Positions 1 to 64,000 of a stretch of DNA of 64,000 nt are shown one piece after another. The number at the start of each line of letters is the position of its first letter. Within the stretch, counting starts at the first letter, position 1. Source of the stretch: Pseudoclavibacter chungangensis (lineage in GTDB: Bacteria; Actinomycetota; Actinomycetes; Actinomycetales; Microbacteriaceae); contig NZ_JACCFV010000001.1 of assembly GCF_013410545.1 (NCBI RefSeq), positions 3,472,001 through 3,536,000 on the forward strand, read 5' to 3'. A model generated the notes under the pieces. That model was given only the letters and a program-made list of their open reading frames with translations. It was not told the origin of the DNA and did no database searches. A program made the translations under genes and the position numbers.

Positions 1-1
1 G

Positions 2-30
2 TTGACGAATTCGACCCCTCGTCGTACCAT
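2..30 (+). promoter_or_regulatory. Sigma-70-type promoter for the lactate operon
   Basis: TTGACG at 2-7 and TACCAT at 25-30 are separated by exactly 17 bp, a good match to a housekeeping -35/-10 pair. The predicted start of transcription is near 37, about 43 bases upstream of the permease start codon. The promoter is predicted from sequence only. Confidence 0.5.
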
Positions 31-36
31 CCATTC

Positions 37-51
37 AGTGGTCTGACCTCT
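37..51 (+). promoter_or_regulatory. Candidate FadR/GntR-type (LldR-like) operator
   Basis: The palindrome GGTCTGACC (40-48) sits immediately downstream of the predicted -10 box. The family consensus for FadR-type GntR repressors, including LldR/PdhR-like lactate and pyruvate regulators, is built on GGTCnGACC. Binding here would block promoter clearance and make the operon inducible. No LldR gene is visible in the window, so the regulator is inferred. Confidence 0.4.
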
Positions 52-79
52 GGACAATGACGTTTCGCTTAGGAGTCGC

Positions 80-1777
80 ATGCCGACCTATACCCCTGAC
101 CTCGCCCCGGTGGGTGAGAGTCTGCTCATCTCGGCGCTGCTGGCCCTGCTGCCACTCGCCACGATCTTCGTGACGCTCGGCGTCCTGAAGTGGAAGGCCC
201 ACTGGGCCGGCCTCACGTCCCTCGGTGTCGCGATCGTCGTCGCGGTCTTCGCCTACGGTATGCCCGTGCACCTCGCCGGGCTCGCCGCGACGCAGGGGCT
301 CGCCTTCGGCCTGTTCCCGATCATGTGGATCGTGCTCAACGCCATCTGGCTCTACGAGCTCACCGTCCACTCCGGCCGCTTCGAGGACCTGCGCCGCGTG
401 ATCGACGCGATCAGCGACGACCCCCGGATCCAGGCGATCATCATCGCGTTCGGCTTCGGTGGCCTGCTCGAGGCGCTCGCGGGCTTCGGGGCCCCCGTCG
501 CGATCACGGGCGTCATGCTCATGGCGGTCGGCTTCCCCGCCATGCGCGCCGCGGTCATCGTCCTCATCGCGAACACCGCACCGGTGGCGTTCGGCGCGAT
601 CGGCATCCCGATCATCACGGCGGGCAACCTCACGGGCATCGACTACCACGAGATCGGTGCCGTCGTCGGTCACCAGACGCCGCTGCTCGCGGTGTTCGTG
701 CCGCTCTTCCTCGTGCTGCTCGCCGACGGCAAGCGCGGCGTCCGCGACACGTGGCACATCGCCGCGGCCGTCGGCATCGTGTTCGCCATCGCCCAGTGGG
801 TCAGTGCGACGTGGCTCTCGGTCGAGCTCACCGACGTCGTCGCCTCGCTCGCGGGCATCGCGGCCGCGGTCGTCATGCTCAAGATCGCGCCGCCACGCGG
901 CTCGGTCGAGGCCCGCGAGCGCCTGCTCGCACTCGCCGCGAGCGACGAGCACCGCACGGACGCCCCCGGCGGCACGGGCACCGCCCCGGCCACGGGCGCC
1001 GTCGCGACGGCGACCCGCACCGAGCAGCTCACGCCGAAGCGCGTCTTCCTCGCCCTGTTCCCCTACCTGCTCGTCATCGCGGTGTTCTCGCTCGCGAAGC
1101 TCTGGCCGCTGCTGCGCGACGCGCTCGCCGCGACCGACGTGAAGATCCCGTGGCCGTGGCTGCACGGCAACATCCTCAACGAGGCCGGCGAAGCGGTCAC
1201 CTCGACGGTCTACACGTTCACGTGGCTGTCGTCGGCCGGTTCACTGCTCGTGCTGTGCGGCATCGTCGTCGCGATCGTCGACCGCACGCCGCTGCGCGAG
1301 GCCGCCGCGATCTGGTGGCGCATGCTCGTCAAGCTGCGCTTCTCGATCCTCACGGTCGGTGCCGTGCTCGCCCTCGCCTACGTCATGAACCAGTCCGGGC
1401 AGACCATCACGATCGGTGTCTGGATCGCCGGGACGGGCGCCGCCTTCGCGTTCCTCTCCCCGATCCTCGGCTGGCTCGGCACCGCCGTGACGGGCTCCGA
1501 CACGAGCGCCAACGCCCTGTTCGCGACCCTCCAGCAGACGGCCGCCATCCGTGCCGGCCTCGACCCGACGCTCCTCGTCGCAGCGAACACCTCCGGTGGC
1601 GTCGTCGGCAAGATGATCAGCCCGCAGAACCTCACGATCGCCGCGACCGCCGTGGGCCTCGTCGGTCGGGAGTCCGAGCTGTTCCGCAAGGTCATCTGGT
1701 GGAGCGTCGGACTCCTCGCGGCCATGTGTCTGCTGGTCGGCCTTCAGTCGTCCGTGCTGTCCTGGATGCTCCCCTAG
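80..1777 (+). CDS. lldP: L-lactate permease (LctP family)
   Basis: A 565-residue polytopic membrane protein of the LctP lactate:proton symporter family, which imports lactate and related 2-hydroxy acids. It shows many hydrophobic helices and the Gly/Ala-rich family signature around residues 125-165, including GGLLEALAGFGAPVAITGV. Length is normal for the family (about 550). The ATG is preceded by AGGAG eight bases upstream. A central hydrophilic loop (about residues 275-320) rich in Ala/Thr/Gly is slightly long. The next gene, 33 bases downstream, is a flavin lactate dehydrogenase, so the pair imports and oxidises lactate. A promoter and an operator-like palindrome lie just upstream. Confidence 0.93.
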   Translation: MPTYTPDLAPVGESLLISALLALLPLATIFVTLGVLKWKAHWAGLTSLGVAIVVAVFAYGMPVHLAGLAATQGLAFGLFPIMWIVLNAIWLYELTVHSGRFEDLRRVIDAISDDPRIQAIIIAFGFGGLLEALAGFGAPVAITGVMLMAVGFPAMRAAVIVLIANTAPVAFGAIGIPIITAGNLTGIDYHEIGAVVGHQTPLLAVFVPLFLVLLADGKRGVRDTWHIAAAVGIVFAIAQWVSATWLSVELTDVVASLAGIAAAVVMLKIAPPRGSVEARERLLALAASDEHRTDAPGGTGTAPATGAVATATRTEQLTPKRVFLALFPYLLVIAVFSLAKLWPLLRDALAATDVKIPWPWLHGNILNEAGEAVTSTVYTFTWLSSAGSLLVLCGIVVAIVDRTPLREAAAIWWRMLVKLRFSILTVGAVLALAYVMNQSGQTITIGVWIAGTGAAFAFLSPILGWLGTAVTGSDTSANALFATLQQTAAIRAGLDPTLLVAANTSGGVVGKMISPQNLTIAATAVGLVGRESELFRKVIWWSVGLLAAMCLLVGLQSSVLSWMLP

Positions 1778-1810
1778 TCGTCTCCTCCCATCGAATCGAA
1801 AGGACACCCC

Positions 1811-3088
1811 TTGTCCCACATCAAGCGGCAGCTCCCGCACCCCAAGGAACTCTTCGCGGCCGTCTCGTTCAAGTTCCCCGAGCTCGACGCCAAGAAGCGC
1901 CGGCTCGAATCGGCCCTCACGATCGACGACCTCCGCCGCATCGCGAAGCGCCGCACGCCGCGCGCCGCGTTCGACTACACCGACGGTGCCGCCGACCGCG
2001 AGATCTCGATCGCCCGCGCACGTCACGCGTTCGAGGACATCGAGTTCCACCCGTCGATCCTGCGTGACGTCTCGACGGTCGACACGTCGACGACGATCTT
2101 CGGTGGCCCGTCCGCCCAGCCGTTCGGCATCGCGCCGACAGGGTTCACGCGCCTCATGCAGACCGAGGGCGAGGGTGCAGGTGCAGGTGCAGCGGGCGCG
2201 GCGGGAATTCCCTTCACGCTCTCGACGCTCGGCACGACCTCGATCGAGAACGTGAAGGCCGCGAACCCGAACGGCCGCAACTGGTTCCAGCTCTACGTCA
2301 TGCGCAAGCGCGAGATCTCGTACGGGCTCGTCGAGCGCGCCGAGAAGGCGGGCTTCGACACGCTCTTCTTCACGGTCGACACGCCAGTTGCCGGCGCGCG
2401 TCTGCGTGACAAGCGCAACGGCTTCTCGATCCCGCCGCAGCTCACGGCCGGCACGGTGCTCAACGCCATTCCGCGTCCGTGGTGGTGGTTCGACTTCCTG
2501 ACGACCCCGCCGCTCGAGTTCGCGTCGCTCTCGTCGACGGGCGGCACCGTCGGGGAACTCCTCAACTCCGCGATGGACCCGTCGATCTCGTTCGACGACC
2601 TCGACATCATCCGCTCCATGTGGAACGGCAAGATCGTCGTCAAGGGCGTGCAGAACGTCGAGGACTCGAAGCGGCTCGCCGACCTCGGCGTCGACGGCAT
2701 CGTCCTCTCGAACCACGGTGGACGTCAGCTCGACCAGGCGCCGGTGCCGTTCCACCTGCTCCCCGACGTCGTCCGCGAGGTCGGCAACGACGTCGAGGTC
2801 GCGATCGACACGGGCATCATGAGCGGTGCCGACATCGTCGCGTCGATCGCGATGGGCGCGAAGTTCACGCTCATCGGTCGCGCCTACCTGTACGGACTCA
2901 TGGCCGGCGGGCGCGAGGGTGTCGACCGCACGATCGCCATCCTGAGCGAGCAGGTCGAACGCACGATGAAGCTGCTCCAGGTCACGACGCTCGAGGAGCT
3001 CTCCCCGAAGCACGTGACGCAGCTCCAGCGCCTCACGCCGCGCATCGCGGCCGGTGCACTCTCGGACGCCGCGCTCGCGCGGGCCTGA
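1811..3088 (+). CDS. lldD: FMN-dependent L-lactate dehydrogenase
   Basis: A 425-residue alpha-hydroxy-acid oxidising flavoprotein that should convert L-lactate to pyruvate and pass electrons to the quinone pool at the membrane. The FMN/substrate signature [10 protein letters not shown] is present, with the catalytic base His302 and substrate-binding Arg305. The C-terminal phosphate-binding stretch [11 protein letters not shown] is intact. The start is TTG at 1811, preceded by AAAGGA at suitable spacing; no better ATG fits the family N-terminus. It is co-transcribed with lldP and followed by a strong hairpin. A lactate 2-monooxygenase role is possible for this superfamily, but the permease partner favours the dehydrogenase. 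Confidence 0.9.
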
Positions 3089-3102
3089 TCCGGATGCCCC
3101 GG

Positions 3103-3142
3103 GAGCGGGCGCGGTCCCTCGGACGAGGGGCCGCGCCCGCTC
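3103..3142 (+). terminator. Strong hairpin between lldD and the convergent acetyltransferase gene
   Basis: Arms 3103-3120 and 3125-3142 pair over 18 bp with a single G-T position and a 4-base loop (GGAC). It lies in the 72-bp gap between converging genes and probably serves both strands. There is no U-tract, as is usual in actinobacteria. Confidence 0.75.
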
Positions 3143-3160
3143 TCGTCGATCGACGGGTGA

Positions 3161-3652
3161 TCAGGCCCGCTCGAACCGTGGGGTGACGTCGAGGGCGTAG
3201 TGCACGACGCCGTCGCCCGCGTTCTGGGCGCTGAAGCCGCGACGCAGCAGCGCCTTCGACGAAGCCTCGTTCGTGGGGTGCACGCGGGCGACGAGTCGCC
3301 CGATGCCGAAGCGGCCGGGTGCCGCACGGACGAGTTCGGTGACGATCGCGCCGCCGACGCCACGCCCCCACACCGCGGGATCGACCCAGTAGCCGATCTC
3401 GACGCACCCGTCACGCCGGGTCGCGGTACCGAGCCCGACCGGGCGTCCCTGCTCCTCGGCGATGAACCACCGCGACGAACCGACACGGTCGACGGGGTCG
3501 TCCGCGAGCGCGTCCGAGGCCCGCGCCGCGACCGTCTCCTCGCTCCACGGGCGACCGTCCCCGACGAATGCCGTCACGCGCGGATCGCTCGCGAGGCGGG
3601 CGAAGACCGCCGTGTCGTCGGCCGTGAACGGCCGGATCTGCACGTCCGACAT
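3161..3652 (-). CDS. GNAT family N-acetyltransferase (RimJ/RimL-like)
   Basis: A 163-residue acetyl-CoA-dependent transferase. The N-terminal IRPFTADD and the acetyl-CoA-binding motif around EIGYWVDPAVWGRGVG (about residues 88-103, R/QxxGxG/A type) are clear, and the C-terminal ATNEASSKALLRRGF-like segment matches the fold. The substrate cannot be read from sequence; relatives modify ribosomal protein N-termini or small molecules. It is monocistronic and faces lldD across a shared hairpin. Confidence 0.82.
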   Translation of the reverse strand: MSDVQIRPFTADDTAVFARLASDPRVTAFVGDGRPWSEETVAARASDALADDPVDRVGSSRWFIAEEQGRPVGLGTATRRDGCVEIGYWVDPAVWGRGVGGAIVTELVRAAPGRFGIGRLVARVHPTNEASSKALLRRGFSAQNAGDGVVHYALDVTPRFERA

Positions 3653-3824
3653 CCTGTCCCCCCACTCCTAGCGTATCCGGGCGCCCTCGCGGAACGCCCG
3701 CCCCCGGTGCGCGTCGGCGCTCGCACACGCGGCGCGCGGCGCGACGGTCTCGTCCGCGTCGGCCCGGCACGGTACCGTCGGGCTGAGCGCACCACCGCGC
3801 CCCGACGTCCCGACAGGAGACCGC

Positions 3825-4544
3825 ATGTCCGACCTCGCCGCACTCAAGGCGCAGCTCCCCATCGACCGCATCGCCGCCCAGATCGGTGCCGACCCCGCCG
3901 CGACCTCCGCCGCGATCGACCAGCTCCTCCCCGCCCTGGTCGGTGGCCTCGGCGCGAACGCCGCCGATCCGGCCGGAGCGGCCTCGATCGAGCGTGCCCT
4001 CGGCGCGCACCGCAACGACCTGCTCGACGGCGGCGTCGACCCGGAACGGATCGACACGGCGGACGGCCAGAAGATCGTCCGGAACATCTTCGGTTCGAGC
4101 ACCGATCAGGTCGTCGCGAAGCTCGGCTCGCAGGCGGAGGGCGGCAGCTCGCTCATCAAGCAGCTCCTGCCGATCCTCGCCCCGATCGTGCTCTCGTGGC
4201 TCGCGTCGCAGCTCCTCAAGAAGACCGGCCAGGCCGACTCCGGCTCGCAGGGATCGGGCGGTCTCGGCGACATCCTGGGCGGCATCCTCGGCGGCGCGCT
4301 CGGCGGCGCGACGGGCGGCTCCACCTCGCAGACGACGTCCACGGGCGGCTCCAACTCCTCCGGCGTGCAGGTTCCGGACGTGTTCGGCACGGGCTCCGCC
4401 TCGTCGGGCGCGGATTCCCGTCCGACGGGCACCCCGACCTCGCGCACGCGCGAGCAGACGACGGCACCCCAGAGCGAACAGGGTGGGCTGGGTGACCTCC
4501 TCGGCGGTCTCCTCGGGGGCCTGCTCGGCGGCGGCAAGCGCTGA
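3825..4544 (+). CDS. DUF937 domain protein
   Basis: A 239-residue protein with a helical DUF937 domain over the first 140 residues: a LPIDRIAAQIGAD start, repeated Ala-rich helices, and a hydrophobic LLPILAPIVLSWLASQLL segment. A Gly/Ser/Thr-rich tail follows and ends in repeated LGGLLGGLLGG. The domain occurs in many bacteria and has no assigned biochemistry. The ATG follows AGGAG. It is bounded downstream by a hairpin at 4552-4587, so it is probably transcribed alone. Confidence 0.8.
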   Translation: MSDLAALKAQLPIDRIAAQIGADPAATSAAIDQLLPALVGGLGANAADPAGAASIERALGAHRNDLLDGGVDPERIDTADGQKIVRNIFGSSTDQVVAKLGSQAEGGSSLIKQLLPILAPIVLSWLASQLLKKTGQADSGSQGSGGLGDILGGILGGALGGATGGSTSQTTSTGGSNSSGVQVPDVFGTGSASSGADSRPTGTPTSRTREQTTAPQSEQGGLGDLLGGLLGGLLGGGKR

Positions 4545-4551
4545 CCACCGG

Positions 4552-4587
4552 GGTGGACCGGGGCCCGACGGCGGGTCCCGGTCCACC
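4552..4587 (+). terminator. Hairpin terminator after the DUF937 gene
   Basis: GGTGGACCGGG (4552-4562) pairs perfectly with CCCGGTCCACC (4577-4587), an 11-bp GC-rich stem, 8 bases after the stop codon. Confidence 0.6.
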
Positions 4588-4616
4588 GTCGTGGTCGTGA
4601 ATCGAAGGGAACGAGA

Positions 4617-5447
4617 ATGACCGAATCCACACTCGCCGGCACCACGCTGCTCATGTCGGGCGGCTCGCGCGGCATCGGCCTCGCGATCGCGCTCCGGGCC
4701 GCGCGCGACGGCGCGAACGTCGCGATCCTCGCGAAGACCGGCGAGCCCCACCCGAAGCTCGAAGGCACCGTGCACACCGCGGCGGCCGAGATCGAGGCCG
4801 CGGGGGGCCATGCGCTGCCCATCGTCGGTGACGTCCGCGACGACGACGACATCATGCGTGCGGTGAGCGAGACGATCGGCGCGTTCGGGGGCATCGACAT
4901 CGTCGTCAACAACGCGAGCGCCATCAATCTCTCGGGCACACTCGACCTCGACCCGAAGCGCTACGACCTCATGCACGGCATCAACGCGCGCGGCACGTTC
5001 ATGCTCTCGCGTGCGGCCCTGCCGGCGCTCCTCGAGACGGAGCGTCCGCGCATCCTCACGCTCTCGCCGCCCGTGAGCCTCGACCCGAAGTGGCTCGGCG
5101 CGTTCCCCGGCTACACGACCGCGAAGTTCGGCATGTCGCTCGCGACGCTCGGCCACGCGGCCGAGTTCGTGGATCGCGGTATCGAGGCGAACACGCTCTG
5201 GCCGCGAACGACCATCCGGACGGCCGCCGTGCAGAACCTGCTCGGCGGCGACGAGGTGTACCGCCGCAGCCGGACGCCGGAGATCTACGCGGACGCGGCG
5301 CACGCCGTGCTCACCGGCAACCCGCGCCGACGCAACGGCGAGATGCTGTTGTGCGAGGACGTGCTCGCCGATGCGGGCGTGACCGATCTCGCACCGTACT
5401 CCCCGGGTGTCGATCCGGACGACCTCAATCCGGATGTCTTCGTCTGA
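4617..5447 (+). CDS. Short-chain dehydrogenase/reductase (HSDL2-like)
   Basis: A 276-residue classical SDR using NAD(P). The dinucleotide-binding motif SGGSRGIG is at residues 14-21, NNAS at 98-101, and the catalytic Tyr167 and Lys170 sit in YTTAK, with Ser150 nearby. The long insert after the first helix and the LWPRTTIRTAAV stretch resemble the HSDL2/citronellol-dehydrogenase-type subgroup. The substrate is unknown. Its stop codon overlaps the start of the following DUF817 gene by 14 bases, which suggests translational coupling although no functional link is obvious. Confidence 0.85.
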   Translation: MTESTLAGTTLLMSGGSRGIGLAIALRAARDGANVAILAKTGEPHPKLEGTVHTAAAEIEAAGGHALPIVGDVRDDDDIMRAVSETIGAFGGIDIVVNNASAINLSGTLDLDPKRYDLMHGINARGTFMLSRAALPALLETERPRILTLSPPVSLDPKWLGAFPGYTTAKFGMSLATLGHAAEFVDRGIEANTLWPRTTIRTAAVQNLLGGDEVYRRSRTPEIYADAAHAVLTGNPRRRNGEMLLCEDVLADAGVTDLAPYSPGVDPDDLNPDVFV

Positions 5448-6390
5448 CGACGGGGTGGCGCCGAGCGCCGACTCCGACGCCCCGACGATCGGTGACGGCG
5501 AGGACGACCGCCGGAACCTGACGTCGACGGAGCGTCGGCTCGACGCGCTCGCCCGGCGCCTCCTCGGGAGCGCGCCGCGACACTCGGCGCGCGCCCGCCT
5601 GCTCGAGTTCCTCGTCTTCGGGGCGAAGCAGGCGTGGGCGTGCGTGTTCGGCGCGCTCCTGCTCGTGGCGATCGTCGCGGCGCGCCTCTGGTGGCCGGAC
5701 GACGCGCCCCTCGCGCGCAACGACCTGCTCGTGATCGTCGCGGCCCTCCTGCAGATCGCGATGCTCGTGTTCAAGCTCGAGACCGTGCGTGAGCTCTGGG
5801 TCGTGCTCGTCTTCCACGTCGTCGGGACGGCGATGGAGCTGTTCAAGACCGACGTCGGCTCGTGGAGCTACGACGAGGGCGGCCTGCTGCGGATCGGCGG
5901 CGTGCCGCTCTTCACGGGCTTCATGTACGCGGCCGTCGGGTCGTATCTCACGAGGGTCATGCGGTTGTTCGACCTGCGCTTCACGCACTATCCGCCCCTG
6001 TGGGTCACGGTGCCGATCGCCGCGCTCGTCTACCTCAACTTCTTCGCGCACCACTTCGTGTGGGACGCGCGGTGGGTGCTGCTCGCACTCGTCCTCGTCG
6101 TGTTCGGGCGCTGCATGATGCACTTCCGGGTCTATCGCAACACGTACCGCATGCCGGTGCTCGTCGCGTTCGGGCTCGTCGCCGTGTTCATCTGGTTCGC
6201 GGAGAACATCGGCACGCTCGTGGGCGCGTGGGCGTATCCGGGGCAGGAGCACGGGTGGACGCTCGTGTCGACGCACAAGATCGTGTCGTGGTTCCTGCTC
6301 ATGATGATCAGCGTCGTGCTCGTCACGCTCGTGCACCGGCCGCGTCCGCCGGACGCCGAACGCCCGGCGGTCGGGGCGTCCGGCACCTGA
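5434..6390 (+). CDS. DUF817 family membrane protein
   Basis: A 318-residue integral membrane protein matching the DUF817 family by its core: FLVFGAKQAWACVFGALLL, TAMELFKTDVGSWSYDE, VGSYLTRVMRLFDLRF, then IWFAENIGTLVGAWAYPGQ. About eight hydrophobic helices are visible. The conserved Asp, His and Asn residues hint at a channel or enzyme, but function is unknown. I chose the ATG at 5434, which overlaps the SDR gene by 14 bases; another in-frame ATG lies at 5407. The first 50 residues are polar and variable. Confidence 0.82.
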   Translation: MSSSDDGVAPSADSDAPTIGDGEDDRRNLTSTERRLDALARRLLGSAPRHSARARLLEFLVFGAKQAWACVFGALLLVAIVAARLWWPDDAPLARNDLLVIVAALLQIAMLVFKLETVRELWVVLVFHVVGTAMELFKTDVGSWSYDEGGLLRIGGVPLFTGFMYAAVGSYLTRVMRLFDLRFTHYPPLWVTVPIAALVYLNFFAHHFVWDARWVLLALVLVVFGRCMMHFRVYRNTYRMPVLVAFGLVAVFIWFAENIGTLVGAWAYPGQEHGWTLVSTHKIVSWFLLMMISVVLVTLVHRPRPPDAERPAVGASGT

Positions 6391-6402
6391 GCGCGTCGGC
6401 CG

Positions 6403-6798
6403 TCAATAGGCCTGCAGCGGACCCCACTCGTGACGGTCGAGCGTGGCGACATCGCCCTCGAGCCACGCCCACAGGAGGTCCGCGACCTCGGACTCGTCGC
6501 GTGCGGTCGCGGCGCGGTACCGCGGTGGCTTCAGGCCCTCGCCCCATTCGACGTCGAAATCTCCCGCGGCGTTCCGGTAGCACTGGATGAACTCGCCCTC
6601 ACCCTGCCGGGCGACCACCATGAACTCGTTGCCGTGCGAGAGCCGGATGCGATCGACCCAGTGGTCGAGCAGCTCGCGGTCGAGTGTCGTGAGTTCGGCG
6701 AGCGTGCCGACCCGCACGTCGAGGTCGCGGTGCACGACGGGTCTTCCCTCGGCTGCCCAGCCGTCGCTCCGGTCGCCGGCCTGTTCGTCAGTCGACAC
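6403..6798 (-). CDS. Uncharacterised 131-aa protein
   Basis: I do not recognise the family. The protein is acidic and rich in Trp and Tyr, with no signal peptide or membrane segment. The central part (NEFMVVARQGEGEFIQCYRN, then DFDVEWGEG) looks like a small alpha/beta domain. The GTG start at 6798 overlaps the end of the upstream acetyltransferase gene by 11 bases, so it is probably translated by coupling and made together with it. Confidence 0.6.
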   Translation of the reverse strand: MSTDEQAGDRSDGWAAEGRPVVHRDLDVRVGTLAELTTLDRELLDHWVDRIRLSHGNEFMVVARQGEGEFIQCYRNAAGDFDVEWGEGLKPPRYRAATARDESEVADLLWAWLEGDVATLDRHEWGPLQAY

Positions 6799-7348
6799 GC
6801 GTGTCCCCCTCGGTGGTTCGGTCGCGTTCGGTGTGTGCACGTCTCTCGACGTCGCTGCCGCGCACGAACCGCACCTCGTCCGGGGCGTCCTCGAAGCCGG
6901 AGCCGCGTCGGGTGCCGTCGGGGGTGAATCCCGCGCGACGGTAGAACGCGATGGCGCGCGCGTTACCGTCGAGCACCCAGAGGCTCGCCGCGCCCTCGCC
7001 GAGCACGGCATCGTGCAGCGCGCGGCCCGCCCCCGAGCCGTGCGCGCTCGCGAGCACGTACAGGAGGCACAGTCGCAGCCCACCCGAGGGGTCGTCGCCC
7101 TCGGGCTCGGGCGTCGCGTGAGCGATGCCGATCGGTGTGCCGTCGAGCTCCGCGACCGCGGTGTGCCACTCCGGGCGGCGATCGTCGCACAGGGCGGTCC
7201 ACAGGCGCACGCGGCCGGCGTGGGCGTCGGCACCCCACACGCTGTCCGGCAGAACGCCGGCGTAGGTCTCGCGCCAGGACGCCGTGTGGAGGTTCGCGAG
7301 CACATCCGCCTCACCCGCTCGGGGCGCTCGCACGACGATCGACGACAT
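6788..7348 (-). CDS. GNAT family N-acetyltransferase
   Basis: A 186-residue acetyltransferase. The acetyl-CoA motif lies at about residues 94-112 (LCLLYVLASAHGSGAGRAL, with the GxGxGRAL turn), followed by LWVLDGNARAIAFYRRAGF, the typical beta6-alpha4 segment. The N-terminal ADVLANLHTASWRETY is common in small-molecule N-acetyltransferases. The substrate is not predictable. It is first in a two-gene unit with the overlapping uncharacterised gene at 6403-6798. Confidence 0.83.
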   Translation of the reverse strand: MSSIVVRAPRAGEADVLANLHTASWRETYAGVLPDSVWGADAHAGRVRLWTALCDDRRPEWHTAVAELDGTPIGIAHATPEPEGDDPSGGLRLCLLYVLASAHGSGAGRALHDAVLGEGAASLWVLDGNARAIAFYRRAGFTPDGTRRGSGFEDAPDEVRFVRGSDVERRAHTERDRTTEGDTRVD

Positions 7349-7538
7349 GAGCAGATCCTACGCAGGACGGACCCGGGCGGGGCCGCTCGACGGTCATGCG
7401 ACGGCACCGTGCGCCGATGCGCGCGGCATCCCGCGAGCACAGAATGGAGACGACGACCGGAAGCGACGACCCACGGAACGGAGCCAACGTGACCCGAGTG
7501 TCCCCGCGAACGCACCACTGTCGTTCGAGGAGTCGGGC

Positions 7539-8336
7539 ATGAATCCGGATCGTGGCGACGGGAGGGCGGGCCGTGGTGACGCGCAACCGCACGTGCCCGC
7601 TCGGCCCGATCCCGTTCCCGCCGCGCTCGCGACGCTCCGCCGGGACGGCGTCGTCGTGCTCCCGGGTGCGCGGCCTGCCGTGGTCGACGACGTCCGCGTG
7701 CGGGGTCGAGGCCTGGTGACCGCGGGCATCGTGCTCGGTTCGCTCGGGGCCGTGCTCCTCCTCGGCGGGGTCACCGCCCGCGTCGTCGCGATGTTCACCG
7801 ATGCTCTCGATGTGTGGGCGCTGCTCTCGCTGCTCGTCTTCCCCGGGATCCTGCTCCTCACCACGGGCGGTGCCTTGTGGCTGGGTTCGCTGCTGACGGG
7901 GCTCAACGTGCAGCGGCGGAGCGCGGCGGACCCGTTGCCCGTCGTGCTCGAGCGGGAGGGCTTCCGCGTGCGCGGCGCCGCGATCGCGTGGACCGATGTG
8001 GAGGCGCCCCGGATCGCGAACCTGACCGTGCGAGGCGATGTGAGCGGCCGGATGGCCGTCATGCCGCTCACCGAGCGGGGTCGGCGGCGCATCAACGCGT
8101 GGCCGTTCGAAGCGCGTGAACTCGTCGGCCCCCGCGAATACCTCCGATCCCAGGTGCGGTACGCACTGCTCCCCGGCATCCAGGGATACACGGAGGCGGA
8201 GGTCATGCGCGTTTTCGGCGAGGCGCGCGAACTCGCTGCGGCGACCTCGGGCGAAGGTCCGTCCTCGACCGAGGCACCGCTCGCGGGTGAGGGCTGTCAC
8301 GACGGTCGACCACCGACGGGAACGGAGACGATTTGA
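7539..8336 (+). CDS. Membrane protein of unknown function
   Basis: A 265-residue protein. After about 60 polar residues there are two membrane helices (about residues 62-87 and 97-127), then a soluble C-terminal domain of about 130 residues with EGFRVRGAAIAWTDVEAP. This resembles bacterial PH-like domains on two-helix membrane anchors, but the assignment is tentative. I chose the ATG at 7539, preceded by GAGGAG, over longer upstream readings. It overlaps the next gene by 4 bases (TTGA), and the two proteins share a layout. Confidence 0.65.
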   Translation: MNPDRGDGRAGRGDAQPHVPARPDPVPAALATLRRDGVVVLPGARPAVVDDVRVRGRGLVTAGIVLGSLGAVLLLGGVTARVVAMFTDALDVWALLSLLVFPGILLLTTGGALWLGSLLTGLNVQRRSAADPLPVVLEREGFRVRGAAIAWTDVEAPRIANLTVRGDVSGRMAVMPLTERGRRRINAWPFEARELVGPREYLRSQVRYALLPGIQGYTEAEVMRVFGEARELAAATSGEGPSSTEAPLAGEGCHDGRPPTGTETI

Positions 8337-8878
8337 GTCGCGCCGCACGATACGCGGAGGCCATCCACACGCAGACGTCGCTGACGATCCCCGGTTCCGT
8401 CGTCGCGCGGCTCGGATCCGTCATCATGTTCGCGACCGTGACGGTCGTCTACGCCGTGATCGCGTTGCAGAGCGGGGCGTGGTGGATGCCGCTCGTCATG
8501 CTCGTGCTCGTCCCGGCATTCTTCATCGTGACGCTGTTCCAGGTGCGGTCCCTGCGGTACGTCCGACGCGCCTACCGCATGTCACCCGAGGGCCTCTCGT
8601 ACGAGAACCTCCCGTTCGTGCCGTGGTCCGAGTGTCGCGGTGCGTACGTGGTGACCTCGGGCGGCGAGGCCGGGGAACGGACGATCATCCTGTCGCTCAC
8701 GCCCGAGGGCGGCAGCCTGCTCAGGAACAGTGGACTCGTCGGACGGGCGAAGCTGTCATCGGGATCGAACATCACCGTGCGGCGGTTCGGCGGCTGTTCG
8801 CTGGCCGTGACGGCCCGGCTGCTCACGGAGGCCGTCGTCGTCAATCGCCGTCGACTCGGGCTCGCCCCCGTCCGTTGA
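8333..8878 (+). CDS. Membrane protein of unknown function (paralogous layout to its neighbour)
   Basis: A 181-residue protein with a short N-terminal tail, two membrane helices (about residues 25-70) and a C-terminal soluble domain (SPEGLSYENLPFVPWSECRGAYVV). The order of helices and a 'this is what the residue W sees' style beta domain parallels the preceding protein. The TTG start overlaps the previous stop codon. Function unknown; probably made as a pair with its neighbour. Confidence 0.63.
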   Translation: MSRAARYAEAIHTQTSLTIPGSVVARLGSVIMFATVTVVYAVIALQSGAWWMPLVMLVLVPAFFIVTLFQVRSLRYVRRAYRMSPEGLSYENLPFVPWSECRGAYVVTSGGEAGERTIILSLTPEGGSLLRNSGLVGRAKLSSGSNITVRRFGGCSLAVTARLLTEAVVVNRRRLGLAPVR

Positions 8879-9265
8879 CGCCGCGGATCGATGTGCACGG
8901 ATCGAGCGAACACCACGCCGGCGACGATCACGACGACGGGCCGTGAACGGGGCCGCCGTGCTGCCGGGCACGGCATCGCCGGATTCCGTGCGTTCTGCTC
9001 GGGCCGGCGCCAAGGGCTCGTCCTCATCGGCCTCGGTCCGATCCGGTGGTTCGAGGTGGAACGTCCGCGCGCAGGGTACGGGCGACGAGATCGTGCGCCT
9101 GCTCGATGCAGCACACGCGCTCGCGGAGGCGGGTGCCCTGCGGGCACCCGCGGACGGGGCCGGTGACTGAGCGGACGCACGTCGGCACCTGGCGCGTCCC
9201 GGCACGTGGAACCCGTGATGAGCCCGAGCGGGATCACGCCGGTCCTCGGCCGCCTGCTCGCTCGC
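8879..9265. other. 387-bp stretch without a convincing gene
   Basis: Between the membrane-protein pair and the convergent amidotransferase. A GTG-started 75-codon reading frame (8943-9170, plus strand) exists but lacks a clear RBS and has low-complexity Ser/Gly/Ala content. I see no RNA gene, strong hairpin or repeat here. Confidence 0.5.
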
Positions 9266-9973
9266 TCAGTCGGCCGGGAGCGCTGTGTCGATCCACGCGT
9301 CGAACACGAGCCGAGCCGCATCGGCGAGCCGCGGGCCGTGGCGTGCGGCGTCCTCGCGGACGGCGACCGGATCGATCCCGGCGGATGCGAGCTCGTGCGC
9401 GTGCCCGATGAGCCACCGCTCGATCTGCGTGTGGTCGCCCTCGAGGTGGAACTGCAGGCCGAGCAGCGCGTCGCCGAGGGCGAAGGCCTGGTTCGGGAAC
9501 CCCGGGGTCTCGGCGAGCCGCCGTGCGCCGGCCGGGATCGCGAACTGGTCGCCGTGCCAGTGCAGCACGGGCACCCCGTCGAGTGGTGCGAGCACGGAGT
9601 GCCGCCCCTCCGCCGTGAGGGTCAGCGGGGCGTAGCCGATCTCGGTCCGCCCGGTCGACTCGACCGTCGCCCCGAGCGCACTCGCCATGAGTTGGGCGCC
9701 GAGGCACACCCCGAGCGTCGGGTGCCCGGCCTGCATCCTCGTGGCGAGGCCGCTGCGTTCGGCGGCGAGGAACGGGTACGCGGCTGTGTCGGACACGCCG
9801 ATCGGTCCGCCGAGGACGACGACGAGTTCGGGCTCGCGAAGGCGCTCCGCGGTGATCCGGTCGATCCCGGCATCGAGCAGTTCGACCTCGAAGCCGTGCT
9901 CGGCGAGAACCGGACCGAGGATGCCGAGGTCCTCGAACGCGACGTGCCGGACGGCGAGCGCGTGGCGCGTCAT
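9266..9973 (-). CDS. Class I glutamine amidotransferase domain protein
   Basis: A 235-residue stand-alone amidotransferase of the GMP-synthase-subunit type. The nucleophile elbow GVCLGAQ carries Cys90, and FHLEGD supplies His176 and Glu178, so the catalytic triad looks intact. The ATG at 9973 overlaps the stop codon of the DapA-like gene (ATGA), so the two are coupled. Such proteins supply ammonia or hydrolyse gamma-glutamyl amides; the partner reaction here is unknown, but the DapA-like lyase suggests amino-acid or sugar-acid metabolism. Confidence 0.83.
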   Translation of the reverse strand: MTRHALAVRHVAFEDLGILGPVLAEHGFEVELLDAGIDRITAERLREPELVVVLGGPIGVSDTAAYPFLAAERSGLATRMQAGHPTLGVCLGAQLMASALGATVESTGRTEIGYAPLTLTAEGRHSVLAPLDGVPVLHWHGDQFAIPAGARRLAETPGFPNQAFALGDALLGLQFHLEGDHTQIERWLIGHAHELASAGIDPVAVREDAARHGPRLADAARLVFDAWIDTALPAD

Positions 9974-10866
9974 GCCGCGAGCCCGAGCGTCCCCACGACG
10001 GACGCGACGTCCCGTCGTGCCGCGTCGTCGAGGCCTCGGATCGGCAGCGGGAGGCACGATCGCGTCACGAGGCCGAGGTGCTCCGCGATCGCCGCCGTCA
10101 CCCGCAGGCTCCCGTACCGCGCGAACAGGTCCCACAACGGCTGCAGGCGCTCGGATCGGAGCGTCGCATCGGCGGTGTCACCGGCGCGCGCCGCTCGGAG
10201 GATCGCGAGTGCGGGTTCGGGCACGGTGCCCGCGATGACGCTGTACCAGGCGTCGCAGCCGGCGCCGAGCCCCGCCGCACCGAACGCGTCGCCCGAGACG
10301 CCGATCGTGACGTCGTCGGGCAGGATCGTGCGCAGATGGGCGATGCGGGCCCGGGCCGCCTCGGGGTCGACGGGAACACCGGGGATCTTGATCGAGGCGA
10401 TACGCGGCAGCGCAGCGATCGCGGCGTAGAGCTCGTCGGTGAAGGTCACGTGCGTCGTGCCGGGGTTGTCGTAGAGCACGACGGGCAGCGATGACGCCGC
10501 CGCGACGTCCTCGAACAGCCCGAAGACGTCCTCGTCCGTGAGTGCCTGGTACGTGACGGGTGCGAGCAGCACGCCCGCCACGCCCGCCGTCTGCGCGTCC
10601 TCGAGACGCTCGAGCACGTGGCTCGTGCGCAGTGCCCCGATGCCGACGACGACAGGGACCTCACCGGCGTTCCGCACCGCGAGCTCGGCGATGCGACGGC
10701 GTTCCTCACGCGTCAGGTACGCGTACGAGCCCGTCGAGCCGAGCGCGGTGATCGAGTCGACACCCCTCGTGGCGAGTCGTCGTACGAGCGCGACGAACCC
10801 GTCCTCGTCGATGCCAGCGTCGTGGAACGGTGTGAGCGGGAACGCACTGAGTCCCGTGAAGAACAT
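9970..10866 (-). CDS. Dihydrodipicolinate synthase / N-acetylneuraminate lyase family protein
   Basis: A 298-residue class I aldolase-type TIM barrel. The Schiff-base lysine is Lys160 (RIASIKIPG) and the catalytic Tyr132 is in LYDNPGT. The substrate loop begins ALGSTGSYAYLT, where true DapA enzymes usually have GTTGE, so a lyase for another 2-keto acid is more likely than lysine biosynthesis. The RBS is AGGAGGG. It is divergent from a MocR regulator, which probably controls it, and is coupled to the amidotransferase downstream. Confidence 0.82.
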   Translation of the reverse strand: MFFTGLSAFPLTPFHDAGIDEDGFVALVRRLATRGVDSITALGSTGSYAYLTREERRRIAELAVRNAGEVPVVVGIGALRTSHVLERLEDAQTAGVAGVLLAPVTYQALTDEDVFGLFEDVAAASSLPVVLYDNPGTTHVTFTDELYAAIAALPRIASIKIPGVPVDPEAARARIAHLRTILPDDVTIGVSGDAFGAAGLGAGCDAWYSVIAGTVPEPALAILRAARAGDTADATLRSERLQPLWDLFARYGSLRVTAAIAEHLGLVTRSCLPLPIRGLDDAARRDVASVVGTLGLAA

Positions 10867-10943
10867 GGCATCCCTCCTGATGGTTCATCGATCGCGACGG
10901 ATGCGCGCGGCCACTCGAGCGAGCTCGCATCCGTGCACGACAA

Positions 10944-11025
10944 CGCTATTGCAGTTTCTCCGTCGTCGTCCGGTTTCACCCGATCCGCTGCCCGAAATGC
11001 CGCGAACTCACGAACAGCGCTATCG
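10944..11025. promoter_or_regulatory. Divergent control region with two CGCTAT(T/C)G boxes
   Basis: CGCTATTG (10944-10951) and CGCTATCG (11018-11025) lie between the divergent DapA-like and MocR genes. The second overlaps a possible -10 (TATCGT) just before the regulator's start codon. The same octamer recurs at the EamA transporter promoter (13990-14028). I infer MocR binding sites, though the boxes could partly be -10 elements. Confidence 0.35.
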
Positions 11026-11034
11026 TCCTTCACC

Positions 11035-12447
11035 ATGAGTACCAGTAGCGCGGACCGGATCGTCGCCGAACTCCGTCTCGTCCTCGACGATGCGGCGCCC
11101 GGCTCACGACTCCCCTCGACGCGCGACTTGTCGGCCCGCTACGGCGTCGGTCCCGTGACCGTCCAGAAGGCCGTCCGCACGCTCGTCGGTCTCGGCCTCG
11201 TCGAGAGCCGCCCGGGGTCGGGCAACTTCGTGCTCGGGGCGAGGCCACCGAAGCCGCTGGAGTTCGGTTGGCAGACGAGCGCGCTGCGCTCGGCGGGCGG
11301 ACGCGTGCCGACGCTCTCGGCCTCGTTGCGTGAACGCTCGGTCGATGCGATCGGCCTCCACGCCGGGTTCCCGACGCGTGAGTTGCTCCCCGAGCGGCTC
11401 GTCCGCTCGGCACTCGCGCGCGCCGCGCGAGGCGATGCAGCGATCACGCACGCGCCCGCGGCCGGTTCACCGGAGCTCCGGGCGTGGTTCGCGACGGAGC
11501 TGGCCTCGTTCACACCGACGGGCATCGTGCCCGTCTCGGCACGCGACGTCGTCGTGGTGCCCGGGACGCAGAGCGGCCTCGGCTCGATCTTCCGTGCGAT
11601 CGCGGGCCCGGGGAGATCCGTCGTCATGGAGTCACCGACGTACTGGGGCGCGATCCTCTCGGCCCGCCAGGCCGGTGTCGACATCGTGCCGGTCGCGAGC
11701 GATGCGGAGGGCCCCGTCCCCGACGACCTCGCCCGTGCGCTCGCGGAGAGCGGTGCGCGCGTCGTCTACGGGCAGCCGACGTTCGCGAACCCGACGGGCG
11801 CGGTGTGGTCGCCCGCCCGGCGCGAGCGCGTGCTGTCGACGGTGCGCGAGTTCGGTGCGTTCCTCGTCGAGGACGATTGGGCCCGCGACTTCGGCATTGA
11901 GGACGCGCCGGTGCCGATCGCGGCATACGACGACTCCGGGCACGTCGTGTACGTCCGTTCGCTCTCGAAGAGCGTGTCGCCCGCGATCCGCGTCGGCGCG
12001 GTCATCGCCCGCGGTCCGGTTCGTGAGCGGCTGCTCGCCGATCGCTCGGCCGAGTCGCTCTACGTGAGCGGGGTGCTGCAGAGCGCGGCGCTCGACGTCG
12101 TCCTGCAGCCCGCGTGGCGAACGCACCTGCGCGCCCTGCGCGGTCGACTCCGCGAGCGCCGCGATCTGCTCGTGTCGAGCATCGAACGCCTCGTGCCCGA
12201 GGCGGTCGTCGAGCGCGTGCCCGCAGGCGGCCTCAACCTGTGGGTCCGGCTCCCGCAGCACGTCGACTCGGAGGTGCTCGCCGCGGCGTGCGAACGCGAG
12301 GGCGTCCTCGTCGCGGCGGGCACCGAGTGGTTCCCGACCGACCCGTCGGGGCCGTACCTGCGGCTCGGCTACGCCGGCCCCGACCCCGCGCGCTATGCCG
12401 ACGCGGCGGAGGTCATCGGTGCGTGCGTGCGCGAGCAACTCGTCTGA
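11035..12447 (+). CDS. MocR-type PLP-dependent regulator (GntR HTH + aminotransferase fold)
   Basis: A 470-residue fusion of an N-terminal winged helix (about residues 5-75, with SRLPSTRDLSARYGVGPVTV) and a class I aminotransferase fold. PLP-binding features include SLSKSVSPAIRVG (Schiff-base Lys), a GTQSGLGSIFRAI phosphate-binding start and FANPTGAVWS. MocR proteins sense an amino compound through PLP and control a neighbouring gene, usually a divergent one, here the DapA-like/amidotransferase pair. The ATG at 11035 follows a possible -10 by only 8 bases, so the mRNA may have almost no leader. It converges with thrC across a 15-bp gap. Confidence 0.85.
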   Translation: MSTSSADRIVAELRLVLDDAAPGSRLPSTRDLSARYGVGPVTVQKAVRTLVGLGLVESRPGSGNFVLGARPPKPLEFGWQTSALRSAGGRVPTLSASLRERSVDAIGLHAGFPTRELLPERLVRSALARAARGDAAITHAPAAGSPELRAWFATELASFTPTGIVPVSARDVVVVPGTQSGLGSIFRAIAGPGRSVVMESPTYWGAILSARQAGVDIVPVASDAEGPVPDDLARALAESGARVVYGQPTFANPTGAVWSPARRERVLSTVREFGAFLVEDDWARDFGIEDAPVPIAAYDDSGHVVYVRSLSKSVSPAIRVGAVIARGPVRERLLADRSAESLYVSGVLQSAALDVVLQPAWRTHLRALRGRLRERRDLLVSSIERLVPEAVVERVPAGGLNLWVRLPQHVDSEVLAAACEREGVLVAAGTEWFPTDPSGPYLRLGYAGPDPARYADAAEVIGACVREQLV

Positions 12448-12462
12448 CGCGCCGAGGTCGCG

Positions 12463-13887
12463 TCAGTCGAGCTCCTCGATCACCGCGCGGATCGCGTCGA
12501 CGTCGCCGGGCACGTCGACGACGCGCTGCGGCAGCGCCAGGAGCGCGCGCACCGCATCGGACACCGGGGGCGCGTCGTCACCGAGCGCCTCGGCGACGGT
12601 CTCGGGGAACTTCACGGCCTTCGCGGTCTCGAGCACGAGCAGTCGCTCGCCGGGTTCGGTGAACGTGCGCGCGACGCTCACGCCGTCCGCGGTGTGCGGG
12701 TCGATCACGATGCCGTGCGTCCGGTACACGTCGCGGATCGCGTCGAGGCGGTGCGCGTGGTCGCTGCTGCCGCTCACGAAACCGAACTCCTCGCGGAGGC
12801 GCGGCAGTTCGTCACGCAGGTCGAGGCGGCCCTCGCGCGCGAGCTCGGGCCACCGCTCGACGAAGCGCTCGGGACCGAGGAGGTCCCATACGAAGCGTTC
12901 GAGGTTGGAGGCCTTCGAGATGTCCATCGACGGGCTGCTCGTGGCGTGCGTGTGCTCGCGCGTGCGCGGCGCGTAGACGCCCGTCCGGAAGAACTCGTCG
13001 AGCACGTCGTTCTCGTTCGTCGCGACGACGAGCCGGTGGATCGGCACGCCCATGCGGCGCGCGAGGTGGCCTGCGTAGACGTTCCCGAAGTTGCCCGACG
13101 GGACGACGAACGAGATCCGCTCGTCGGCCGCCCGTCCGTCGACCTCCTCGGTCGCACGGAGCCACGCCCAGACGTAGAAGACGGTCTGCGCGATGATGCG
13201 CGCGACGTTGATCGAGTTCACGGCGCCGATCGAGTGGGCGGTCGCGAAGGCCGTGTCGGCCGAGATCGTCTTGACGAGGTCCTGGCAGTCGTCGAACACG
13301 CCCTCCACGGCGAGGTTGCGGATCGCGGGGTCGTCGATGGAGAACATCTGGGCGCGCTGGACGGGGCTCATGCGCCCCTGGGGCGAGAGCATCACGACGC
13401 GCACGCCGTGCGCACCGAGGAACGCGTGCTCCGCCGCCGAGCCTGTGTCGCCGGAGGTCGCGCCGAGGACGGTGAGCGTGCGGTCGGTCGCCGCGAGACG
13501 GTAGGGGATCGCCTCGCCGAGGAACCGCATCGCGAGGTCCTTGAACGCCCAGGTGGGCCCCTCGGAGAGTCCGACGAGGCCGATGCCCCCGTCGAGCGCC
13601 GTCACCGGCACGATGCGCTCGTCGTCGAAGGCCTCGGGGGCGTAGGCGCGGTGCGTCATGGCCGCGAGCTCGTCGCTCGGGATGTCGGCGGCGAAGGGAG
13701 CGATGACGGCCGTCGCGAGGTCGGCGTAGTCGAGTGCACGCCACTCGCGCAGCCGCTCCTCGTCGATGACGGGCAGTGTCGTCGGGACGACGAGGCCACC
13801 GTCCGACGCCGCACCGTCGAGCAGCACCTCACCGAAGCTCGCCGGTTGCACGCCGCCGCGCGTGGAGACGTACTCGATCGCGCTCAT
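12463..13887 (-). CDS. thrC: Threonine synthase
   Basis: A 474-residue fold-type II PLP enzyme converting O-phosphohomoserine to threonine. The N-terminal EYVSTRGG motif, PLP Lys116 in TWAFKDLAM, LGATSGDTGSAA (phosphate and PLP ribose contact) and VPSGNFGNVYAGHLAR are all present. Length and motifs fit the longer, E. coli/yeast-like class. I chose the ATG at 13887, which begins directly at the family N-terminus. It lies between the MocR gene and the EamA exporter; a link to threonine/lysine export is plausible but unproven. Confidence 0.92.
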   Translation of the reverse strand: MSAIEYVSTRGGVQPASFGEVLLDGAASDGGLVVPTTLPVIDEERLREWRALDYADLATAVIAPFAADIPSDELAAMTHRAYAPEAFDDERIVPVTALDGGIGLVGLSEGPTWAFKDLAMRFLGEAIPYRLAATDRTLTVLGATSGDTGSAAEHAFLGAHGVRVVMLSPQGRMSPVQRAQMFSIDDPAIRNLAVEGVFDDCQDLVKTISADTAFATAHSIGAVNSINVARIIAQTVFYVWAWLRATEEVDGRAADERISFVVPSGNFGNVYAGHLARRMGVPIHRLVVATNENDVLDEFFRTGVYAPRTREHTHATSSPSMDISKASNLERFVWDLLGPERFVERWPELAREGRLDLRDELPRLREEFGFVSGSSDHAHRLDAIRDVYRTHGIVIDPHTADGVSVARTFTEPGERLLVLETAKAVKFPETVAEALGDDAPPVSDAVRALLALPQRVVDVPGDVDAIRAVIEELD

Positions 13888-13989
13888 CGGTCGACCCCCG
13901 TGACGGTCGGGCGTTCGGGGAGCGACTGCGCGGCGCGCGCTCGGGGACAGGGCATGGACGACCTCCGGAGTTCCACGGAACGACAACGC

Positions 13990-14028
13990 TGCTATCGTAG
14001 TCCATGAGTGAACCTAATAGCGCTATCG
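13990..14028 (+). promoter_or_regulatory. Two (C/T)GCTATCG boxes at the start of the EamA gene
   Basis: TGCTATCG (13990-13997) lies just upstream of the ATG at 14004 and CGCTATCG (14021-14028) lies inside the first codons, within the palindrome ATAGCGCTAT (14017-14026). TATCGT at 13993-13998, six bases before the ATG, could be the -10 of a leaderless transcript. The shared octamer suggests the same MocR regulator acts here. Confidence 0.33.
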
Positions 14029-14975
14029 CCAATCTTTCGCGTTCGCTATTCGCACGTTCCGGGATCTCGTGGGGATTCGTGGGTGTGCTCGCGTTCTCCC
14101 TGACGGTGCCGTTGACGCGCGTGGCCGTCGATGACGGTGCCATGTCGCCTGTCTTCGCGGGCGCCGCGAGAACGGTCGTCGCGGCCGTACTCGCCGCGGT
14201 CACACTGCTCGCCACGCGCGCACGACTGCCGAAGGGATCCCAGTGGTGGCGGATCGCGGTCGTCGCGGCCGGTATCGTCGTGGCGTTCCCGCTCCTGACC
14301 TCGTTCGCCCTGCGGTCGGCTCCCGCGAGTCACGGCGCGGTCGTCATCGCGCTACTGCCCGCCGCTACCGCCGTCGCCGCCGTCATTCGGACGGGCGAGC
14401 GCCCGGGCTGCTCGTTCTGGGTCGCTGCGGGTGCGGGTGCGATCGCGACGCTCGCGTTCGCAACCGTGCAGGGCGGTGGGATCGGCGGCGCCCACTCGGC
14501 GGGCCTGCTCCTCACTGCCGCGGTCGTCGCCGCCGCGGTCGGCTACGCCGAAGGCGGGCTGCTCGCCAGAGAGCTCGGTGCGTGGCAGGTCATCTGCTGG
14601 GCGCTCGTCGTCGCCTCTCCGGTCATGGTGCCGACGACGATCCTCTCGCTCGTGCAGGACCCGCCGGCCGCCTCACCCACCGAATGGGCGGCGTTCGCCT
14701 ACCTCGCGGTCATGAGCACGTTCCTCGGTTACATCGCCTGGTACCGAGTCCTGTCGATCGGGCCCATGGCACAGGTGAGTCAGATCCAGCTCACGCAACC
14801 CGTCATGAGCATCGCCTGGGCCGTGCTGCTCCTCGGCGAACAGCTCACGTGGCCGACCGTGGTCGGGGCGCTCGCGGTCGTCGTCTGCGCGCTCACGGCC
14901 GTCCGATCACGAGCGCGTCCGGCGACAGCGCGAACCCACTCCACGACCGCCTCACGTCCTCGACTCACTCGGTGA
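14004..14975 (+). CDS. EamA/DMT-superfamily transporter
   Basis: A 323-residue membrane protein with about ten hydrophobic helices arranged as two EamA repeats (first about residues 17-150, second about 165-300). Motifs such as GVLAFSLTVPLTRVAV, RSAPASHGAVVIALLPAATA and WYRVLSIGPMAQVSQIQLTQPV are typical of RhtA/YdcZ-like metabolite or amino-acid exporters. Its end overlaps the convergent siderophore lipoprotein gene by 11 bases. The promoter shares a motif with the MocR divergon, which suggests export of the compound the regulator senses. Confidence 0.83.
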   Translation: MSEPNSAIANLSRSLFARSGISWGFVGVLAFSLTVPLTRVAVDDGAMSPVFAGAARTVVAAVLAAVTLLATRARLPKGSQWWRIAVVAAGIVVAFPLLTSFALRSAPASHGAVVIALLPAATAVAAVIRTGERPGCSFWVAAGAGAIATLAFATVQGGGIGGAHSAGLLLTAAVVAAAVGYAEGGLLARELGAWQVICWALVVASPVMVPTTILSLVQDPPAASPTEWAAFAYLAVMSTFLGYIAWYRVLSIGPMAQVSQIQLTQPVMSIAWAVLLLGEQLTWPTVVGALAVVVCALTAVRSRARPATARTHSTTASRPRLTR

Positions 14976-16038
14976 CGACGGGCACCTCCGTCGCCGGGTC
15001 GCCGTCGAGCGCGGCGACGAGCTGCGGCATGAACCGTTCGAGGTAGTAGGGCATGCTGAGCGGCGTCACGAAGTTGGATGCCGTGACGAATGCAGCGGAT
15101 TCGTCGGGCGACGCGTAGATCGCACGGCCCTCCTTCGCCGCATCGGTCTCGAACCAAATCCGACCGACGGCCTCCTCGACCTCCTGCTCGGTCGCACCCC
15201 AGATCACGACGCCAACGTCGTTCAGCTCGCCCGCCTTCTCGGGACTGATCGACCAGCCGAATTCCTCGCTGTCGCCCGTCAGCAGGTTCTCCGGGAAGCC
15301 GATGCCGAGGTCCGTCAGGAGCCGGCCTCGTGGGTCCTCCGGGCCGTAGACGAAGACGCCCTCCCACGTCGCGACGTTCACGCCGGTCTGTCCCGCGAAC
15401 AGCTCCGCGTGCTCGTCGGCGTACGTGTCGAGGGTCGCGCGGACCTCGTCGACGAGCGCCTGTGCCGCCGCAGGCTTCCCGACGGCACTGCCGATGTTGA
15501 GAGTCGCGACGTCCCACGGGGCTCCCCATTCCGCGTAGTCGCCGGGCTGCACGACGGTCGGGGCGATCCTGGAGAGCTGCTCGTACTCGTCCTCCGTGAT
15601 GCCCGCGTACTGCCCGATGATCAGGTCAGGTTCGAGTGCGGCGACCTTCTCGAGCTGGACGCCGTCGTCGGCGTTCAGCACCTCGGGGAGGGGAGCGTCA
15701 CCGAGCGCGTCGAGTGCCCACGGGTAGATGCGCCCCGGGGTGTCGTCGCCGAACCAGTCGGTCACGCCGACGGGGACGACGCCGAGCGCGAGCAGCGCAT
15801 CCTGTTCGTTGTATCCCACGCTCACGACACGGACGGGGGCACGCTCGATCGTGGTCGATCCGAAGGCGTGGTCGATCGTGACGGGGAACGCGCCGTCCTC
15901 GACCTCGTACTCCGCGCCGTTCGAGTCCGTCGCGCCGCCCGCGCAGCCGGTGAGTGCGGTGATCGCGACGAGCAGGCCACTGATCGCGGTCGAGATGCGT
16001 GGCCTCGTCGTCGAGGTGGCATGGTTCCTGCGTGGCAT
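14965..16038 (-). CDS. Iron-siderophore ABC transporter substrate-binding lipoprotein
   Basis: A 357-residue FepB/FhuD-type binding protein. The N-terminus has a lipoprotein signal ending LTGC, after which the protein starts with GGATDSNGAEYEV. The core has RVVSVGYNEQDALLALGVVPVG and EPDLIIGQY, typical of ferric-siderophore binding proteins. An alternative ATG lies 24 bases upstream, but the chosen one gives a compact signal peptide. No permease or ATPase genes are adjacent, so it must work with a system elsewhere. An IdeR/DtxR-like box upstream fits repression by iron. Confidence 0.87.
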   Translation of the reverse strand: MPRRNHATSTTRPRISTAISGLLVAITALTGCAGGATDSNGAEYEVEDGAFPVTIDHAFGSTTIERAPVRVVSVGYNEQDALLALGVVPVGVTDWFGDDTPGRIYPWALDALGDAPLPEVLNADDGVQLEKVAALEPDLIIGQYAGITEDEYEQLSRIAPTVVQPGDYAEWGAPWDVATLNIGSAVGKPAAAQALVDEVRATLDTYADEHAELFAGQTGVNVATWEGVFVYGPEDPRGRLLTDLGIGFPENLLTGDSEEFGWSISPEKAGELNDVGVVIWGATEQEVEEAVGRIWFETDAAKEGRAIYASPDESAAFVTASNFVTPLSMPYYLERFMPQLVAALDGDPATEVPVVTE

Positions 16039-16117
16039 GTGTCGTTCCCATCCGTCCGGCACGGTCGGTTGCGCCGACCGTCGTGACCGCCCCGAAGGTG
16101 AGCGGCCTGATCGCGCT

Positions 16118-16136
16118 CTAGGTTAGGGTTGCCTCA
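16118..16136. promoter_or_regulatory. IdeR/DtxR-like iron box
   Basis: The 19-base segment starting CTAGGTTAGG matches the left half of the IdeR/DtxR consensus (TTAGGTTAGG) almost perfectly, and the right half (TTGCCTCA) is degenerate. It lies between the divergent siderophore lipoprotein and double-AraC genes, so both are probably iron-repressed. Confidence 0.6.
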
Positions 16137-16188
16137 CTCGTCAGGGTTGTCCGTGACGGACCCGTTCTTTGCATGACTCCGAGGCGCC

Positions 16189-17760
16189 GTGATCCATACG
16201 ACCCACCGGTCCACCGAGGCACCGTCGATCCTCGCCATGCGCGTCGGCCCCCTCGTCGAGGAGCAGCATGCGGTCCTGCTGTGGGTGCACACCGGGTCGG
16301 CATCGTTCGACGCGGGTGGGCTGCACGTGGTCCTCGGGGAAGGGTGTGCGCTGTGGGTCCCGCCGGGAGTCGAGCACCGGACCGGCACGGAAGCGGGTTC
16401 CGTCGTGTTCCCGTTCCTGCTGCGTCTCGATGCCCTCCCGGGTGTCCTCGGTGTGGTGCACATCGTGCACGTGCCACCGGGCTGGGGTGATTGGCTCGTG
16501 CACCGGTGGGACGACAACTCCTACACGAGCGATGCGCTGCCCGACGCCGACCTCCTGTTGCGTCTCGTCGCACACCCGAACGCGTCGGCGTCGCCGAAGG
16601 CCGGGTACCCGGATGCACTTCCGATGCCGCGCTCGCGGGAAGCGCTCGCTGTCGCGCGGACGCTCCTCGACGACCCGACCATCACGCACGACCTCGCCCG
16701 GTTCGCCGCGCGGGAGCGCGTCAGTGCGAAAACGCTCCAGCGGCAGTTCCACCGGGAGACCGGGACGACGTTCGCGCTGTGGCGTCGTCGCGCACGCATC
16801 GGCCTCGCCGTTCGACGCCTGTCGCAGGGGCATCCCGTGGCGCCCACGGGCCGTGAGATCGGGTATCGGACGACGGCGGGATTCTCGCGGGCCTTCCGGC
16901 GCGTCGTGGGCGTCCCGCCACGCGAGTTCCGCTCCGGCGTGGCCCACGCCGATGCCGTGCACGCCCGTGTCGGTTCGGTGAGCACGTCACCGACGCCACG
17001 CCACGATGCGCCTGCGCGGCGGGTGCCGCGGATTCCTGCCCGCACGTTCTGGGGGACGGTCGGTGACCGACACGAGCTCATGTGGGTGTTCCGTGGAACG
17101 GTCGTCTTACGGATCGGTCGCGAGCGGCGAACGCTCCGCCGCGGGCAGGCCCTCTGGGTATCGGCGGGCGTCGCGCACGACGCCGAGTTCGAAGCGGGCG
17201 CGGTGATGCTGACCGTCGGTCGGCTACCCGGTCATCTTCCCGTCGAGAATCGGATGGTGGATGTCGTCGAGTTCCCCGACGAGTACGAATCGTTCCTCCT
17301 CCACACGATGCTGGCTGAGTTCTCGCTCTTCCGCCCCGACCGGGGACGCGGTGCGTTCGTCCGTGAGCTGTTCCATCGCACGTTCCCGGTGGCGGGACGC
17401 GAGCCTCGTGAACTCGGTGGCGTGATCGGCGACATCGCGGCAACGCTGCGCCGTGATCCGTCGGACGCCCGCTCTCTCGCGGCGTGGGCCGACCGCTTCG
17501 GCACCTCGGCGACCGAACTCGGCGCGGCGTTCGTGTCGCGCACCGGCGAGTCGTTCCCTCGATGGCGGGCGCGCATCCGCATGGACGTCGCCCGCGAGCG
17601 CTTGCAGCACGGACGAGCGCCGGGCACGCTGCACACGGAGCTCGGTTACTCGTCGCAGGCCGTCTTCACACGGGCCTTCACGGCCGCGCACGGCATCTCA
17701 CCGGGCGCCTACCAGCGTCGCGAATCCCGGTGGCTCGAGGTGCCGGCGAGCGAACACTGA
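16189..17760 (+). CDS. Tandem AraC-family regulator: two complete AraC proteins in one chain
   Basis: A 523-residue protein with the order cupin, HTH_18, cupin, HTH_18. The first sensor (about residues 20-110) has LGEGCALWVPPGVEHR. The first DNA-binding half (about 163-248) ends in the AraC signature IGYRTTAGFSRAFRRVVGV. The second sensor (about 285-345) has RRGQALWVSAGVAHD. The second DNA-binding half (about 423-510) ends in LGYSSQAVFTRAFTAAHG. AraC proteins normally carry one such unit in 250-320 residues. The two halves are related but clearly diverged. The GTG at 16189 is the best start; the RBS is weak. It is divergent from a siderophore-binding lipoprotein across an IdeR-like box, so it probably controls iron uptake. 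Confidence 0.8.
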   Translation: MIHTTHRSTEAPSILAMRVGPLVEEQHAVLLWVHTGSASFDAGGLHVVLGEGCALWVPPGVEHRTGTEAGSVVFPFLLRLDALPGVLGVVHIVHVPPGWGDWLVHRWDDNSYTSDALPDADLLLRLVAHPNASASPKAGYPDALPMPRSREALAVARTLLDDPTITHDLARFAARERVSAKTLQRQFHRETGTTFALWRRRARIGLAVRRLSQGHPVAPTGREIGYRTTAGFSRAFRRVVGVPPREFRSGVAHADAVHARVGSVSTSPTPRHDAPARRVPRIPARTFWGTVGDRHELMWVFRGTVVLRIGRERRTLRRGQALWVSAGVAHDAEFEAGAVMLTVGRLPGHLPVENRMVDVVEFPDEYESFLLHTMLAEFSLFRPDRGRGAFVRELFHRTFPVAGREPRELGGVIGDIAATLRRDPSDARSLAAWADRFGTSATELGAAFVSRTGESFPRWRARIRMDVARERLQHGRAPGTLHTELGYSSQAVFTRAFTAAHGISPGAYQRRESRWLEVPASEH

Positions 17761-17782
17761 GCTCGGCCGACGGCGAGCCGGT

Positions 17783-17820
17783 GCCGGGTGCCGTCACGGA
17801 TGCCCTCGTCGGCACCCGGC
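17783..17820. terminator. Hairpin between convergent genes
   Basis: GCCGGGTGCCG (17783-17793) pairs with CGGCACCCGGC (17810-17820), an 11-bp perfect stem with a 16-base loop, just after the double-AraC gene and before the end of the opposite-strand gene. Confidence 0.55.
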
Positions 17821-17867
17821 TCGTCGGACCACCCTGCGGTGAACGCCGCATGCCTCCGCGAATGCGT

Positions 17868-18392
17868 TCACACGCCCGGCGGGACCGCGTTCGGGCGACG
17901 GACGGTACCCGAGTCGACACCCGACACCACCTGATCTCGGAAGCGCACGAATGATGCGAACTGCCCGCAGAGTGCCGACCGGAGTTCGTCGGGCCCATCG
18001 ACCCAGGCGACCTCTCCCTCGCCGTCGTCGGGGATCTGTTCGGGCCGGTGGTTCCCGCCCGGGACGACGTAGGACGGCCTCCCCTGCGGGTTCACGACGA
18101 GCATCTTCCCCGCGACGCAGAGGTCATGGACGAAACGACACTCCTCGTCGCTCAGCGTGGCGTGCCAGATTCCGCCGGTGATTCGACCCTCGGTGTCGAG
18201 TGGCGAGAGGTGGAGGTCGGTCCAGCGCCCGTCGAACTCGAGCAACCCGTCAGGACCGGTGAGGTGGTGCGTCCCGTCGGCGCTGGGCGCGACCTCGAGG
18301 CCACGCTCACGCAGGAACGTCGCGATGCCTTCGCGGTCGGGGTCGATGAGGGTGTCGCATTCGAGGCGCATGAACATGACGGAGAAGCCCAT
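17868..18392 (-). CDS. Uncharacterised 174-aa protein
   Basis: I do not recognise the family. It is an acidic, soluble protein without signal or membrane segments. The N-terminus MGFSVMFMRLECDTLIDPDREG and the middle segments HLTGPDGLLEFDGRW and SDEECRFVHDLCVAGKMLVVNPQG suggest a compact alpha/beta domain. It reads towards the double-AraC gene. The gene sits next to a tRNA-Ala locus with integration-type repeats, so it could be acquired cargo, but nothing in its composition proves that. Confidence 0.6.
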   Translation of the reverse strand: MGFSVMFMRLECDTLIDPDREGIATFLRERGLEVAPSADGTHHLTGPDGLLEFDGRWTDLHLSPLDTEGRITGGIWHATLSDEECRFVHDLCVAGKMLVVNPQGRPSYVVPGGNHRPEQIPDDGEGEVAWVDGPDELRSALCGQFASFVRFRDQVVSGVDSGTVRRPNAVPPGV

Positions 18393-18536
18393 GCGCGGAG
18401 CCTACGTGCCACCGCCGAGCACCCCCGGTGCACGATGTCGCCTCGTCGTTCAGCAGTTCTCTCCGCCACGCGGTGCCGTTCGCTGTCGTGAAGCGCCGCA
18501 ACAGCGCTCTCGGGAACGAGACGATGTCTGCGACCG

Positions 18537-18720
18537 TGGAGACGAGGGGAATCGAACCCCCGCAACGCGCCAGCGTTGCGCCGTGTACGACGGTCCCGAG
18601 TGAGTGAAACAGTTTGTGGAGACGAGGGGAATCGAACCCCCGCAACGCGCCAGCGTTGCGCCGTGTACGACGGTCCCGAGTGAGTGAAACAGTTTGTGGA
18701 GACGAGGGGAATCGAACCCC
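18537..18720 (-). repeat. Two perfect 80-bp repeats carrying tRNA-Ala 3' ends, abutting the real tRNA
   Basis: Units 18537-18616 and 18617-18696 are identical. Each begins with the same 24 bases (18537-18560, 18617-18640) found again at 18697-18720 as the 3' end of tRNA-Ala (T arm and acceptor strand). The remaining 56 bases contain the hairpin CGCAACGC-GCCA-GCGTTGCG (18561-18580, 18641-18660). Duplicated tRNA 3' ends are the usual trace of site-specific integration (att sites), here without an obvious integrase. Confidence 0.9.
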
Positions 18721-18769
18721 TAACCCCCTGCTTGCAAAGCAGGTGCTCTGCCAATTGAGCTACGTCCCC
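18697..18769 (-). tRNA. tRNA-Ala (TGC anticodon)
   Basis: A 73-base cloverleaf on the minus strand. The acceptor stem GGGGACG/CGTCTCC pairs at all seven positions (one G-T), the anticodon arm CCTGC-TTTGCAA-GCAGG carries TGC, and the T arm is AGGGG-TTCGATT-CCCCT. No CCA is encoded. It sits downstream of gyrA and tRNA-Ile, as in many actinobacteria. Confidence 0.96.
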
Positions 18770-18889
18770 TCGCGCGAGTACCGATCGTCCGAGGGAACTC
18801 GGGCCGTTCGGCACCACGCAGCGCGTGGGTGCGGGGACGACTGTAGCAGATCGTCGCCCCGCGCGATGATGCGGCGGCCGGGCGTCCGC

Positions 18890-19200
18890 TCAGAAGCCCT
18901 GCGCGCGCAGCCATTCGAGCAGGGCGTCCACGCGCGCCGCGGCTGTCGCCGCCTGCCACGGGCCGAGCCCGCGGGAGTCGACCATGAGGCCGTCGCGCAG
19001 GTACACGATGCGGTCGCCTCGCGCGGCGACGGACGGGTCGTGCGTGACCAGGACGATCGTCGCCACGTGCCGGTGCACCTCTCGGTATGGGTGTCCATGA
19101 CCGCCCTCGTCATGTTGCTGTCGAGTGCGCCCGTGGGTTCGTCGGCGAACAGAGTCACTGGACGCGCGGCGAGCGCCCGGCAGATGCTCGTCACGGATCA
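18890..19200 (-). pseudogene. ABC transporter ATPase remnant (MacB/LolD-like), frameshifted
   Basis: Only the second half of an ATP-binding cassette is recognisable. One frame gives ICRALAARPVTLFADEPTG followed by ALDSN (Walker B and D-loop). Another frame, starting near 19080, continues with ATIVLVTHDPSVAARGDRIV (H-loop and C-terminus). The Walker A and signature motifs are missing. The ADEPTGALDSN style is typical of MacB/LolD-type export ATPases. It directly follows the TetR remnant, so an ancestral TetR-ABC exporter operon has decayed here. Confidence 0.75.
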
Positions 19201-19629
19201 CGCCACGAGTCCGTCCGTCCGCGACCACGTGGGTGACGAGGAGCACCCACTCTCGAAAGGTGCCGATGAACGCACCGTCACCCAGATCGGGTTGCTCGAC
19301 GGCGAATCGCTGGCGGCGCGGAGCGCGGTGTCGTCGACGAGGCGCTCGGCCAGCCGACGACGCATCTCCTGAAGGGGCTGCAGGCGGTCGCCATCGAAGG
19401 CCTCGACGTCTTTGACGAAGGCGACACTCGCGTCGCGCTGGTGTGTGACGGTCGCTCGCGCGAGCTCCGCCTTCGACGCGAAGTGGAAGGCGAGCGCACC
19501 CTTGGTGACGCCGGCTCGTTCGGCGATCTCGGCGAGGCTCGTCGCAGCGTACCCCCACTCGAGGAACACCTCGGACGCGGTGGCGATGATCGTCCGGCGC
19601 GTCTCGAGCGCGCGCACCTGCGTGATCAT
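19198..19629 (-). pseudogene. TetR-family regulator, probably frameshifted
   Basis: The N-terminal HTH is intact: RRTIIATASEVFLEWGYAAT and SLAEIAERAGVTKGALAFHF. After about 115 residues the sequence in this frame becomes Ser-rich and unlike TetR, while the alternative frame over about 19200-19290 reads DGAFIGTFREWVLLVTHVVADG, a plausible TetR C-terminal helix. So a frameshift near 19280 cut the reading frame to 143 residues instead of about 190. The ATG at 19629 has only a weak RBS. Confidence 0.65.
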
Positions 19630-19876
19630 CTGCTGTTCTGTTCGTGCGTGCCCGGCGTCTCGTGGCGAACCCGGGAGACACGATTCTGCCAGACCCGAAC
19701 GATCACCCATGCTCACCGCCCGTCCGCACGGGTAGCCTTCCGCCGTCCGCCACGCCCGTCGCGTCGCCCGGAGCGGCAACGCCGGTCGCACGAAGAAGCC
19801 GGCCCGACGAAGAAGGCGGTCCGGAACGAAAAATCGGGACCGGACCCGAAGGTCCGATCCCTAGGATCTCGCGTGG

Positions 19877-19950
19877 TGGGGCTACCAGGACTTGAACCTG
19901 GGACCTCTTCGTTATCAGCGAAGCGCTCTAACCGCCTGAGCTATAGCCCC
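19877..19950 (-). tRNA. tRNA-Ile (GAT anticodon)
   Basis: A 74-base cloverleaf on the minus strand with acceptor GGGGCTA/TAGCCCC, anticodon arm CTTCG-CTGATAA-CGAAG (GAT), T arm CCAGG-TTCAAGT-CCTGG and discriminator A. It follows gyrA and DUF3566 on the same strand. Confidence 0.97.
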
Positions 19951-20003
19951 CTGTGCGACACCCCACTGTAGCGGAAACGGCGGGCGACGCGAAATCGTGT
20001 CGG

Positions 20004-20414
20004 CTACCCGTTCGTGAAGCCGAACACGAGCCCACCCGTGAGGCGGACGGAGAGGTTGTAGAGGAACGCGCCGACTGCGGCGAGGGCGGTCGAGGCGACG
20101 CAGTTGAGGGCCGAGACGACGAGCGTGAAGCCCATGAGCGGACCGAACTGCACGAACGTCGCGACGCTGATGTTATTCCCCTCACCGGTCACATCGTTGA
20201 GCAGGCTGTTGACCGAGTCGAACACTCCGGTCTGCACGAGCACCGTCCAGAGCAGTGCGACCGCGATCACGGCGATCACGATGCCACACACGCCGATGAG
20301 GAACGTGAGCTTCACCACCGACCAGAAGTCGATGTGCACGAGGCGCAGTCGCACCTGTTTGCTCGCCGTCTTTCGGGTCGACTTCTGCGCGAGCTTGTCG
20401 GCGACGCTAGTCAT
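20004..20414 (-). CDS. DUF3566 membrane protein
   Basis: A 136-residue membrane protein with a basic N-terminus (ADKLAQKSTRKTASKQ) and two long hydrophobic segments (about residues 32-64 and 90-123). Both the sequence VRLRLVHIDFWSVVKLTFLI and the location directly downstream of gyrA match the conserved actinobacterial DUF3566 family (Rv0007-like). Function is not established. It starts 12 bases after the gyrA stop, so it is probably the last gene of the gyrB-gyrA unit. Confidence 0.88.
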   Translation of the reverse strand: MTSVADKLAQKSTRKTASKQVRLRLVHIDFWSVVKLTFLIGVCGIVIAVIAVALLWTVLVQTGVFDSVNSLLNDVTGEGNNISVATFVQFGPLMGFTLVVSALNCVASTALAAVGAFLYNLSVRLTGGLVFGFTNG

Positions 20415-20425
20415 GAATCACATCC

Positions 20426-23182
20426 TCAACCTTCGGACTCCGGATCGGAGAACGGTTCCGAGTCTGGCACACTCTCGGCCCCCGCGCCGTCCGCGGCGGC
20501 CTCGGTGCGCTCCTCGACGTCGTGCTCGTGCTCGCGCGCCGCGGTGCCGTCGGACGACTCGACGGCGTCCGCGGCCGCGACGGCCGCATCGCCGATGGCC
20601 GTGCTCTCGAGCGACGGATCGTCCTCCGGCCGTTCGGATGCCTCGGACGTCGTGTTCTCGTCGTCCGCCTCGTCCGTCTCGTCGCCGAGCTCACGGTCCG
20701 AGTTCTTCGCGATCGCGATGACGAAGTCGTTCTTACCGGGGCGGGCGAACGTGACACCCATCGAATCGCGGCCCGTGATCGAGACCTCGGAGACGTCCGA
20801 GCGGACGACCTTCCCGGAGGCGAGGATCACGAGCACCTCGTCCTCCGCCTGCACGAGGAGTGCGCCCGCGAGGCCGCCACGCTCGTCGTTCAGCTTCGCG
20901 ACCTTGATGCCGAGGCCACCCCGCTTCTGCGAGCGGTACTGTGCGACGGGCGTGCGCTTGGCGTAGCCGCCCTCGGTCACGACGAACACGAAGGTGTCGT
21001 CCGCGTCGGCCTCGGTCGAGACCGCGGCGGTGAGCAGGTAGTCGCCGTCGCGGAACGACATGCCCTTCACGCCCGAGGTGGAACGCCCCATGGGTCGAAG
21101 CGTGTCGTCGTTCGCCTGGAACTTGAGCGACATGCCGAGGTGCGAGACGCAGAAGATGTCGTCCTCGGGGTTCGCGAGCATGGCGCTCACGAGCTCGTCG
21201 CCGTCGCGCAGCTTGATCGCGATGACGCCGGCCTGACGGTTCGTGTCGAACTCCGTGAGCTCCGTCTTCTTCATGAGCCCGGCACGCGTCGCGAGCACGA
21301 GGTAGCGCGCCTGCTGGTAGTCCGACACGTCGAGGATCTGTGCGACCTGCTCGTCGGGCTGCAGCGGCAGCAGGTTCGCGATGTGCTGGCCCTTCGCGTC
21401 CCGCCCGGCCTCGAGCAGCTCGTACGTCTTCGTCCGGTACACGCGCCCCAGGTTCGTGAAGAACAGGAGCCAGTGGTGCGTCGTCGTGACGAAGAAGTGG
21501 TCGACGATGTCGTCGGCCCGCAGCTGCGCACCCTTGATGCCCTTGCCACCACGGTGCTGCGAACGGTAGTTGTCGCTGCGCGTTCGCTTGATGTAGCCGC
21601 CGCGCGTGACGGTGACGACCATCTCCTCCTCGGGGATCAGGTCCTCGTCGGTCATCCCGCCGTCGAAGCCCGCGACGATCTGCGTGCGGCGGTCGTCGCC
21701 GAAGCGGTCGACGATGCCCTGCAGCTCCTCGGAGACGATGTCGCGCTGACGCTGCGGCGAGGCGAGGATCGCCTCGTACTCGGCGATGAGCGCCTCGAGC
21801 CGGGCGGCGTCGTCCATGATCTTCTGCCGCTCGAGTGCGGCAAGACGACGCAGCTGGAGGTTGAGGATCGCGCTCGCCTGCAGCTCGTCGACGTCGAGCA
21901 GCTCCATGAGGCCTTCGCGGGCCTCCTCGACCGTCGGTGAGCGACGGATGAGGGCGATCACCTCGTCGAGCATGTCGAGGGCCTTGAGGTAGCCGCGGAG
22001 GATGTGGACCTCGTCGAGCGCCTTGCGCAGCCGGAACTTCGTGCGCCGGACGATGACCTCGATCTGGTGCGCCACCCACGCCGTGATGAAGCCGTCGATC
22101 GACAGCGTGCGCGGCACGCCGTCGACGATCGCGAGCATGTTCGCGCCGAAGTTCTCCTGCAGCTGCGTGTGCTTGTAGAGGTTGTTGAGCACGACCTTCG
22201 CGATCGCGTCGCGCTTGAGCACGATCACGAGGCGCTGGCCCGTGCGGCCCGAGGTCTCGTCGCGGATGTCGGCGATGCCCGACACACGGCCGTCCTTCAC
22301 GAGCTCCGCGATCTTGAGCGCCAGGTTGTCCGGGTTCACCTGGTACGGGAGCTCGGTGATGACGAGGCACGTCCGGCCGTGGATCTCCTCGATCGAGACG
22401 ACGGCGCGCATCGTGATCGAGCCGCGGCCCGTGCGGTACGCGTCCTGGATGCCGCGCGTCCCGAGGATCTGGGCACCGGTCGGGAAGTCCGGCCCCTTGA
22501 CGCGGCGGATGAGCTCCTCGAGGAGTTCCTCGCGGGGTGCCTCGGGGTTCGCGAGGTGCCACAGGGCACCGTCCGCGACCTCGCGCAGATTGTGCGGCGG
22601 GATGTTCGTCGCCATCCCGACGGCGATGCCGACCGAGCCGTTGACGAGCAGGTTCGGGAAGCGGCTCGGGAGCACCGAGGGCTCCTGCGTCTGCCCGTCG
22701 TAGTTGTCGACGAAGTCGACCGTGTCCTCGTCGATGTCCCGCACCATCTCGAGTGCGAGCGGCGCCATCTTCGTCTCGGTGTATCGCGGTGCGGCCGCGC
22801 CGTCGTTGCCGGGCGAACCGAAGTTGCCCTGCCCGAGCGCGAGCGGGTAGCGAAGCGCCCACGGCTGCACGAGTCGCACGAGCGCGTCGTAGATCGCGGA
22901 GTCGCCGTGGGGGTGGAACTGCCCCATGACGTCGCCGACGACGCGCGCGCACTTCGAGTACGACTTGTCGGGGCGGTAGCCGCCGTCGTACATGCCGTAG
23001 ATCACGCGGCGGTGGACGGGTTTGAGGCCGTCGCGCACCTCGGGCAGGGCGCGCCCGACGATGACGCTCATCGCGTAGTCGAGGTAGGAGCGCTGCATCT
23101 CGAGCTGCAGATCGACCTGCTCCACGTGGTCGTTGCCGCGGCTGCCCTTCTCGGGGAGCGGCGTGTCGTTCTCGTCAACCAT
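20426..23182 (-). CDS. gyrA: DNA gyrase subunit A
   Basis: A 918-residue subunit that cleaves and rejoins DNA during negative supercoiling. The catalytic Tyr134 is in [10 protein letters not shown]. The quinolone-determining region [14 protein letters not shown] has Ser95 and Asp99, the sensitive residues. The GyrA box (QHRGGKG) and the C-terminal beta-pinwheel blades (for example RTSGVKG-like [12 protein letters not shown]) are present. About 110 extra C-terminal residues are acidic and disordered (Asp/Glu/Ser/Ala), longer than most GyrA tails. It lies 18 bases downstream of gyrB. Confidence 0.98.
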
Positions 23183-23200
23183 TGGGATGCCTTCGGGGTC

Positions 23201-25450
<2,250 letters not shown>

Positions 25451-25557
25451 TCATCAGCGCGACACGCGACATCCCAGTGTACCAAGCGGTGCGCGCTTCG
25501 CGCCCGTGAACGGCCGTTCTGCGCCCTTTCGAGTGCGCGGGTAGCGGATTTGTCTCC

Positions 25558-26055
25558 CTAGCCGTAGGTATCGCGTGGACCGCGCCCTGGGACCGATCTG
25601 AGGCCGCGTTTCCAGGACGGGGCCCCGGGGTTGAGAAATCGGATGTCGACGACGCGCGCATCGGCGAACTGCTCGGCGATCGCGCGCAGGATGTGTGAGC
25701 GCATGCCGCGCAATTGGGTGGCCCACGCGGTCGAATCGCACTGCACCACGAGCGTGCCGTCGTCGATGTGCATGGGCGTCGAATGGGCCGCCGTGTCGCG
25801 TCCCGCGATGCGCTCCCACGCGGCGATGAGTTCGGCCTGCGCGATGGGCGTCTCCCACCCCAACCTTCGCGAGACGACGACGAACGCGCTCCCGAGGCTC
25901 ACGGGGTCGCGGTGCGAACCGAACGGCTGGGCGGATTCGTCCGTGTCCTCGGGCCGCTGCTTCGCCTCCGCCGCCTTGACGCGGCGGAGGAACGAGGAGG
26001 TGCGCCCGCCGAACACGGCCTTGAAGCGCTCGTACACGTCGCTCGCCTCGCTCAT
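25558..26055 (-). CDS. dciA: DciA-type helicase-loader protein (DUF721)
   Basis: A 165-residue protein with the DUF721 fold: AWERIAGRDTAAHSTPMHID, then GTLVVQCDSTAWATQLRGMR. DciA is the ancestral loader or operator of the replicative helicase DnaB in bacteria lacking DnaC/DnaI. Here, as in other actinobacteria, it is encoded between recF and gyrB. Its ATG overlaps the recF stop codon (ATGA). The first 60 residues are basic and of lower complexity. Confidence 0.9.
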   Translation of the reverse strand: MSEASDVYERFKAVFGGRTSSFLRRVKAAEAKQRPEDTDESAQPFGSHRDPVSLGSAFVVVSRRLGWETPIAQAELIAAWERIAGRDTAAHSTPMHIDDGTLVVQCDSTAWATQLRGMRSHILRAIAEQFADARVVDIRFLNPGAPSWKRGLRSVPGRGPRDTYG

Positions 26056-27236
26056 GCACCGTCACCCACGATCGTTCCGCCGCGGATCGTCGTGACCTGG
26101 GCGTGCATCGAGTCGGGGATGTCACCGAGAACGGCCGCGGTCACGAGAACTTGTTCGAAATCCCCGATCGCATCGGCGAGCCGTTCGCGGCGATCGGCAT
26201 CGAGCTCGGAGAAGACGTCGTCGAGGATGAGGACGGGGTCGCCCGTCTGCGATTCCGCCCGCACGAGTTCCGCCGCTGCGAGCTTGAGGGCGAGGGCGAG
26301 CGACCACGATTCACCTTGGCTCGCCGTGATGCGCGCCGGCAGCCCGTTGAGCATGATGACCGCATCGTCACGGTGCGGACCCACGAGGCTCACGCCCCGC
26401 TCGATCTCCGCGTCGCGCCGTTCCGCGAGGCGGTGCACGAAGCGTGCGCGCAACTCCTCGAACGAGATCTCGCCGCCCGTGAGCTCGCTGTCGTCGTCCT
26501 CGGGCTCCTCGTCGCCCACGCCGACGCTCGTCGATTGGCCCAGCGCACTCAGCCGCAGCTGGATGCCGGGTGCGTGATCGGCGCCGACGAGCCTCGCGTA
26601 TCCGCGCTCGAGGTGCGGCACGAGGCGTGAAACGAGTCGGAGGCGCTCGGCGACGATCTCGGTCCCGAGATCCACGAGCCGGTCGTCCCACACCTCGAGG
26701 GTGTGTAGTCGCGGATCGTCCCGTCCCTGCGATCGCGCCGAGCGCAGCAGGCTGTTGCGCTGTCGCAGGACGCGGTCGTAGTCCGAGAGCACCCCACCGA
26801 GGCGGGGCGAGTGCGTCACGAGCAGGCGATCGAGGAACGATCGGCGCACGGCGGGTTCACCGCGCACGAGCGCGAGGTCCTCCGGTGCGAACAGCACGGT
26901 CGTGATGTAGCGCGAGAGTTCACGGGCCCGGACCGCTCGGCCGCCCACCTGTGCGCGGTTCGAGCCCGCCTTCGCGATCTGCACCTCGATGCGCAGACGG
27001 CGGTTGCCGTGGCTGAGTTCCCCGCGGGCGATCGCCGATTCCGCACCGAGCCGCACGAGGGCCGCGTCGCTCGACACGCGGTGCGAGCCGAGCGACGCGA
27101 GGTAGCCGATCGCTTCGACGAGGTTCGTCTTGCCCTGCCCGTTGGCCCCGACGAACAGGTGTGCGCCGGGGCCGAGCTCGAGATCGACCTCCCGATAGTT
27201 GCGGAAGTCGCGCAGCTGCAGGTGCGAGACGTGCAC
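26052..27236 (-). CDS. recF: DNA replication and repair protein RecF
   Basis: A 394-residue SMC-like ATPase for recombinational gap repair. Walker A VGANGQGKTN, Walker B LILDDVFSELD and the opening LQLRDFRNYREVDLEL are typical. The GTG start at 27236 lies two bases after the dnaN stop codon, so translation is coupled. A 20-residue acidic insert (GDEEPEDDDSELTGG) near residue 255 is a little longer than in relatives. Confidence 0.96.
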   Translation of the reverse strand: MHVSHLQLRDFRNYREVDLELGPGAHLFVGANGQGKTNLVEAIGYLASLGSHRVSSDAALVRLGAESAIARGELSHGNRRLRIEVQIAKAGSNRAQVGGRAVRARELSRYITTVLFAPEDLALVRGEPAVRRSFLDRLLVTHSPRLGGVLSDYDRVLRQRNSLLRSARSQGRDDPRLHTLEVWDDRLVDLGTEIVAERLRLVSRLVPHLERGYARLVGADHAPGIQLRLSALGQSTSVGVGDEEPEDDDSELTGGEISFEELRARFVHRLAERRDAEIERGVSLVGPHRDDAVIMLNGLPARITASQGESWSLALALKLAAAELVRAESQTGDPVLILDDVFSELDADRRERLADAIGDFEQVLVTAAVLGDIPDSMHAQVTTIRGGTIVGDGA

Positions 27237-27238
27237 CG

Positions 27239-28381
27239 TCAGCGCATGAGGAGGTTCGGCTGCAGCAGGTAGCGGAAGCTGTCGTCCGAGGTCCCCTCGT
27301 CCTTCGAGGTCTGGCTCGTGAGCAGGACGGGCCCGGGCTTGCCGGGGTTGTCGGTCTTCGTGAACGCGATGCGCACGAACGGCGAGTGGATCGCGCCGAC
27401 CCCGTCGAGCAGGAACTGCGGCTTGAGGGAGACGACCACGTCGTCCCCCGTGAGCACGACGTCGATCTGCTCGGACGCCTGCGCCTGCTCGCTGCCGGCC
27501 GCCTCGAGCATGAGCCCGTCGACGCCGAACGTGAAGCGCAGGGCTGCCTCGCGCTCGAGCACGAGCTGCACGCGGCGGACGGCCTCGACGACGTCGGAGG
27601 CGGCGAGCACGGCGTAGTGGGGCGTCTCGGCGGGGAAGAGTCGTTCGACGGCGGGGAAGTTGCCCTTGATGAGCAGCGAGGTGACGGTCTTGTCGTTCGC
27701 GCTGAACGCGATGAGCTCGCGTTCGCCCTGCTCGACGAGCGTGATGCGGATCGTGCCCGAGTGGCCGAGCGACTTCGCCGCCTCCGCGAGCGTGCGCGAC
27801 GGGACGAGCGCGGTGCGGGTCTCTGTGAACTCGGACTGCCATTCGAGCCGGCGGACGGCGACGCGGTAGCGGTCGGTCGCGACGAGGCCGAGGCTGTCGG
27901 CGTCGAGTGTGAGGTTGACGCCCGTGATGACGGGCGCCACGTCTTCCTTCGAGGCCGCGACGGCGACCTGCGAGACGGCCTCGGCGAATGCGTCGGCCTC
28001 CACCGTGCCGGAGACGCCCGACACCTCGGGCAGCGTGGGGAACTCCTCGAGGGGCATGGTCGGGAGGTTGAACGATGCCTGCCCGCAACGGATCGTGACG
28101 GCGTTGTCCTCGCGCGTCACCTCGACGGGTGCCTGGGGCAGGCGGTTGGCGATGTCGGCGAGCAGGCGTCCCTGGACGAGCACGGCGCCCGCGGTCTCGA
28201 CCTCCGCCTCGACGGTGGTGCGGGAGGAGACCTCGTAGTCGAACGACGAGAGGGTGAGTGCGCCGTCGGAGGCTTCCAGCACCACCCCGGAGAGGATCGG
28301 CAGGGTCGGTCGCTGCGGAAGGAGCTTGACGACGAACGACACCGCGTCGCTGAAGACGTCACGGTTGACCACGAACTTCAC
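27239..28381 (-). CDS. dnaN: DNA polymerase III beta sliding clamp
   Basis: A 380-residue clamp subunit with the expected three-domain layout and the diagnostic N-terminus KFVVNRDVFSDAVSFVVKLL and C-terminus FRYLLQPNLLMR. The start is GTG at 28381 (Met-Lys-Phe...), preceded by AGAGGA. It lies just downstream of oriC and is followed by recF and dciA with overlapping or abutting frames. Confidence 0.97.
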   Translation of the reverse strand: MKFVVNRDVFSDAVSFVVKLLPQRPTLPILSGVVLEASDGALTLSSFDYEVSSRTTVEAEVETAGAVLVQGRLLADIANRLPQAPVEVTREDNAVTIRCGQASFNLPTMPLEEFPTLPEVSGVSGTVEADAFAEAVSQVAVAASKEDVAPVITGVNLTLDADSLGLVATDRYRVAVRRLEWQSEFTETRTALVPSRTLAEAAKSLGHSGTIRITLVEQGERELIAFSANDKTVTSLLIKGNFPAVERLFPAETPHYAVLAASDVVEAVRRVQLVLEREAALRFTFGVDGLMLEAAGSEQAQASEQIDVVLTGDDVVVSLKPQFLLDGVGAIHSPFVRIAFTKTDNPGKPGPVLLTSQTSKDEGTSDDSFRYLLQPNLLMR

Positions 28382-28800
28382 TGGGGGTCCTCTCGATTGC
28401 GTGCAGCTCATGCTAGCGGCCGTGCGGGAATCGCTCACGAGGGAGTTCGACGCTTCAGGCTCGGGGCGTGAATGTCATCGAGCCCTTCATGATGAAAGAG
28501 ATCCTTCATCTTCATCTTAACGGCTGTGGAAACTGTGGACGGTGTCCGCCTGCCTCGTCGGGCCTAGGGAACCACATCCGTGTAAGTTGTGTCGCACTCG
28601 TGAGCGAGCTGTGGTCGCCGCGGTGGCGGTCCGTGGACAGATCCTGGTGGTCCACATCCCGGGACGGTTTCTCCACATTCGGTTCCCGCGCGTCACGGAC
28701 GTTGTCCACAGGTTCTCCACATGTGTCATTGGGACGACGAAACGCCGCTCCCGTTGTGGGGAACGGCGGTGTGCCCCGCAAAATGGGGGCGATTCGGGTG
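28382..28800. other. oriC: chromosomal replication origin (dnaN-dnaA intergenic region)
   Basis: A 419-bp non-coding gap at the standard actinobacterial oriC position. One perfect DnaA box TTGTCCACA is at 28702-28710. Near matches are TTCTCCACA (28669-28677 and 28713-28721), TGGTCCACA (28648-28656) and, on the other strand, TGTGGAAAC (28525-28533) and TGTGGACGG (28534-28542). The AT-richer stretch 28487-28520 (TTCATC repeats) next to the reverse boxes is a candidate unwinding element. Confidence 0.9.
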
Positions 28801-30273
28801 TCAGCGGGCTCCGGCGCCGTTCTGGCGGATGCGGGACGTGAGCTCGGCGACCTGGTTGTACACATCGCGACGTTCGGTGATGAGCTTCGTGATCTTGCGG
28901 TGCGCGTACATCACGGTCGTGTGGTCGCGGCCACCGAACAGCTGCCCGATCTTGGGGAGTGACATGCTCGTCATCTCCCGACAGAGGTACATCGCGATCT
29001 GGCGGCTCGTGGCGATGGCCTGCGAGCGGGACGAGCCGTAGAGGTCGTCGACCGAGAGATGGAAGTAGTCCGCGGTGTGCCGGATGATGTCCGTCGGTGC
29101 GATGTAGCTCGGTTCGTCGTCGGAGACGAGGTCCTTCAGCACGGTCATGACGAGCGGCATGTCGACGTGCTGCCCGTTGAGGCTCGCGTACGCGGTGACA
29201 CGGATGAGCGTGCCCTCGAGCTCGCGGATGGACGACGTGATCCGGCTCGCGATGAACTCGAGCGCGTCGTCGGGGATCTGCATCTTCTCGATCTGCGCCT
29301 TTTTGCGCAGGATCGCGATGCGGGTCTCGAGGTCGGGCGACTGGACGTCGGTGATGAGTCCCCACTCGAAGCGGGACCGCATGCGGTCCTCGAAGCCCGT
29401 CAGACGTTTGGGGGGCAGATCGGACGTGATCACGACCTGCTTGTTGTGCTCGTGGAGGGTGTTGAACGTGTGGAAGAACGCTTCCTGCGTCGTGTCCTTG
29501 CCCTGGAGGAACTGGATGTCGTCGATCAGGAGGATGTCGTTGTGCCGGTAGCGGGCGTGGAACGACTGCGTCCGGTTGTTCGCGATCGAGTTGATGAAGT
29601 CGTTCGTGAACTCCTCGCTCGACACATAGCGCACCCGGATGCCCGGGTACATGCTCTCGGCGTAGTGGCCGATGGCGTGGAGCAGGTGCGTCTTGCCGAG
29701 GCCCGATTCACCGTAGATGAAGAGGGGGTTGTAGGAACGCGCCGGTGCCTCGGCGACGGCGACCGCGGCCGCGTGCGCGAAGCGGTTGGAGCCGCCGATG
29801 ACGAAGTTGTCGAAGGTGTACTTCGCGTTGCGGGCCTGTTCGGCGTCGCTCGTCGACGAGGACCGCGTCGCGGCCGTGTCGAACTCCTCGGCAACGGGCT
29901 CGCGCGAATTCGCGTAGTCCCGCTGCTGTGACGGACGCTGCGGAGGGAGCTCGACGTAGTCGTCGGGGGCCGTCTCGTCGGCCGGCTCGGCGGTGCCGAA
30001 CGTCGGGTCGACGTCCGGGTTCACGATGACGGCGAAGGTGGAGACCTTCGCGTCGTCGTCGAGCTGAGCGATCGCGCCGAGCAGCGGGAGGCGGCCGCGC
30101 TGCTCGATCATCGTGCGTGTGAGGTCGTTCGGGACCTCGAGGAAGATGGTGCCGGCCATGACACCCTTGGGTGACGCGAGCCCCAGGAAGCCGTGCAGCG
30201 ACGGCTGGACGCGGTCGTCGCTCGCCAGGGACTCGAGGATCCGTCGCCAGATGTCGGCGATGTCCGCGGTCAT
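28801..30273 (-). CDS. dnaA: Chromosomal replication initiator DnaA
   Basis: A 490-residue AAA+ initiator. Domain I covers residues 1-80, a disordered domain II about 90-150, and the AAA+ domain starts at KYTFDNFVIGGSNRFAHAA. Walker A GESGLGKTH is at about 188-196, Walker B is LLIDDIQF, and the C-terminal DNA-binding signature GGRDHTTVMYAHRKI is intact. The ATG is preceded by AGAGGAG. It reads away from rpmH and towards oriC. An inverted pair of DnaA boxes about 90 bases upstream suggests autoregulation. Confidence 0.98.
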   Translation of the reverse strand: MTADIADIWRRILESLASDDRVQPSLHGFLGLASPKGVMAGTIFLEVPNDLTRTMIEQRGRLPLLGAIAQLDDDAKVSTFAVIVNPDVDPTFGTAEPADETAPDDYVELPPQRPSQQRDYANSREPVAEEFDTAATRSSSTSDAEQARNAKYTFDNFVIGGSNRFAHAAAVAVAEAPARSYNPLFIYGESGLGKTHLLHAIGHYAESMYPGIRVRYVSSEEFTNDFINSIANNRTQSFHARYRHNDILLIDDIQFLQGKDTTQEAFFHTFNTLHEHNKQVVITSDLPPKRLTGFEDRMRSRFEWGLITDVQSPDLETRIAILRKKAQIEKMQIPDDALEFIASRITSSIRELEGTLIRVTAYASLNGQHVDMPLVMTVLKDLVSDDEPSYIAPTDIIRHTADYFHLSVDDLYGSSRSQAIATSRQIAMYLCREMTSMSLPKIGQLFGGRDHTTVMYAHRKITKLITERRDVYNQVAELTSRIRQNGAGAR

Positions 30274-30647
30274 CTACCGCGCTCCTCTCGTCCGTCTGCG
30301 GTTGCGTGGTGCACTCCGCGAACGTCCTGCAGAGCGGGGCCCTCACGGTATCGGCAGCACGAAGTTATCCACAGAATACTGTGGATAACAGAGGTGTGGT
30401 GTGCACAACTACGGGGGGTGCCGCCTAGCCTACGACGCACCCTCCCCAATTGCGCAAGCTCGCGCACGGATTCCGGTGGGTCATGCAGGCAGGAGCCCGC
30501 TTCGTGTCGTGCCGCTGTGGTGTGTCGCCGAGCCATGTTGACGGCCCGTGAGCCGTCGCATACTGTTAAGCAGTTGTGCCTGCAGCCAGGCATCCCACTT
30601 CTCTGTCGCACGGACTCGCCGTGCGGTCCCGATCCTGGAGTTCTCTG
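30274..30647. promoter_or_regulatory. dnaA-rpmH divergent regulatory region with an inverted DnaA-box pair
   Basis: Two perfect boxes face each other: TTATCCACA (30365-30373) and TGTGGATAA (30380-30388), separated by six bases. The minus-strand TATTCT lying between them could be the dnaA -10, which would make the boxes an autorepression operator. Apart from the rpmH promoter (30538-30566), I see no gene in this 374-bp gap. Confidence 0.8.
30538..30566 (+). promoter_or_regulatory. rpmH promoter
   Basis: TTGACG (30538-30543) and TACTGT (30561-30566) are spaced exactly 17 bp apart, about 80 bases before the rpmH start codon. Confidence 0.65.
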
Positions 30648-30785
30648 ATGTCCAAGCGTACGTTCCAGCCGAACAACCGTCGTCGCGCGAAGGTGCACGG
30701 ATTCCGTCTCCGTATGCGCACGCGTGCCGGCCGCGCGATCCTCTCGGCACGCCGCCGCAAGGGACGCGCGCAGCTTTCCGCGTAG
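30648..30785 (+). CDS. rpmH: 50S ribosomal protein L34
   Basis: A 45-residue, strongly basic protein with the invariant L34 start [19 protein letters not shown]. The ATG follows GGAG. It begins the rpmH-rnpA-yidD-yidC-jag unit on the right replichore. Confidence 0.98.
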
Positions 30786-30792
30786 TTCCTCC

Positions 30793-31155
30793 GTGCTCGC
30801 CCGCGCGCATCGTGTCACGAGCGGTGACGACTACCGGGCCGCAGTGCGGCGCGGAGCGCGCGCCGGTGTGCCCGGTGTCGTGGTGAGCGCGCTCGCGCGA
30901 AACGACCCATCGTCGCCCACTCGCTTCGGATTCATCGTCTCGAAGCGCGTGGGCGTCGCTGTTGTCCGGAACCGCATGCGTCGACGACTCAAGTCGATCT
31001 CACTCGAATTGCTCGACGAGGTGCCCACGGGGTACGACATCGTGTTCAGGATGCTGCCGGAGTCGGCGGCGTTCGACTTCGCGACGCTGCGGGACCGCGC
31101 TCGCGCGGCCTCCGCATCGGCACTGCGCCGCTCGCGGTCGGCGGTGAACGCATGA
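30793..31155 (+). CDS. rnpA: Ribonuclease P protein component
   Basis: A 120-residue basic protein that assists the RNase P RNA in tRNA 5' maturation. The conserved FIVSKRVGVAVVRNRMRRRL block contains the RNR motif. I chose the GTG at 30793, eight bases after rpmH, which begins VLARAHRVTSGDDYRAAVRRG, the family N-terminus; a longer start at 30724 would overlap rpmH. Its stop overlaps the yidD start (ATGA). Confidence 0.94.
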   Translation: MLARAHRVTSGDDYRAAVRRGARAGVPGVVVSALARNDPSSPTRFGFIVSKRVGVAVVRNRMRRRLKSISLELLDEVPTGYDIVFRMLPESAAFDFATLRDRARAASASALRRSRSAVNA

Positions 31156-31481
31156 CCGGGGGCACCCTGACGACCTCGCGCCTGGATTACGCCTGGCGCA
31201 CGGCGCTGCTCGTACCGCGGAATCTCGTGATCGCGTTCCTCATCGCCTACCGCGCGGTGATCTCCCCCACCTACGGGGACGTGTGCAAGTACCACCCCAC
31301 CTGTTCCGCGTATGGTTTAAGGGCCGCGCAGGACTTCGGTGTCGTGCGCGGTGCCTGGTTGACCGTGCGTCGAATCGGCCGCTGCCACCCGTGGGCGCGC
31401 GGGGGGATCGACGATGTGCCCGATCCGGGCCCACGACGAACACACCTCACTCGTTTCGGCTTCGTCGCCGCCGACCACTGA
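31152..31481 (+). CDS. yidD: Membrane protein insertion efficiency factor YidD
   Basis: A 109-residue small membrane-associated protein. The signature is IAYRAVISPTYGDVCKYHPT followed by CSAYGL, with the RIGRCHPWARGG block after it. It helps YidC insert proteins into the membrane. It overlaps rnpA by four bases and lies 22 bases before yidC. Confidence 0.95.
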   Translation: MTGGTLTTSRLDYAWRTALLVPRNLVIAFLIAYRAVISPTYGDVCKYHPTCSAYGLRAAQDFGVVRGAWLTVRRIGRCHPWARGGIDDVPDPGPRRTHLTRFGFVAADH

Positions 31482-31503
31482 TCGAAAGGCTCTCCGCACA
31501 ACC

Positions 31504-32664
31504 ATGGACTTCCTGGGCACCATTCTCTGGCCCATCCGGTGGGTCATCGAGCTCATCCTCGTCGGATTCCACTCCCTCTGGACCACGCTCGGACTCGACC
31601 CGAACGACGGCTGGACGTGGATCGCCTCCATCGCGGGCCTCGTGATCGTCGTGCGCTCGGCGATGATCCCGCTCATGGTCAAGCAGATCAAGTCGCAGCG
31701 CTCGATGATGGACGCGGCCCCCGAGATCAAGAAGATCCAGGACAAGTACAAGGGCAAGCGAGACCAGTTCTCGATGGAGGCGATGCGTCGCGAGACCATG
31801 GAGGTCTACTCGCGCACGGGCTCCAACCCCATGGCGAGCTGTTGGCCGATGCTCGTGCAGATGCCGGTGTTCTTCGGTCTGTTCTCGGTGCTCAACGGCG
31901 CGCAGCGCGACCAGTCCGGTGTCGGTCTGCTCACCCCGGAACTGGCGCACTCGTTCGCCGGCGCGTCGATCTGGGGGGCGCCGCTGAAAGCGACGTTCCT
32001 CGAGAACGGTGGGAACCCGCTCGTCATGTGGCTCGCGGGCACCATGGTCGTCGTGATGACGGTGTCGCAGTTCATCACGCAGAAGCAGATCATGTCGAAG
32101 AACATCTCGCAGGCGACGCGGGAGTCGCCGATGTTCAAGCAGCAGCAGATGATGCTGTACGTGCTGCCGCTCGTCTTCGCGGTGTCCGGCGTGGCGTTCC
32201 CCCTCGGCGTGATGTCGTACTGGCTCATCTCGAACTTCTGGACGATGGGTCAGCAGTGGGTCGTCATCCGCAACATGCCCACGCCCGGTTCCGAGGCGGC
32301 CAAGGCTCGTGAGGAACGACTCAAGCGCCGGGGCAAGTGGGTCGAGCCGGAGCCGAAGTCGAAGGACGGCAAGGTGATCGACGTCGAGGCTGCGCCGAAG
32401 CCGACGCAGCGTCAGCAGCCCGTGTCGAAGTCGCGGGCCAAGAAGCAGGGCACGGCCAAGTCCGCTCCGGCACAGAATGGGCCGGGCAAGAGCGCTCCCG
32501 AGAAGAGCCGTCCGGCGAAGACGGCGCCCTCGAGCGATGCGGCCGCGACGGATGCGGACGCGGACGATTCGGCCGCTGGGAGCGACGACGCGGATGTCCG
32601 TTCGTCGAACGACGATTCGGCGCCGAAGCGTCCGAGTGGTGCGCGCCCGAAGAAGAAGAAGTGA
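31504..32664 (+). CDS. yidC: Membrane protein insertase YidC/OxaI
   Basis: A 386-residue insertase with the typical five-helix core: FLGTILWPIRWVIELIL at the N-terminus, LVIVVRSAMIPLMVKQIKSQ, the cytoplasmic hairpin DKYKGKRDQFSMEAMRRETM, and PMLVQMPVFFGLFSVL. There is no lipobox, as expected for actinobacteria. The last 130 residues form a long cytoplasmic tail, first Lys-rich then acidic Asp/Ser/Ala, ending in PKKKK; such basic tails can contact the ribosome. The ATG at 31504 is within the standard unit. Confidence 0.95.
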   Translation: MDFLGTILWPIRWVIELILVGFHSLWTTLGLDPNDGWTWIASIAGLVIVVRSAMIPLMVKQIKSQRSMMDAAPEIKKIQDKYKGKRDQFSMEAMRRETMEVYSRTGSNPMASCWPMLVQMPVFFGLFSVLNGAQRDQSGVGLLTPELAHSFAGASIWGAPLKATFLENGGNPLVMWLAGTMVVVMTVSQFITQKQIMSKNISQATRESPMFKQQQMMLYVLPLVFAVSGVAFPLGVMSYWLISNFWTMGQQWVVIRNMPTPGSEAAKAREERLKRRGKWVEPEPKSKDGKVIDVEAAPKPTQRQQPVSKSRAKKQGTAKSAPAQNGPGKSAPEKSRPAKTAPSSDAAATDADADDSAAGSDDADVRSSNDDSAPKRPSGARPKKKK

Positions 32665-32687
32665 CCGCAGGAGAAGAGGGACGCGCG

Positions 32688-33203
32688 ATGACGACAGAAT
32701 CCGGAACGCAGGACACGGCTCCCCTCGAGCCGACGGAATCGGGCGATGCGCCCCGCGACGAGGGCGACATCGCGGCGGACTTCCTCGAGGAGCTGCTCGA
32801 CATCGCGGACATCGATGGTGACCTCGAGATCGAGGAACGGGACGGGCGCATGTACGTGTCGGTCTCGGCGGATGGTGCGACGAGTCTCGATCGACTCGCG
32901 AACCCCGAGGTCGTCGAAGCATTGCAACAGCTCACGCGACTCGCGGTGCAGGCCGACTCCGGTGAGTTCTCGCGACTCATCCTGGATGTGGGCGGATCTC
33001 GCGACGCACGTCGGCGCCAGCTCGGTGAGCTGTTGGATCGCGCCGTGGCGCGCATCGAGGAGGGGGCCGCCTCGGCCGCGCTCCCGCCGATGTCGTCGTA
33101 CGAGCGGAAGATCGTCCACGACCTCGCGGCCGAGCGTGGCTACCACTCGGAGTCCGAGGGTGAGGGCCGCGAACGGCACACGGTGGTACGCGCCCTCAGC
33201 TGA
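32688..33203 (+). CDS. jag: Jag/KhpB-like KH-R3H RNA-binding protein
   Basis: A 171-residue protein with a KH-like segment (about residues 25-100, with ISGDDL-like features replaced by DGDLEIEERDGRMYVSVS) and a C-terminal R3H domain (about 112-171: SYERKIVHDLAAERGYHSES, then RHTVVRAL). The acidic N-terminal 25 residues are disordered. Such proteins bind RNA and affect cell-wall growth. I chose the ATG at 32688 after GGAGAAGAGG; a GTG at 32661 overlapping yidC is an alternative. It normally neighbours rsmG, but here 8.4 kb intervenes. Confidence 0.92.
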   Translation: MTTESGTQDTAPLEPTESGDAPRDEGDIAADFLEELLDIADIDGDLEIEERDGRMYVSVSADGATSLDRLANPEVVEALQQLTRLAVQADSGEFSRLILDVGGSRDARRRQLGELLDRAVARIEEGAASAALPPMSSYERKIVHDLAAERGYHSESEGEGRERHTVVRALS

Positions 33204-33751
33204 TCGTCCGATGCCGGCGATGGGCCCGCGACGACGATGTCCGGGCCCGTCGTGCGGGACGTCGGTGCATGACGGCGGTCCGGTCGGCCGGCGTGGCGCC
33301 GCCGCTCCTGCGGTTCACCGGGAGCGTTGTGTGTCGTCCTCGGGACGGCTCACTTGTCGGGGATTCGGTGTCGGCCGCGCATCGACGTAGTGCACGAGGC
33401 GGATGACAGGGGTCGTCCGCGTGCCGTCGTGATGGTCGGCGTCGCCCACACGAGTTGTGACCCCGGTCATGCACCGGGATGGCGGTCGGCACGCGCGCGT
33501 TCCATGTGCTGGCAGCCCTTCCCTCTCCCGTTCGCTCTGCGCCCAGTTCGGCCTGCGCCCAGTTCGCCCTGCGCCGGTTCCCCGCGCTGCTGTTTCCCGA
33601 TCGCCTGGCCCTCATGTGGAACGATTCGGCGGCGCTGTCCCGGGCTCGGAGCTCATCGGATTCGGTGTCCGGGGGTGTCGAGCCGGCGGTTTCGGTGCCA
33701 AGGAGTCGTCGGCGTGTTGCGGGGTCGCACATTGTCGTGTGGGGCTGTGAC

Positions 33752-33997
33752 GGGTTGGTGCACCGTGGTGGCGGGGTTGTCGCAGGGGTGTGCCTTGTCC
33801 TGTCTGGCACTCACGCGTTGTGCGTTGCGCTGTCGGTTGTCGTGGGTTCGTGCGTGGTGGTGTCGGGCTGTCGGGGTTCGTGCGGTGCGGTGTCGGCCTG
33901 TCGCGGGTTTGTGCGTCGTGGTGTCGGCCTGTCACGGGATTGTGCGTCACGGTGTCGGGCTGTGACGGGTTTGTGCGTCACCGTGTCGGGTGCTTGC
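33752..33997 (+). repeat. Degenerate 31-bp tandem repeat, about 8 units
   Basis: Units begin GGG(T/A)T(C/T)GTGCGT and restart near 33752, 33784, 33815, 33844, 33874, 33905, 33936 and 33967 (spacings 29-32). The last five are clearest, each containing GTGTCGG(G/C)CTGT. The plus strand is strikingly G+T rich. Not a CRISPR: there are no unique spacers. Confidence 0.7.
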
Positions 33998-35277
33998 GGT
34001 GTCGCGGGCCATGTCGTCCGGCGCGCGATCGGGCAGGCCGAGCACGGAGCCGTGCACGTGTTGGCGTCACGCACGTCGGACACGTTAGTGGCCAGCGAGC
34101 TCCACGACGGGTGGCCGCCAGTGGCGGCGCCGCACGCTCTGCACGAGTTGGTGTCGGTTCATGTCGTGGCATAACTGCGCACATCGCTTCGCTCTGAGGA
34201 TCCCTCGTTTCATGCTCGGGTGTGGTCCGTGCGTTCTCTGCTGGACAACCCTCTGTCGGCGCAGTGCCCCTGGATCGAACCAGATCGATGCACGGTCCGT
34301 CGCAGCTCCGCCACCGATCGCCGGAGGCCGTCGGTCTGTGCTGGAAGCCAATCCTCGTCGTTGCATCGATGTCTATCGATAGAGCCTCGGCCGACCGACG
34401 TTGGGTCCCGCTGGATCGATGAGGGTCGCGATCCAACGTCCGATCGGGTGACGTCCCGCTGACATCGATGAGTTGACGTCACCGATGTCGTCGGAGTGCG
34501 TCGCAGCACCGAGATGGTCTGACGATGGTGCGGGATATCCGGTGGTCGATGTGGCTGACGGAGCTTGGTGGATTGGTGTGTTCGCTGCGGCGACCACTCC
34601 CCCTCGTGTACGCGTGTCTTTCGGTGGTCGATCTCTGGAAGTCATCGGGCTCGGCATGTCATCGATGGTCGTGACGCGGGTCGCGAGTCGCGGTTCGGCC
34701 GTGAAGATCGTATGCCGCGCGTGCGGGACGCCACAGGACACCGTTCGGGACCGCGATCGTCGGGACGGTGCAGCGGAAGGGCCATCGGGGGTGAGTCCCA
34801 TGGACCGTCTCCTGAAGTGCAGCCCGCGTGAACTCGTACTCGGTGTGATGGCAGGTCGGTACTCCTACACTTGCGTGGGTTCGATGGACGGCCACGTGAA
34901 GGTGGCATGTCGTGTCGGATGGAGTGGCGGCGTGTCGATGTGGATCATCGGATCGGCCCGATCGATGCATTCGGCCCATTTGCGTCGCCACGCCGAGCGA
35001 TGCAGCTTGGGGCTTCAAGGGCGTGCCTTCATCGTTCTGAGTCCGGTGACGTGGGCAGATGTATGTCGCACGCGTTCGTCGTGGCGCGAGTCCGACGTGA
35101 ACGGGGCACCGGGTGTGACTGCTGACTCGCTCCGGGAGATGAGTTCCACACTCGACGACGTTGTGTCGTCTTCGTTTCGAGTGGGGGGAGCACGCGGTCG
35201 GTGATCGGTGGTTCACGATTATCAGTGGATCATCGCGTGTCGACGCGAGGCACCGGTGCGTGTCACGTGCTGGTGGG

Positions 35278-35293
35278 GGTTTCACGTGAAACA
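35278..35293. other. parS site 1
   Basis: GGTTTCACGTGAAACA: the 14-base palindromic core GTTTCACGTGAAAC is perfect. It is the leftmost site of the array and the closest to oriC, about 6.5 kb away. Confidence 0.95.
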
Positions 35294-35959
35294 TCGCGAC
35301 GAGCGGCTGAGAACGTACTGCTCGGAGCTGGCTGTTCTGCGACGGACCAGGCCTCCATCCCCCACCTACACTCGCGGTTGCTGGACCTGACGGGTCACCA
35401 AGTGTCGGACGCACGTTCAGCAACCGCGCCCTCACTTCTCGACGGAGGGCCTCCCTGTGGATGTCCATCGGGGCGCGCCGGAAGGGATGGGATGGGCGTG
35501 CCTCGTTGTCGAGGCGTGAATGGTTGCCAGCGTGCGGTTCTCAGGGGCGCAGCACTGCTCCCCGTGGGACAGGATTCCGGGAGGGACGGTCGATCGGCGC
35601 GCCGGCAAGCGGCGGGGAGCCGATCGGTGCTTCGGCTGCCCCTCTCAGCCCCGTTCAGGGGTGAACGACAGAGGCGTCGAGCGCGAGTACCCGCCGGCGG
35701 ATGCCACACTGCCCCTCCTCCGGGCGGTGACCCATGTGACGTCGGCGATACTCGAGGCCGATGGGAGACGGCACCGGCGGAGGGTGTTTGACGTGAGATG
35801 CCGACTGACTGCTCGTCCGCGAATGTCATGCAGGTGGAGGTCGGTGTTCGGCACTCACGCCCCATGCGATCTGCAGACCGCGATCCGCTGAGTATTGTTC
35901 CTCGACTACTCGGCGGCGTCGGGGACTCATCTGATCTGGTACAGGCGCATGACCGCTTT

Positions 35960-35975
35960 CGTTTCACGTGAAACG
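35960..35975. other. parS site 2
   Basis: CGTTTCACGTGAAACG, a 16-base perfect palindrome, 682 bp from site 1. Confidence 0.95.
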
Positions 35976-36576
35976 CACACCCCGGTGCTTCCACATCATG
36001 GACGTGTTCGTCACCCGTGGCGCGGAACTCCCACGCGATGCGGAAGAAGGTGACGACGGTTGCTCGTCGGGACGAGACCCCTCGAGCCTCACCCCTTGGC
36101 GCGTGAACCCGTCTCGGCCCCGAGGGGCCACGTAAGCGGTTGCACGACGTGCAGGTCGCGTCTCGCCTCGTACCGCAAACCCCGACGCACGACCCATTCC
36201 TCCACACACGGTGCGATCGAGTTCGACAGGGCCATTGCCCGGTTCAGGCGCCTTTGACGAGCTAGGGACGAAGCCGAATGTCGACTGACATCTGGCCGCG
36301 TATGGCCGCCATCCTGGAAGGCTGCACGTGGAGGAACGCACCGTCCCATTTCGGTGTGCGGGAATGGTGCCCACCTATCACCCGATGTCGGCACAAGAGG
36401 CTCGACCGTGACCGCGTGGTGGAATGCCGGATCGCATATCGCTGCTCGCAGAGTCGCTGCGGCAACGACGAGCACCCGGCGGGGGCTGCTGCGGGCTTCC
36501 TTCGTGATCATGGAGGCGAGCCCGTCATTGCCCGATGACCTGTCGTCCGGTGCTCCATCATGACCGGTCCCGTTTG

Positions 36577-36592
36577 CGTTTCACGTGAAACA
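36577..36592. other. parS site 3
   Basis: CGTTTCACGTGAAACA with a perfect 14-base core, 617 bp from site 2. Confidence 0.95.
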
Positions 36593-37245
36593 CGGGCCGC
36601 AACAACACGGTGAGACATTGAACGAGGATCTTGGAGCCCGGCGGTGCCGATTCAGTGACAGTTCGCTCCGGTTGCGAGTGGGCGGCGGGACTGCCCTGTG
36701 CCCGCGCCCGAGCTCCGAACGCCTCGGTCGTGAAGTCCGGGCGACCAACCCCGGTAGCTCCGCGCTGCAGCTGAGTTGCGGGAGCCGACCACCAGACTCT
36801 GTCGGGGACTCCCGCTCAACCGTGCGTCCATAGCGTTCCCCGGAGGGTGTCATCCTCGACCTGTCCGACCCTCGTGCCAGATTGTTCTCCTCACGGTCAT
36901 CGCGACTGAGACAGCAGTAGTCCACGTGACCGTCGTCGAGGGTCTTGCCACGCTGCCGCTCGTCGGCGCAAACGCTCGTCGAGGAGGCGTGCCCGGGCGC
37001 CGAGCTGCGACACTACGGCGGCGTGGTCTCGAGGGTGGAGGCCGGCTTCGTTCCAGTCTGGCCCGTGGGCCACTGTCGTGATTGGGCTTCGCGGGAACCT
37101 CCTGAGATTCAAGTACCGAGCCCGTGTTCAGCGGATCCCCCGTGGTGTGCGGAGCAAGGTCATCGTGGCCGGGTGATGGTGGGACCGGAACCATTTCGCG
37201 CTCGGGCGAGCGGATCTACATGCTGAGTACGGGTGCACTGCGCTC

Positions 37246-37261
37246 CGTTTCACGTGAAACA
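37246..37261. other. parS site 4
   Basis: CGTTTCACGTGAAACA with a perfect core, 669 bp from site 3. Confidence 0.95.
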
Positions 37262-37687
37262 CGACATCCTTGAAGCACGTGGCGCGTTGGAGACGACTGT
37301 CCCGGAATGCGTTCGTGGTTTGCGGGCAGGTCACCCCGTAGTTCCGACGGAATCCAGCAGGTCTCGTCATCGTTTGGGGCTGCCCGAAACGCACGCGTCG
37401 CATTCGAATGAGGGCGTACTGCCGGGCTCGCGTGCTGGGTCGTGACGAAGTCACTGCATTGCCTCAAGGGCGACTCTGCTCCCTGTGCGCGCCGGAGCCC
37501 CGCGTCGGTACCGCCGGGTCGGGGGTTGGGAGGCCCGTGGGATCAGAGGCCGCGTGGGGAGATGGCAGGATATGCGGCGGTCGTTCGAGCGGGTGAGCCT
37601 GAGTGACCTCTCGTGATTGCCGCAATGCGTCGCATGAGCTGGCATGACGAGACAGAGCCACGGCAGAGAGGCTGCGCTGTGGACTGA

Positions 37688-37703
37688 CGTTTCACGTGAA
37701 ACG
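37688..37703. other. parS site 5
   Basis: CGTTTCACGTGAAACG, perfect over 16 bases, 442 bp from site 4. Confidence 0.95.
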
Positions 37704-38067
37704 CTCCATTGCGTGTCCACCACATCATGAGTGTCGTCTCTTGCGAGTTGTCCCGCCTGGCCCCTGGAACGCAAGGGATCAGTGTCTTTCGAACGAGACA
37801 ATCCCCTGCCCGGATGCGTAAACAATGCCTCGTGACCGGCAGCGAGGTGGGAACGCGACTCGAGAGTCGAGCGGCCTGGTTTGCTGTATGCATGTCGGTA
37901 TCGAACTGTGATCGATGATGGCAATGGCACGGATCGCAGCGGGGGCTCTGACATCGGTGAGGACAAGATGATGAACCTCACGCATTGCTTCAAACGAACG
38001 ACGGCCGCTCCGCGAGTTTCGCTGAGCCATTGGCCGACTGAACGGTTCTCAGGCGGGCGGCGGGCGC

Positions 38068-38083
38068 CGTTTCACGTGAAACC
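38068..38083. other. parS site 6
   Basis: CGTTTCACGTGAAACC with a perfect core, 380 bp from site 5. Confidence 0.95.
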
Positions 38084-38449
38084 TGACGCAGAGGGTGCTT
38101 GCTGGGACACCTTCGCCGACCAGGTTGTGGAAGTCGGCTCGGGTTGGTCAGGAGGCCTGCCCGTAGGAATTCGCCGGGATGCACACCTTGCAATCGGTAA
38201 TGGCGGCCCGCCACAGAAGCTTGTGCGAACGACCTTCAGGATCAGTTGCGTTTACATCGAGGCGCGGCCGCTCACACGGCATCCGGAACGACGGTGGCGC
38301 ACAGATAGGTCATAGCGGAGGAGCTCCGGTGCTGCTTCCATTCCACTGCGGTCCTGTGGCCCTGAGTGGAAGTGGGATCCCTTGACACTCTACGAGTGCG
38401 ATATGTCGTTGGTGGGAGCTGGTTCCTAACCCAAGTTCGGGCCTGCTGC

Positions 38450-38465
38450 CGTTTCACGTGAAACG
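38450..38465. other. parS site 7
   Basis: CGTTTCACGTGAAACG, perfect over 16 bases, 382 bp from site 6. Confidence 0.95.
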
Positions 38466-38558
38466 GCGAGTCCTTGTCACGGCAATCAGCTCAACTCATA
38501 CTCGGTGCGGCGTCGATGAACTCTGGGCGAGATCCAGGGAACACCCACGGTTGGGATC

Positions 38559-38661
38559 AGTGCCAGTGCCAGTGCCAGTGCCCTCGTGGAAGTGGAAGTG
38601 GGAGTGGGAGCCGGAGCCGGAGCCGGAGCCAGAGCCAGGGCCGGAGTGAGTGTGAGTGACA
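38559..38661 (+). repeat. Imperfect 6-bp repeat tract (CAGTGC / GGAGCC types)
   Basis: A run of TGCCAG units (four copies, about 38559-38582) passes into GGAAGT/GGGAGT units, then GGAGCC/AGAGCC units, and ends in GTGAGT. The plus strand shows a change of base composition along one tract, which suggests slippage. It lies about 100 bp after parS site 7. Confidence 0.8.
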
Positions 38662-39166
38662 GGGTCAGGCGTCGGTGATGTACGGATAGATTGCGCCTGC
38701 GGGGTCGAGGAATGCCTTGCGCTCCCGTTCGAGTGGACCCGCTTGGAGACAGCAGGGTCCCGAAGCGAGATGGCGATTCGCACAGTAGGGTGCGATCTGT
38801 TCAAGCGCGTAGATGCTCGGTCGGACAGCGCCCGGCGGCGGACGCTCGGTGGGTCGAGGTGCACCCCTCGGTGGAATCCTGCGCCTTGCAGCGACTGTTC
38901 ACGGGGTTCCCTCCTCGCGTGAACTGCTCGGAGTCCAGAACAGCGGGCGGTTTCTCTGAATGGAAGGAAGTGGCATCACTATCCGCCGCTTCCTCTGCGA
39001 GGCGGCACCTATGTGGCGCCGAGGGCGAAAGCGCATTCGCTTGAGGAGCAACCGCGTGCGAGTTGGCTCTGATTTGGTGGGCATCGGATTGCCACGCGGG
39101 GTATCGCAGTTCCCTCCCGTCCCCTGCAGTGGACGACGAAGAGGCCGGCGTACGACAAGGCTTCGA

Positions 39167-39182
39167 TGTTTCACGTGAAACG
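39167..39182. other. parS site 8
   Basis: TGTTTCACGTGAAACG with a perfect core, 717 bp from site 7. Confidence 0.95.
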
Positions 39183-39766
39183 TGTCGCTGTCGCTCCCGG
39201 CAAGCAGGGGTGCGCCAAGGTAACTAGCACGCGTTGGGAGCTCAACGCGGCCTCCACCTGGCCTTTGGCGATTCATGCAGCTTGTTTGGGCATTGCCGTA
39301 GGGGCGTCAGCGCTCACGTCCTACCCACCCGGCGTCTGTGCGGCACTCATGCGCAGCTCATGAGAGTTCTGCGGTCGTGCGGGTGGACGCCGACGGAACG
39401 AGAAGGTTCAGCTGTCGCCTCATTGCTGTCAGCGCGCGTGTCCCGATCCCACACGCTCCGAGCAGGCGTGAAGCTTCCAACTACTCTTCGTGAGAGGGAG
39501 CACGGAGCACGACTGAGCATGCGCGTGAACACCGTATTCCACGAGGTCCGATCGTCCACATCTGGTCCATGCCCGCCCTTGTCGGCGTCGACAATCGGAC
39601 GTCGAGTACGGAAGGCACGCCGGCGTCGTACCTATTCGTCGGGCGCGGCGGGTTGTGTTGTCGCTCGTTGGCCCCCGCGTCTTGCTGTCCGATTCTTGCC
39701 CTCGCGCCGAGCGGTATCGCGTTGCTTGGTGGCGTTCGCGTACCGTGCCCTCAGATGCCCCGGGTT

Positions 39767-39782
39767 CGTTTCACGTGAAGCA
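39767..39782. other. parS site 9, one mismatch
   Basis: CGTTTCACGTGAAGCA: the right half has AAGC in place of AAAC, so the core is 13 of 14. It lies only 141 bp from the perfect site 10 and may be a decaying copy or a weaker loading site. Confidence 0.8.
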
Positions 39783-39907
39783 GTGCCGATTGGCGTCCCA
39801 TCGGCAATGCCGAAACAGGACTGCCGTGGCCAGCGTCCCGCATTGGGGAGCGCCGAGTCTCGTGGCTGGACCTCTGCCAGTCGCACATCTCGCAGGAATG
39901 CGGATCG

Positions 39908-39923
39908 CGTTTCACGTGAAACA
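39908..39923. other. parS site 10
   Basis: CGTTTCACGTGAAACA with a perfect core, 141 bp from the imperfect site 9. Confidence 0.95.
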
Positions 39924-40319
39924 TGTCGAGGTTGGAAGCGTGGGACTGCAGAGTGACCGGGTGCACGGGATCGGTGCGTGGCAACGGGTGATTCGACTGC
40001 AGGCAAGGCGGTGCAGCCGAAGTGGGTAGAGAACACGGAGTGCGCGCCACACGTGACGCTCGCATCGCCGCACGTCTGGGCGGGATAGCGCGAACCGAGG
40101 TGTGCGGTGCGGCGCCGCACCGACAATTCCAGTCGTACCGGCGTCTGCCGCTGTGGAACGGACCCACTGCTCGTGTCGAGCGTTCCTTCGTCGGTCGTGA
40201 TGACGGCCCCTCGTTGGCCGGGAGTGAGTATTCCGAACTTGGACGTGGTGTTTCGGCAGTCCACACGTGCATCCCGGACGGGCGGAGTTTCGAGGGTACG
40301 GACGTGATGGGGAATGCTT

Positions 40320-40431
40320 GCTCGGTGCTCGGTGCTCGGTGCTCGGTGCTCGGTGCTCGGTGCTCGGTGCTCGGTGCCCGGTGCTCGGTGCTCGGTGCTC
40401 GGTGCTCGGTGCTCGGTGCTCGGTGCTCGGT
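40320..40431 (+). repeat. 16 tandem copies of the 7-bp unit GCTCGGT
   Basis: Exactly 112 bp, 16 units in register, with one variant: unit 9 (40376-40382) reads GCCCGGT. Heptamer repeats of this perfection are typical of recent replication slippage. It sits in the largest parS-free interval of the array, between sites 10 and 11. Confidence 0.95.
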
Positions 40432-41153
40432 GTTAGAGGTGTGCGTGTTCGAGGTTCGAGGTCAGAGCGCGGGTAGGACGACTTCGCGCGCCCGAGTACT
40501 AGGAGGACGCCAAGGGAGGCGGGGCGGGCCTGTTTTGGATGACGATACTTCTTCCCTTGTCGTGAGGACGGGTGCGTCTTCCATGCAGCGGTGCTGTGGC
40601 GGCGATGGCCTTCAGCGTTGCACGGTGCCGTCCGCTTCCGCGTCGTCACGACGAGTTCGGTCGGCTCGGGCGCATCTCGTTGTCGTCGCGCGGCACGGTG
40701 TCGGTCTGGACATACTGATGTGGCCAAATGGTTGGGTCGACGCCGTGGCGCGGCGAGGGAGCAGGTTCATCCGTGCGGCGCGACGGTTGCTCGATGAGGT
40801 AGTTGGGTCTCGACCGTTCCGCGATCAGGAGTGTGCCTGGGTCTTGGGGCTGGTTCGCGATTGCCCACGGTGCACGTCCGATCCGTTCGGCGCTGCTCGT
40901 AATGTGACGGGGGCGTGCGAGGTGGTGACGGCTGTAGTCACCTCCGCGGGCGTGCGGGGAATCGCGACACGAATCAGTGCACGGGTTCGGGGTTGTGGTA
41001 TCTCGGTGCCACATGCTCTGGGCGCTTGGAACTGGTGGGTGAGAGGACGAGCCCCCTCGCCCACGCGTTACATGGCCCAGAGCGCCCGAGTTGGGTGGGC
41101 CCGACATCGGGCCCCTGTCCGTTGGTGCTCCGTTGGCGCGTTCGATCGGTGAC

Positions 41154-41169
41154 TGTTTCACGTGAAACG
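41154..41169. other. parS site 11
   Basis: TGTTTCACGTGAAACG with a perfect core, 1246 bp from site 10, the longest gap in the array. Confidence 0.95.
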
Positions 41170-41359
41170 CCTTCACGAGTCGGCACGATGACGCGGCCCT
41201 GACCACAGCACGAGCGACACATCCGCGGAACTCCGCTCAGCAGGAGGCGAGCGGAGTCGGAACGAAGCGGCACGCGGTCGAGGACATGAATCGCCGAGCG
41301 CATGGGCGGGCCGCACCGGGGTCGAGCGTGGTTCGGGTCCCGAACGCGCACCGATCTCG

Positions 41360-41375
41360 CGTTTCACGTGAAACA
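41360..41375. other. parS site 12
   Basis: CGTTTCACGTGAAACA with a perfect core, 206 bp from site 11 and about 220 bp before rsmG. Confidence 0.95.
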
Positions 41376-41591
41376 CCAGTTGAAAGGTTGGACGGAATGC
41401 GCTCCGGTAGCCGTTCTGGACAGGCTCACTTCACACGCATGGGGCGCGCGATCCGCGAGGGCGCCCGAGCCGGTGACTCGCGGAAGCACGTGCGGGACCC
41501 TGCAGCCTGAGACGGCCTCCGTGCGACCACGTGCCGTGTGGGCGCGTCGGTAGGCCGACGTGAAAGACTGGGGTCTCGGAAAGGACCCGCA

Positions 41592-42245
41592 TTGACCAAC
41601 CCGTCGCTTCCAGCGGACCTCGAGTCCGAGCCCGACATCGCCGCTCAGCTGTTCGGAGACACGATCGAACAGGCACGCGAGTACACGTTCGCCCTTGCCT
41701 CCCATGGTGAGGAACTCGGTCTCGTCGGCCCCGCAGAGTACCCGCGGCTCTGGACCCGTCACATTGTGAACTCGGTTCTTCTGGCACCCCTCCTTCACGG
41801 TACGGTCGGTGACATCGGCTCCGGGGCGGGTCTCCCCGGCCTTCCTCTTGCGATCGCCCGTCCCGATGTGCACCTCACGCTCATCGAGCCGATGGAGCGC
41901 CGCACCGATTGGTTGCAGTCACAAGTCGAGGCACTGGGACTCACGAACGTCACCGTCGTCCGCGCTCGAGCGGAGGAGGTGCATGACGAGTACACCTTCG
42001 ACCAGGTGACCGCTCGGGCGGTGTCGGCATTGAGCAAGCTCATCCCGATCACGGTTCCGCTCCTGCGCGAGGGAGGTGAGCTCATCCTCCTCAAGGGACG
42101 GTCGGCTGAGGCGGAGATCGAGAAGGCGGCCAAGATGATCAGGAAGTTCCGTCTGCACGATGTCCGTGTCGAGGAACTGGGCTCGGATCTCGAAACGGAG
42201 CCCACGCGTGTGCTGCGAGCGATGCACGGGGACTCGGCCGAGTGA
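41592..42245 (+). CDS. rsmG: 16S rRNA (guanine-N7)-methyltransferase RsmG
   Basis: A 217-residue SAM-dependent methyltransferase that modifies G527 of 16S rRNA. The SAM site VGDIGSGAGLPGLPLAIARPD and the segment LIEPMERRTDWLQ are diagnostic, and RAVSALSKLIPITVPLL follows. The TTG start at 41592 is preceded by GGAAAGGA; a GTG at 41538 would add 18 unlikely residues. It begins the rsmG-parA-parB unit that closes the parS island. Confidence 0.95.
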   Translation: MTNPSLPADLESEPDIAAQLFGDTIEQAREYTFALASHGEELGLVGPAEYPRLWTRHIVNSVLLAPLLHGTVGDIGSGAGLPGLPLAIARPDVHLTLIEPMERRTDWLQSQVEALGLTNVTVVRARAEEVHDEYTFDQVTARAVSALSKLIPITVPLLREGGELILLKGRSAEAEIEKAAKMIRKFRLHDVRVEELGSDLETEPTRVLRAMHGDSAE

Positions 42246-42252
42246 GACTCGC

Positions 42253-42268
42253 TGTTTCACGTGAAACG
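42253..42268. other. parS site 13, between rsmG and parA
   Basis: TGTTTCACGTGAAACG with a perfect core, eight bases after the rsmG stop codon and about 70 bases before the parA start. Its position suggests ParB binding could also affect parAB expression. Confidence 0.95.
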
Positions 42269-42338
42269 GTGATCCCGACCGGGGCATGTCGGTGGCATGG
42301 GCGACAATGGAGACGCATCAGTGGGTGGAAGGACGAGT

Positions 42339-43256
42339 GTGACGAAACAGAGCAACTCGGGCGACGGTGACCCTTCCGTCGACGAGTCCCCGATCGCGAC
42401 GGAACTCAACGCCCTGACCGAACGCCGCATCAGACTCGTCAAGACGTCTGTGCCGCTCCCCGAGCAGACTCGGATCTTCACGGTGTCCAACCAGAAGGGT
42501 GGCGTGGGCAAGACCACGACGACGGTCAATCTCGCGGCTGCCCTCGCGACGACCGGTGCTCGAGTCCTCGTGATCGACCTGGATCCGCAGGGCAACGCCT
42601 CGACCGCACTCGGTGTGGAACACCGCGGTGACGTCCCCGGCATCTACGAAGCACTCCTCGACGGCCGCCCGCTCGACGAGCTGATGAGCGAGAGCCCGGA
42701 TGTGGACAATCTCTGGTGCGTACCGGCGACGCTCGACCTCGCGGGTTCCGAGGTCGAACTCGTTTCGCTCGAGCACCGCGAATTCCGTCTCCGACAGGCG
42801 ATAGCCGGGTTCCTGGCCGCGCACGACGACCCGAAGACCTTCTTCCACTACATCTTCATCGACTGCCCTCCATCGCTCGGTCTCCTGACAGTGAACGCGT
42901 TCGTCGCCGCCCGTGAGGTGCTCATTCCGATCCAGTGCGAGTACTACGCACTCGAAGGACTGAGCCAGCTCATCACGAACGTCAACCGCCTGGCCGAGCA
43001 CCTGAATCCCGACCTTCGCCTCACCACGATCCTCTTGACCATGTACGACGGTCGCACGCGCTTGGCACAAGAGGTCGCGGCAGAGGTTCGCACACACTTC
43101 CCGTCCGAGACGCTCGAGACGGTGATTCCTCGATCGGTTCGTATCTCGGAGGCCCCGAGCTACGGACAGACCGTCATCTCCTACGACCCGAATTCCACGG
43201 GCGCCGTCTCCTACCGCGAGGCCGCGGTCGAGATCGCCCAGCGAGGAGCGAACTGA
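42339..43256 (+). CDS. parA: Chromosome-partitioning ATPase ParA
   Basis: A 305-residue ParA/Soj ATPase that positions ParB-parS complexes along the nucleoid. The deviant Walker A is KGGVGKTT (about residues 53-60), Walker A' is VLVIDLDPQGNAS, and Walker B is FIDCPPSLG. I chose the GTG at 42339 because GGAAGGA precedes it; an ATG at 42297 without an RBS would add 14 residues. It is followed by parB after two bases. Confidence 0.95.
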   Translation: MTKQSNSGDGDPSVDESPIATELNALTERRIRLVKTSVPLPEQTRIFTVSNQKGGVGKTTTTVNLAAALATTGARVLVIDLDPQGNASTALGVEHRGDVPGIYEALLDGRPLDELMSESPDVDNLWCVPATLDLAGSEVELVSLEHREFRLRQAIAGFLAAHDDPKTFFHYIFIDCPPSLGLLTVNAFVAAREVLIPIQCEYYALEGLSQLITNVNRLAEHLNPDLRLTTILLTMYDGRTRLAQEVAAEVRTHFPSETLETVIPRSVRISEAPSYGQTVISYDPNSTGAVSYREAAVEIAQRGAN

Positions 43257-43258
43257 AC

Positions 43259-44701
43259 ATGGCAACGAAACGACGGGCCGGGCTCGGGCGCGGAATCAGC
43301 TCACTCATCCCGACCTCCACCGAACGACGCGAACGTCCCGTGGACGTCTTCTTCGGACAACACGAGTCCGAAGATGCCACGACTACATCGGCTCCGATCG
43401 ATGCATCGGATTCCGCGACCGCGAGTGAGAGGACGGCGGCCGACGCGAGCGCGCCCACGGTGAAGGCACCGAAGTCCGCATCACCGAAGACGAACGCATC
43501 GTCCGCTCGTTCCACGAAGCGATCGACGTCCGGCCGCACCAACACCGGTAGCGGGACGTCGACAAATGCGAAGGGGGCGGGCACCGCTTCCGGTAAGACG
43601 ACGCGGTCGAAAGCCACGACATCGACCACGAGCGCACCATCAGACCGGTCCCGGCAACGAGGCGAGGATTCCTCGACCGACTCGGTCGTCGAGCAGAACG
43701 CGAACGATGAGGCTGCGGAGGCGAGCACGCGGGAGACACCCGTCGGCGACGCGACGAACGGTGTCGAGGCGACGGACCGCGGTGAATCGACCGCGGCGCA
43801 GCAGGCCCCGGTACCCGACCGCACGCACGATGAGTCCGACGCTGCAGACCTCCTGCCGATCCCCGGTGCGAGTCTCCGCCAGGTCGAGCCCACCCAGGTC
43901 GTTCCCAATGCCTGGCAGCCGCGACGCGAGTTCGACGAGGAGGCACTGGCCGAGCTCGTCCACTCCGTACGCGAGTTCGGACTCCTGCAGCCGATCGTGG
44001 TGCGCCCCATTCCGGAGGAGCATCCGCTCGCGGGCGAGGCCGAGTACGAGCTCATCATGGGTGAGCGACGTCTCCGTGCCTCGAAGGCGGCCGGACTCGA
44101 GACGATCCCTGCCATCGTCAAGGAGACGCCTGACGATGTCATGCTCCGCGATGCACTCCTCGAGAACCTCCATCGCAGTCAGCTGAATCCTCTTGAAGAG
44201 GCGAGCGCCTACCAACAGCTCCTGGACGACTTCGGGATCACGCAGGAGGAGCTGGCACAACGGATCGGGCGATCGCGCCCGCAGGTGAGCAACACGCTTC
44301 GTCTGCTGAAGCTGCCGCTCGAGGTGCAGCGGCGCGTCGCGGCAGGCGTGCTCTCTGCCGGACATGCTCGCGCGGTGCTCTCCGTGGGCGAGCCGACGGG
44401 GATGGCCCAGCTCGCCGACAAGATCATCAACGAGGACCTGTCGGTGCGCGCGGCCGAAGCGGCGGCAGCGAAGGTGGGTGCTCGCTCGACGCAATCGACC
44501 GGAGAGTCGGGGGGAACGTCGGGCGGGAGCCTCACGGGATACCTCGACGAGGTCGGGGAGCGCTTGGGCGACCGGTTGAACACACGCGTGAAGGTGACCC
44601 TGCGGAGGACGAAGGGCCAGATCGTGGTCGATTTCGCGTCGGTCGCCGACCTCAACCGCATTCTCGGCGAGCTCGGCGAGGACGTGGGCGACGCGAACTG
44701 A
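43259..44701 (+). CDS. parB: Chromosome-partitioning protein ParB with a long disordered linker
   Basis: A 480-residue CTP-dependent DNA clamp that loads at parS. The N-terminal ParA-contact tip is RAGLGRGISSLIP (residues 6-18). The CTP-binding domain starts near residue 205 (VEPTQVVPNAWQPRREFD), with GERRLRA (268-274) and ENLHRSQLNP (302-311). The helix-turn-helix follows (about 325-352) with ELAQRIGRSRPQVSNTLRLL, and the C-terminal dimerisation domain ends the chain. Residues 35-200 are a low-complexity Ala/Ser/Thr/Lys linker; typical ParB proteins of 330-380 residues lack so much. Its binding sites fill the upstream 7 kb. Confidence 0.96.
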   Translation: MATKRRAGLGRGISSLIPTSTERRERPVDVFFGQHESEDATTTSAPIDASDSATASERTAADASAPTVKAPKSASPKTNASSARSTKRSTSGRTNTGSGTSTNAKGAGTASGKTTRSKATTSTTSAPSDRSRQRGEDSSTDSVVEQNANDEAAEASTRETPVGDATNGVEATDRGESTAAQQAPVPDRTHDESDAADLLPIPGASLRQVEPTQVVPNAWQPRREFDEEALAELVHSVREFGLLQPIVVRPIPEEHPLAGEAEYELIMGERRLRASKAAGLETIPAIVKETPDDVMLRDALLENLHRSQLNPLEEASAYQQLLDDFGITQEELAQRIGRSRPQVSNTLRLLKLPLEVQRRVAAGVLSAGHARAVLSVGEPTGMAQLADKIINEDLSVRAAEAAAAKVGARSTQSTGESGGTSGGSLTGYLDEVGERLGDRLNTRVKVTLRRTKGQIVVDFASVADLNRILGELGEDVGDAN

Positions 44702-45274
44702 CGGTTCGAGGGCCGGGCGGGTGGCCTGTCAGCCGGATCGGTTGCGTCGCGGGTCGCCCGGGAGTTCGTTCGCCCTCGGGTGTCGTATGCCTGCTCGCTC
44801 GGGGAGCGGCGGCGGGCGATCGCCAGCACATCGTCGGAGGCGCTCACCCGCGCCGGTCATGCGGCGGTCCTGCGCCGGACTGCTGCCAGTGGCACGGGGA
44901 CGGACGGACGTGGTCGTACCGGCGAACCTTCGACCGAGCCGTGGACGGCACGCCCGAACGGCAGCGGCGCTCGAGCCGGGCATCGGCCCCGCCCGGCGGC
45001 CCTGTGCGGACTCCACCGCACGACAGCGTTCGGCGAGCAGACGATGGCCCGGGGCACAGGGCGCGCGGGTGACGGCACGTTCGGATGGTTGTGGGGTGCA
45101 GGGCGTCCGGGCCGCGTGTCCGTCACCCCCGCGAAGTGCCCGGGACGCGAACGGGGTGGTCGGGTCCGCACGAGACCGCGCGTCCGTTGGAACGCGCGAT
45201 CAGCTGAGCATCGAGCCGATGGCCTGCGACAGGCCGCACACACACGGCCAGACGGCATGAAGCCGCGCTCGGTG
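44702..45274. other. 573-bp gap between convergent parB and erm genes
   Basis: Non-coding by eye. Frames exist on both strands but have no RBS or family-like sequence. I see no repeat, parS site or strong hairpin. It separates the parAB unit from the convergent erm gene. Confidence 0.5.
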
Positions 45275-46150
45275 TCACGGACGGCGTCCCTGCTTTCGCG
45301 CACGACGCATCGGTGCACGAGGCGGTGCCGGCGTCGCATCCCGTCCCGGCTCGGAGCGTGACGGACGCGTGCCTCCTCGGACGGGCACGGCCAGGCCGAA
45401 GAGCGTCGCCCACTGTGCGGCCGTGAGGTCCCGGGGGAGCGCCCCACGTCCGAGGCCCTCGCCGGCGAGCCACGCGACGACGATCGCGCGCTGTTCCGGA
45501 GCGACGAGCCGCTCGGCGATCGCTGCGAGTCCGCGGCCGCGGCCTCCGAAGACCGCGCGCACGAACCGACGATAGGCCGTTCGTCGTGCGGGCGGCACGA
45601 GCGGCGCGGAACGTCGACTGATGGTGAGGAGACCACCGTCGACGCTCGGCCGTGGACGGAACGCCCGCGCGGGAACACGTTGCTCGAGGGCGAACTCGAA
45701 CCACGGCCACCACTCCGCGGTCATGAGGGTCGCACCGCCGACCGCGGCCCGACGACGAGCGACCTCCCACTGCACGATGAGTACCGCCTCCGACCAGCGC
45801 GCGGACTCCAGCAGCGACCTCAGCATGGCCGTCGTGACATGGAAGGGAAGGTTCCCGACGACGACGCGTGTCCCGGCGGGTACCGGGACACGCAGCGCAT
45901 CACCGTGCCGCACGGTCGTTCGAGAGCCGACGCGGGCGGACAGTCGGTCCGCGAGTCGCGGGTCGAGTTCCACCGCCGTGATCCGACGGTTCAGGCGTTC
46001 GAGTGGCAGCGTGAGCGAGCCCTCCCCGGGCCCGATCTCGAAGATCGGACCGGGTGAGCGGCGCACGAGCGCCACGACGCGATCCACGACCGCGCGGTCG
46101 ACGAGGAAGTTCTGACCGAGTTCGTGCGAACCGGGGTGACGGGATGACAT
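45275..46150 (-). CDS. erm: Erm-type 23S rRNA (adenine-N6)-dimethyltransferase
   Basis: A 291-residue SAM-dependent methyltransferase of the Erm family, which methylates A2058 of 23S rRNA and confers macrolide-lincosamide-streptogramin B resistance. SAM motif I EIGPGEGSLT (about 38-47), the acidic VELD turn (60-63), GDAL (83-86) and the catalytic NLPFHVTT (100-107) are present. QWEVARRRAAVGGATLMTAE followed by WWPWFEF (residues 127-153) is typical of actinobacterial Erm proteins and separates it from the housekeeping KsgA. The C-terminal 35 residues are basic and Pro/Arg-rich. A leader peptide and hairpin upstream suggest drug-inducible translation. Confidence 0.87.
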   Translation of the reverse strand: MSSRHPGSHELGQNFLVDRAVVDRVVALVRRSPGPIFEIGPGEGSLTLPLERLNRRITAVELDPRLADRLSARVGSRTTVRHGDALRVPVPAGTRVVVGNLPFHVTTAMLRSLLESARWSEAVLIVQWEVARRRAAVGGATLMTAEWWPWFEFALEQRVPARAFRPRPSVDGGLLTISRRSAPLVPPARRTAYRRFVRAVFGGRGRGLAAIAERLVAPEQRAIVVAWLAGEGLGRGALPRDLTAAQWATLFGLAVPVRGGTRPSRSEPGRDATPAPPRAPMRRARKQGRRP

Positions 46151-46161
46151 GACGAAGATCT

Positions 46162-46220
46162 CCGGGCTCTGAGAGCGGTGCCCGGGCAGCACTGACGGCG
46201 CCGCCCAGCATGGTCTGCTG
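46162..46220 (-). promoter_or_regulatory. Putative translational attenuator upstream of erm
   Basis: On the minus strand, CCGGGC/GCCCGG (plus coordinates 46162-46167 and 46180-46185, loop 12) forms a stem that covers part of the erm RBS GGAG (46160-46163). A second hairpin CAGCA-TGGTC-TGCTG lies at 46206-46220. Stalling on the leader peptide could free the RBS, as in known erm systems. Confidence 0.5.
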
Positions 46221-46259
46221 AAGGGCGACGGAGACGCGAGAGAAGTTGCGCGACCGCCG

Positions 46260-46301
46260 CTATGCGCGACGCTCGCGAACGATTGCCATCATCGTGATCA
46301 C
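46260..46301 (-). CDS. Candidate erm leader peptide (13 codons)
   Basis: A GTG-started frame encodes MITMMAIVRERRA. An alternative start is the ATG at 46292, giving MMAIVRERRA. The Ile-Val-Arg-Glu-Arg core resembles the hydrophobic and Arg-x-Arg stall motifs of other Erm leader peptides. Minus-strand TACGCT (46313-46308) is a possible -10 that would start transcription at or next to the GTG, so the leader may be translated without a 5' UTR. No -35 is evident. Confidence 0.5.
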   Translation of the reverse strand: MITMMAIVRERRA

Positions 46302-46669
46302 GTGGTGAGCGTAGCAGGGCCTGACGCGTGATCGAAGCGGTGCCCACGACGGAAGCGGGTCGTCGCGGAGGTTCCCGTGACGGGCACGCCGCCGGGCGCG
46401 TGGAAGGGAACAGGGCGTGCCGACCGCGGCACGCAACACGGGGACGCGACGCCAACGATGTGACGCAGTCGGCGATCCGGACACGGACACGCCTCGAGGA
46501 TCCGCGACAACGCTCGAGATCACGCCTCTACACATCCACGGGGGCACGGCGCTGACGGAGCGGACGACACGGACGGCGTCGACCTCCGCCGTCGGACCGA
46601 CGCCGCACGCGGTGTCGTGGTCCGGCCCGTCGCGAGGTCTGCGTCGAGAATCGGTCGTCGGTCGGCGAC
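46302..46669. other. Intergenic region between ddl-like gene and the erm leader
   Basis: The 368-bp stretch carries the candidate erm -10 at its left end. I see no further gene, repeat or strong terminator; frames through it are Arg/Pro-rich and look like shadow translation. Confidence 0.45.
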
Positions 46670-47725
46670 TCAGTCGGCGTCGACCACCGATTCGTCCGCG
46701 TTCCGCTCCGCCGCATCGGCCGGCGCCGCAACGGCGGGAGCCTCACCGGACGACGCGTGGCCGTACGCCTCGGAGCCGCGCTCCGCGGCGACCCGCGCGA
46801 TCGCCGAATAGACCTCACCGAGCGAGAGCCCGGCCGCCTCGATGCCGAGGGGCAACAGCGAGGTCTCGGTGAGACCGGGAATCGAGTCCGCCTCGATGAA
46901 CCACGGCACGTCGTCCTCGTCGATGATCATGTCGACGCGGGCGAGGTCGCGCAGCCCGATCGTGCGTGCGGCGACGAGCGCCGTCTCGGCCGTCCGCGCT
47001 GCGGTGGCCTCGTCGAGACGAGCCGGTGCGAAGTAGGTCGTCTCACCCGCGTTGTAGCGGGCGGCGTAGTCGAAGACGCCCGAACGCGGGACCACCTCGA
47101 CGGCGGGGAGCGCCCGCAGCCCGTCACCCGTGTCCACGACACCCACCATGACCTCACGGCCGACGATCCGTCGCTCGATGAGCACGGTGTCGCCGTAGGT
47201 GAGCGCCGTCACGAGCGCCTGGGGGAAGTCCTCGAGCGCCTCGACGAACGAGACGCCCTGCGCGGAGCCACCCTCGAGCGGCTTCACGACGGCAGGGAAC
47301 TGCAGGCCGTCGGAGATGCCGGCGATCACGGTCTCGGGACCGAGCTCCTTGAAGATGCTGTTGGGCAGCACGATCGAATCGGGGGTCTGCAGTCCCGCCC
47401 GCTTCGCGAGCACCTTCGAGGTGCCCTTGTTCCAGGCGAAACGGGCCGCGCCCGGCTTCGAGCCGACGTACGGCAGGTGCGCCGCGCGCAGGAGCGCGTA
47501 GAGCGCGCCGTCCTCACCCGATGCGCCGTGGAGCACGGGCCATACGACATCGGGCGACGAGGCACGCAGACGCGAGATGACGTCGGCACCCGGGTCGATG
47601 ACCTCGACCTCGACGCCGACACGCGTGAGCGCGTCGGCGACTCGTCGACCCGAACGGAGCGAGACGTCCCGCTCGTGTGAGATGCCGCCGGCGAGGATGG
47701 CGACGTGCAGGCTGCTGGTGCTCAT
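46670..47725 (-). CDS. D-alanine--D-alanine ligase-like ATP-grasp protein
   Basis: A 351-residue ATP-grasp enzyme with the Ddl layout: GGISHERDVSLRSG (12-25), LHGASGEDGALYALLRA (65-81), PAVVKPLEGGSAQGVSF (144-160) and the Mg site FIEADSIPGLTETS (277-290). Canonical Ddl has E-x-N-T at that site, binding a second metal through Asn; here the Asn is Asp280. Substrate choice could therefore differ (D-Ala-D-Ala or a related dipeptide). About 30 C-terminal residues form an Ala/Asp/Glu tail. It is in the conserved parB-side cluster, and a separate ddl may exist elsewhere. Confidence 0.83.
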   Translation of the reverse strand: MSTSSLHVAILAGGISHERDVSLRSGRRVADALTRVGVEVEVIDPGADVISRLRASSPDVVWPVLHGASGEDGALYALLRAAHLPYVGSKPGAARFAWNKGTSKVLAKRAGLQTPDSIVLPNSIFKELGPETVIAGISDGLQFPAVVKPLEGGSAQGVSFVEALEDFPQALVTALTYGDTVLIERRIVGREVMVGVVDTGDGLRALPAVEVVPRSGVFDYAARYNAGETTYFAPARLDEATAARTAETALVAARTIGLRDLARVDMIIDEDDVPWFIEADSIPGLTETSLLPLGIEAAGLSLGEVYSAIARVAAERGSEAYGHASSGEAPAVAAPADAAERNADESVVDAD

Positions 47726-47752
47726 GTGCGTGTCCTTCTCGAACGTCGGCGG

Positions 47753-49075
47753 CTAGTTGATGTTGGGCGGCGGCGTCACGACACCGGTGTCGGCGATGGT
47801 CCGCCTCGTCGTGCCGCGGAACGTGTCGAGCAGTTCGAGCTCGCCGTTGATGACGTTCGCGAGACGCCGCACGCCCGTGCGGATCCGATCGGGCGTCGGG
47901 AAGCAGAACGACAGCCGCATCTCGTGATGCCCGCGTCCGTCGGCGAAGAACGCCGTCCCCGGGGTGTAGGCGACGAGCTCGGTCACCGCGCGCGGGAGCA
48001 TCTGCTTCGAGTCGAGGTCCTCACTCAATTGCAGCCACGTGAAGAAGCCGCCACCGGGCTTCGTCCACGTGAACTGCGGCAGGTGCTCGCGAAGGGCCTC
48101 GTCCATCGCATCACGGCGCTCGCGATACACCCCCCGGTACTCCTCGATCTGCTCCTGCCAGTCGCTCTGCCGCAGGTACTCCGTGACGACCCACTGGTTG
48201 AACGTCGACGGCGAGAGGATCGACGACTCGACGGCCAGGATCAGCTTCTCGCGGATCGCGTGCGGCGCCAGGACGTAGCCGACGCGCAGGCCGGGCGAGA
48301 GGATCTTCGAGAACGAGCCGAGATAGATCACCCCGTCGGCGTCGAGGGAGCGGATCGCCGGCGGTGCGGGTTCGTCGAAGTAGAGCAGCCCGTACGGATT
48401 GTCCTCGAGGATGAGGATGTGCTCGCGGCGGCAGATCTCGAGGATCTGCCTGCGCCGCTCGAGCGACATCGTGATCGCGGAGGGATTGTTGAAGTTCGCG
48501 ACCGTGTAGAGGAACTTGATGTGCCGTCCTTCGGCACGCAAGCGCGTGATCGTGGCGGAGAGCGCGTCCGGGTCGAGCCCGTCGGCGTCGATGTCGACGT
48601 GCACGACGTCCGCCTGGTACGAGCGGAACGTGCCGATCGCACCGACGTAACTCGGCGACTCCGCGAGCACGACGTCGCCGGGGTCGAGGAACAGCTTCGC
48701 GACGAGGTCGAGCGCGTGCTGCGATCCCGTCGTCGTGACGATGTCGTCGGCCGACGCGTCCGTGATGCCCTCGAGCGCCATGACCTCGAGGATCATCTCG
48801 CGGATCTGCGGAATGCCCTGCCCGCCGCCGTACTGCAACGCCTCGGCGCCGTGCTCGGACATCATCGTGCGGAACGCCGACTCGATGAGCTCCTCGGGAA
48901 GCGCCTCCACGAACGGCATGCCGCCTGCCAGGGAGACCACCTCGGGCCTCGAGGCGACGGCGAAGAGGGCTCGCACCTCGCTCGCGCTCAACCCCGCCGT
49001 GCGTGCGGCGTAGCTGTCGAACCAGGGGTCGAGGTTGCGTCCGGCCTGCTGCGGGCCGACGCCGATCGGTGTCAC
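47753..49075 (-). CDS. PLP-dependent aminotransferase (class I/II)
   Basis: A 440-residue aminotransferase without an HTH domain, of the 2-aminoadipate/aromatic (LysN/ARO8-like) type. It has SLAGGMPFVEALPEELI at the start, QYGGGQGIPQIREMI, TGSQHALDLVAKLFLDPGD, NFNNPSAITMS and the Schiff-base motif YLGSFSKILSPGLRVGY. The GTG start at 49075 is preceded by GGAGG. The same neighbour occurs beside parB in related actinobacteria. The substrate is unknown. It is the first gene of a unit that reads on into the ddl-like gene. Confidence 0.85.
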   Translation of the reverse strand: MTPIGVGPQQAGRNLDPWFDSYAARTAGLSASEVRALFAVASRPEVVSLAGGMPFVEALPEELIESAFRTMMSEHGAEALQYGGGQGIPQIREMILEVMALEGITDASADDIVTTTGSQHALDLVAKLFLDPGDVVLAESPSYVGAIGTFRSYQADVVHVDIDADGLDPDALSATITRLRAEGRHIKFLYTVANFNNPSAITMSLERRRQILEICRREHILILEDNPYGLLYFDEPAPPAIRSLDADGVIYLGSFSKILSPGLRVGYVLAPHAIREKLILAVESSILSPSTFNQWVVTEYLRQSDWQEQIEEYRGVYRERRDAMDEALREHLPQFTWTKPGGGFFTWLQLSEDLDSKQMLPRAVTELVAYTPGTAFFADGRGHHEMRLSFCFPTPDRIRTGVRRLANVINGELELLDTFRGTTRRTIADTGVVTPPPNIN

Positions 49076-49189
49076 GATGCGTGTCCTCCGTCTCGTCGAA
49101 GTGCCAGGATACGCCCGCGCGCGGCCGTGACGGACCACCGACTCGTCCGCGCCCACGTCACGCTCGGTCCGTCGGCGGTCGGGCGGGAA

Positions 49190-49231
49190 CGCCGGAGGCG
49201 GGCACACCTCTCGGTGTGCCCGCCTCCGGCG
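49190..49231 (-). terminator. Strong terminator after trxB-trxA
   Basis: Perfect 19-bp arms, 49190-49208 and 49213-49231, with a TCTC loop, located 17 bases past the trxA stop codon on the minus strand and before the aminotransferase gene. Confidence 0.85.
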
Positions 49232-49247
49232 AGCGGTCCTCGATGCG

Positions 49248-49568
49248 TCAGAGGAAGGCCGCGAGCTCGCGCTCGAGGACGGCCTTCGGCCGCGACCCGA
49301 TGAACTCCGAGACCTGCTTGCCGTCCTTGAAGACCTTCATGGCCGGGATCGAGGTGATGCCGTACTGCGCAGCGAGCTGCGGTTCGGCGTCGACGTCGAC
49401 CTTCACGAGCTTGAGGTTCTCGTGTTCCTCGGCCAGCTGGTCGAGGATGGGCGAGACCTGACGACACGGACCGCACCAGGCGGCCCAGAAGTCGACGAGG
49501 ACCGTCTTGTCGGTGCCCTCGATCTCGTCCTGGAACGTGGCTGTGGTCGCGTTGATGGCGTTGGACAT
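49248..49568 (-). CDS. trxA: Thioredoxin
   Basis: A 106-residue thioredoxin with the active site WCGPC (residues 31-35), KVDVDAEPQLAAQYGITSIP and the cis-Pro76 in SIPAMK. I chose the ATG at 49568, six bases after GGAAGGA. It lies 22 bases downstream of trxB and is reduced by it. Confidence 0.97.
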   Translation of the reverse strand: MSNAINATTATFQDEIEGTDKTVLVDFWAAWCGPCRQVSPILDQLAEEHENLKLVKVDVDAEPQLAAQYGITSIPAMKVFKDGKQVSEFIGSRPKAVLERELAAFL

Positions 49569-49590
49569 CTGCATTCCTTCCGGTGGTGGT

Positions 49591-50646
49591 TCAGTCGCGC
49601 TGGTCGCCGAGCGCGACGGGGGTGAACGTGAATGTGGCGTCCGTGGCGGTGCCGTCGGACTCGACCGCGGACGTGACGAGGTCCGCGTCCTCGTCGGTCC
49701 AGGCGTCCTGCGCGAGCAACTCGGTCGGGAGCCCCGTGAGGTGGTGCTCGGCGTCGAGGGCTGCGACGCAGCCGGAGCCGGCAGCCGTGATCGCCTGGCG
49801 GTAGTGGGGATCGACGACGTCACCGCACGCGAAGACGCCCGGCACGCTCGTGCGCGAACTGCGCCCCTCGACCGCGATCGTGCCCTCGGCCGTCAGATCG
49901 ACCTTGCCCTGGACGAGGTCGGTGCGCGGATCGTTGCCGATCGCGACGAACAGCCCCGTCACGTCGAGCGTCGACTCCTCACCCGTGACGGTGTCGCGCA
50001 GCCGGATCCCCGTCACGTTCGGGTCACCGAGCACCTCCTCGACCGTCGCGTTGAGCCGCCAATCGATCTTCGGGTTCGCGCGGGCGCGCTCGATCATGAT
50101 GTTCGAGGCGCGCAGGTTCTCGGAGCGGTGGATGATCGTGACCCGATCGGCGAAGCGCGTGAGGAAGGTCGCCTCCTCCATCGCGGAGTCACCGCCGCCG
50201 ACGACCGCGATGTGCTGCTCCTTGAAGAACGCACCGTCGCACGTCGCACACCACGAGACGCCGCGACCGGCGAGCCGGTCCTCCGACTCGAGGCCGAGGC
50301 GACGGTACGCCGACCCGGTCGCGAGGATGACCGTGAGGGCCTCGAACTCGCCCGAGTAGCTCGTGACGACGCGCTTGACCGGGCCGTCGAGGTGCAACTC
50401 GGTGACGTCGTCGTTCACGAGCTCCGCGCCGAAGCGCTCGGCCTGCGCCTGGAGCTTCTCCATGAGGTCGGGGCCCATGACGCCGTCGGGGAAACCGGGG
50501 AAGTTCTCGACGTCCGTCGTGTTCATGAGCTCGCCACCGATCTCCACGCTCGACGTGATGACGACGGGTTTGAGACCGGCGCGGGCCGCGTAGATGGCTG
50601 CCGTGTAACCGGCTGGGCCGGAACCGACGATGACGACGTTGCGCAT
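49591..50646 (-). CDS. trxB: Thioredoxin reductase
   Basis: A 351-residue FAD/NADPH flavoenzyme. The FAD site is VVIVGSGPAGYTAAIYAARA, the redox CATC is Cys133/Cys136, the NADPH site is VVGGGDSAMEEA with HRSENLRAS, and the FAD-binding GVFACGDVVDPHYRQA closes the fold. About 35 extra C-terminal residues after the fold, rich in Asp/Thr, are unusual. It is coupled with trxA and upstream of the strong terminator. Confidence 0.96.
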   Translation of the reverse strand: MRNVVIVGSGPAGYTAAIYAARAGLKPVVITSSVEIGGELMNTTDVENFPGFPDGVMGPDLMEKLQAQAERFGAELVNDDVTELHLDGPVKRVVTSYSGEFEALTVILATGSAYRRLGLESEDRLAGRGVSWCATCDGAFFKEQHIAVVGGGDSAMEEATFLTRFADRVTIIHRSENLRASNIMIERARANPKIDWRLNATVEEVLGDPNVTGIRLRDTVTGEESTLDVTGLFVAIGNDPRTDLVQGKVDLTAEGTIAVEGRSSRTSVPGVFACGDVVDPHYRQAITAAGSGCVAALDAEHHLTGLPTELLAQDAWTDEDADLVTSAVESDGTATDATFTFTPVALGDQRD

Positions 50647-50720
50647 GGAACCTCCGGGATGAGCGCGTACGAGGAGGGAAACGCGCCCAGCGTAACGGCT
50701 ATTCCCGTCTGCGCCCGGGG

Positions 50721-53255
50721 TCAGTCGTCGTCGCCGAACCAGCTCGCGAGCAGGTCCTGTCCGCTCTCGCCGTCGTCAGGGTCGACCGTGGGCGGCGGCG
50801 TCCGACGCGGCGGCGTGCGGTCCTGCGGGCGCGGGGTGGCGGGTGGCTCGGTCCTGCGCTCGGAGCCGTTCGTGGGGTGGGCCGCACGTCCCTCCGCGGC
50901 CGCCGGAGGCGCGGCCGCGAAGCGCTGTGTCGGCGGGTGGGCCGAGGAGTCGGGCGTCTCACGAGCCCGGCGCTCGGGTTGCGGGGCAGTGCCGCTCGGT
51001 GGAGTCCGCCGGGCGGGACGTTCGGTGGGCGTGCGCTGCAACCGCTGCGCCGACGTCGGATCGGCGGGCGGAGCGTTCCGCCAGCGCTCCGGCAGCTGTC
51101 GTGCACCGTCCGACGCGCTCGGCGTGCGGTGCTCCGCGTGCGCGTCCGGGACCGCCTGCGCATCGCCTGCGGCACCCGGCCAGGGTGCGCCCACGGGCCC
51201 GCCGGGGCCATCCGTCTCGTGCGGCGGCCGCCCCGCCCGCTCGGCGGCGGCCCGGGCGCGCTCGGCGGCGATCCGGCGCGCCTGCAGGGCCGCGGCGGCC
51301 CTCGCCTCGAGTTCACGACGCTCGCGTCGCGTGCGCGGGCCGGTCGTCGACGTCGCGTGCATGGGCAGGATGATGCCGGCCGTCGTGAGGTCGCCCGTCG
51401 CGCCCTGCATGCTCCACGCCCCGGCGTACGCGTGCTCCTCGCGCTCGCTCACCCGGGCCGCACGCTGCGCGGCGACCTCGAGCTCCTCGGGCGTCGGACG
51501 CGACGGGACGCCCACGGGGTCCGTCGGTGGTTCGGGCGCCTGCGGCAGGTCCTCGACCTGGATGAGCTCCGTCGCCGGGCCCGCGGACCAGTCGATCTCC
51601 GCCGGCTCCGGCTCGATCTCCTCGACGGACGCCGCCCGGCCCTTCCCGAACCGTCGGAGCACCGGGGCGAGCGCGTCGCGCAGATCGCTCGAACGCATGA
51701 CCGCGAGGACGACGACGTAGACGATCGCCATGACGGTGCCGCCGACGGCACACGCGACGAGCGCGTTCACGAGGCCCGAGCGGGCGAAGCCCTCGTGATC
51801 GTACGCACCGAGGAGCCACATGAGCCCGACACCGACGAGGGCGGCGGCGACCGCCGCGACGCCGTAGACCGTGTACGAGCGAACGATCCGCGCCGCGTCG
51901 ACGCCGCCCACGCGTCGCCGGAGCAGCGTGAACAGGATCGAGAGACGCACGGCCGACATGACCGTCTGTGCGAGCGCGAGCCCCGCGGCGATGAACTCCA
52001 CGGGCAGCGTCGACGCCATCGCCATGAGGAACACGTGCACCGGCAGCGTGCTGAGGAAGACCCAGAACTGGCTGCGCGTGTCCTCGAGGGCGTAGAAGGC
52101 CCGCTGGACGAGGAACAGGCCGCAGAACGGCACGAGCCCGAGCAGGAAACAGCACAGCACGATCGCGAGCGAGTCGACGCCCGTCTGTGTCGACTCGAAG
52201 ATGCGCGCGAACGCGGGCGATATGACGGCGATCCCGAGCGCCGCGAACACGATGAACAGGCCGATGAGGCGTGCGCCGCCGCTGAAGTCGCGCACGTAGT
52301 CGGCCATGCGACTCTCGCTCGCCGCCTCGCTCATGCGCGTGAAGTACGCCGTCGCGATCGAGACCGCGACGACGGCGTGCGGGAGCGCGAAGATGAGGAA
52401 CGCGTTCGAGAAGGCCGCGACGCTCGCCGCCTGCCCGAACGCGATGTTGAGCACGATCGTCTCGACGATGCCCGCCGACTGCGTGATGAGCAGCATCCCG
52501 AACGTCCAGCTCGCGAGCTTGCCCGCTCGACCGAGCCCCGTGCCGCGGAAGTGGAAGTCCGGCCGGTACCGCAGGCCGACGCGGCGCCAGAAGAGGAACA
52601 GCACCATCGCCTGGATCGCGACACCGAGCGTCGTCGTCCCGCCGAGGAACGCGACCATGTCGGGTGTCCACGCCTCGACCGGGCGCGTGCCGGAGGGGTC
52701 GGCACCGAAGATCGCACTGAACGCGAACAGTCCGACGATCGACACGACGTTGTTGATGACGGGCGCCCACGTGAAGGGACCGAACATGCCGCGCGCGTTC
52801 AGGATCTCGCCGAGCACCGCGTACAGGCCGTAGAAGAAGACCTGGGGCATGCACCAGAAGCCGAAGGCGACGACGAGGGCGAGGTTCGCCGGGTCGAGCG
52901 ATGCCCCGTAGATCATCGAGATGAGCGGCACCGCGAGTGTGGCGACGACCGTGAGGCCACCGAGGACGACGATCGCGAGCGTCACGAGCCGGTTGATGTA
53001 GCTCTGTCCACCGTCCTCGTGCCGCGCGGCGCGCACGACCTGCGGGATGAGGACGGCGCTGAGCATGCCGCCGGCGATGATCGAGTAGATGTTGCTCGGC
53101 AATTGCATCGCGTTCTGGAACGCGTCCGCCGAGGCCGAGCCGACGATACCGATCGTGTTGGCGAGGATGATCGCCTTCACGAAACCGAGGACGCGGGACA
53201 CCATCGTGCCCGACGCGAGCAGTGCACTCGCGCGGCCGATCCCACCTCCGGCCAT
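50721..53255 (-). CDS. murJ: Lipid II flippase MurJ (MviN) with long cytoplasmic tail
   Basis: An 844-residue MurJ. The membrane part (about residues 1-530) has about 14 helices and starts SALLASGTMVSRVLGFVKAI; QFHNAMQLPSNIYSI-like SADAFQNAMQLPSNIYSIIAGG, GILLITQSAGIVE-type and GLFLVQRAFYALEDTRSQF segments mark the family. Residues about 550-844 are a Pro/Arg/Ala-rich disordered tail. In mycobacteria the tail carries a pseudokinase-like domain; none is visible here. It is downstream of DUF6049, as in Mycobacterium (Rv3910/Rv3909 order). Confidence 0.93.
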   Translation of the reverse strand: MAGGGIGRASALLASGTMVSRVLGFVKAIILANTIGIVGSASADAFQNAMQLPSNIYSIIAGGMLSAVLIPQVVRAARHEDGGQSYINRLVTLAIVVLGGLTVVATLAVPLISMIYGASLDPANLALVVAFGFWCMPQVFFYGLYAVLGEILNARGMFGPFTWAPVINNVVSIVGLFAFSAIFGADPSGTRPVEAWTPDMVAFLGGTTTLGVAIQAMVLFLFWRRVGLRYRPDFHFRGTGLGRAGKLASWTFGMLLITQSAGIVETIVLNIAFGQAASVAAFSNAFLIFALPHAVVAVSIATAYFTRMSEAASESRMADYVRDFSGGARLIGLFIVFAALGIAVISPAFARIFESTQTGVDSLAIVLCCFLLGLVPFCGLFLVQRAFYALEDTRSQFWVFLSTLPVHVFLMAMASTLPVEFIAAGLALAQTVMSAVRLSILFTLLRRRVGGVDAARIVRSYTVYGVAAVAAALVGVGLMWLLGAYDHEGFARSGLVNALVACAVGGTVMAIVYVVVLAVMRSSDLRDALAPVLRRFGKGRAASVEEIEPEPAEIDWSAGPATELIQVEDLPQAPEPPTDPVGVPSRPTPEELEVAAQRAARVSEREEHAYAGAWSMQGATGDLTTAGIILPMHATSTTGPRTRRERRELEARAAAALQARRIAAERARAAAERAGRPPHETDGPGGPVGAPWPGAAGDAQAVPDAHAEHRTPSASDGARQLPERWRNAPPADPTSAQRLQRTPTERPARRTPPSGTAPQPERRARETPDSSAHPPTQRFAAAPPAAAEGRAAHPTNGSERRTEPPATPRPQDRTPPRRTPPPTVDPDDGESGQDLLASWFGDDD

Positions 53256-53257
53256 AC

Positions 53258-55558
53258 CTACTCCTCGGTCGTGCCGACCTCGTCGGGGCCGGTCGAAGCC
53301 CCTACTCTCTCACGGCGCCGCTTTCGCACCGTTCTGACCACTCCGGCAACGAAAAGCAACACGAGTCCCACACTGAACACGATCATGCCGACGGCCTCCC
53401 ACTCGGCCTGCACGTTGATGTTCAATGTGGCGGCGGGACCCGTGAGCTCGGTTCCCTCGGGGGTGAGCAGGACCACATCGGCCGAGGTGGCGCCGTTCGT
53501 GATCGCGGTGACGGGCACCTGCGCGCGGGCCATCGAGTTCGGCTCGATCACGAGCGTGACCGGTTCGCCGGCCTCGATCCGACCCGTGACGGGACGCAGA
53601 TCGACCTGGACGGTCACCCGTTCCTCGGTGTCGTTCGTGACGAAGATCGGCAGATCGGTCTGTCGTCCGACGAGCTGGATGTCGCTCGTGTCGGCGACGT
53701 GGACGCTCGCCTCCGTGGCGTCCACGAGGTCCGTGAACAGCGTGCACGCCGATGCCCACGGCTCGGCGCGTGTCACGTACCCCGTCGAGAGCGTCGACAG
53801 GAGGGTTCCCCGTAGTTCGCCCGTGAAGCGCTCGGGATCGTCGAAGATGCTGCTGTACCCGATCGCCCGCTGCTCGGACGCGAACAGCGCGGCGGTGCGA
53901 TCCACCGCGGCCTGATCGTGGCCCCCACCGACGAGCGTCGCGGTGAGCGTGCCGTCGGCCTCCTCGGTCGACGGGAACGAGGCGGTCTCCAGATCCGACC
54001 ACGCGTTGCCGTCGAGGGTCCGAAGGAGTGCGCCGAGCCGGCCGGGATCGTCGAGTGCCGAGCGGCCGACGGTGGCCAGCAGGTGGCGGGGCTCGTAGGG
54101 CAGCTCGCGCGCGACGACCGCGAGGATCGAGGACGCGAGGGACGTCGCCGCATTCCATTCGGCGTCGGTGTCGGACGCGGCGGCGTCCGCGACGGCCGAG
54201 GAGAGGCGCGTGTCGGCGACGAGTGCGGACCAGCCGTCGACGAGCGTGGCGGCGGGCGGCGTCGCGTTGGCATCGGCGTACAGCTCGATGTTCGACGCAT
54301 CGAGAACGAGGTGCTTCGCACCCCAGTCGGCGAGGACGCTCGCCTGCCCGGGGGCGAGCGTCGCCGCCGCCGGCCACGCGACGTTCTCGATCGTGTACGG
54401 GAATGCCGCGAGCTCCTCGTAGTCGGGCGTCTCGTCGTCGTCGCCCGCGGTCGCGGACGGGTCGGGCGAGCCGGACTCCCCGTCACCTCCGCCGCTCGGG
54501 GTGGTCGAGGGCGTCTCGTCGGTCGCGGTCGTGCTCGCCGTCGAGGTGGGCGACGCGGTCGGCGTCGTGCGCGACGGATCGAGCGCGAACCCGATGTCCG
54601 AGAGGGCGGGCGGGGTGGTCGCCCCCGCCTGCATCATGAGTCCCTCGTCGGCATCGGCGTAGGGCAGTGCGAACGAGTCGTTCGGGAGTTCGGTCAGACG
54701 TTCGAGCCAGCGCTCGGCGGAGGGCGGTGCGGCATCGCCGAGCGCACGGATGGAGAACACGATGCGCGGGTCGATCGCGAGCACGGCCGCGGTTCCGTCC
54801 ACCGCGTCGAGCAGTCGGGTGAGGCGACCGGTCGGCGCGGTGAGCGCCTCCAGGGTCTCCTCCGACAGGACGGCCGCGGTCGACTCGGGTGGGACGATCG
54901 GCACGATGATCGAGAGGGGGGTGGGAAGGGCGTCGGGGGTCGCCGCGTACACGATCGACGCGCGGGCCTGCCCCTGCTCCGAACCCGAGTGCAGGTACCG
55001 CGCCGCGACGCCGCGAGGTCCGAACTCCGCGTCCGCACCGAGCGGCAACGATCCGGCTGGGACGGTGACGTACACGGTGGTGGATGTTCCCGCGGCGACC
55101 TCCGGCACGTCCGCGCTCGCGAGCTGCGTCCCCAGATCGTCGTCGGCCCCGGTCGCGGGCTGCGACATCCACGCATCGAGTGCGGCCCTCGAGTCGATCG
55201 TGCCGGTCGCGAGCGAGAAGACGGCGGTCCCCGCCGGGCTCGCGTCGCCCGTCCGATTCACCACGACGAGTTCGAGGTCCAGGTCCTGGCCCGGTGCGAG
55301 GGTCCCGCCGGAGCCCGGCGCCAGGAAGACGGTGACCGCACCGTCGCTCGCCTGCTCGGTGAAGCCCGTCGTGGCCGGGCTCGCCGGGCTCGCGAGTGCC
55401 GCGTCCGAGGGGGCCGGGGTCGACTGCGCCGCCGGGTCGGCGGCAGCCGGCGCTGCGAGCCCCCCGAACGCGACCGACGCCAGCACCGCGGCCGGGACCA
55501 GGTGCCGTGCGATCACACGGAGGAACCGCGACGCACTGCGTCGAGCGGCCTGGTCCAT
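53258..55558 (-). CDS. DUF6049 family secreted, membrane-anchored protein
   Basis: A 766-residue protein with a signal peptide (RRSASRFLRVIARHLVPAAV... ending AAPAAADP near residue 45) and one C-terminal helix (GMIVFSVGLVLLFVAGVV) before a basic tail. The extracellular part has an immunoglobulin-like start (APGSGGTLAPGQDLDLELVV) and long low-complexity Ser/Thr/Asp insertions near residues 340-385. Its conserved place between murJ and the CCA-adding enzyme suggests a role in cell-wall assembly; no activity is known. I chose the ATG at 55558; a longer start at 55567 is possible. It overlaps nothing and abuts murJ by two bases. Confidence 0.82.
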   Translation of the reverse strand: MDQAARRSASRFLRVIARHLVPAAVLASVAFGGLAAPAAADPAAQSTPAPSDAALASPASPATTGFTEQASDGAVTVFLAPGSGGTLAPGQDLDLELVVVNRTGDASPAGTAVFSLATGTIDSRAALDAWMSQPATGADDDLGTQLASADVPEVAAGTSTTVYVTVPAGSLPLGADAEFGPRGVAARYLHSGSEQGQARASIVYAATPDALPTPLSIIVPIVPPESTAAVLSEETLEALTAPTGRLTRLLDAVDGTAAVLAIDPRIVFSIRALGDAAPPSAERWLERLTELPNDSFALPYADADEGLMMQAGATTPPALSDIGFALDPSRTTPTASPTSTASTTATDETPSTTPSGGGDGESGSPDPSATAGDDDETPDYEELAAFPYTIENVAWPAAATLAPGQASVLADWGAKHLVLDASNIELYADANATPPAATLVDGWSALVADTRLSSAVADAAASDTDAEWNAATSLASSILAVVARELPYEPRHLLATVGRSALDDPGRLGALLRTLDGNAWSDLETASFPSTEEADGTLTATLVGGGHDQAAVDRTAALFASEQRAIGYSSIFDDPERFTGELRGTLLSTLSTGYVTRAEPWASACTLFTDLVDATEASVHVADTSDIQLVGRQTDLPIFVTNDTEERVTVQVDLRPVTGRIEAGEPVTLVIEPNSMARAQVPVTAITNGATSADVVLLTPEGTELTGPAATLNINVQAEWEAVGMIVFSVGLVLLFVAGVVRTVRKRRRERVGASTGPDEVGTTEE

Positions 55559-55688
55559 GCCGCCCATCGTACGGGCACCGGTCGCGCGCGTCGGCACGCC
55601 GAAGCGCGGGCACGGGCTGCGGGCGGCAGTGGGGCCTCTCGTGACGACGAGCGACATCGCCGTCGCGGCGCGCTCCTACACTGGACGG

Positions 55689-57158
55689 ATGCAGCAGGTG
55701 CAGTCGGCTCTCGACCGTCTTCGCGCGCTCGCGGCGTCGCACCCCGTGTCGGCGCTCGCGGCGGCGTTCCACGACGCCGGACACGAGCTCGCACTCGTCG
55801 GCGGACCGGTGCGGGACGCGTTCCTCGACCGCGCCGTCACGGATCTCGACTTCACGACCGACGCGCGGCCCGAGCGGATCCTCGAGATCATCGCCCCCAT
55901 CGCCGATGCGCACTGGGACATCGGGCGCGAGTTCGGCACGATCGGTGCCCGGATCGGCGGGGAGCAGGTCGAGATCACGACCTACCGGGCCGACCAGTAC
56001 GACGGCGTCTCGCGGAAGCCCGTCGTCGCGTTCGGCGACACGATCGAGGGCGATCTGCTGCGGCGCGATTTCACGGTGAACGCGATCGCCCTCGCGCTAC
56101 CCGAACTCCGACTCGTCGACCCGACCGGGGGCCTGGAGGATCTGCTCGCGGGACAACTGCGCACGCCCATCGAACCCGAGGTCTCGTTCGGTGACGACCC
56201 GCTGCGCATGTTGCGGGCCGTCCGGTTCACATCGCAGCTCGGATTCCACCTCGACGGTGCGGCGTTCGACGCGGTCACCGCCATGGCGCCCCGCATCGAC
56301 GACATCTCCGCCGAGCGCATCCGCGACGAACTCGTGAAGCTCATCAGCACGGACACGCCGCGGGCGGGCATCGAGCTGTTCGTCGAAACGGGGCTCGCGG
56401 AACGGACGCTGCCCGAGCTGCCCGCCCTGCAGCTCGAACGCGACGACGCCCACCGACACAAGGACGTGTACGAGCACTCGATCACCGTCCTCGAGCAGGC
56501 GATCGACCTCGAGCGCGTGCGGCGCCCCGACGACTCACCCGATGTCGTTCTCCGGCTCGCCGCACTACTGCACGACATCGGCAAGCCGAAGACGCGCCGA
56601 TTCGGGCCGCGCGGACAGGTGACGTTCCACGGCCACGACGTCGTGGGCGCGAAGCTCGCGCGCAAACGACTCCGGGCGCTGCGCTTCGACAACGACACGA
56701 TCGCGGAGACCGCGCGGCTCGTCGAACTCCACATGCGCCTCTTCAATTACGAGGGCGCGGGATGGACGGACGCCGCCGTGCGCCGGTTCGCCCGTGACGC
56801 GGGGGACCAGCTCGATCGACTCGTCATCCTCATCCGCGCCGACATCACGACGCGGAACCAGCGCAAGAGCGACCGGCTCGCATTCGCGATCGACGACCTC
56901 GAGGCGCGCATCGCCACGCTGCGCGAGCAGGAGGAGCTCGACGCCGTGCGACCCGAGCTCGACGGCGACCGGATCATGGCGATCCTCGGCATCGGGCCGG
57001 GCCGAACGGTCGGCGAGGCCTACCGGTTCCTCCTCGATCTCCGACTCGACGAGGGACGGGTCGGCGAGGACGCGGCCGAGCAGCGATTGCTCGAATGGTG
57101 GCGCGAGCGCGGGGAGACACCCGTGGAGTCGCAGCGGACGCGCCGTGCGGACGACTGA
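55689..57158 (+). CDS. cca: CCA tRNA nucleotidyltransferase
   Basis: A 489-residue class II CCA-adding enzyme, which completes tRNA 3' ends; both tRNAs here lack an encoded CCA. The nucleotidyltransferase head has [20 protein letters not shown] with the DxD metal ligands, then [10 protein letters not shown] and the RMLRAVRF motif. A C-terminal HD domain reads [15 protein letters not shown]. The ATG at 55689 has no RBS; TACACT at 55677-55682 lies six bases upstream, so the transcript is probably leaderless. It is divergent from DUF6049. Confidence 0.95.
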
Positions 57159-58029
57159 GCGCCGGGCGGCGCGCCGGGAGGCGGCCGCCGGCTACCTCCT
57201 GCTTTCACCGGCACTCATCGGCGTCGTCCTGTTCCTTCTCGTGCCGATCGGCGTGCTCGTCTGGCTGACGTTCCGGTCGTGGGACCTCCTGGGCCCCGTC
57301 CGACCCGCCGGTCTCGACAACTGGACCGCCGTCGTGTCGGACCCGGCGTACGTGCGCTCGTTCCTCGTGACGGCGATCTACGTGGTCCTCGTCATCCCCG
57401 TGCAGACGACGCTCGGGGTCCTCCTCGCCACGCTCCTCAGCCGCAACCTCCCGGGCTCGACGTTCGTGCGCACCGTCCTCGTCCTCCCCTGGGTGTGTGC
57501 GCCGCTCGTGCTCGGTGTCGTGTGGCGCTGGATCTTCCGCCCGGACGGTGCCCTCAACGCGCTCATCGGCGTGCGCATCGAGTGGCTCACCGATCCGTGG
57601 CTCGCGCTCCCAGTCGTCGCGTTCGTGAGCGCGTGGAGCCAGGTCGGCTACGTGACCCTCTTCTTCATGGCGGGGCTCGCCTCGATCCCGACGCAGGTGA
57701 TCGAGGCTGCACGCATCGACGGTGCGAGCGAGTGGCGGATCTTCTGGAGCATCAAGCTGCCGCTCCTGCGCCCCACGACGTTCTTCGTCCTCGTCACGTC
57801 CGTCATCGCCAGCTTCCAGGCCTTCGACCTGGTCTATGCCCTCGTCCCGGACGGCGGCCCGAAGGGCACGACCGATCTGATCGCGCAACGCATCTACTCG
57901 CAGACGGTCGAGGCGAACGAGATCGGGCGTGCCGCGGTGTTGGCGCTCGTCCTGTTCGTCGTCCTGCTCGTCGTGACCCTTGCACAGAACGCCTACTTCT
58001 CGAAGCGGATGACCTATGACCGAACGTGA
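57145..58029 (+). CDS. CUT1-type sugar ABC transporter permease (MalF/UgpA-like)
   Basis: A 294-residue inner-membrane permease with six helices. The EAA loop reads EAARIDGASEWRIFWSIKLP followed by LLRP, contacting the ATPase. The GTG start at 57145 overlaps the cca gene by 14 bases and has a weak RBS, so it may be expressed by read-through from cca. It overlaps the next permease by another 14 bases. No ATPase gene is present; a shared MsiK-type ATPase elsewhere is likely. Confidence 0.88.
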   Translation: MRTTERRAARREAAAGYLLLSPALIGVVLFLLVPIGVLVWLTFRSWDLLGPVRPAGLDNWTAVVSDPAYVRSFLVTAIYVVLVIPVQTTLGVLLATLLSRNLPGSTFVRTVLVLPWVCAPLVLGVVWRWIFRPDGALNALIGVRIEWLTDPWLALPVVAFVSAWSQVGYVTLFFMAGLASIPTQVIEAARIDGASEWRIFWSIKLPLLRPTTFFVLVTSVIASFQAFDLVYALVPDGGPKGTTDLIAQRIYSQTVEANEIGRAAVLALVLFVVLLVVTLAQNAYFSKRMTYDRT

Positions 58030-58882
58030 TCGGGCTCGCCGGGCGGTCGGTACCGCCCGCACGCGTCACGTCCTGGGCGTCATCGCGACGGCGGTCGTGC
58101 TCGTGTCCGCCTGCGCGCTCACACTCGCGCCGTTCCTCCTGAGCTTCCTCACCTCGTTGACCTCGACGACGCAGTTCGGACAGCAGGGGCCGTTCGGTCT
58201 GCCGAACCCGCCCGTCCTCGACAACTACGTCGACCTCTTCTCGCGTCGCGTCGACTTCGCCGAGGCGTTCTGGACCACGGTCGGCCTCGTCGCCGTCGTG
58301 ACCGTGTGCCAGCTCTTCTTCTCGGTGCTCGCCGCGTTCGCGTTCGCGCGCCTCCGCTTCCCCGGGCGCGACGTCCTCTTCTGGGTCTTCCTCGGAACGC
58401 TCATGGTGCCCCAGGTCGTCACGATCGTCCCGCTCTTCCTCATGCTCGCGCAGACGGGCCAGCGGGGCACGTTCCTCGGGCTCGCCCTCCCGTACCTGCT
58501 CGGCTCGCCCTATGCCGTCTTCCTCCTGCGCGAATCCTTCCGGCAGATCCCGCAGGAGCTCGTCGACGCCATGCGCATCGACGGGGGCGGTACCCTGCGC
58601 GTGCTGTTCAGCCTCATCGTGCCGCTCAGCCGCCCGATCCTCGTGACGCTCGGGCTCATCACGGTCGTCACGCACTGGAACAACTTCATGTGGCCGCTCA
58701 TGATCGGCGGGAACCGGGTGTTCGTCCTGACGACGGCGACCGCCACGCTGCAGGAGCAGTACACGAACAACACGACGCTCGTGATGGCGGCGACGACGCT
58801 CGCGATGCTCCCCCTCATCGTCGTCTTCGTGATCTTCCAACGCCAGATCGTGCGATCGATCTCGATCTCCGGGTTCCGCTGA
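58016..58882 (+). CDS. CUT1-type sugar ABC transporter permease (MalG/UgpE-like)
   Basis: A 288-residue permease with six helices and the EAA-type loop DAMRIDGGGTLRVLFSLIVP followed by LSRP. The N-terminal helix LGVIATAVVLVSACALTLAP and the WNNFMWPLMI segment are typical of the second CUT1 permease. It starts inside the previous gene (14-base overlap) and pairs with it to form the channel. Confidence 0.9.
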   Translation: MTERDRARRAVGTARTRHVLGVIATAVVLVSACALTLAPFLLSFLTSLTSTTQFGQQGPFGLPNPPVLDNYVDLFSRRVDFAEAFWTTVGLVAVVTVCQLFFSVLAAFAFARLRFPGRDVLFWVFLGTLMVPQVVTIVPLFLMLAQTGQRGTFLGLALPYLLGSPYAVFLLRESFRQIPQELVDAMRIDGGGTLRVLFSLIVPLSRPILVTLGLITVVTHWNNFMWPLMIGGNRVFVLTTATATLQEQYTNNTTLVMAATTLAMLPLIVVFVIFQRQIVRSISISGFR

Positions 58883-59032
58883 GACGTCGCCGATCGAGCG
58901 ACCGAGTCGTCGCGTGTCGCGCCGCGTGGCGACGACGGTGGCCGTGCGGAACAATGGCGCGCATTCACGCGCGGAACGGGCGAGCCGTCGGAGGCGGACC
59001 CGATCGCCGCGCGCACCGATGCGGAGGAGAAC

Positions 59033-60361
59033 ATGAAACCCAGGAAGTCGGCATCGCTCGCCGTCGGCACCGTGGCCCTGTTGGCGCTCGCGGGCTGCGC
59101 GAGCGGCGGTGGGGCAGGCGGAGACGGATCGGGTGACATCACCCTGCGGCTGTGGGACGAGCAGGTCGCGACCGCCTACGAGGCATCCATCGACGCGTTC
59201 GAGGCCGCGAACCCCGGCGTCACCGTGACGATCGACGTGGTGCCGTGGGCGGACTACTTCACCACCCTGCGCCAGGACGTCGCGGCCGGCGGCGGCGACG
59301 ACGTCTTCTGGTTGAACGGCTCGTACTACCAGGACTACGCCGACAACGGACTGCTGCGCCCCGTCAGCGAGACGCTCGGGGCCGACGCGGCGTCGGCCTG
59401 GTCGGCCTCGGCGGTCGAACAGTACACGCGCGACGGCGAACTGTGGGGCGTTCCCCAGCTCGTCGACGGTGGGTCGGCGCTCTACTACAACGCCGATCTC
59501 CTCGCGGCGGCGGGTGTCACGCCCGAGCAACTGCAGGACCTCGTGTGGAGCCCGAGCGACGCGGCCGCCGACACGTTCAAGCCCGTCGTCCAGCAGCTGA
59601 CGGTCGACGCGCAGGGGCGGAACGCCACCGACCCCGCCTTCGACGCGAACCAGGTCGCGAGCTGGGGGTTCAACGCGGCCCAGGACACACAGAACGTCCT
59701 GCTCAACTTCATCGGTTCGAACGGAGGCACCTACCAGACCGAGGACGGGGCGATGACGTTCACCGACCCCAAGACCGAAGAGGCCCTCGCCTACGTCGTC
59801 GACCTCATCAACCAGGCGAAGGTGGCGCCGCCCGCATCTTCGACCAACGGTGACGGTGACTACACGCGTGACCAGTTCCTGCAGGGCAAGATCGCGCTGT
59901 TCGAGTCGGGTACGTACAACCTCGCGAACGTTCAGCAGGGCGCCGCGTTCGACTGGGGCGTCGTCGAGATCCCCTCGGGCCCCGAGGGCAAGGTCACGAC
60001 CTCGCCCGCCGTCATCGCCGCCGCGAACGCGAACTCGTCCAACCCCGACGCGGTCACGAAGCTCCTGCAGTGGCTGGGCTCCGCGGAGGGGAACGCCTAC
60101 ATCGGCGCCGAGGGCGCTGCCGTCCCCGCAGTGACGGACGCTCGCGCCCAGTACGACGCCTACTGGCAGGGACTCGGTGTCGACGTCTCGCCGTTCTTCA
60201 CCGTCCTCGACGGCGCCGACCCGCTCCCCGCCGTGACGGGTCAGAACTACGGTGCGGTCCTCGACGCCTTCAAGCCGCACCTCGACGAGGTGTTCCTCGG
60301 AACGGTCGACGTACCGACCGGACTCGAACAGGCACAACAGGCGGCCGACGCGGTGAACTGA
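59033..60361 (+). CDS. Sugar ABC transporter substrate-binding lipoprotein
   Basis: A 442-residue extracellular binding protein. The signal SLAVGTVALLALAGC ends in a lipobox, so mature Cys20 or so is lipidated. The core has TLRLWDEQVATAYEASIDAF, FEAANPGVTVTIDVVPWADY and the C-terminal sugar-binding GAAVPAVTDARAQY pattern of CUT1 proteins. The 150-base gap before it probably carries its own translation signals. Together with the two permeases it imports an unidentified sugar or oligosaccharide. Confidence 0.9.
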   Translation: MKPRKSASLAVGTVALLALAGCASGGGAGGDGSGDITLRLWDEQVATAYEASIDAFEAANPGVTVTIDVVPWADYFTTLRQDVAAGGGDDVFWLNGSYYQDYADNGLLRPVSETLGADAASAWSASAVEQYTRDGELWGVPQLVDGGSALYYNADLLAAAGVTPEQLQDLVWSPSDAAADTFKPVVQQLTVDAQGRNATDPAFDANQVASWGFNAAQDTQNVLLNFIGSNGGTYQTEDGAMTFTDPKTEEALAYVVDLINQAKVAPPASSTNGDGDYTRDQFLQGKIALFESGTYNLANVQQGAAFDWGVVEIPSGPEGKVTTSPAVIAAANANSSNPDAVTKLLQWLGSAEGNAYIGAEGAAVPAVTDARAQYDAYWQGLGVDVSPFFTVLDGADPLPAVTGQNYGAVLDAFKPHLDEVFLGTVDVPTGLEQAQQAADAVN

Positions 60362-60427
60362 ACACGGCGCGGAACGACGTCGGGCGCCCGGGGATCCCCG
60401 GGCGCCCGACGTCGTTCCGCGCCGTGT
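60362..60427. terminator. 66-bp perfect palindrome between convergent genes
   Basis: The 33-base arms are exact reverse complements, centred on GGGGATCCCC (60389-60398 region), with no loop other than the central bases. It fills the gap between the sugar-binding lipoprotein stop (60361) and the DUF4190-type gene stop (60431), and so acts on both strands. The homology even resumes in the flanking stop codons (GAACTGA versus TCAGTTC), offset by three bases. Confidence 0.85.
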
Positions 60428-60430
60428 CCG

Positions 60431-61849
60431 TCAGTTCAGATAGGAGTTCAGTCCGTAGACCGAACACGATGCGTATCCCTTGGAGCTGTCCTGCACGACG
60501 ACGATGCCGTCGACGGTGACCTCGCACGACACGTTGTCGTCGTAGGAGTCCGTGCTCGCCCGGAGGCTGACCGACGAGCCGTCGTACTCGGTCTGGATAC
60601 CCATATCCATCGTCGTCGTCCATGGCGACGACTGGGCGAAGAGTGCCTCGGACTTGTCGACGGCATCCGTGCCGCTGTACATGCCGTTCGAGATGTTGTA
60701 GTCGATGTCGACGGGCCCGTCGGAGGTGACCGTGAGGACGACCTGGACCTGCCGGTCGGCGGTGTCGTAGTCCGAGGTGTAGGTGGAATAGGTGGACGAG
60801 TAGTCGGTCGACGATGTCGGCGCGCTCGACGTGATGATGTTCGTCCACACGATCGGGTTGGCGATCCCGACGATGATGGCGATGACGCTCACGATCGTCC
60901 CCGCGATGGCAAGGCCCTTCCTCGCGTTGAAGTTCTTCAGGACGAGCCCGAGGATGCCGAGGACGAGGCCCGCGAAACCGAGGAATGCCGCGATCACGCC
61001 GATGAAGGGGATGAGCCCGAGGAGGATGCCGAGCCCGCCCGCGATGAGCGAGATCAGCCCGAAGACGTTGAACTTGTTCTGCGCGGCGGGATAGCCGGCT
61101 CCGTTGTAGGGGTTGACCCCACCACCACCGCCGTACGGCGGCGTCCCACCGTACGCGGGCGCGGTTCCGTACTGCGGGCCGCTCACGGGCTGCTGGGCCT
61201 CCGGCTGCTGTCCGTAGGCGGGGGCACTCTGCGGGGCCTGGCCGTACGGCGACGGCGCCTCGTTCGACCCGTAGGGATCGGTGGACGAACCGTAGCCGGA
61301 CGGCGCACCCGGTTCCGCGTCGGGCGTCTGCGGGTCCTTGCCGAACGAAACGGACGGCGCGGGCGCGGGGTCGGACAGGTTGGTGACCTGGTCGTTGGAC
61401 TCGTAGAGGGCGTCCTCGGAGGTGGCCGTGGACGCATCGGTCGACGCGTCACCGCTTCCGGACGGGATGCCGTACGAATCCGACCCGGTGTACGGCGTCG
61501 GGCTGTTGTAGTCGGACGAGGAGCCGTCGTAGGACGAGGTTGAGCCGCTGTAGTCGGTCGAGCCACTGTCGTACGGCGAGGTCGAGCCGCTGTAGTCGGT
61601 CGAGCCGCTGTCGTACGGCGAGGTCGAGCCGCTGTAGTCGTTCGTGGGCGCGTAGGGCGAGGACGCCTCGTACGGCGTGGACGACTGACCGTATGCGGGC
61701 GGCGTATCGCCCGGCGAGGGCGGCGTGTCACCACCGATCGGGGTGGTGCCCTCGGTGTTCCCTCCGAGCGGTGGAACGGGTCCACCGTCGTAGCCCTGCT
61801 CGGGGGTCGGCCCCGAGGTGCCCTCCGTGTTGTTCGGCTCGTCGGCCAT
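60431..61849 (-). CDS. DUF4190-type membrane protein with a long Ser/Tyr/Pro-rich N-terminus
   Basis: A 472-residue protein. Residues 1-250 are disordered and repetitive (SGSTSPYDSGSTDYSGS units, then Pro/Gln/Tyr-Gly-rich), typical of cytoplasmic tails. Two helices follow (FNVFGLISLIAGGLGILLGL and AFLGFAGLVLGILGLVL, a DUF4190-like glycine-rich pair), then a third helix (GLAIAGTIVSVIAIIVG). The last 120 residues are a beta-rich extracellular domain (VQVVLTVTSDGPVDIDYNI) with two cysteines, resembling MmpS-like domains. The ATG follows GGGGAG. Function unknown. Confidence 0.8.
   Translation of the reverse strand: MADEPNNTEGTSGPTPEQGYDGGPVPPLGGNTEGTTPIGGDTPPSPGDTPPAYGQSSTPYEASSPYAPTNDYSGSTSPYDSGSTDYSGSTSPYDSGSTDYSGSTSSYDGSSSDYNSPTPYTGSDSYGIPSGSGDASTDASTATSEDALYESNDQVTNLSDPAPAPSVSFGKDPQTPDAEPGAPSGYGSSTDPYGSNEAPSPYGQAPQSAPAYGQQPEAQQPVSGPQYGTAPAYGGTPPYGGGGGVNPYNGAGYPAAQNKFNVFGLISLIAGGLGILLGLIPFIGVIAAFLGFAGLVLGILGLVLKNFNARKGLAIAGTIVSVIAIIVGIANPIVWTNIITSSAPTSSTDYSSTYSTYTSDYDTADRQVQVVLTVTSDGPVDIDYNISNGMYSGTDAVDKSEALFAQSSPWTTTMDMGIQTEYDGSSVSLRASTDSYDDNVSCEVTVDGIVVVQDSSKGYASCSVYGLNSYLN
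61541..61640 (-). repeat. 42-bp coding tandem repeat
   Basis: Two complete 42-bp units (61541-61582, 61583-61624), nearly identical, plus a partial third (61625-61640). They encode the YSGSTSPYDSGSTD repeat in the disordered tail. The in-frame length (14 codons) permits expansion without frameshift. Confidence 0.85.
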
Positions 61850-61999
61850 TGGTGCTCCCCAATCGTCGTGCACGCCGACGAAAGACTCGGCGCGAGTACG
61901 GTCAAGACTATTCACTGACGGCGCCCGTGACATCCGGTTCGCGGATGAAGGCGCGTCATCCGGGCGTCGCGTTCGCGGACGCGTGACGTGTGGTGCTCG

Positions 62000-62365
62000 T
62001 CAGAGGGATGCCGGGAACGGGACGCCGTCGAGCGCGATCGAGGCGATGGGGACGACGGTGCCGACGAGGAGTGCGGCGGCGCCGACGCCCGCGCCGATGC
62101 GGGCGACCCGAGCGCCCGTGTGACGGACGATGACGTGTCCGAGGAGACCGGTGAGCGCGGAGCCGAGGCCGGCCGCGCCGGCGTAGAGGACGGTTCCGGG
62201 CAGGACGGTGAGGAGGAGGCACAGCGCGGCGAGGGCGAAGGCCACGATCGAGAGGGCCGTCCCGGCTCGCGCGCGTCGGCGTCTGCCGTGGTCGCGGGAC
62301 GCGATGCCCGCGACGATCGTCGTGACGGGTGCGGGGTCGACCGTGCGGACGTGAACGTCGAGCAT
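62000..62365 (-). CDS. Small membrane protein of unknown function
   Basis: A 121-residue protein with a short N-terminal tail and three to four hydrophobic helices (SIVAFALAALCLLLTVL and AGLGSALTGLLGHVIV are clear). The ATG at 62365 follows GGGAGG. No family recognised. The gene precedes the DUF4190-type gene on the same strand, with about 150 bases between. Confidence 0.6.
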   Translation of the reverse strand: MLDVHVRTVDPAPVTTIVAGIASRDHGRRRRARAGTALSIVAFALAALCLLLTVLPGTVLYAGAAGLGSALTGLLGHVIVRHTGARVARIGAGVGAAALLVGTVVPIASIALDGVPFPASL

Positions 62366-62466
62366 GCGGCCTCCCGGTTGGTCTGCGATCGCGCTGGCGG
62401 CCACTCTACGTGCAGCGCGTCATCGACGCGCGTGGAGTCGGGTGGGGAGTCGGGCGGACGTGCCGG

Positions 62467-62805
62467 TCACGCGCCGAGTAGGGCAGCGAGGGCGAGGGAC
62501 ACGACCACGACGGCGAGCGAACCGCACGAGACGACGATCGTCGTCCTTCGGGCACTCCAGCCGAAGCGGGTCGAGAGGCCGAGCAACGCCCCGAAGCCGG
62601 TCGCGACGAGCGCGAGCGCGACGGCGGGGATCGCGGGCAGCGGGCCGAGCAGGGCCACGCCGACCGCGACGACGGGGAGGAGGACGACGAATCGGAACCA
62701 CCGCGGGCGGGCCGTATCGCCCTCGCCGCCGGACCGGCTCGTGCCGGTCGAATCAGCGCCCGGCGACCGTGTCGGCCCTGCGGGGGTGGGGGAGTCGTCG
62801 GTCAT
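62467..62805 (-). CDS. Small membrane protein of unknown function
   Basis: A 112-residue protein with an acidic, Gly/Ser-rich N-terminus (residues 1-33) and three hydrophobic helices (FVVLLPVVAVGVALLGPL; AVALALVATGFGALLGL; TIVVSCGSLAVVVVSLAL). Similar in layout to its neighbour at 62000-62365. No family recognised. Confidence 0.58.
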   Translation of the reverse strand: MTDDSPTPAGPTRSPGADSTGTSRSGGEGDTARPRWFRFVVLLPVVAVGVALLGPLPAIPAVALALVATGFGALLGLSTRFGWSARRTTIVVSCGSLAVVVVSLALAALLGA

Positions 62806-62869
62806 TCGGTCTCCAGGGTGTTCGGAGGGCCAGGCTAACCCACGTCGTCCCCGGCGCGTCGACGGCGAC

Positions 62870-62898
62870 TTGCCCGGCCCGCGCCTGTCGTCTAAGCT
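62870..62898 (+). promoter_or_regulatory. rpsF operon promoter
   Basis: TTGCCC (62870-62875) and TAAGCT (62893-62898) are separated by 17 bp, about 95 bases before rpsF. Confidence 0.5.
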
Positions 62899-62993
62899 GA
62901 AGCGGTTGTCTGCGCTCCCGCGCCGACACGATGCGAAACCCTCCTGCTGCAGAACGTCTGCGGCCGATCTAGACCAAAGGAGGTGGGTTTATC

Positions 62994-63434
62994 GTGCATC
63001 AGTATGAGTTGATGGTGATCCTCGATCCCGAGATCGATGAGCGCACCGTGGCTCCCAGCCTCGACAAGTTCCTCAACGTCATCCGCAATGACGGTGGGAC
63101 CATCGACAACACCAACATCTGGGGTCGTCGCCGTCTCGCGTACGAGATCAACAAGAAGGCCGAAGGCATCTACGCCGTCGTCAACTTCACGTCGACCGCC
63201 GACTCCGCCAACGAGCTCAACCGTCAGCTGAAGCTCTCCGAGGCCGTCATGCGCACCAAGGTGCTCCGTGCCGAAGAGGCCATCGCTCGCGTCGAGGCCG
63301 AGGCCGCCCGCAAGGCCGCCCGTCCCCAGCAGGCGGAGAAGCCCGAGACCACCGAGTCGGCTGCGCCCGCGCGCAAGCCCGCCGCGGGTGCCGCGCGCGT
63401 CGCGTCCGCCAAGTCGCAGGCGTCGGCCGAGTAA
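62994..63434 (+). CDS. rpsF: 30S ribosomal protein S6
   Basis: A 146-residue S6 with the diagnostic [20 protein letters not shown] and [20 protein letters not shown]. The fold ends near residue 97; the remaining 50 residues are an Ala/Lys/Glu-rich extension, longer than most S6 tails. The GTG start follows a strong AAAGGAGGT. It is followed three bases later by ssb, and usually rpsR and rplI beyond. Confidence 0.97.
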
Positions 63435-63437
63435 GCC

Positions 63438-63992
63438 ATGGCCGGCGACACGATCATCACCGTGGTGGGCAACCTCACGGCTGACCCGGAGCTTCGCTAC
63501 ACCCACAACGGACTCGCGGTGGCGAACTTCACCATCGCATCCACCCCACGCGTCTTCGACCGGCAGGCGAACGAGTGGAAGGACGGCGAAGCGCTGTTCC
63601 TCCGCGCCTCGGTCTGGCGTGAGTTCGCCGAGCACGTCTCGTCGAGCCTGCAGAAGGGGTCCCGCGTCATCGTGCAGGGTCGCCTCAAGCAGCGCTCCTT
63701 CGAGACGAAGGAGGGCGAGAAGCGCACCACCATCGAGCTCGACGTCGACGAGATCGGCCCGAGCCTCCGCTACGCGACCGCGCAGGTGACGCGCACGAGC
63801 GGCGGATCCGGTGGCGGTGGCGGCGGCCAGCGCTCCTTCGGGGGCGGCGGCGGGAACGCCGGTGGTGGGCGTCCGCAGGCGAGCGAACCCTGGGGTCAGG
63901 GTGGATCGTCCTCCGGCTCGTCCCTGGGCGACCAGGGCGGCGGCTGGGCAACGCCCGGCGCCAACAACGATTTCGACGAGCCGCCGTTCTAA
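63438..63992 (+). CDS. ssb: Single-stranded DNA-binding protein
   Basis: A 184-residue SSB. The OB fold (residues 1-115) begins [20 protein letters not shown] and includes [20 protein letters not shown] Gly/Gln-rich linker follows, and the acidic tip DFDEPPF, the docking point for partner proteins, is intact. Cotranscribed with rpsF; the gene is complete and ends 8 bases before the window edge. Confidence 0.97.
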
Positions 63993-64000
63993 CGGACGCG

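Follow-up and report, generated by a model that had tools for sequence, protein, structure and literature searches.

The window analysed here, a 64,000-nucleotide stretch of the Pseudoclavibacter chungangensis chromosome, carries dnaA, jag, rsmG, parA and parB. All 13 recognisable parS sites of this organism are found within one ~7-kb, almost gene-free stretch of it, the last one beside parA. The features are as follows, with the strand given where one applies:

28439..30723: probable oriC neighbourhood, dnaA and flanking spacers (dnaA PF00308; DnaA-box-like words)
32736..33203, + strand: jag (R3H domain), left border (PF01424, E 2.4e-15; start assumed)
33204..41591: gene-free jag–rsmG interval, 8.4 kb, holding 12 of the 13 parS (codon-phase GC, Pfam, Rfam and tRNA scans)
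35279..35292: parS 1, exact
35961..35974: parS 2, exact
36578..36591: parS 3, exact
37247..37260: parS 4, exact
37689..37702: parS 5, exact
38069..38082: parS 6, exact
38451..38464: parS 7, exact
39168..39181: parS 8, exact
39768..39781: parS 9, one mismatch, reads GTTTCACGTGAAGC
39909..39922: parS 10, exact
41155..41168: parS 11, exact
41361..41374: parS 12, exact
41592..42245, + strand: rsmG (GidB), right border (PF02527, E 4.4e-47; TTG start assumed, a GTG at 41538 being a possible alternative)
42254..42267: parS 13, exact, in the rsmG–parA gap
42297..43256, + strand: parA (AAA_31, E 2e-53; CbiA, E 4.1e-28)
43259..44701, + strand: parB, 480 aa (PF02195, PF17762, PF23552)

A sequence-only reading of this DNA had reported twelve exact copies of the motif and one with a single mismatch, about 580 bp apart on average; our scan of the window recovered every one of them in place, at a mean spacing of 581 bp (13 parS in 7.0 kb). 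It had also proposed a search of the genome. Allowing ≤1 mismatch to the consensus GTTTCACGTGAAAC, the 3.985-Mb single contig holds 13 matching places, all of them in this array near the probable oriC, and the reversed control pattern has 0 matches genome-wide. Twelve of the 13 sites are exact, and no further site turned up at 2 mismatches; shuffled windows gave on average 0.10 matches at ≤2 mismatches (maximum 2). The sites are more evenly spaced than randomly placed ones (CV 0.52 vs 0.94, P 0.010), with no helical phasing in the window array (R 0.09).

The partners of a chromosomal ParABS system are encoded next to the array. A ParA-type ATPase gene is linked to a parB whose product has a ParB_N domain from residue 205, an HTH_ParB domain and a C-terminal domain, and scores 191 bits on TIGR00180 (cut-off 58.45). 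Its best solved relative is the Spo0J chain 6sdk_A (E 3.8e-48), and the top matches are Spo0J and ParB structures; identity as a Noc-type protein was rejected, the TIGR04285 score of 206.2 bits being below the curated cut-off of 315. ScpB is present in the genome. Five DnaA-box-like words (≤1 mismatch to the DnaA box consensus) lie around dnaA, at 28669–28721 and 30365–30388, and some 5–14 kb separate the array from this probable oriC. The block was rejected as oriC itself, with one such word inside it (34939) and one in parA, against the five around dnaA.

Twelve sites in a gene-free block and one in the rsmG–parA gap was the placement originally described, and it holds. The codon-phase GC difference averages 0.084 over 54 windows of 300 bp (33204–41591), compared with 0.081 in shuffled sequence and 0.31–0.42 in nearby genes (three sets), so that the block lacks codon periodicity. 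The longest run of low periodicity in it extends over 6.25 kb by one measure, and over 1.25 kb in a 10% sample of the genome. The Pfam scan of all 32 block-overlapping ORFs of ≥110 aa and of one ORF overlapping the jag end gave no match above cut-off, and three weak sub-threshold matches (E 0.03–0.07) were confined to two of the scanned ORFs. The longest open stretch in the block, 386 codons, exceeds most shuffles (P 0.025), and neither codon periodicity nor a protein family was found in it. No Rfam families or tRNAs were found in the block. With codon-phase and Pfam scans both negative, we reject hidden genes.

Comparison of the jag–rsmG interval across relatives, also suggested by the initial reading, shows that array and non-coding expansion recur, though in Gulosibacter macacae the jag–rsmG interval does carry coding signal (codon-phase mean 0.22, maximum 0.53). 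Exactly one expanded, parS-rich gap (1.8–8.4 kb, 5–22 parS) is found in 17/17 Pseudoclavibacter and Gulosibacter loci compared, and in each the second gap is short (≤613 bp, 0–1 parS). The expanded gap is jag–rsmG in nine loci and rsmG–parA in eight, with 2–3 side switches. As for inversion as a cause of the switches, blastn in either orientation found no homology for the window spacers, save low-complexity matches to an Agromyces locus. These Agromyces matches fall on a heptamer repeat of the window. Further afield, loci of Actinomyces oris carry as many as 19 parS over the 9 kb that follow the start of parA, and the rsmG–parA gap holds a dense array in two Microbacterium loci; at least 10 parS occur in 28/299 family genomes, our own genome, scattered sites and chance sites included (some genomes give 1–2 control matches). 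A single origin of all rsmG–parA arrays was rejected (p-AU 1.15e-8) and one within Pseudoclavibacter was not (p-AU 0.185), both values being indicative because the groups were chosen with an initial tree already in view. Literature searches, judged from listings of mainly open-access papers, brought up no account of such arrays for Microbacteriaceae.

Sequence turnover in the spacers is fast. Between Pseudoclavibacter terrae and sp. RFBB5, median identity is 95% in coding windows and 49% in array windows, and divergence in alignable array pieces is ~0.5 vs a dS of 0.17–0.43 in six genes. Spacers thus diverge at or above the synonymous rate, with no detectable constraint in close pairs. Orthology of individual parS sites in the closest pair is not demonstrable: with masking, the alignment pairs 2/11, against a mean of 0.33 and a maximum of 3 in controls; the unmasked alignment pairs 7/11, a figure biased because the sites themselves serve as anchors. 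Two parS-bearing stretches folded as RNA were uninformative. Spacing is more even than random (P<0.05) in 12/21 arrays and shows no significant regularity in the other nine; the combined Fisher value is 3e-17, but the arrays depend in part on one another, and even spacing would also follow from tandem duplication by itself.

In three relatives the sites do sit on recognisable tandem units: 4.3 × 151 bp in locus L177, 3.2 × 170 bp in L174 and 2.4 × 141 bp in L178. In L177, 13/21 spacings are within 3 bp of 151, though most adjacent units are no longer alike. TRF found no tandem units in L058 and L180, and the parS flanks of the window hold no recognisable units or remnants of duplication (mean identity 0.30 vs 0.29 for random anchors). 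The units of the three relatives suggest how such arrays may grow, namely by tandem duplication of parS-bearing units that subsequently age.

Several known centromeres resemble the array in part. Streptomyces coelicolor, an actinobacterium that likewise has many parS near the origin, has them scattered across hundreds of kb, whereas they are compact here. The F sopC and similar plasmid centromeres have repeated binding sites beside the parAB genes, as in the window, where the array is chromosomal. In eukaryotic satellite centromeres, a protein-binding box lies in repeated units whose sequence turns over fast while position is kept; the likeness is one of analogy, not homology, and is to the three relatives with tandem units rather than to the window. 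S. coelicolor has up to 20–23 parS near its origin (PMC7333895), and a single parS cluster appears to be more common on plasmids (PMC10387095). The closest precedent that we found for a compact chromosomal array, one that packs over 10 parS into a few kb close to parAB, is Myxococcus xanthus, with 22 parS in 3 kb, ~4 kb upstream of parA, and parAB ~35 kb from oriC (PMC3899335). That cluster is tighter than ours, has a different consensus (TGTTCCACGTGGAACG) and is shifted by M. xanthus ParB in vitro (PMC3899335). Corynebacterium glutamicum has a mostly intergenic cluster near oriC (ten parS, nine of them intergenic, 73 kb from oriC) that recruits ParB and SMC, spread over 35 kb instead of filling a single gene-free block beside parAB (PMC7083940). 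The sequence-only reading had set the array against actinobacterial parS usually scattered through genes; this contrast was too strong, as the sites are also clustered in C. glutamicum (PMC7083940), A. oris and the two Microbacterium loci.

Very probably, the block is the only centromere at which ParB is loaded on this chromosome, and thus a compact form of the ParABS centromere already known. By analogy with ParABS systems, the ParB encoded by the neighbouring gene would bind each of the 13 palindromes, close as a CTP clamp and slide out over the gene-free DNA around it; covered by ParB, the block would be the cargo moved by ParA and a likely place for loading SMC–ScpAB. The spacers seem to be free of sequence information. 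What would be retained is the 14-bp sites, in at least a minimum number and at roughly even intervals, along with their location in the region from jag to parA. A dedicated centromere that loads many ParB clamps at once had been proposed from the start. Its dedicated and compact character agrees with the lack of other parS at ≤1 mismatch and the recurrence in relatives; the proposal as a whole is partly supported, and 13 sites may be more than are needed, C. glutamicum being near-normal with one parS. Tentatively, and with somewhat less than even confidence, we extend this reading to a satellite-like regional centromere, in which units would duplicate in tandem and spacers would lose their sequence at least as fast as synonymous positions change, with sites and spacing preserved; the array would be set up anew on one side of rsmG or the other, always exactly one per origin.

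The extra sites might instead be surplus in junk DNA: an insertion-tolerant interval grew and carried parS copies along, and one or two of them do all the work. With one parS, C. glutamicum indeed shows near-normal growth and folding (PMC7083940), spacers appear unconstrained, and 58/80 loci of named relatives have 1–5 sites. However, such DNA nears saturation between close relatives and decaying sites should be common, yet 12 of our 13 are exact and there are no sites at 2 mismatches; at least five sites are kept in every array of the clade, and beyond-chance evenness recurs among the arrays tested. We regard surplus sites as unlikely. Less probable still is a main role other than segregation, in which the array would act as a ParB sink or silencer, fixing the level of free ParB and repressing genes close by. 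The parS beside the parA start would fit this role, and in Pseudomonas aeruginosa ParB at two intergenic parS represses adjoining genes, and most of the genes around the cluster are silenced when ParB is in mild excess (PMC7022226). In relatives, however, rsmG may have the array to its left or to its right, and on a chromosome with no other parS to serve as centromere it must fill that role as well.

That the palindromes are mobile short repeats (REP/MITE-like), or the block a degraded plasmid or phage insertion, is highly improbable. The low GC of the block (0.649 vs 0.708 in the 10% genome sample) and a matching gap of just ~300 bp in the four closest relatives would suit an insertion. Against it, the motif is identical to parS, its flanks are unique, gene remnants were not found, and a search with 33600–41500 returned no plasmid or phage match; with this result and zero copies elsewhere at ≤1 mismatch, we reject a mobile-element origin.

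The clade is a good place to study the evolution of bacterial centromeres, as the stretch is kept while the DNA between sites has changed almost beyond recognition. It offers related genomes with different site numbers, arrays on both sides of rsmG and relatives showing tandem stages, and in the gene-free block parS can be altered without touching genes. In Bacillus subtilis, clustering of strong parS has been proposed as a way of keeping SMC collisions down (PMC8357415), and an array at one locus would be an extreme case of this.

All 13 parS sites of the sequence-only reading were recovered exactly as described in a scan of the window, and in the single-contig genome (3,985,007 bases), at up to one mismatch, parS is confined to these 13. 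No two-mismatch word was found in the window, and the jag–rsmG interval, hereafter the block, has one word with three mismatches and one with four; sites are thus either intact or gone. The block had been called gene-free, and its 8.4 kb indeed behave as non-coding DNA, with a codon-phase GC spread of 0.084, near the shuffled value (0.081) and compared with 0.31–0.42 in neighbouring genes. Its low-periodicity runs (run threshold 0.20) measure 6.25, 1.7 and 1.15 kb, the longest in a genome sample (20 stretches of 20 kb, 10% of the genome) being 1.25 kb, and a Pfam search of its 32 ORFs gave no family over the cut-off. A tandem heptamer, TGCTCGG (16 copies, 40319-40432), falls in the longest parS-free stretch of the array, 39922 to 41155; its matches with an Agromyces array are low-complexity. 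On its left side the block has 2 kb free of parS, in which a G/T-rich repeat with a 31-bp unit is present in 5.6 tandem copies (33818-33989) and AT skew falls to -0.42.

Relatives were surveyed at 80 named loci found with RsmG, and both gaps flanking this gene were measured in 78. Both are below 300 bp in 43/78, and 41 of these 43 carry 0–1 parS per gap; the rsmG–parA gap reaches at least 1 kb in 22/78 and the jag–rsmG gap in 3/78. The fetched stretches hold 1–5 parS in 58/80 loci and ten or more in 12/80; by hand count, 28 of 299 family genomes (own included) have ten or more. The comparison of the jag–rsmG interval called for by the sequence-only reading gave a uniform answer in the Pseudoclavibacter/Gulosibacter clade (8 and 9 loci, assigned by named record, otherwise by genus code; P. 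terrae and Pseudoclavibacter sp. AY1F1, AY1H1 and RFBB5 are among the window's genus relatives): exactly one expanded, parS-rich gap per locus, 17/17. This gap is jag–rsmG in nine (window 8.4 kb, 12 sites; others 2.3–4.8 kb, 7–22 sites) and rsmG–parA in eight (1.8–7.1 kb, 5–18 sites); two loci (L060, L180) have one further parS each, outside both gaps. On a six-protein tree, three side changes are needed (bootstrap range 2–3), two of them forced by well-supported branches. A single origin of all rsmG–parA arrays was rejected (p-AU 1.15e-8); within Pseudoclavibacter it was not (p-AU 0.185). Outside the clade, rsmG–parA arrays occur in two Microbacterium loci, with 15 sites over 6.2 kb in sp. 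MAH-37 and 10 sites over 4.5 kb in M. bovistercoris, and Actinomyces oris has up to 19 parS over 9 kb in neither gap (L131:11140-20187). Mean codon-phase spread is ≤0.14 in 21 of 22 intervals tested; the exception, Gulosibacter macacae (L060; mean 0.22, maximum 0.53), therefore probably holds some coding DNA. In three genomes of genus g15 (L182, L184, L185) the rsmG match spans a TGA and reaches query residue 215, most others ending near 211; this TGA may be the normal stop.

Between P. terrae and RFBB5, median identity is 95% in coding DNA (42 windows, 20 kb) and 95% in non-array low-periodicity DNA (minimum 70%, 23 windows), compared with 49% in the array (41 windows); the block alignment gives 50%, against 43% for shuffled sequence, and orthology of individual parS sites could not be shown by alignment. 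The three pieces of the array that could be aligned, at 62–63% identity, correspond to a divergence of ~0.5, and synonymous divergence is 0.17–0.43 (six genes); these comparisons therefore show spacers that appear free of constraint, diverging at or above the synonymous rate. The pattern is similar between Gulosibacter sediminis and another fetched locus, L174 (rsmG–parA spacer 92%, array 52%, shuffled 42%). In the P. terrae/RFBB5 alignment, the parB start and linker (L055:17851-18300; 70–86% versus 95%) is among the fastest stretches after the array.

Tandem Repeats Finder detected parS-bearing units in three relatives' loci, L177 (151 bp, 4.3 copies, 78%), L174 (170 bp, 3.2 copies, 81%) and L178 (141 bp, 2.4 copies, 74%), and none in L058 and L180. 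The L177 array (L177:5784-9284, Gulosibacter group) has the most sites of any compared, 22; 13 of its 21 spacings lie within 3 bp of 151 and most adjacent units are near background identity, as if spacing had outlived unit sequence. No tandem-duplication remnant was found in the window array flanks, and we therefore only infer tandem growth there. Spacing is too even at P < 0.05 in 12/21 arrays relative to random placement with fixed ends (Fisher 3e-17, the arrays being related and hence not independent), including the window (P 0.010 for all 13 sites, 0.021 for the block's 12); the array of RFBB5, a close relative, is uneven (P 0.79). Recent tandem duplication produces evenness by itself, e.g., in L177 and L174.

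The gene order is dnaN, dnaA, rnpA, yidD, yidC, jag, block, rsmG, parA, parB. DnaA-box-like words flank dnaA, the nearest ~5 kb from the first parS. The window ParB has the three usual domains (ParB_N from residue 205), with Spo0J and ParB as best solved relatives, and an ScpB gene lies at 1.93 Mb. By established ParABS knowledge, ParB clamps would load and slide at the block, where ParA and SMC would act, and a gene-free stretch would spare the clamps from transcription, which, we infer, may explain the missing genes. In one study, ParB sliding in vitro was blocked by tight-binding proteins, although in its simulations short-lived roadblocks had a mild effect (PMC10387095). The nearest published case found to the window array is M. 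xanthus (PMC3899335). Our literature search found no account of gene-free parS expansion or its occurrence either side of rsmG, nor of unconstrained spacers, even spacing or tandem stages in parS arrays.

One further gene was noted in the window:

45275-46192, minus strand: Erm-type candidate gene between parB and ddl (NF000499, 254.6 bits, cut-off 212)

A tblastn search of 20 loci around rsmG found no relative of this gene, which, from its family match, looks like one for an Erm-type 23S rRNA adenine methyltransferase.
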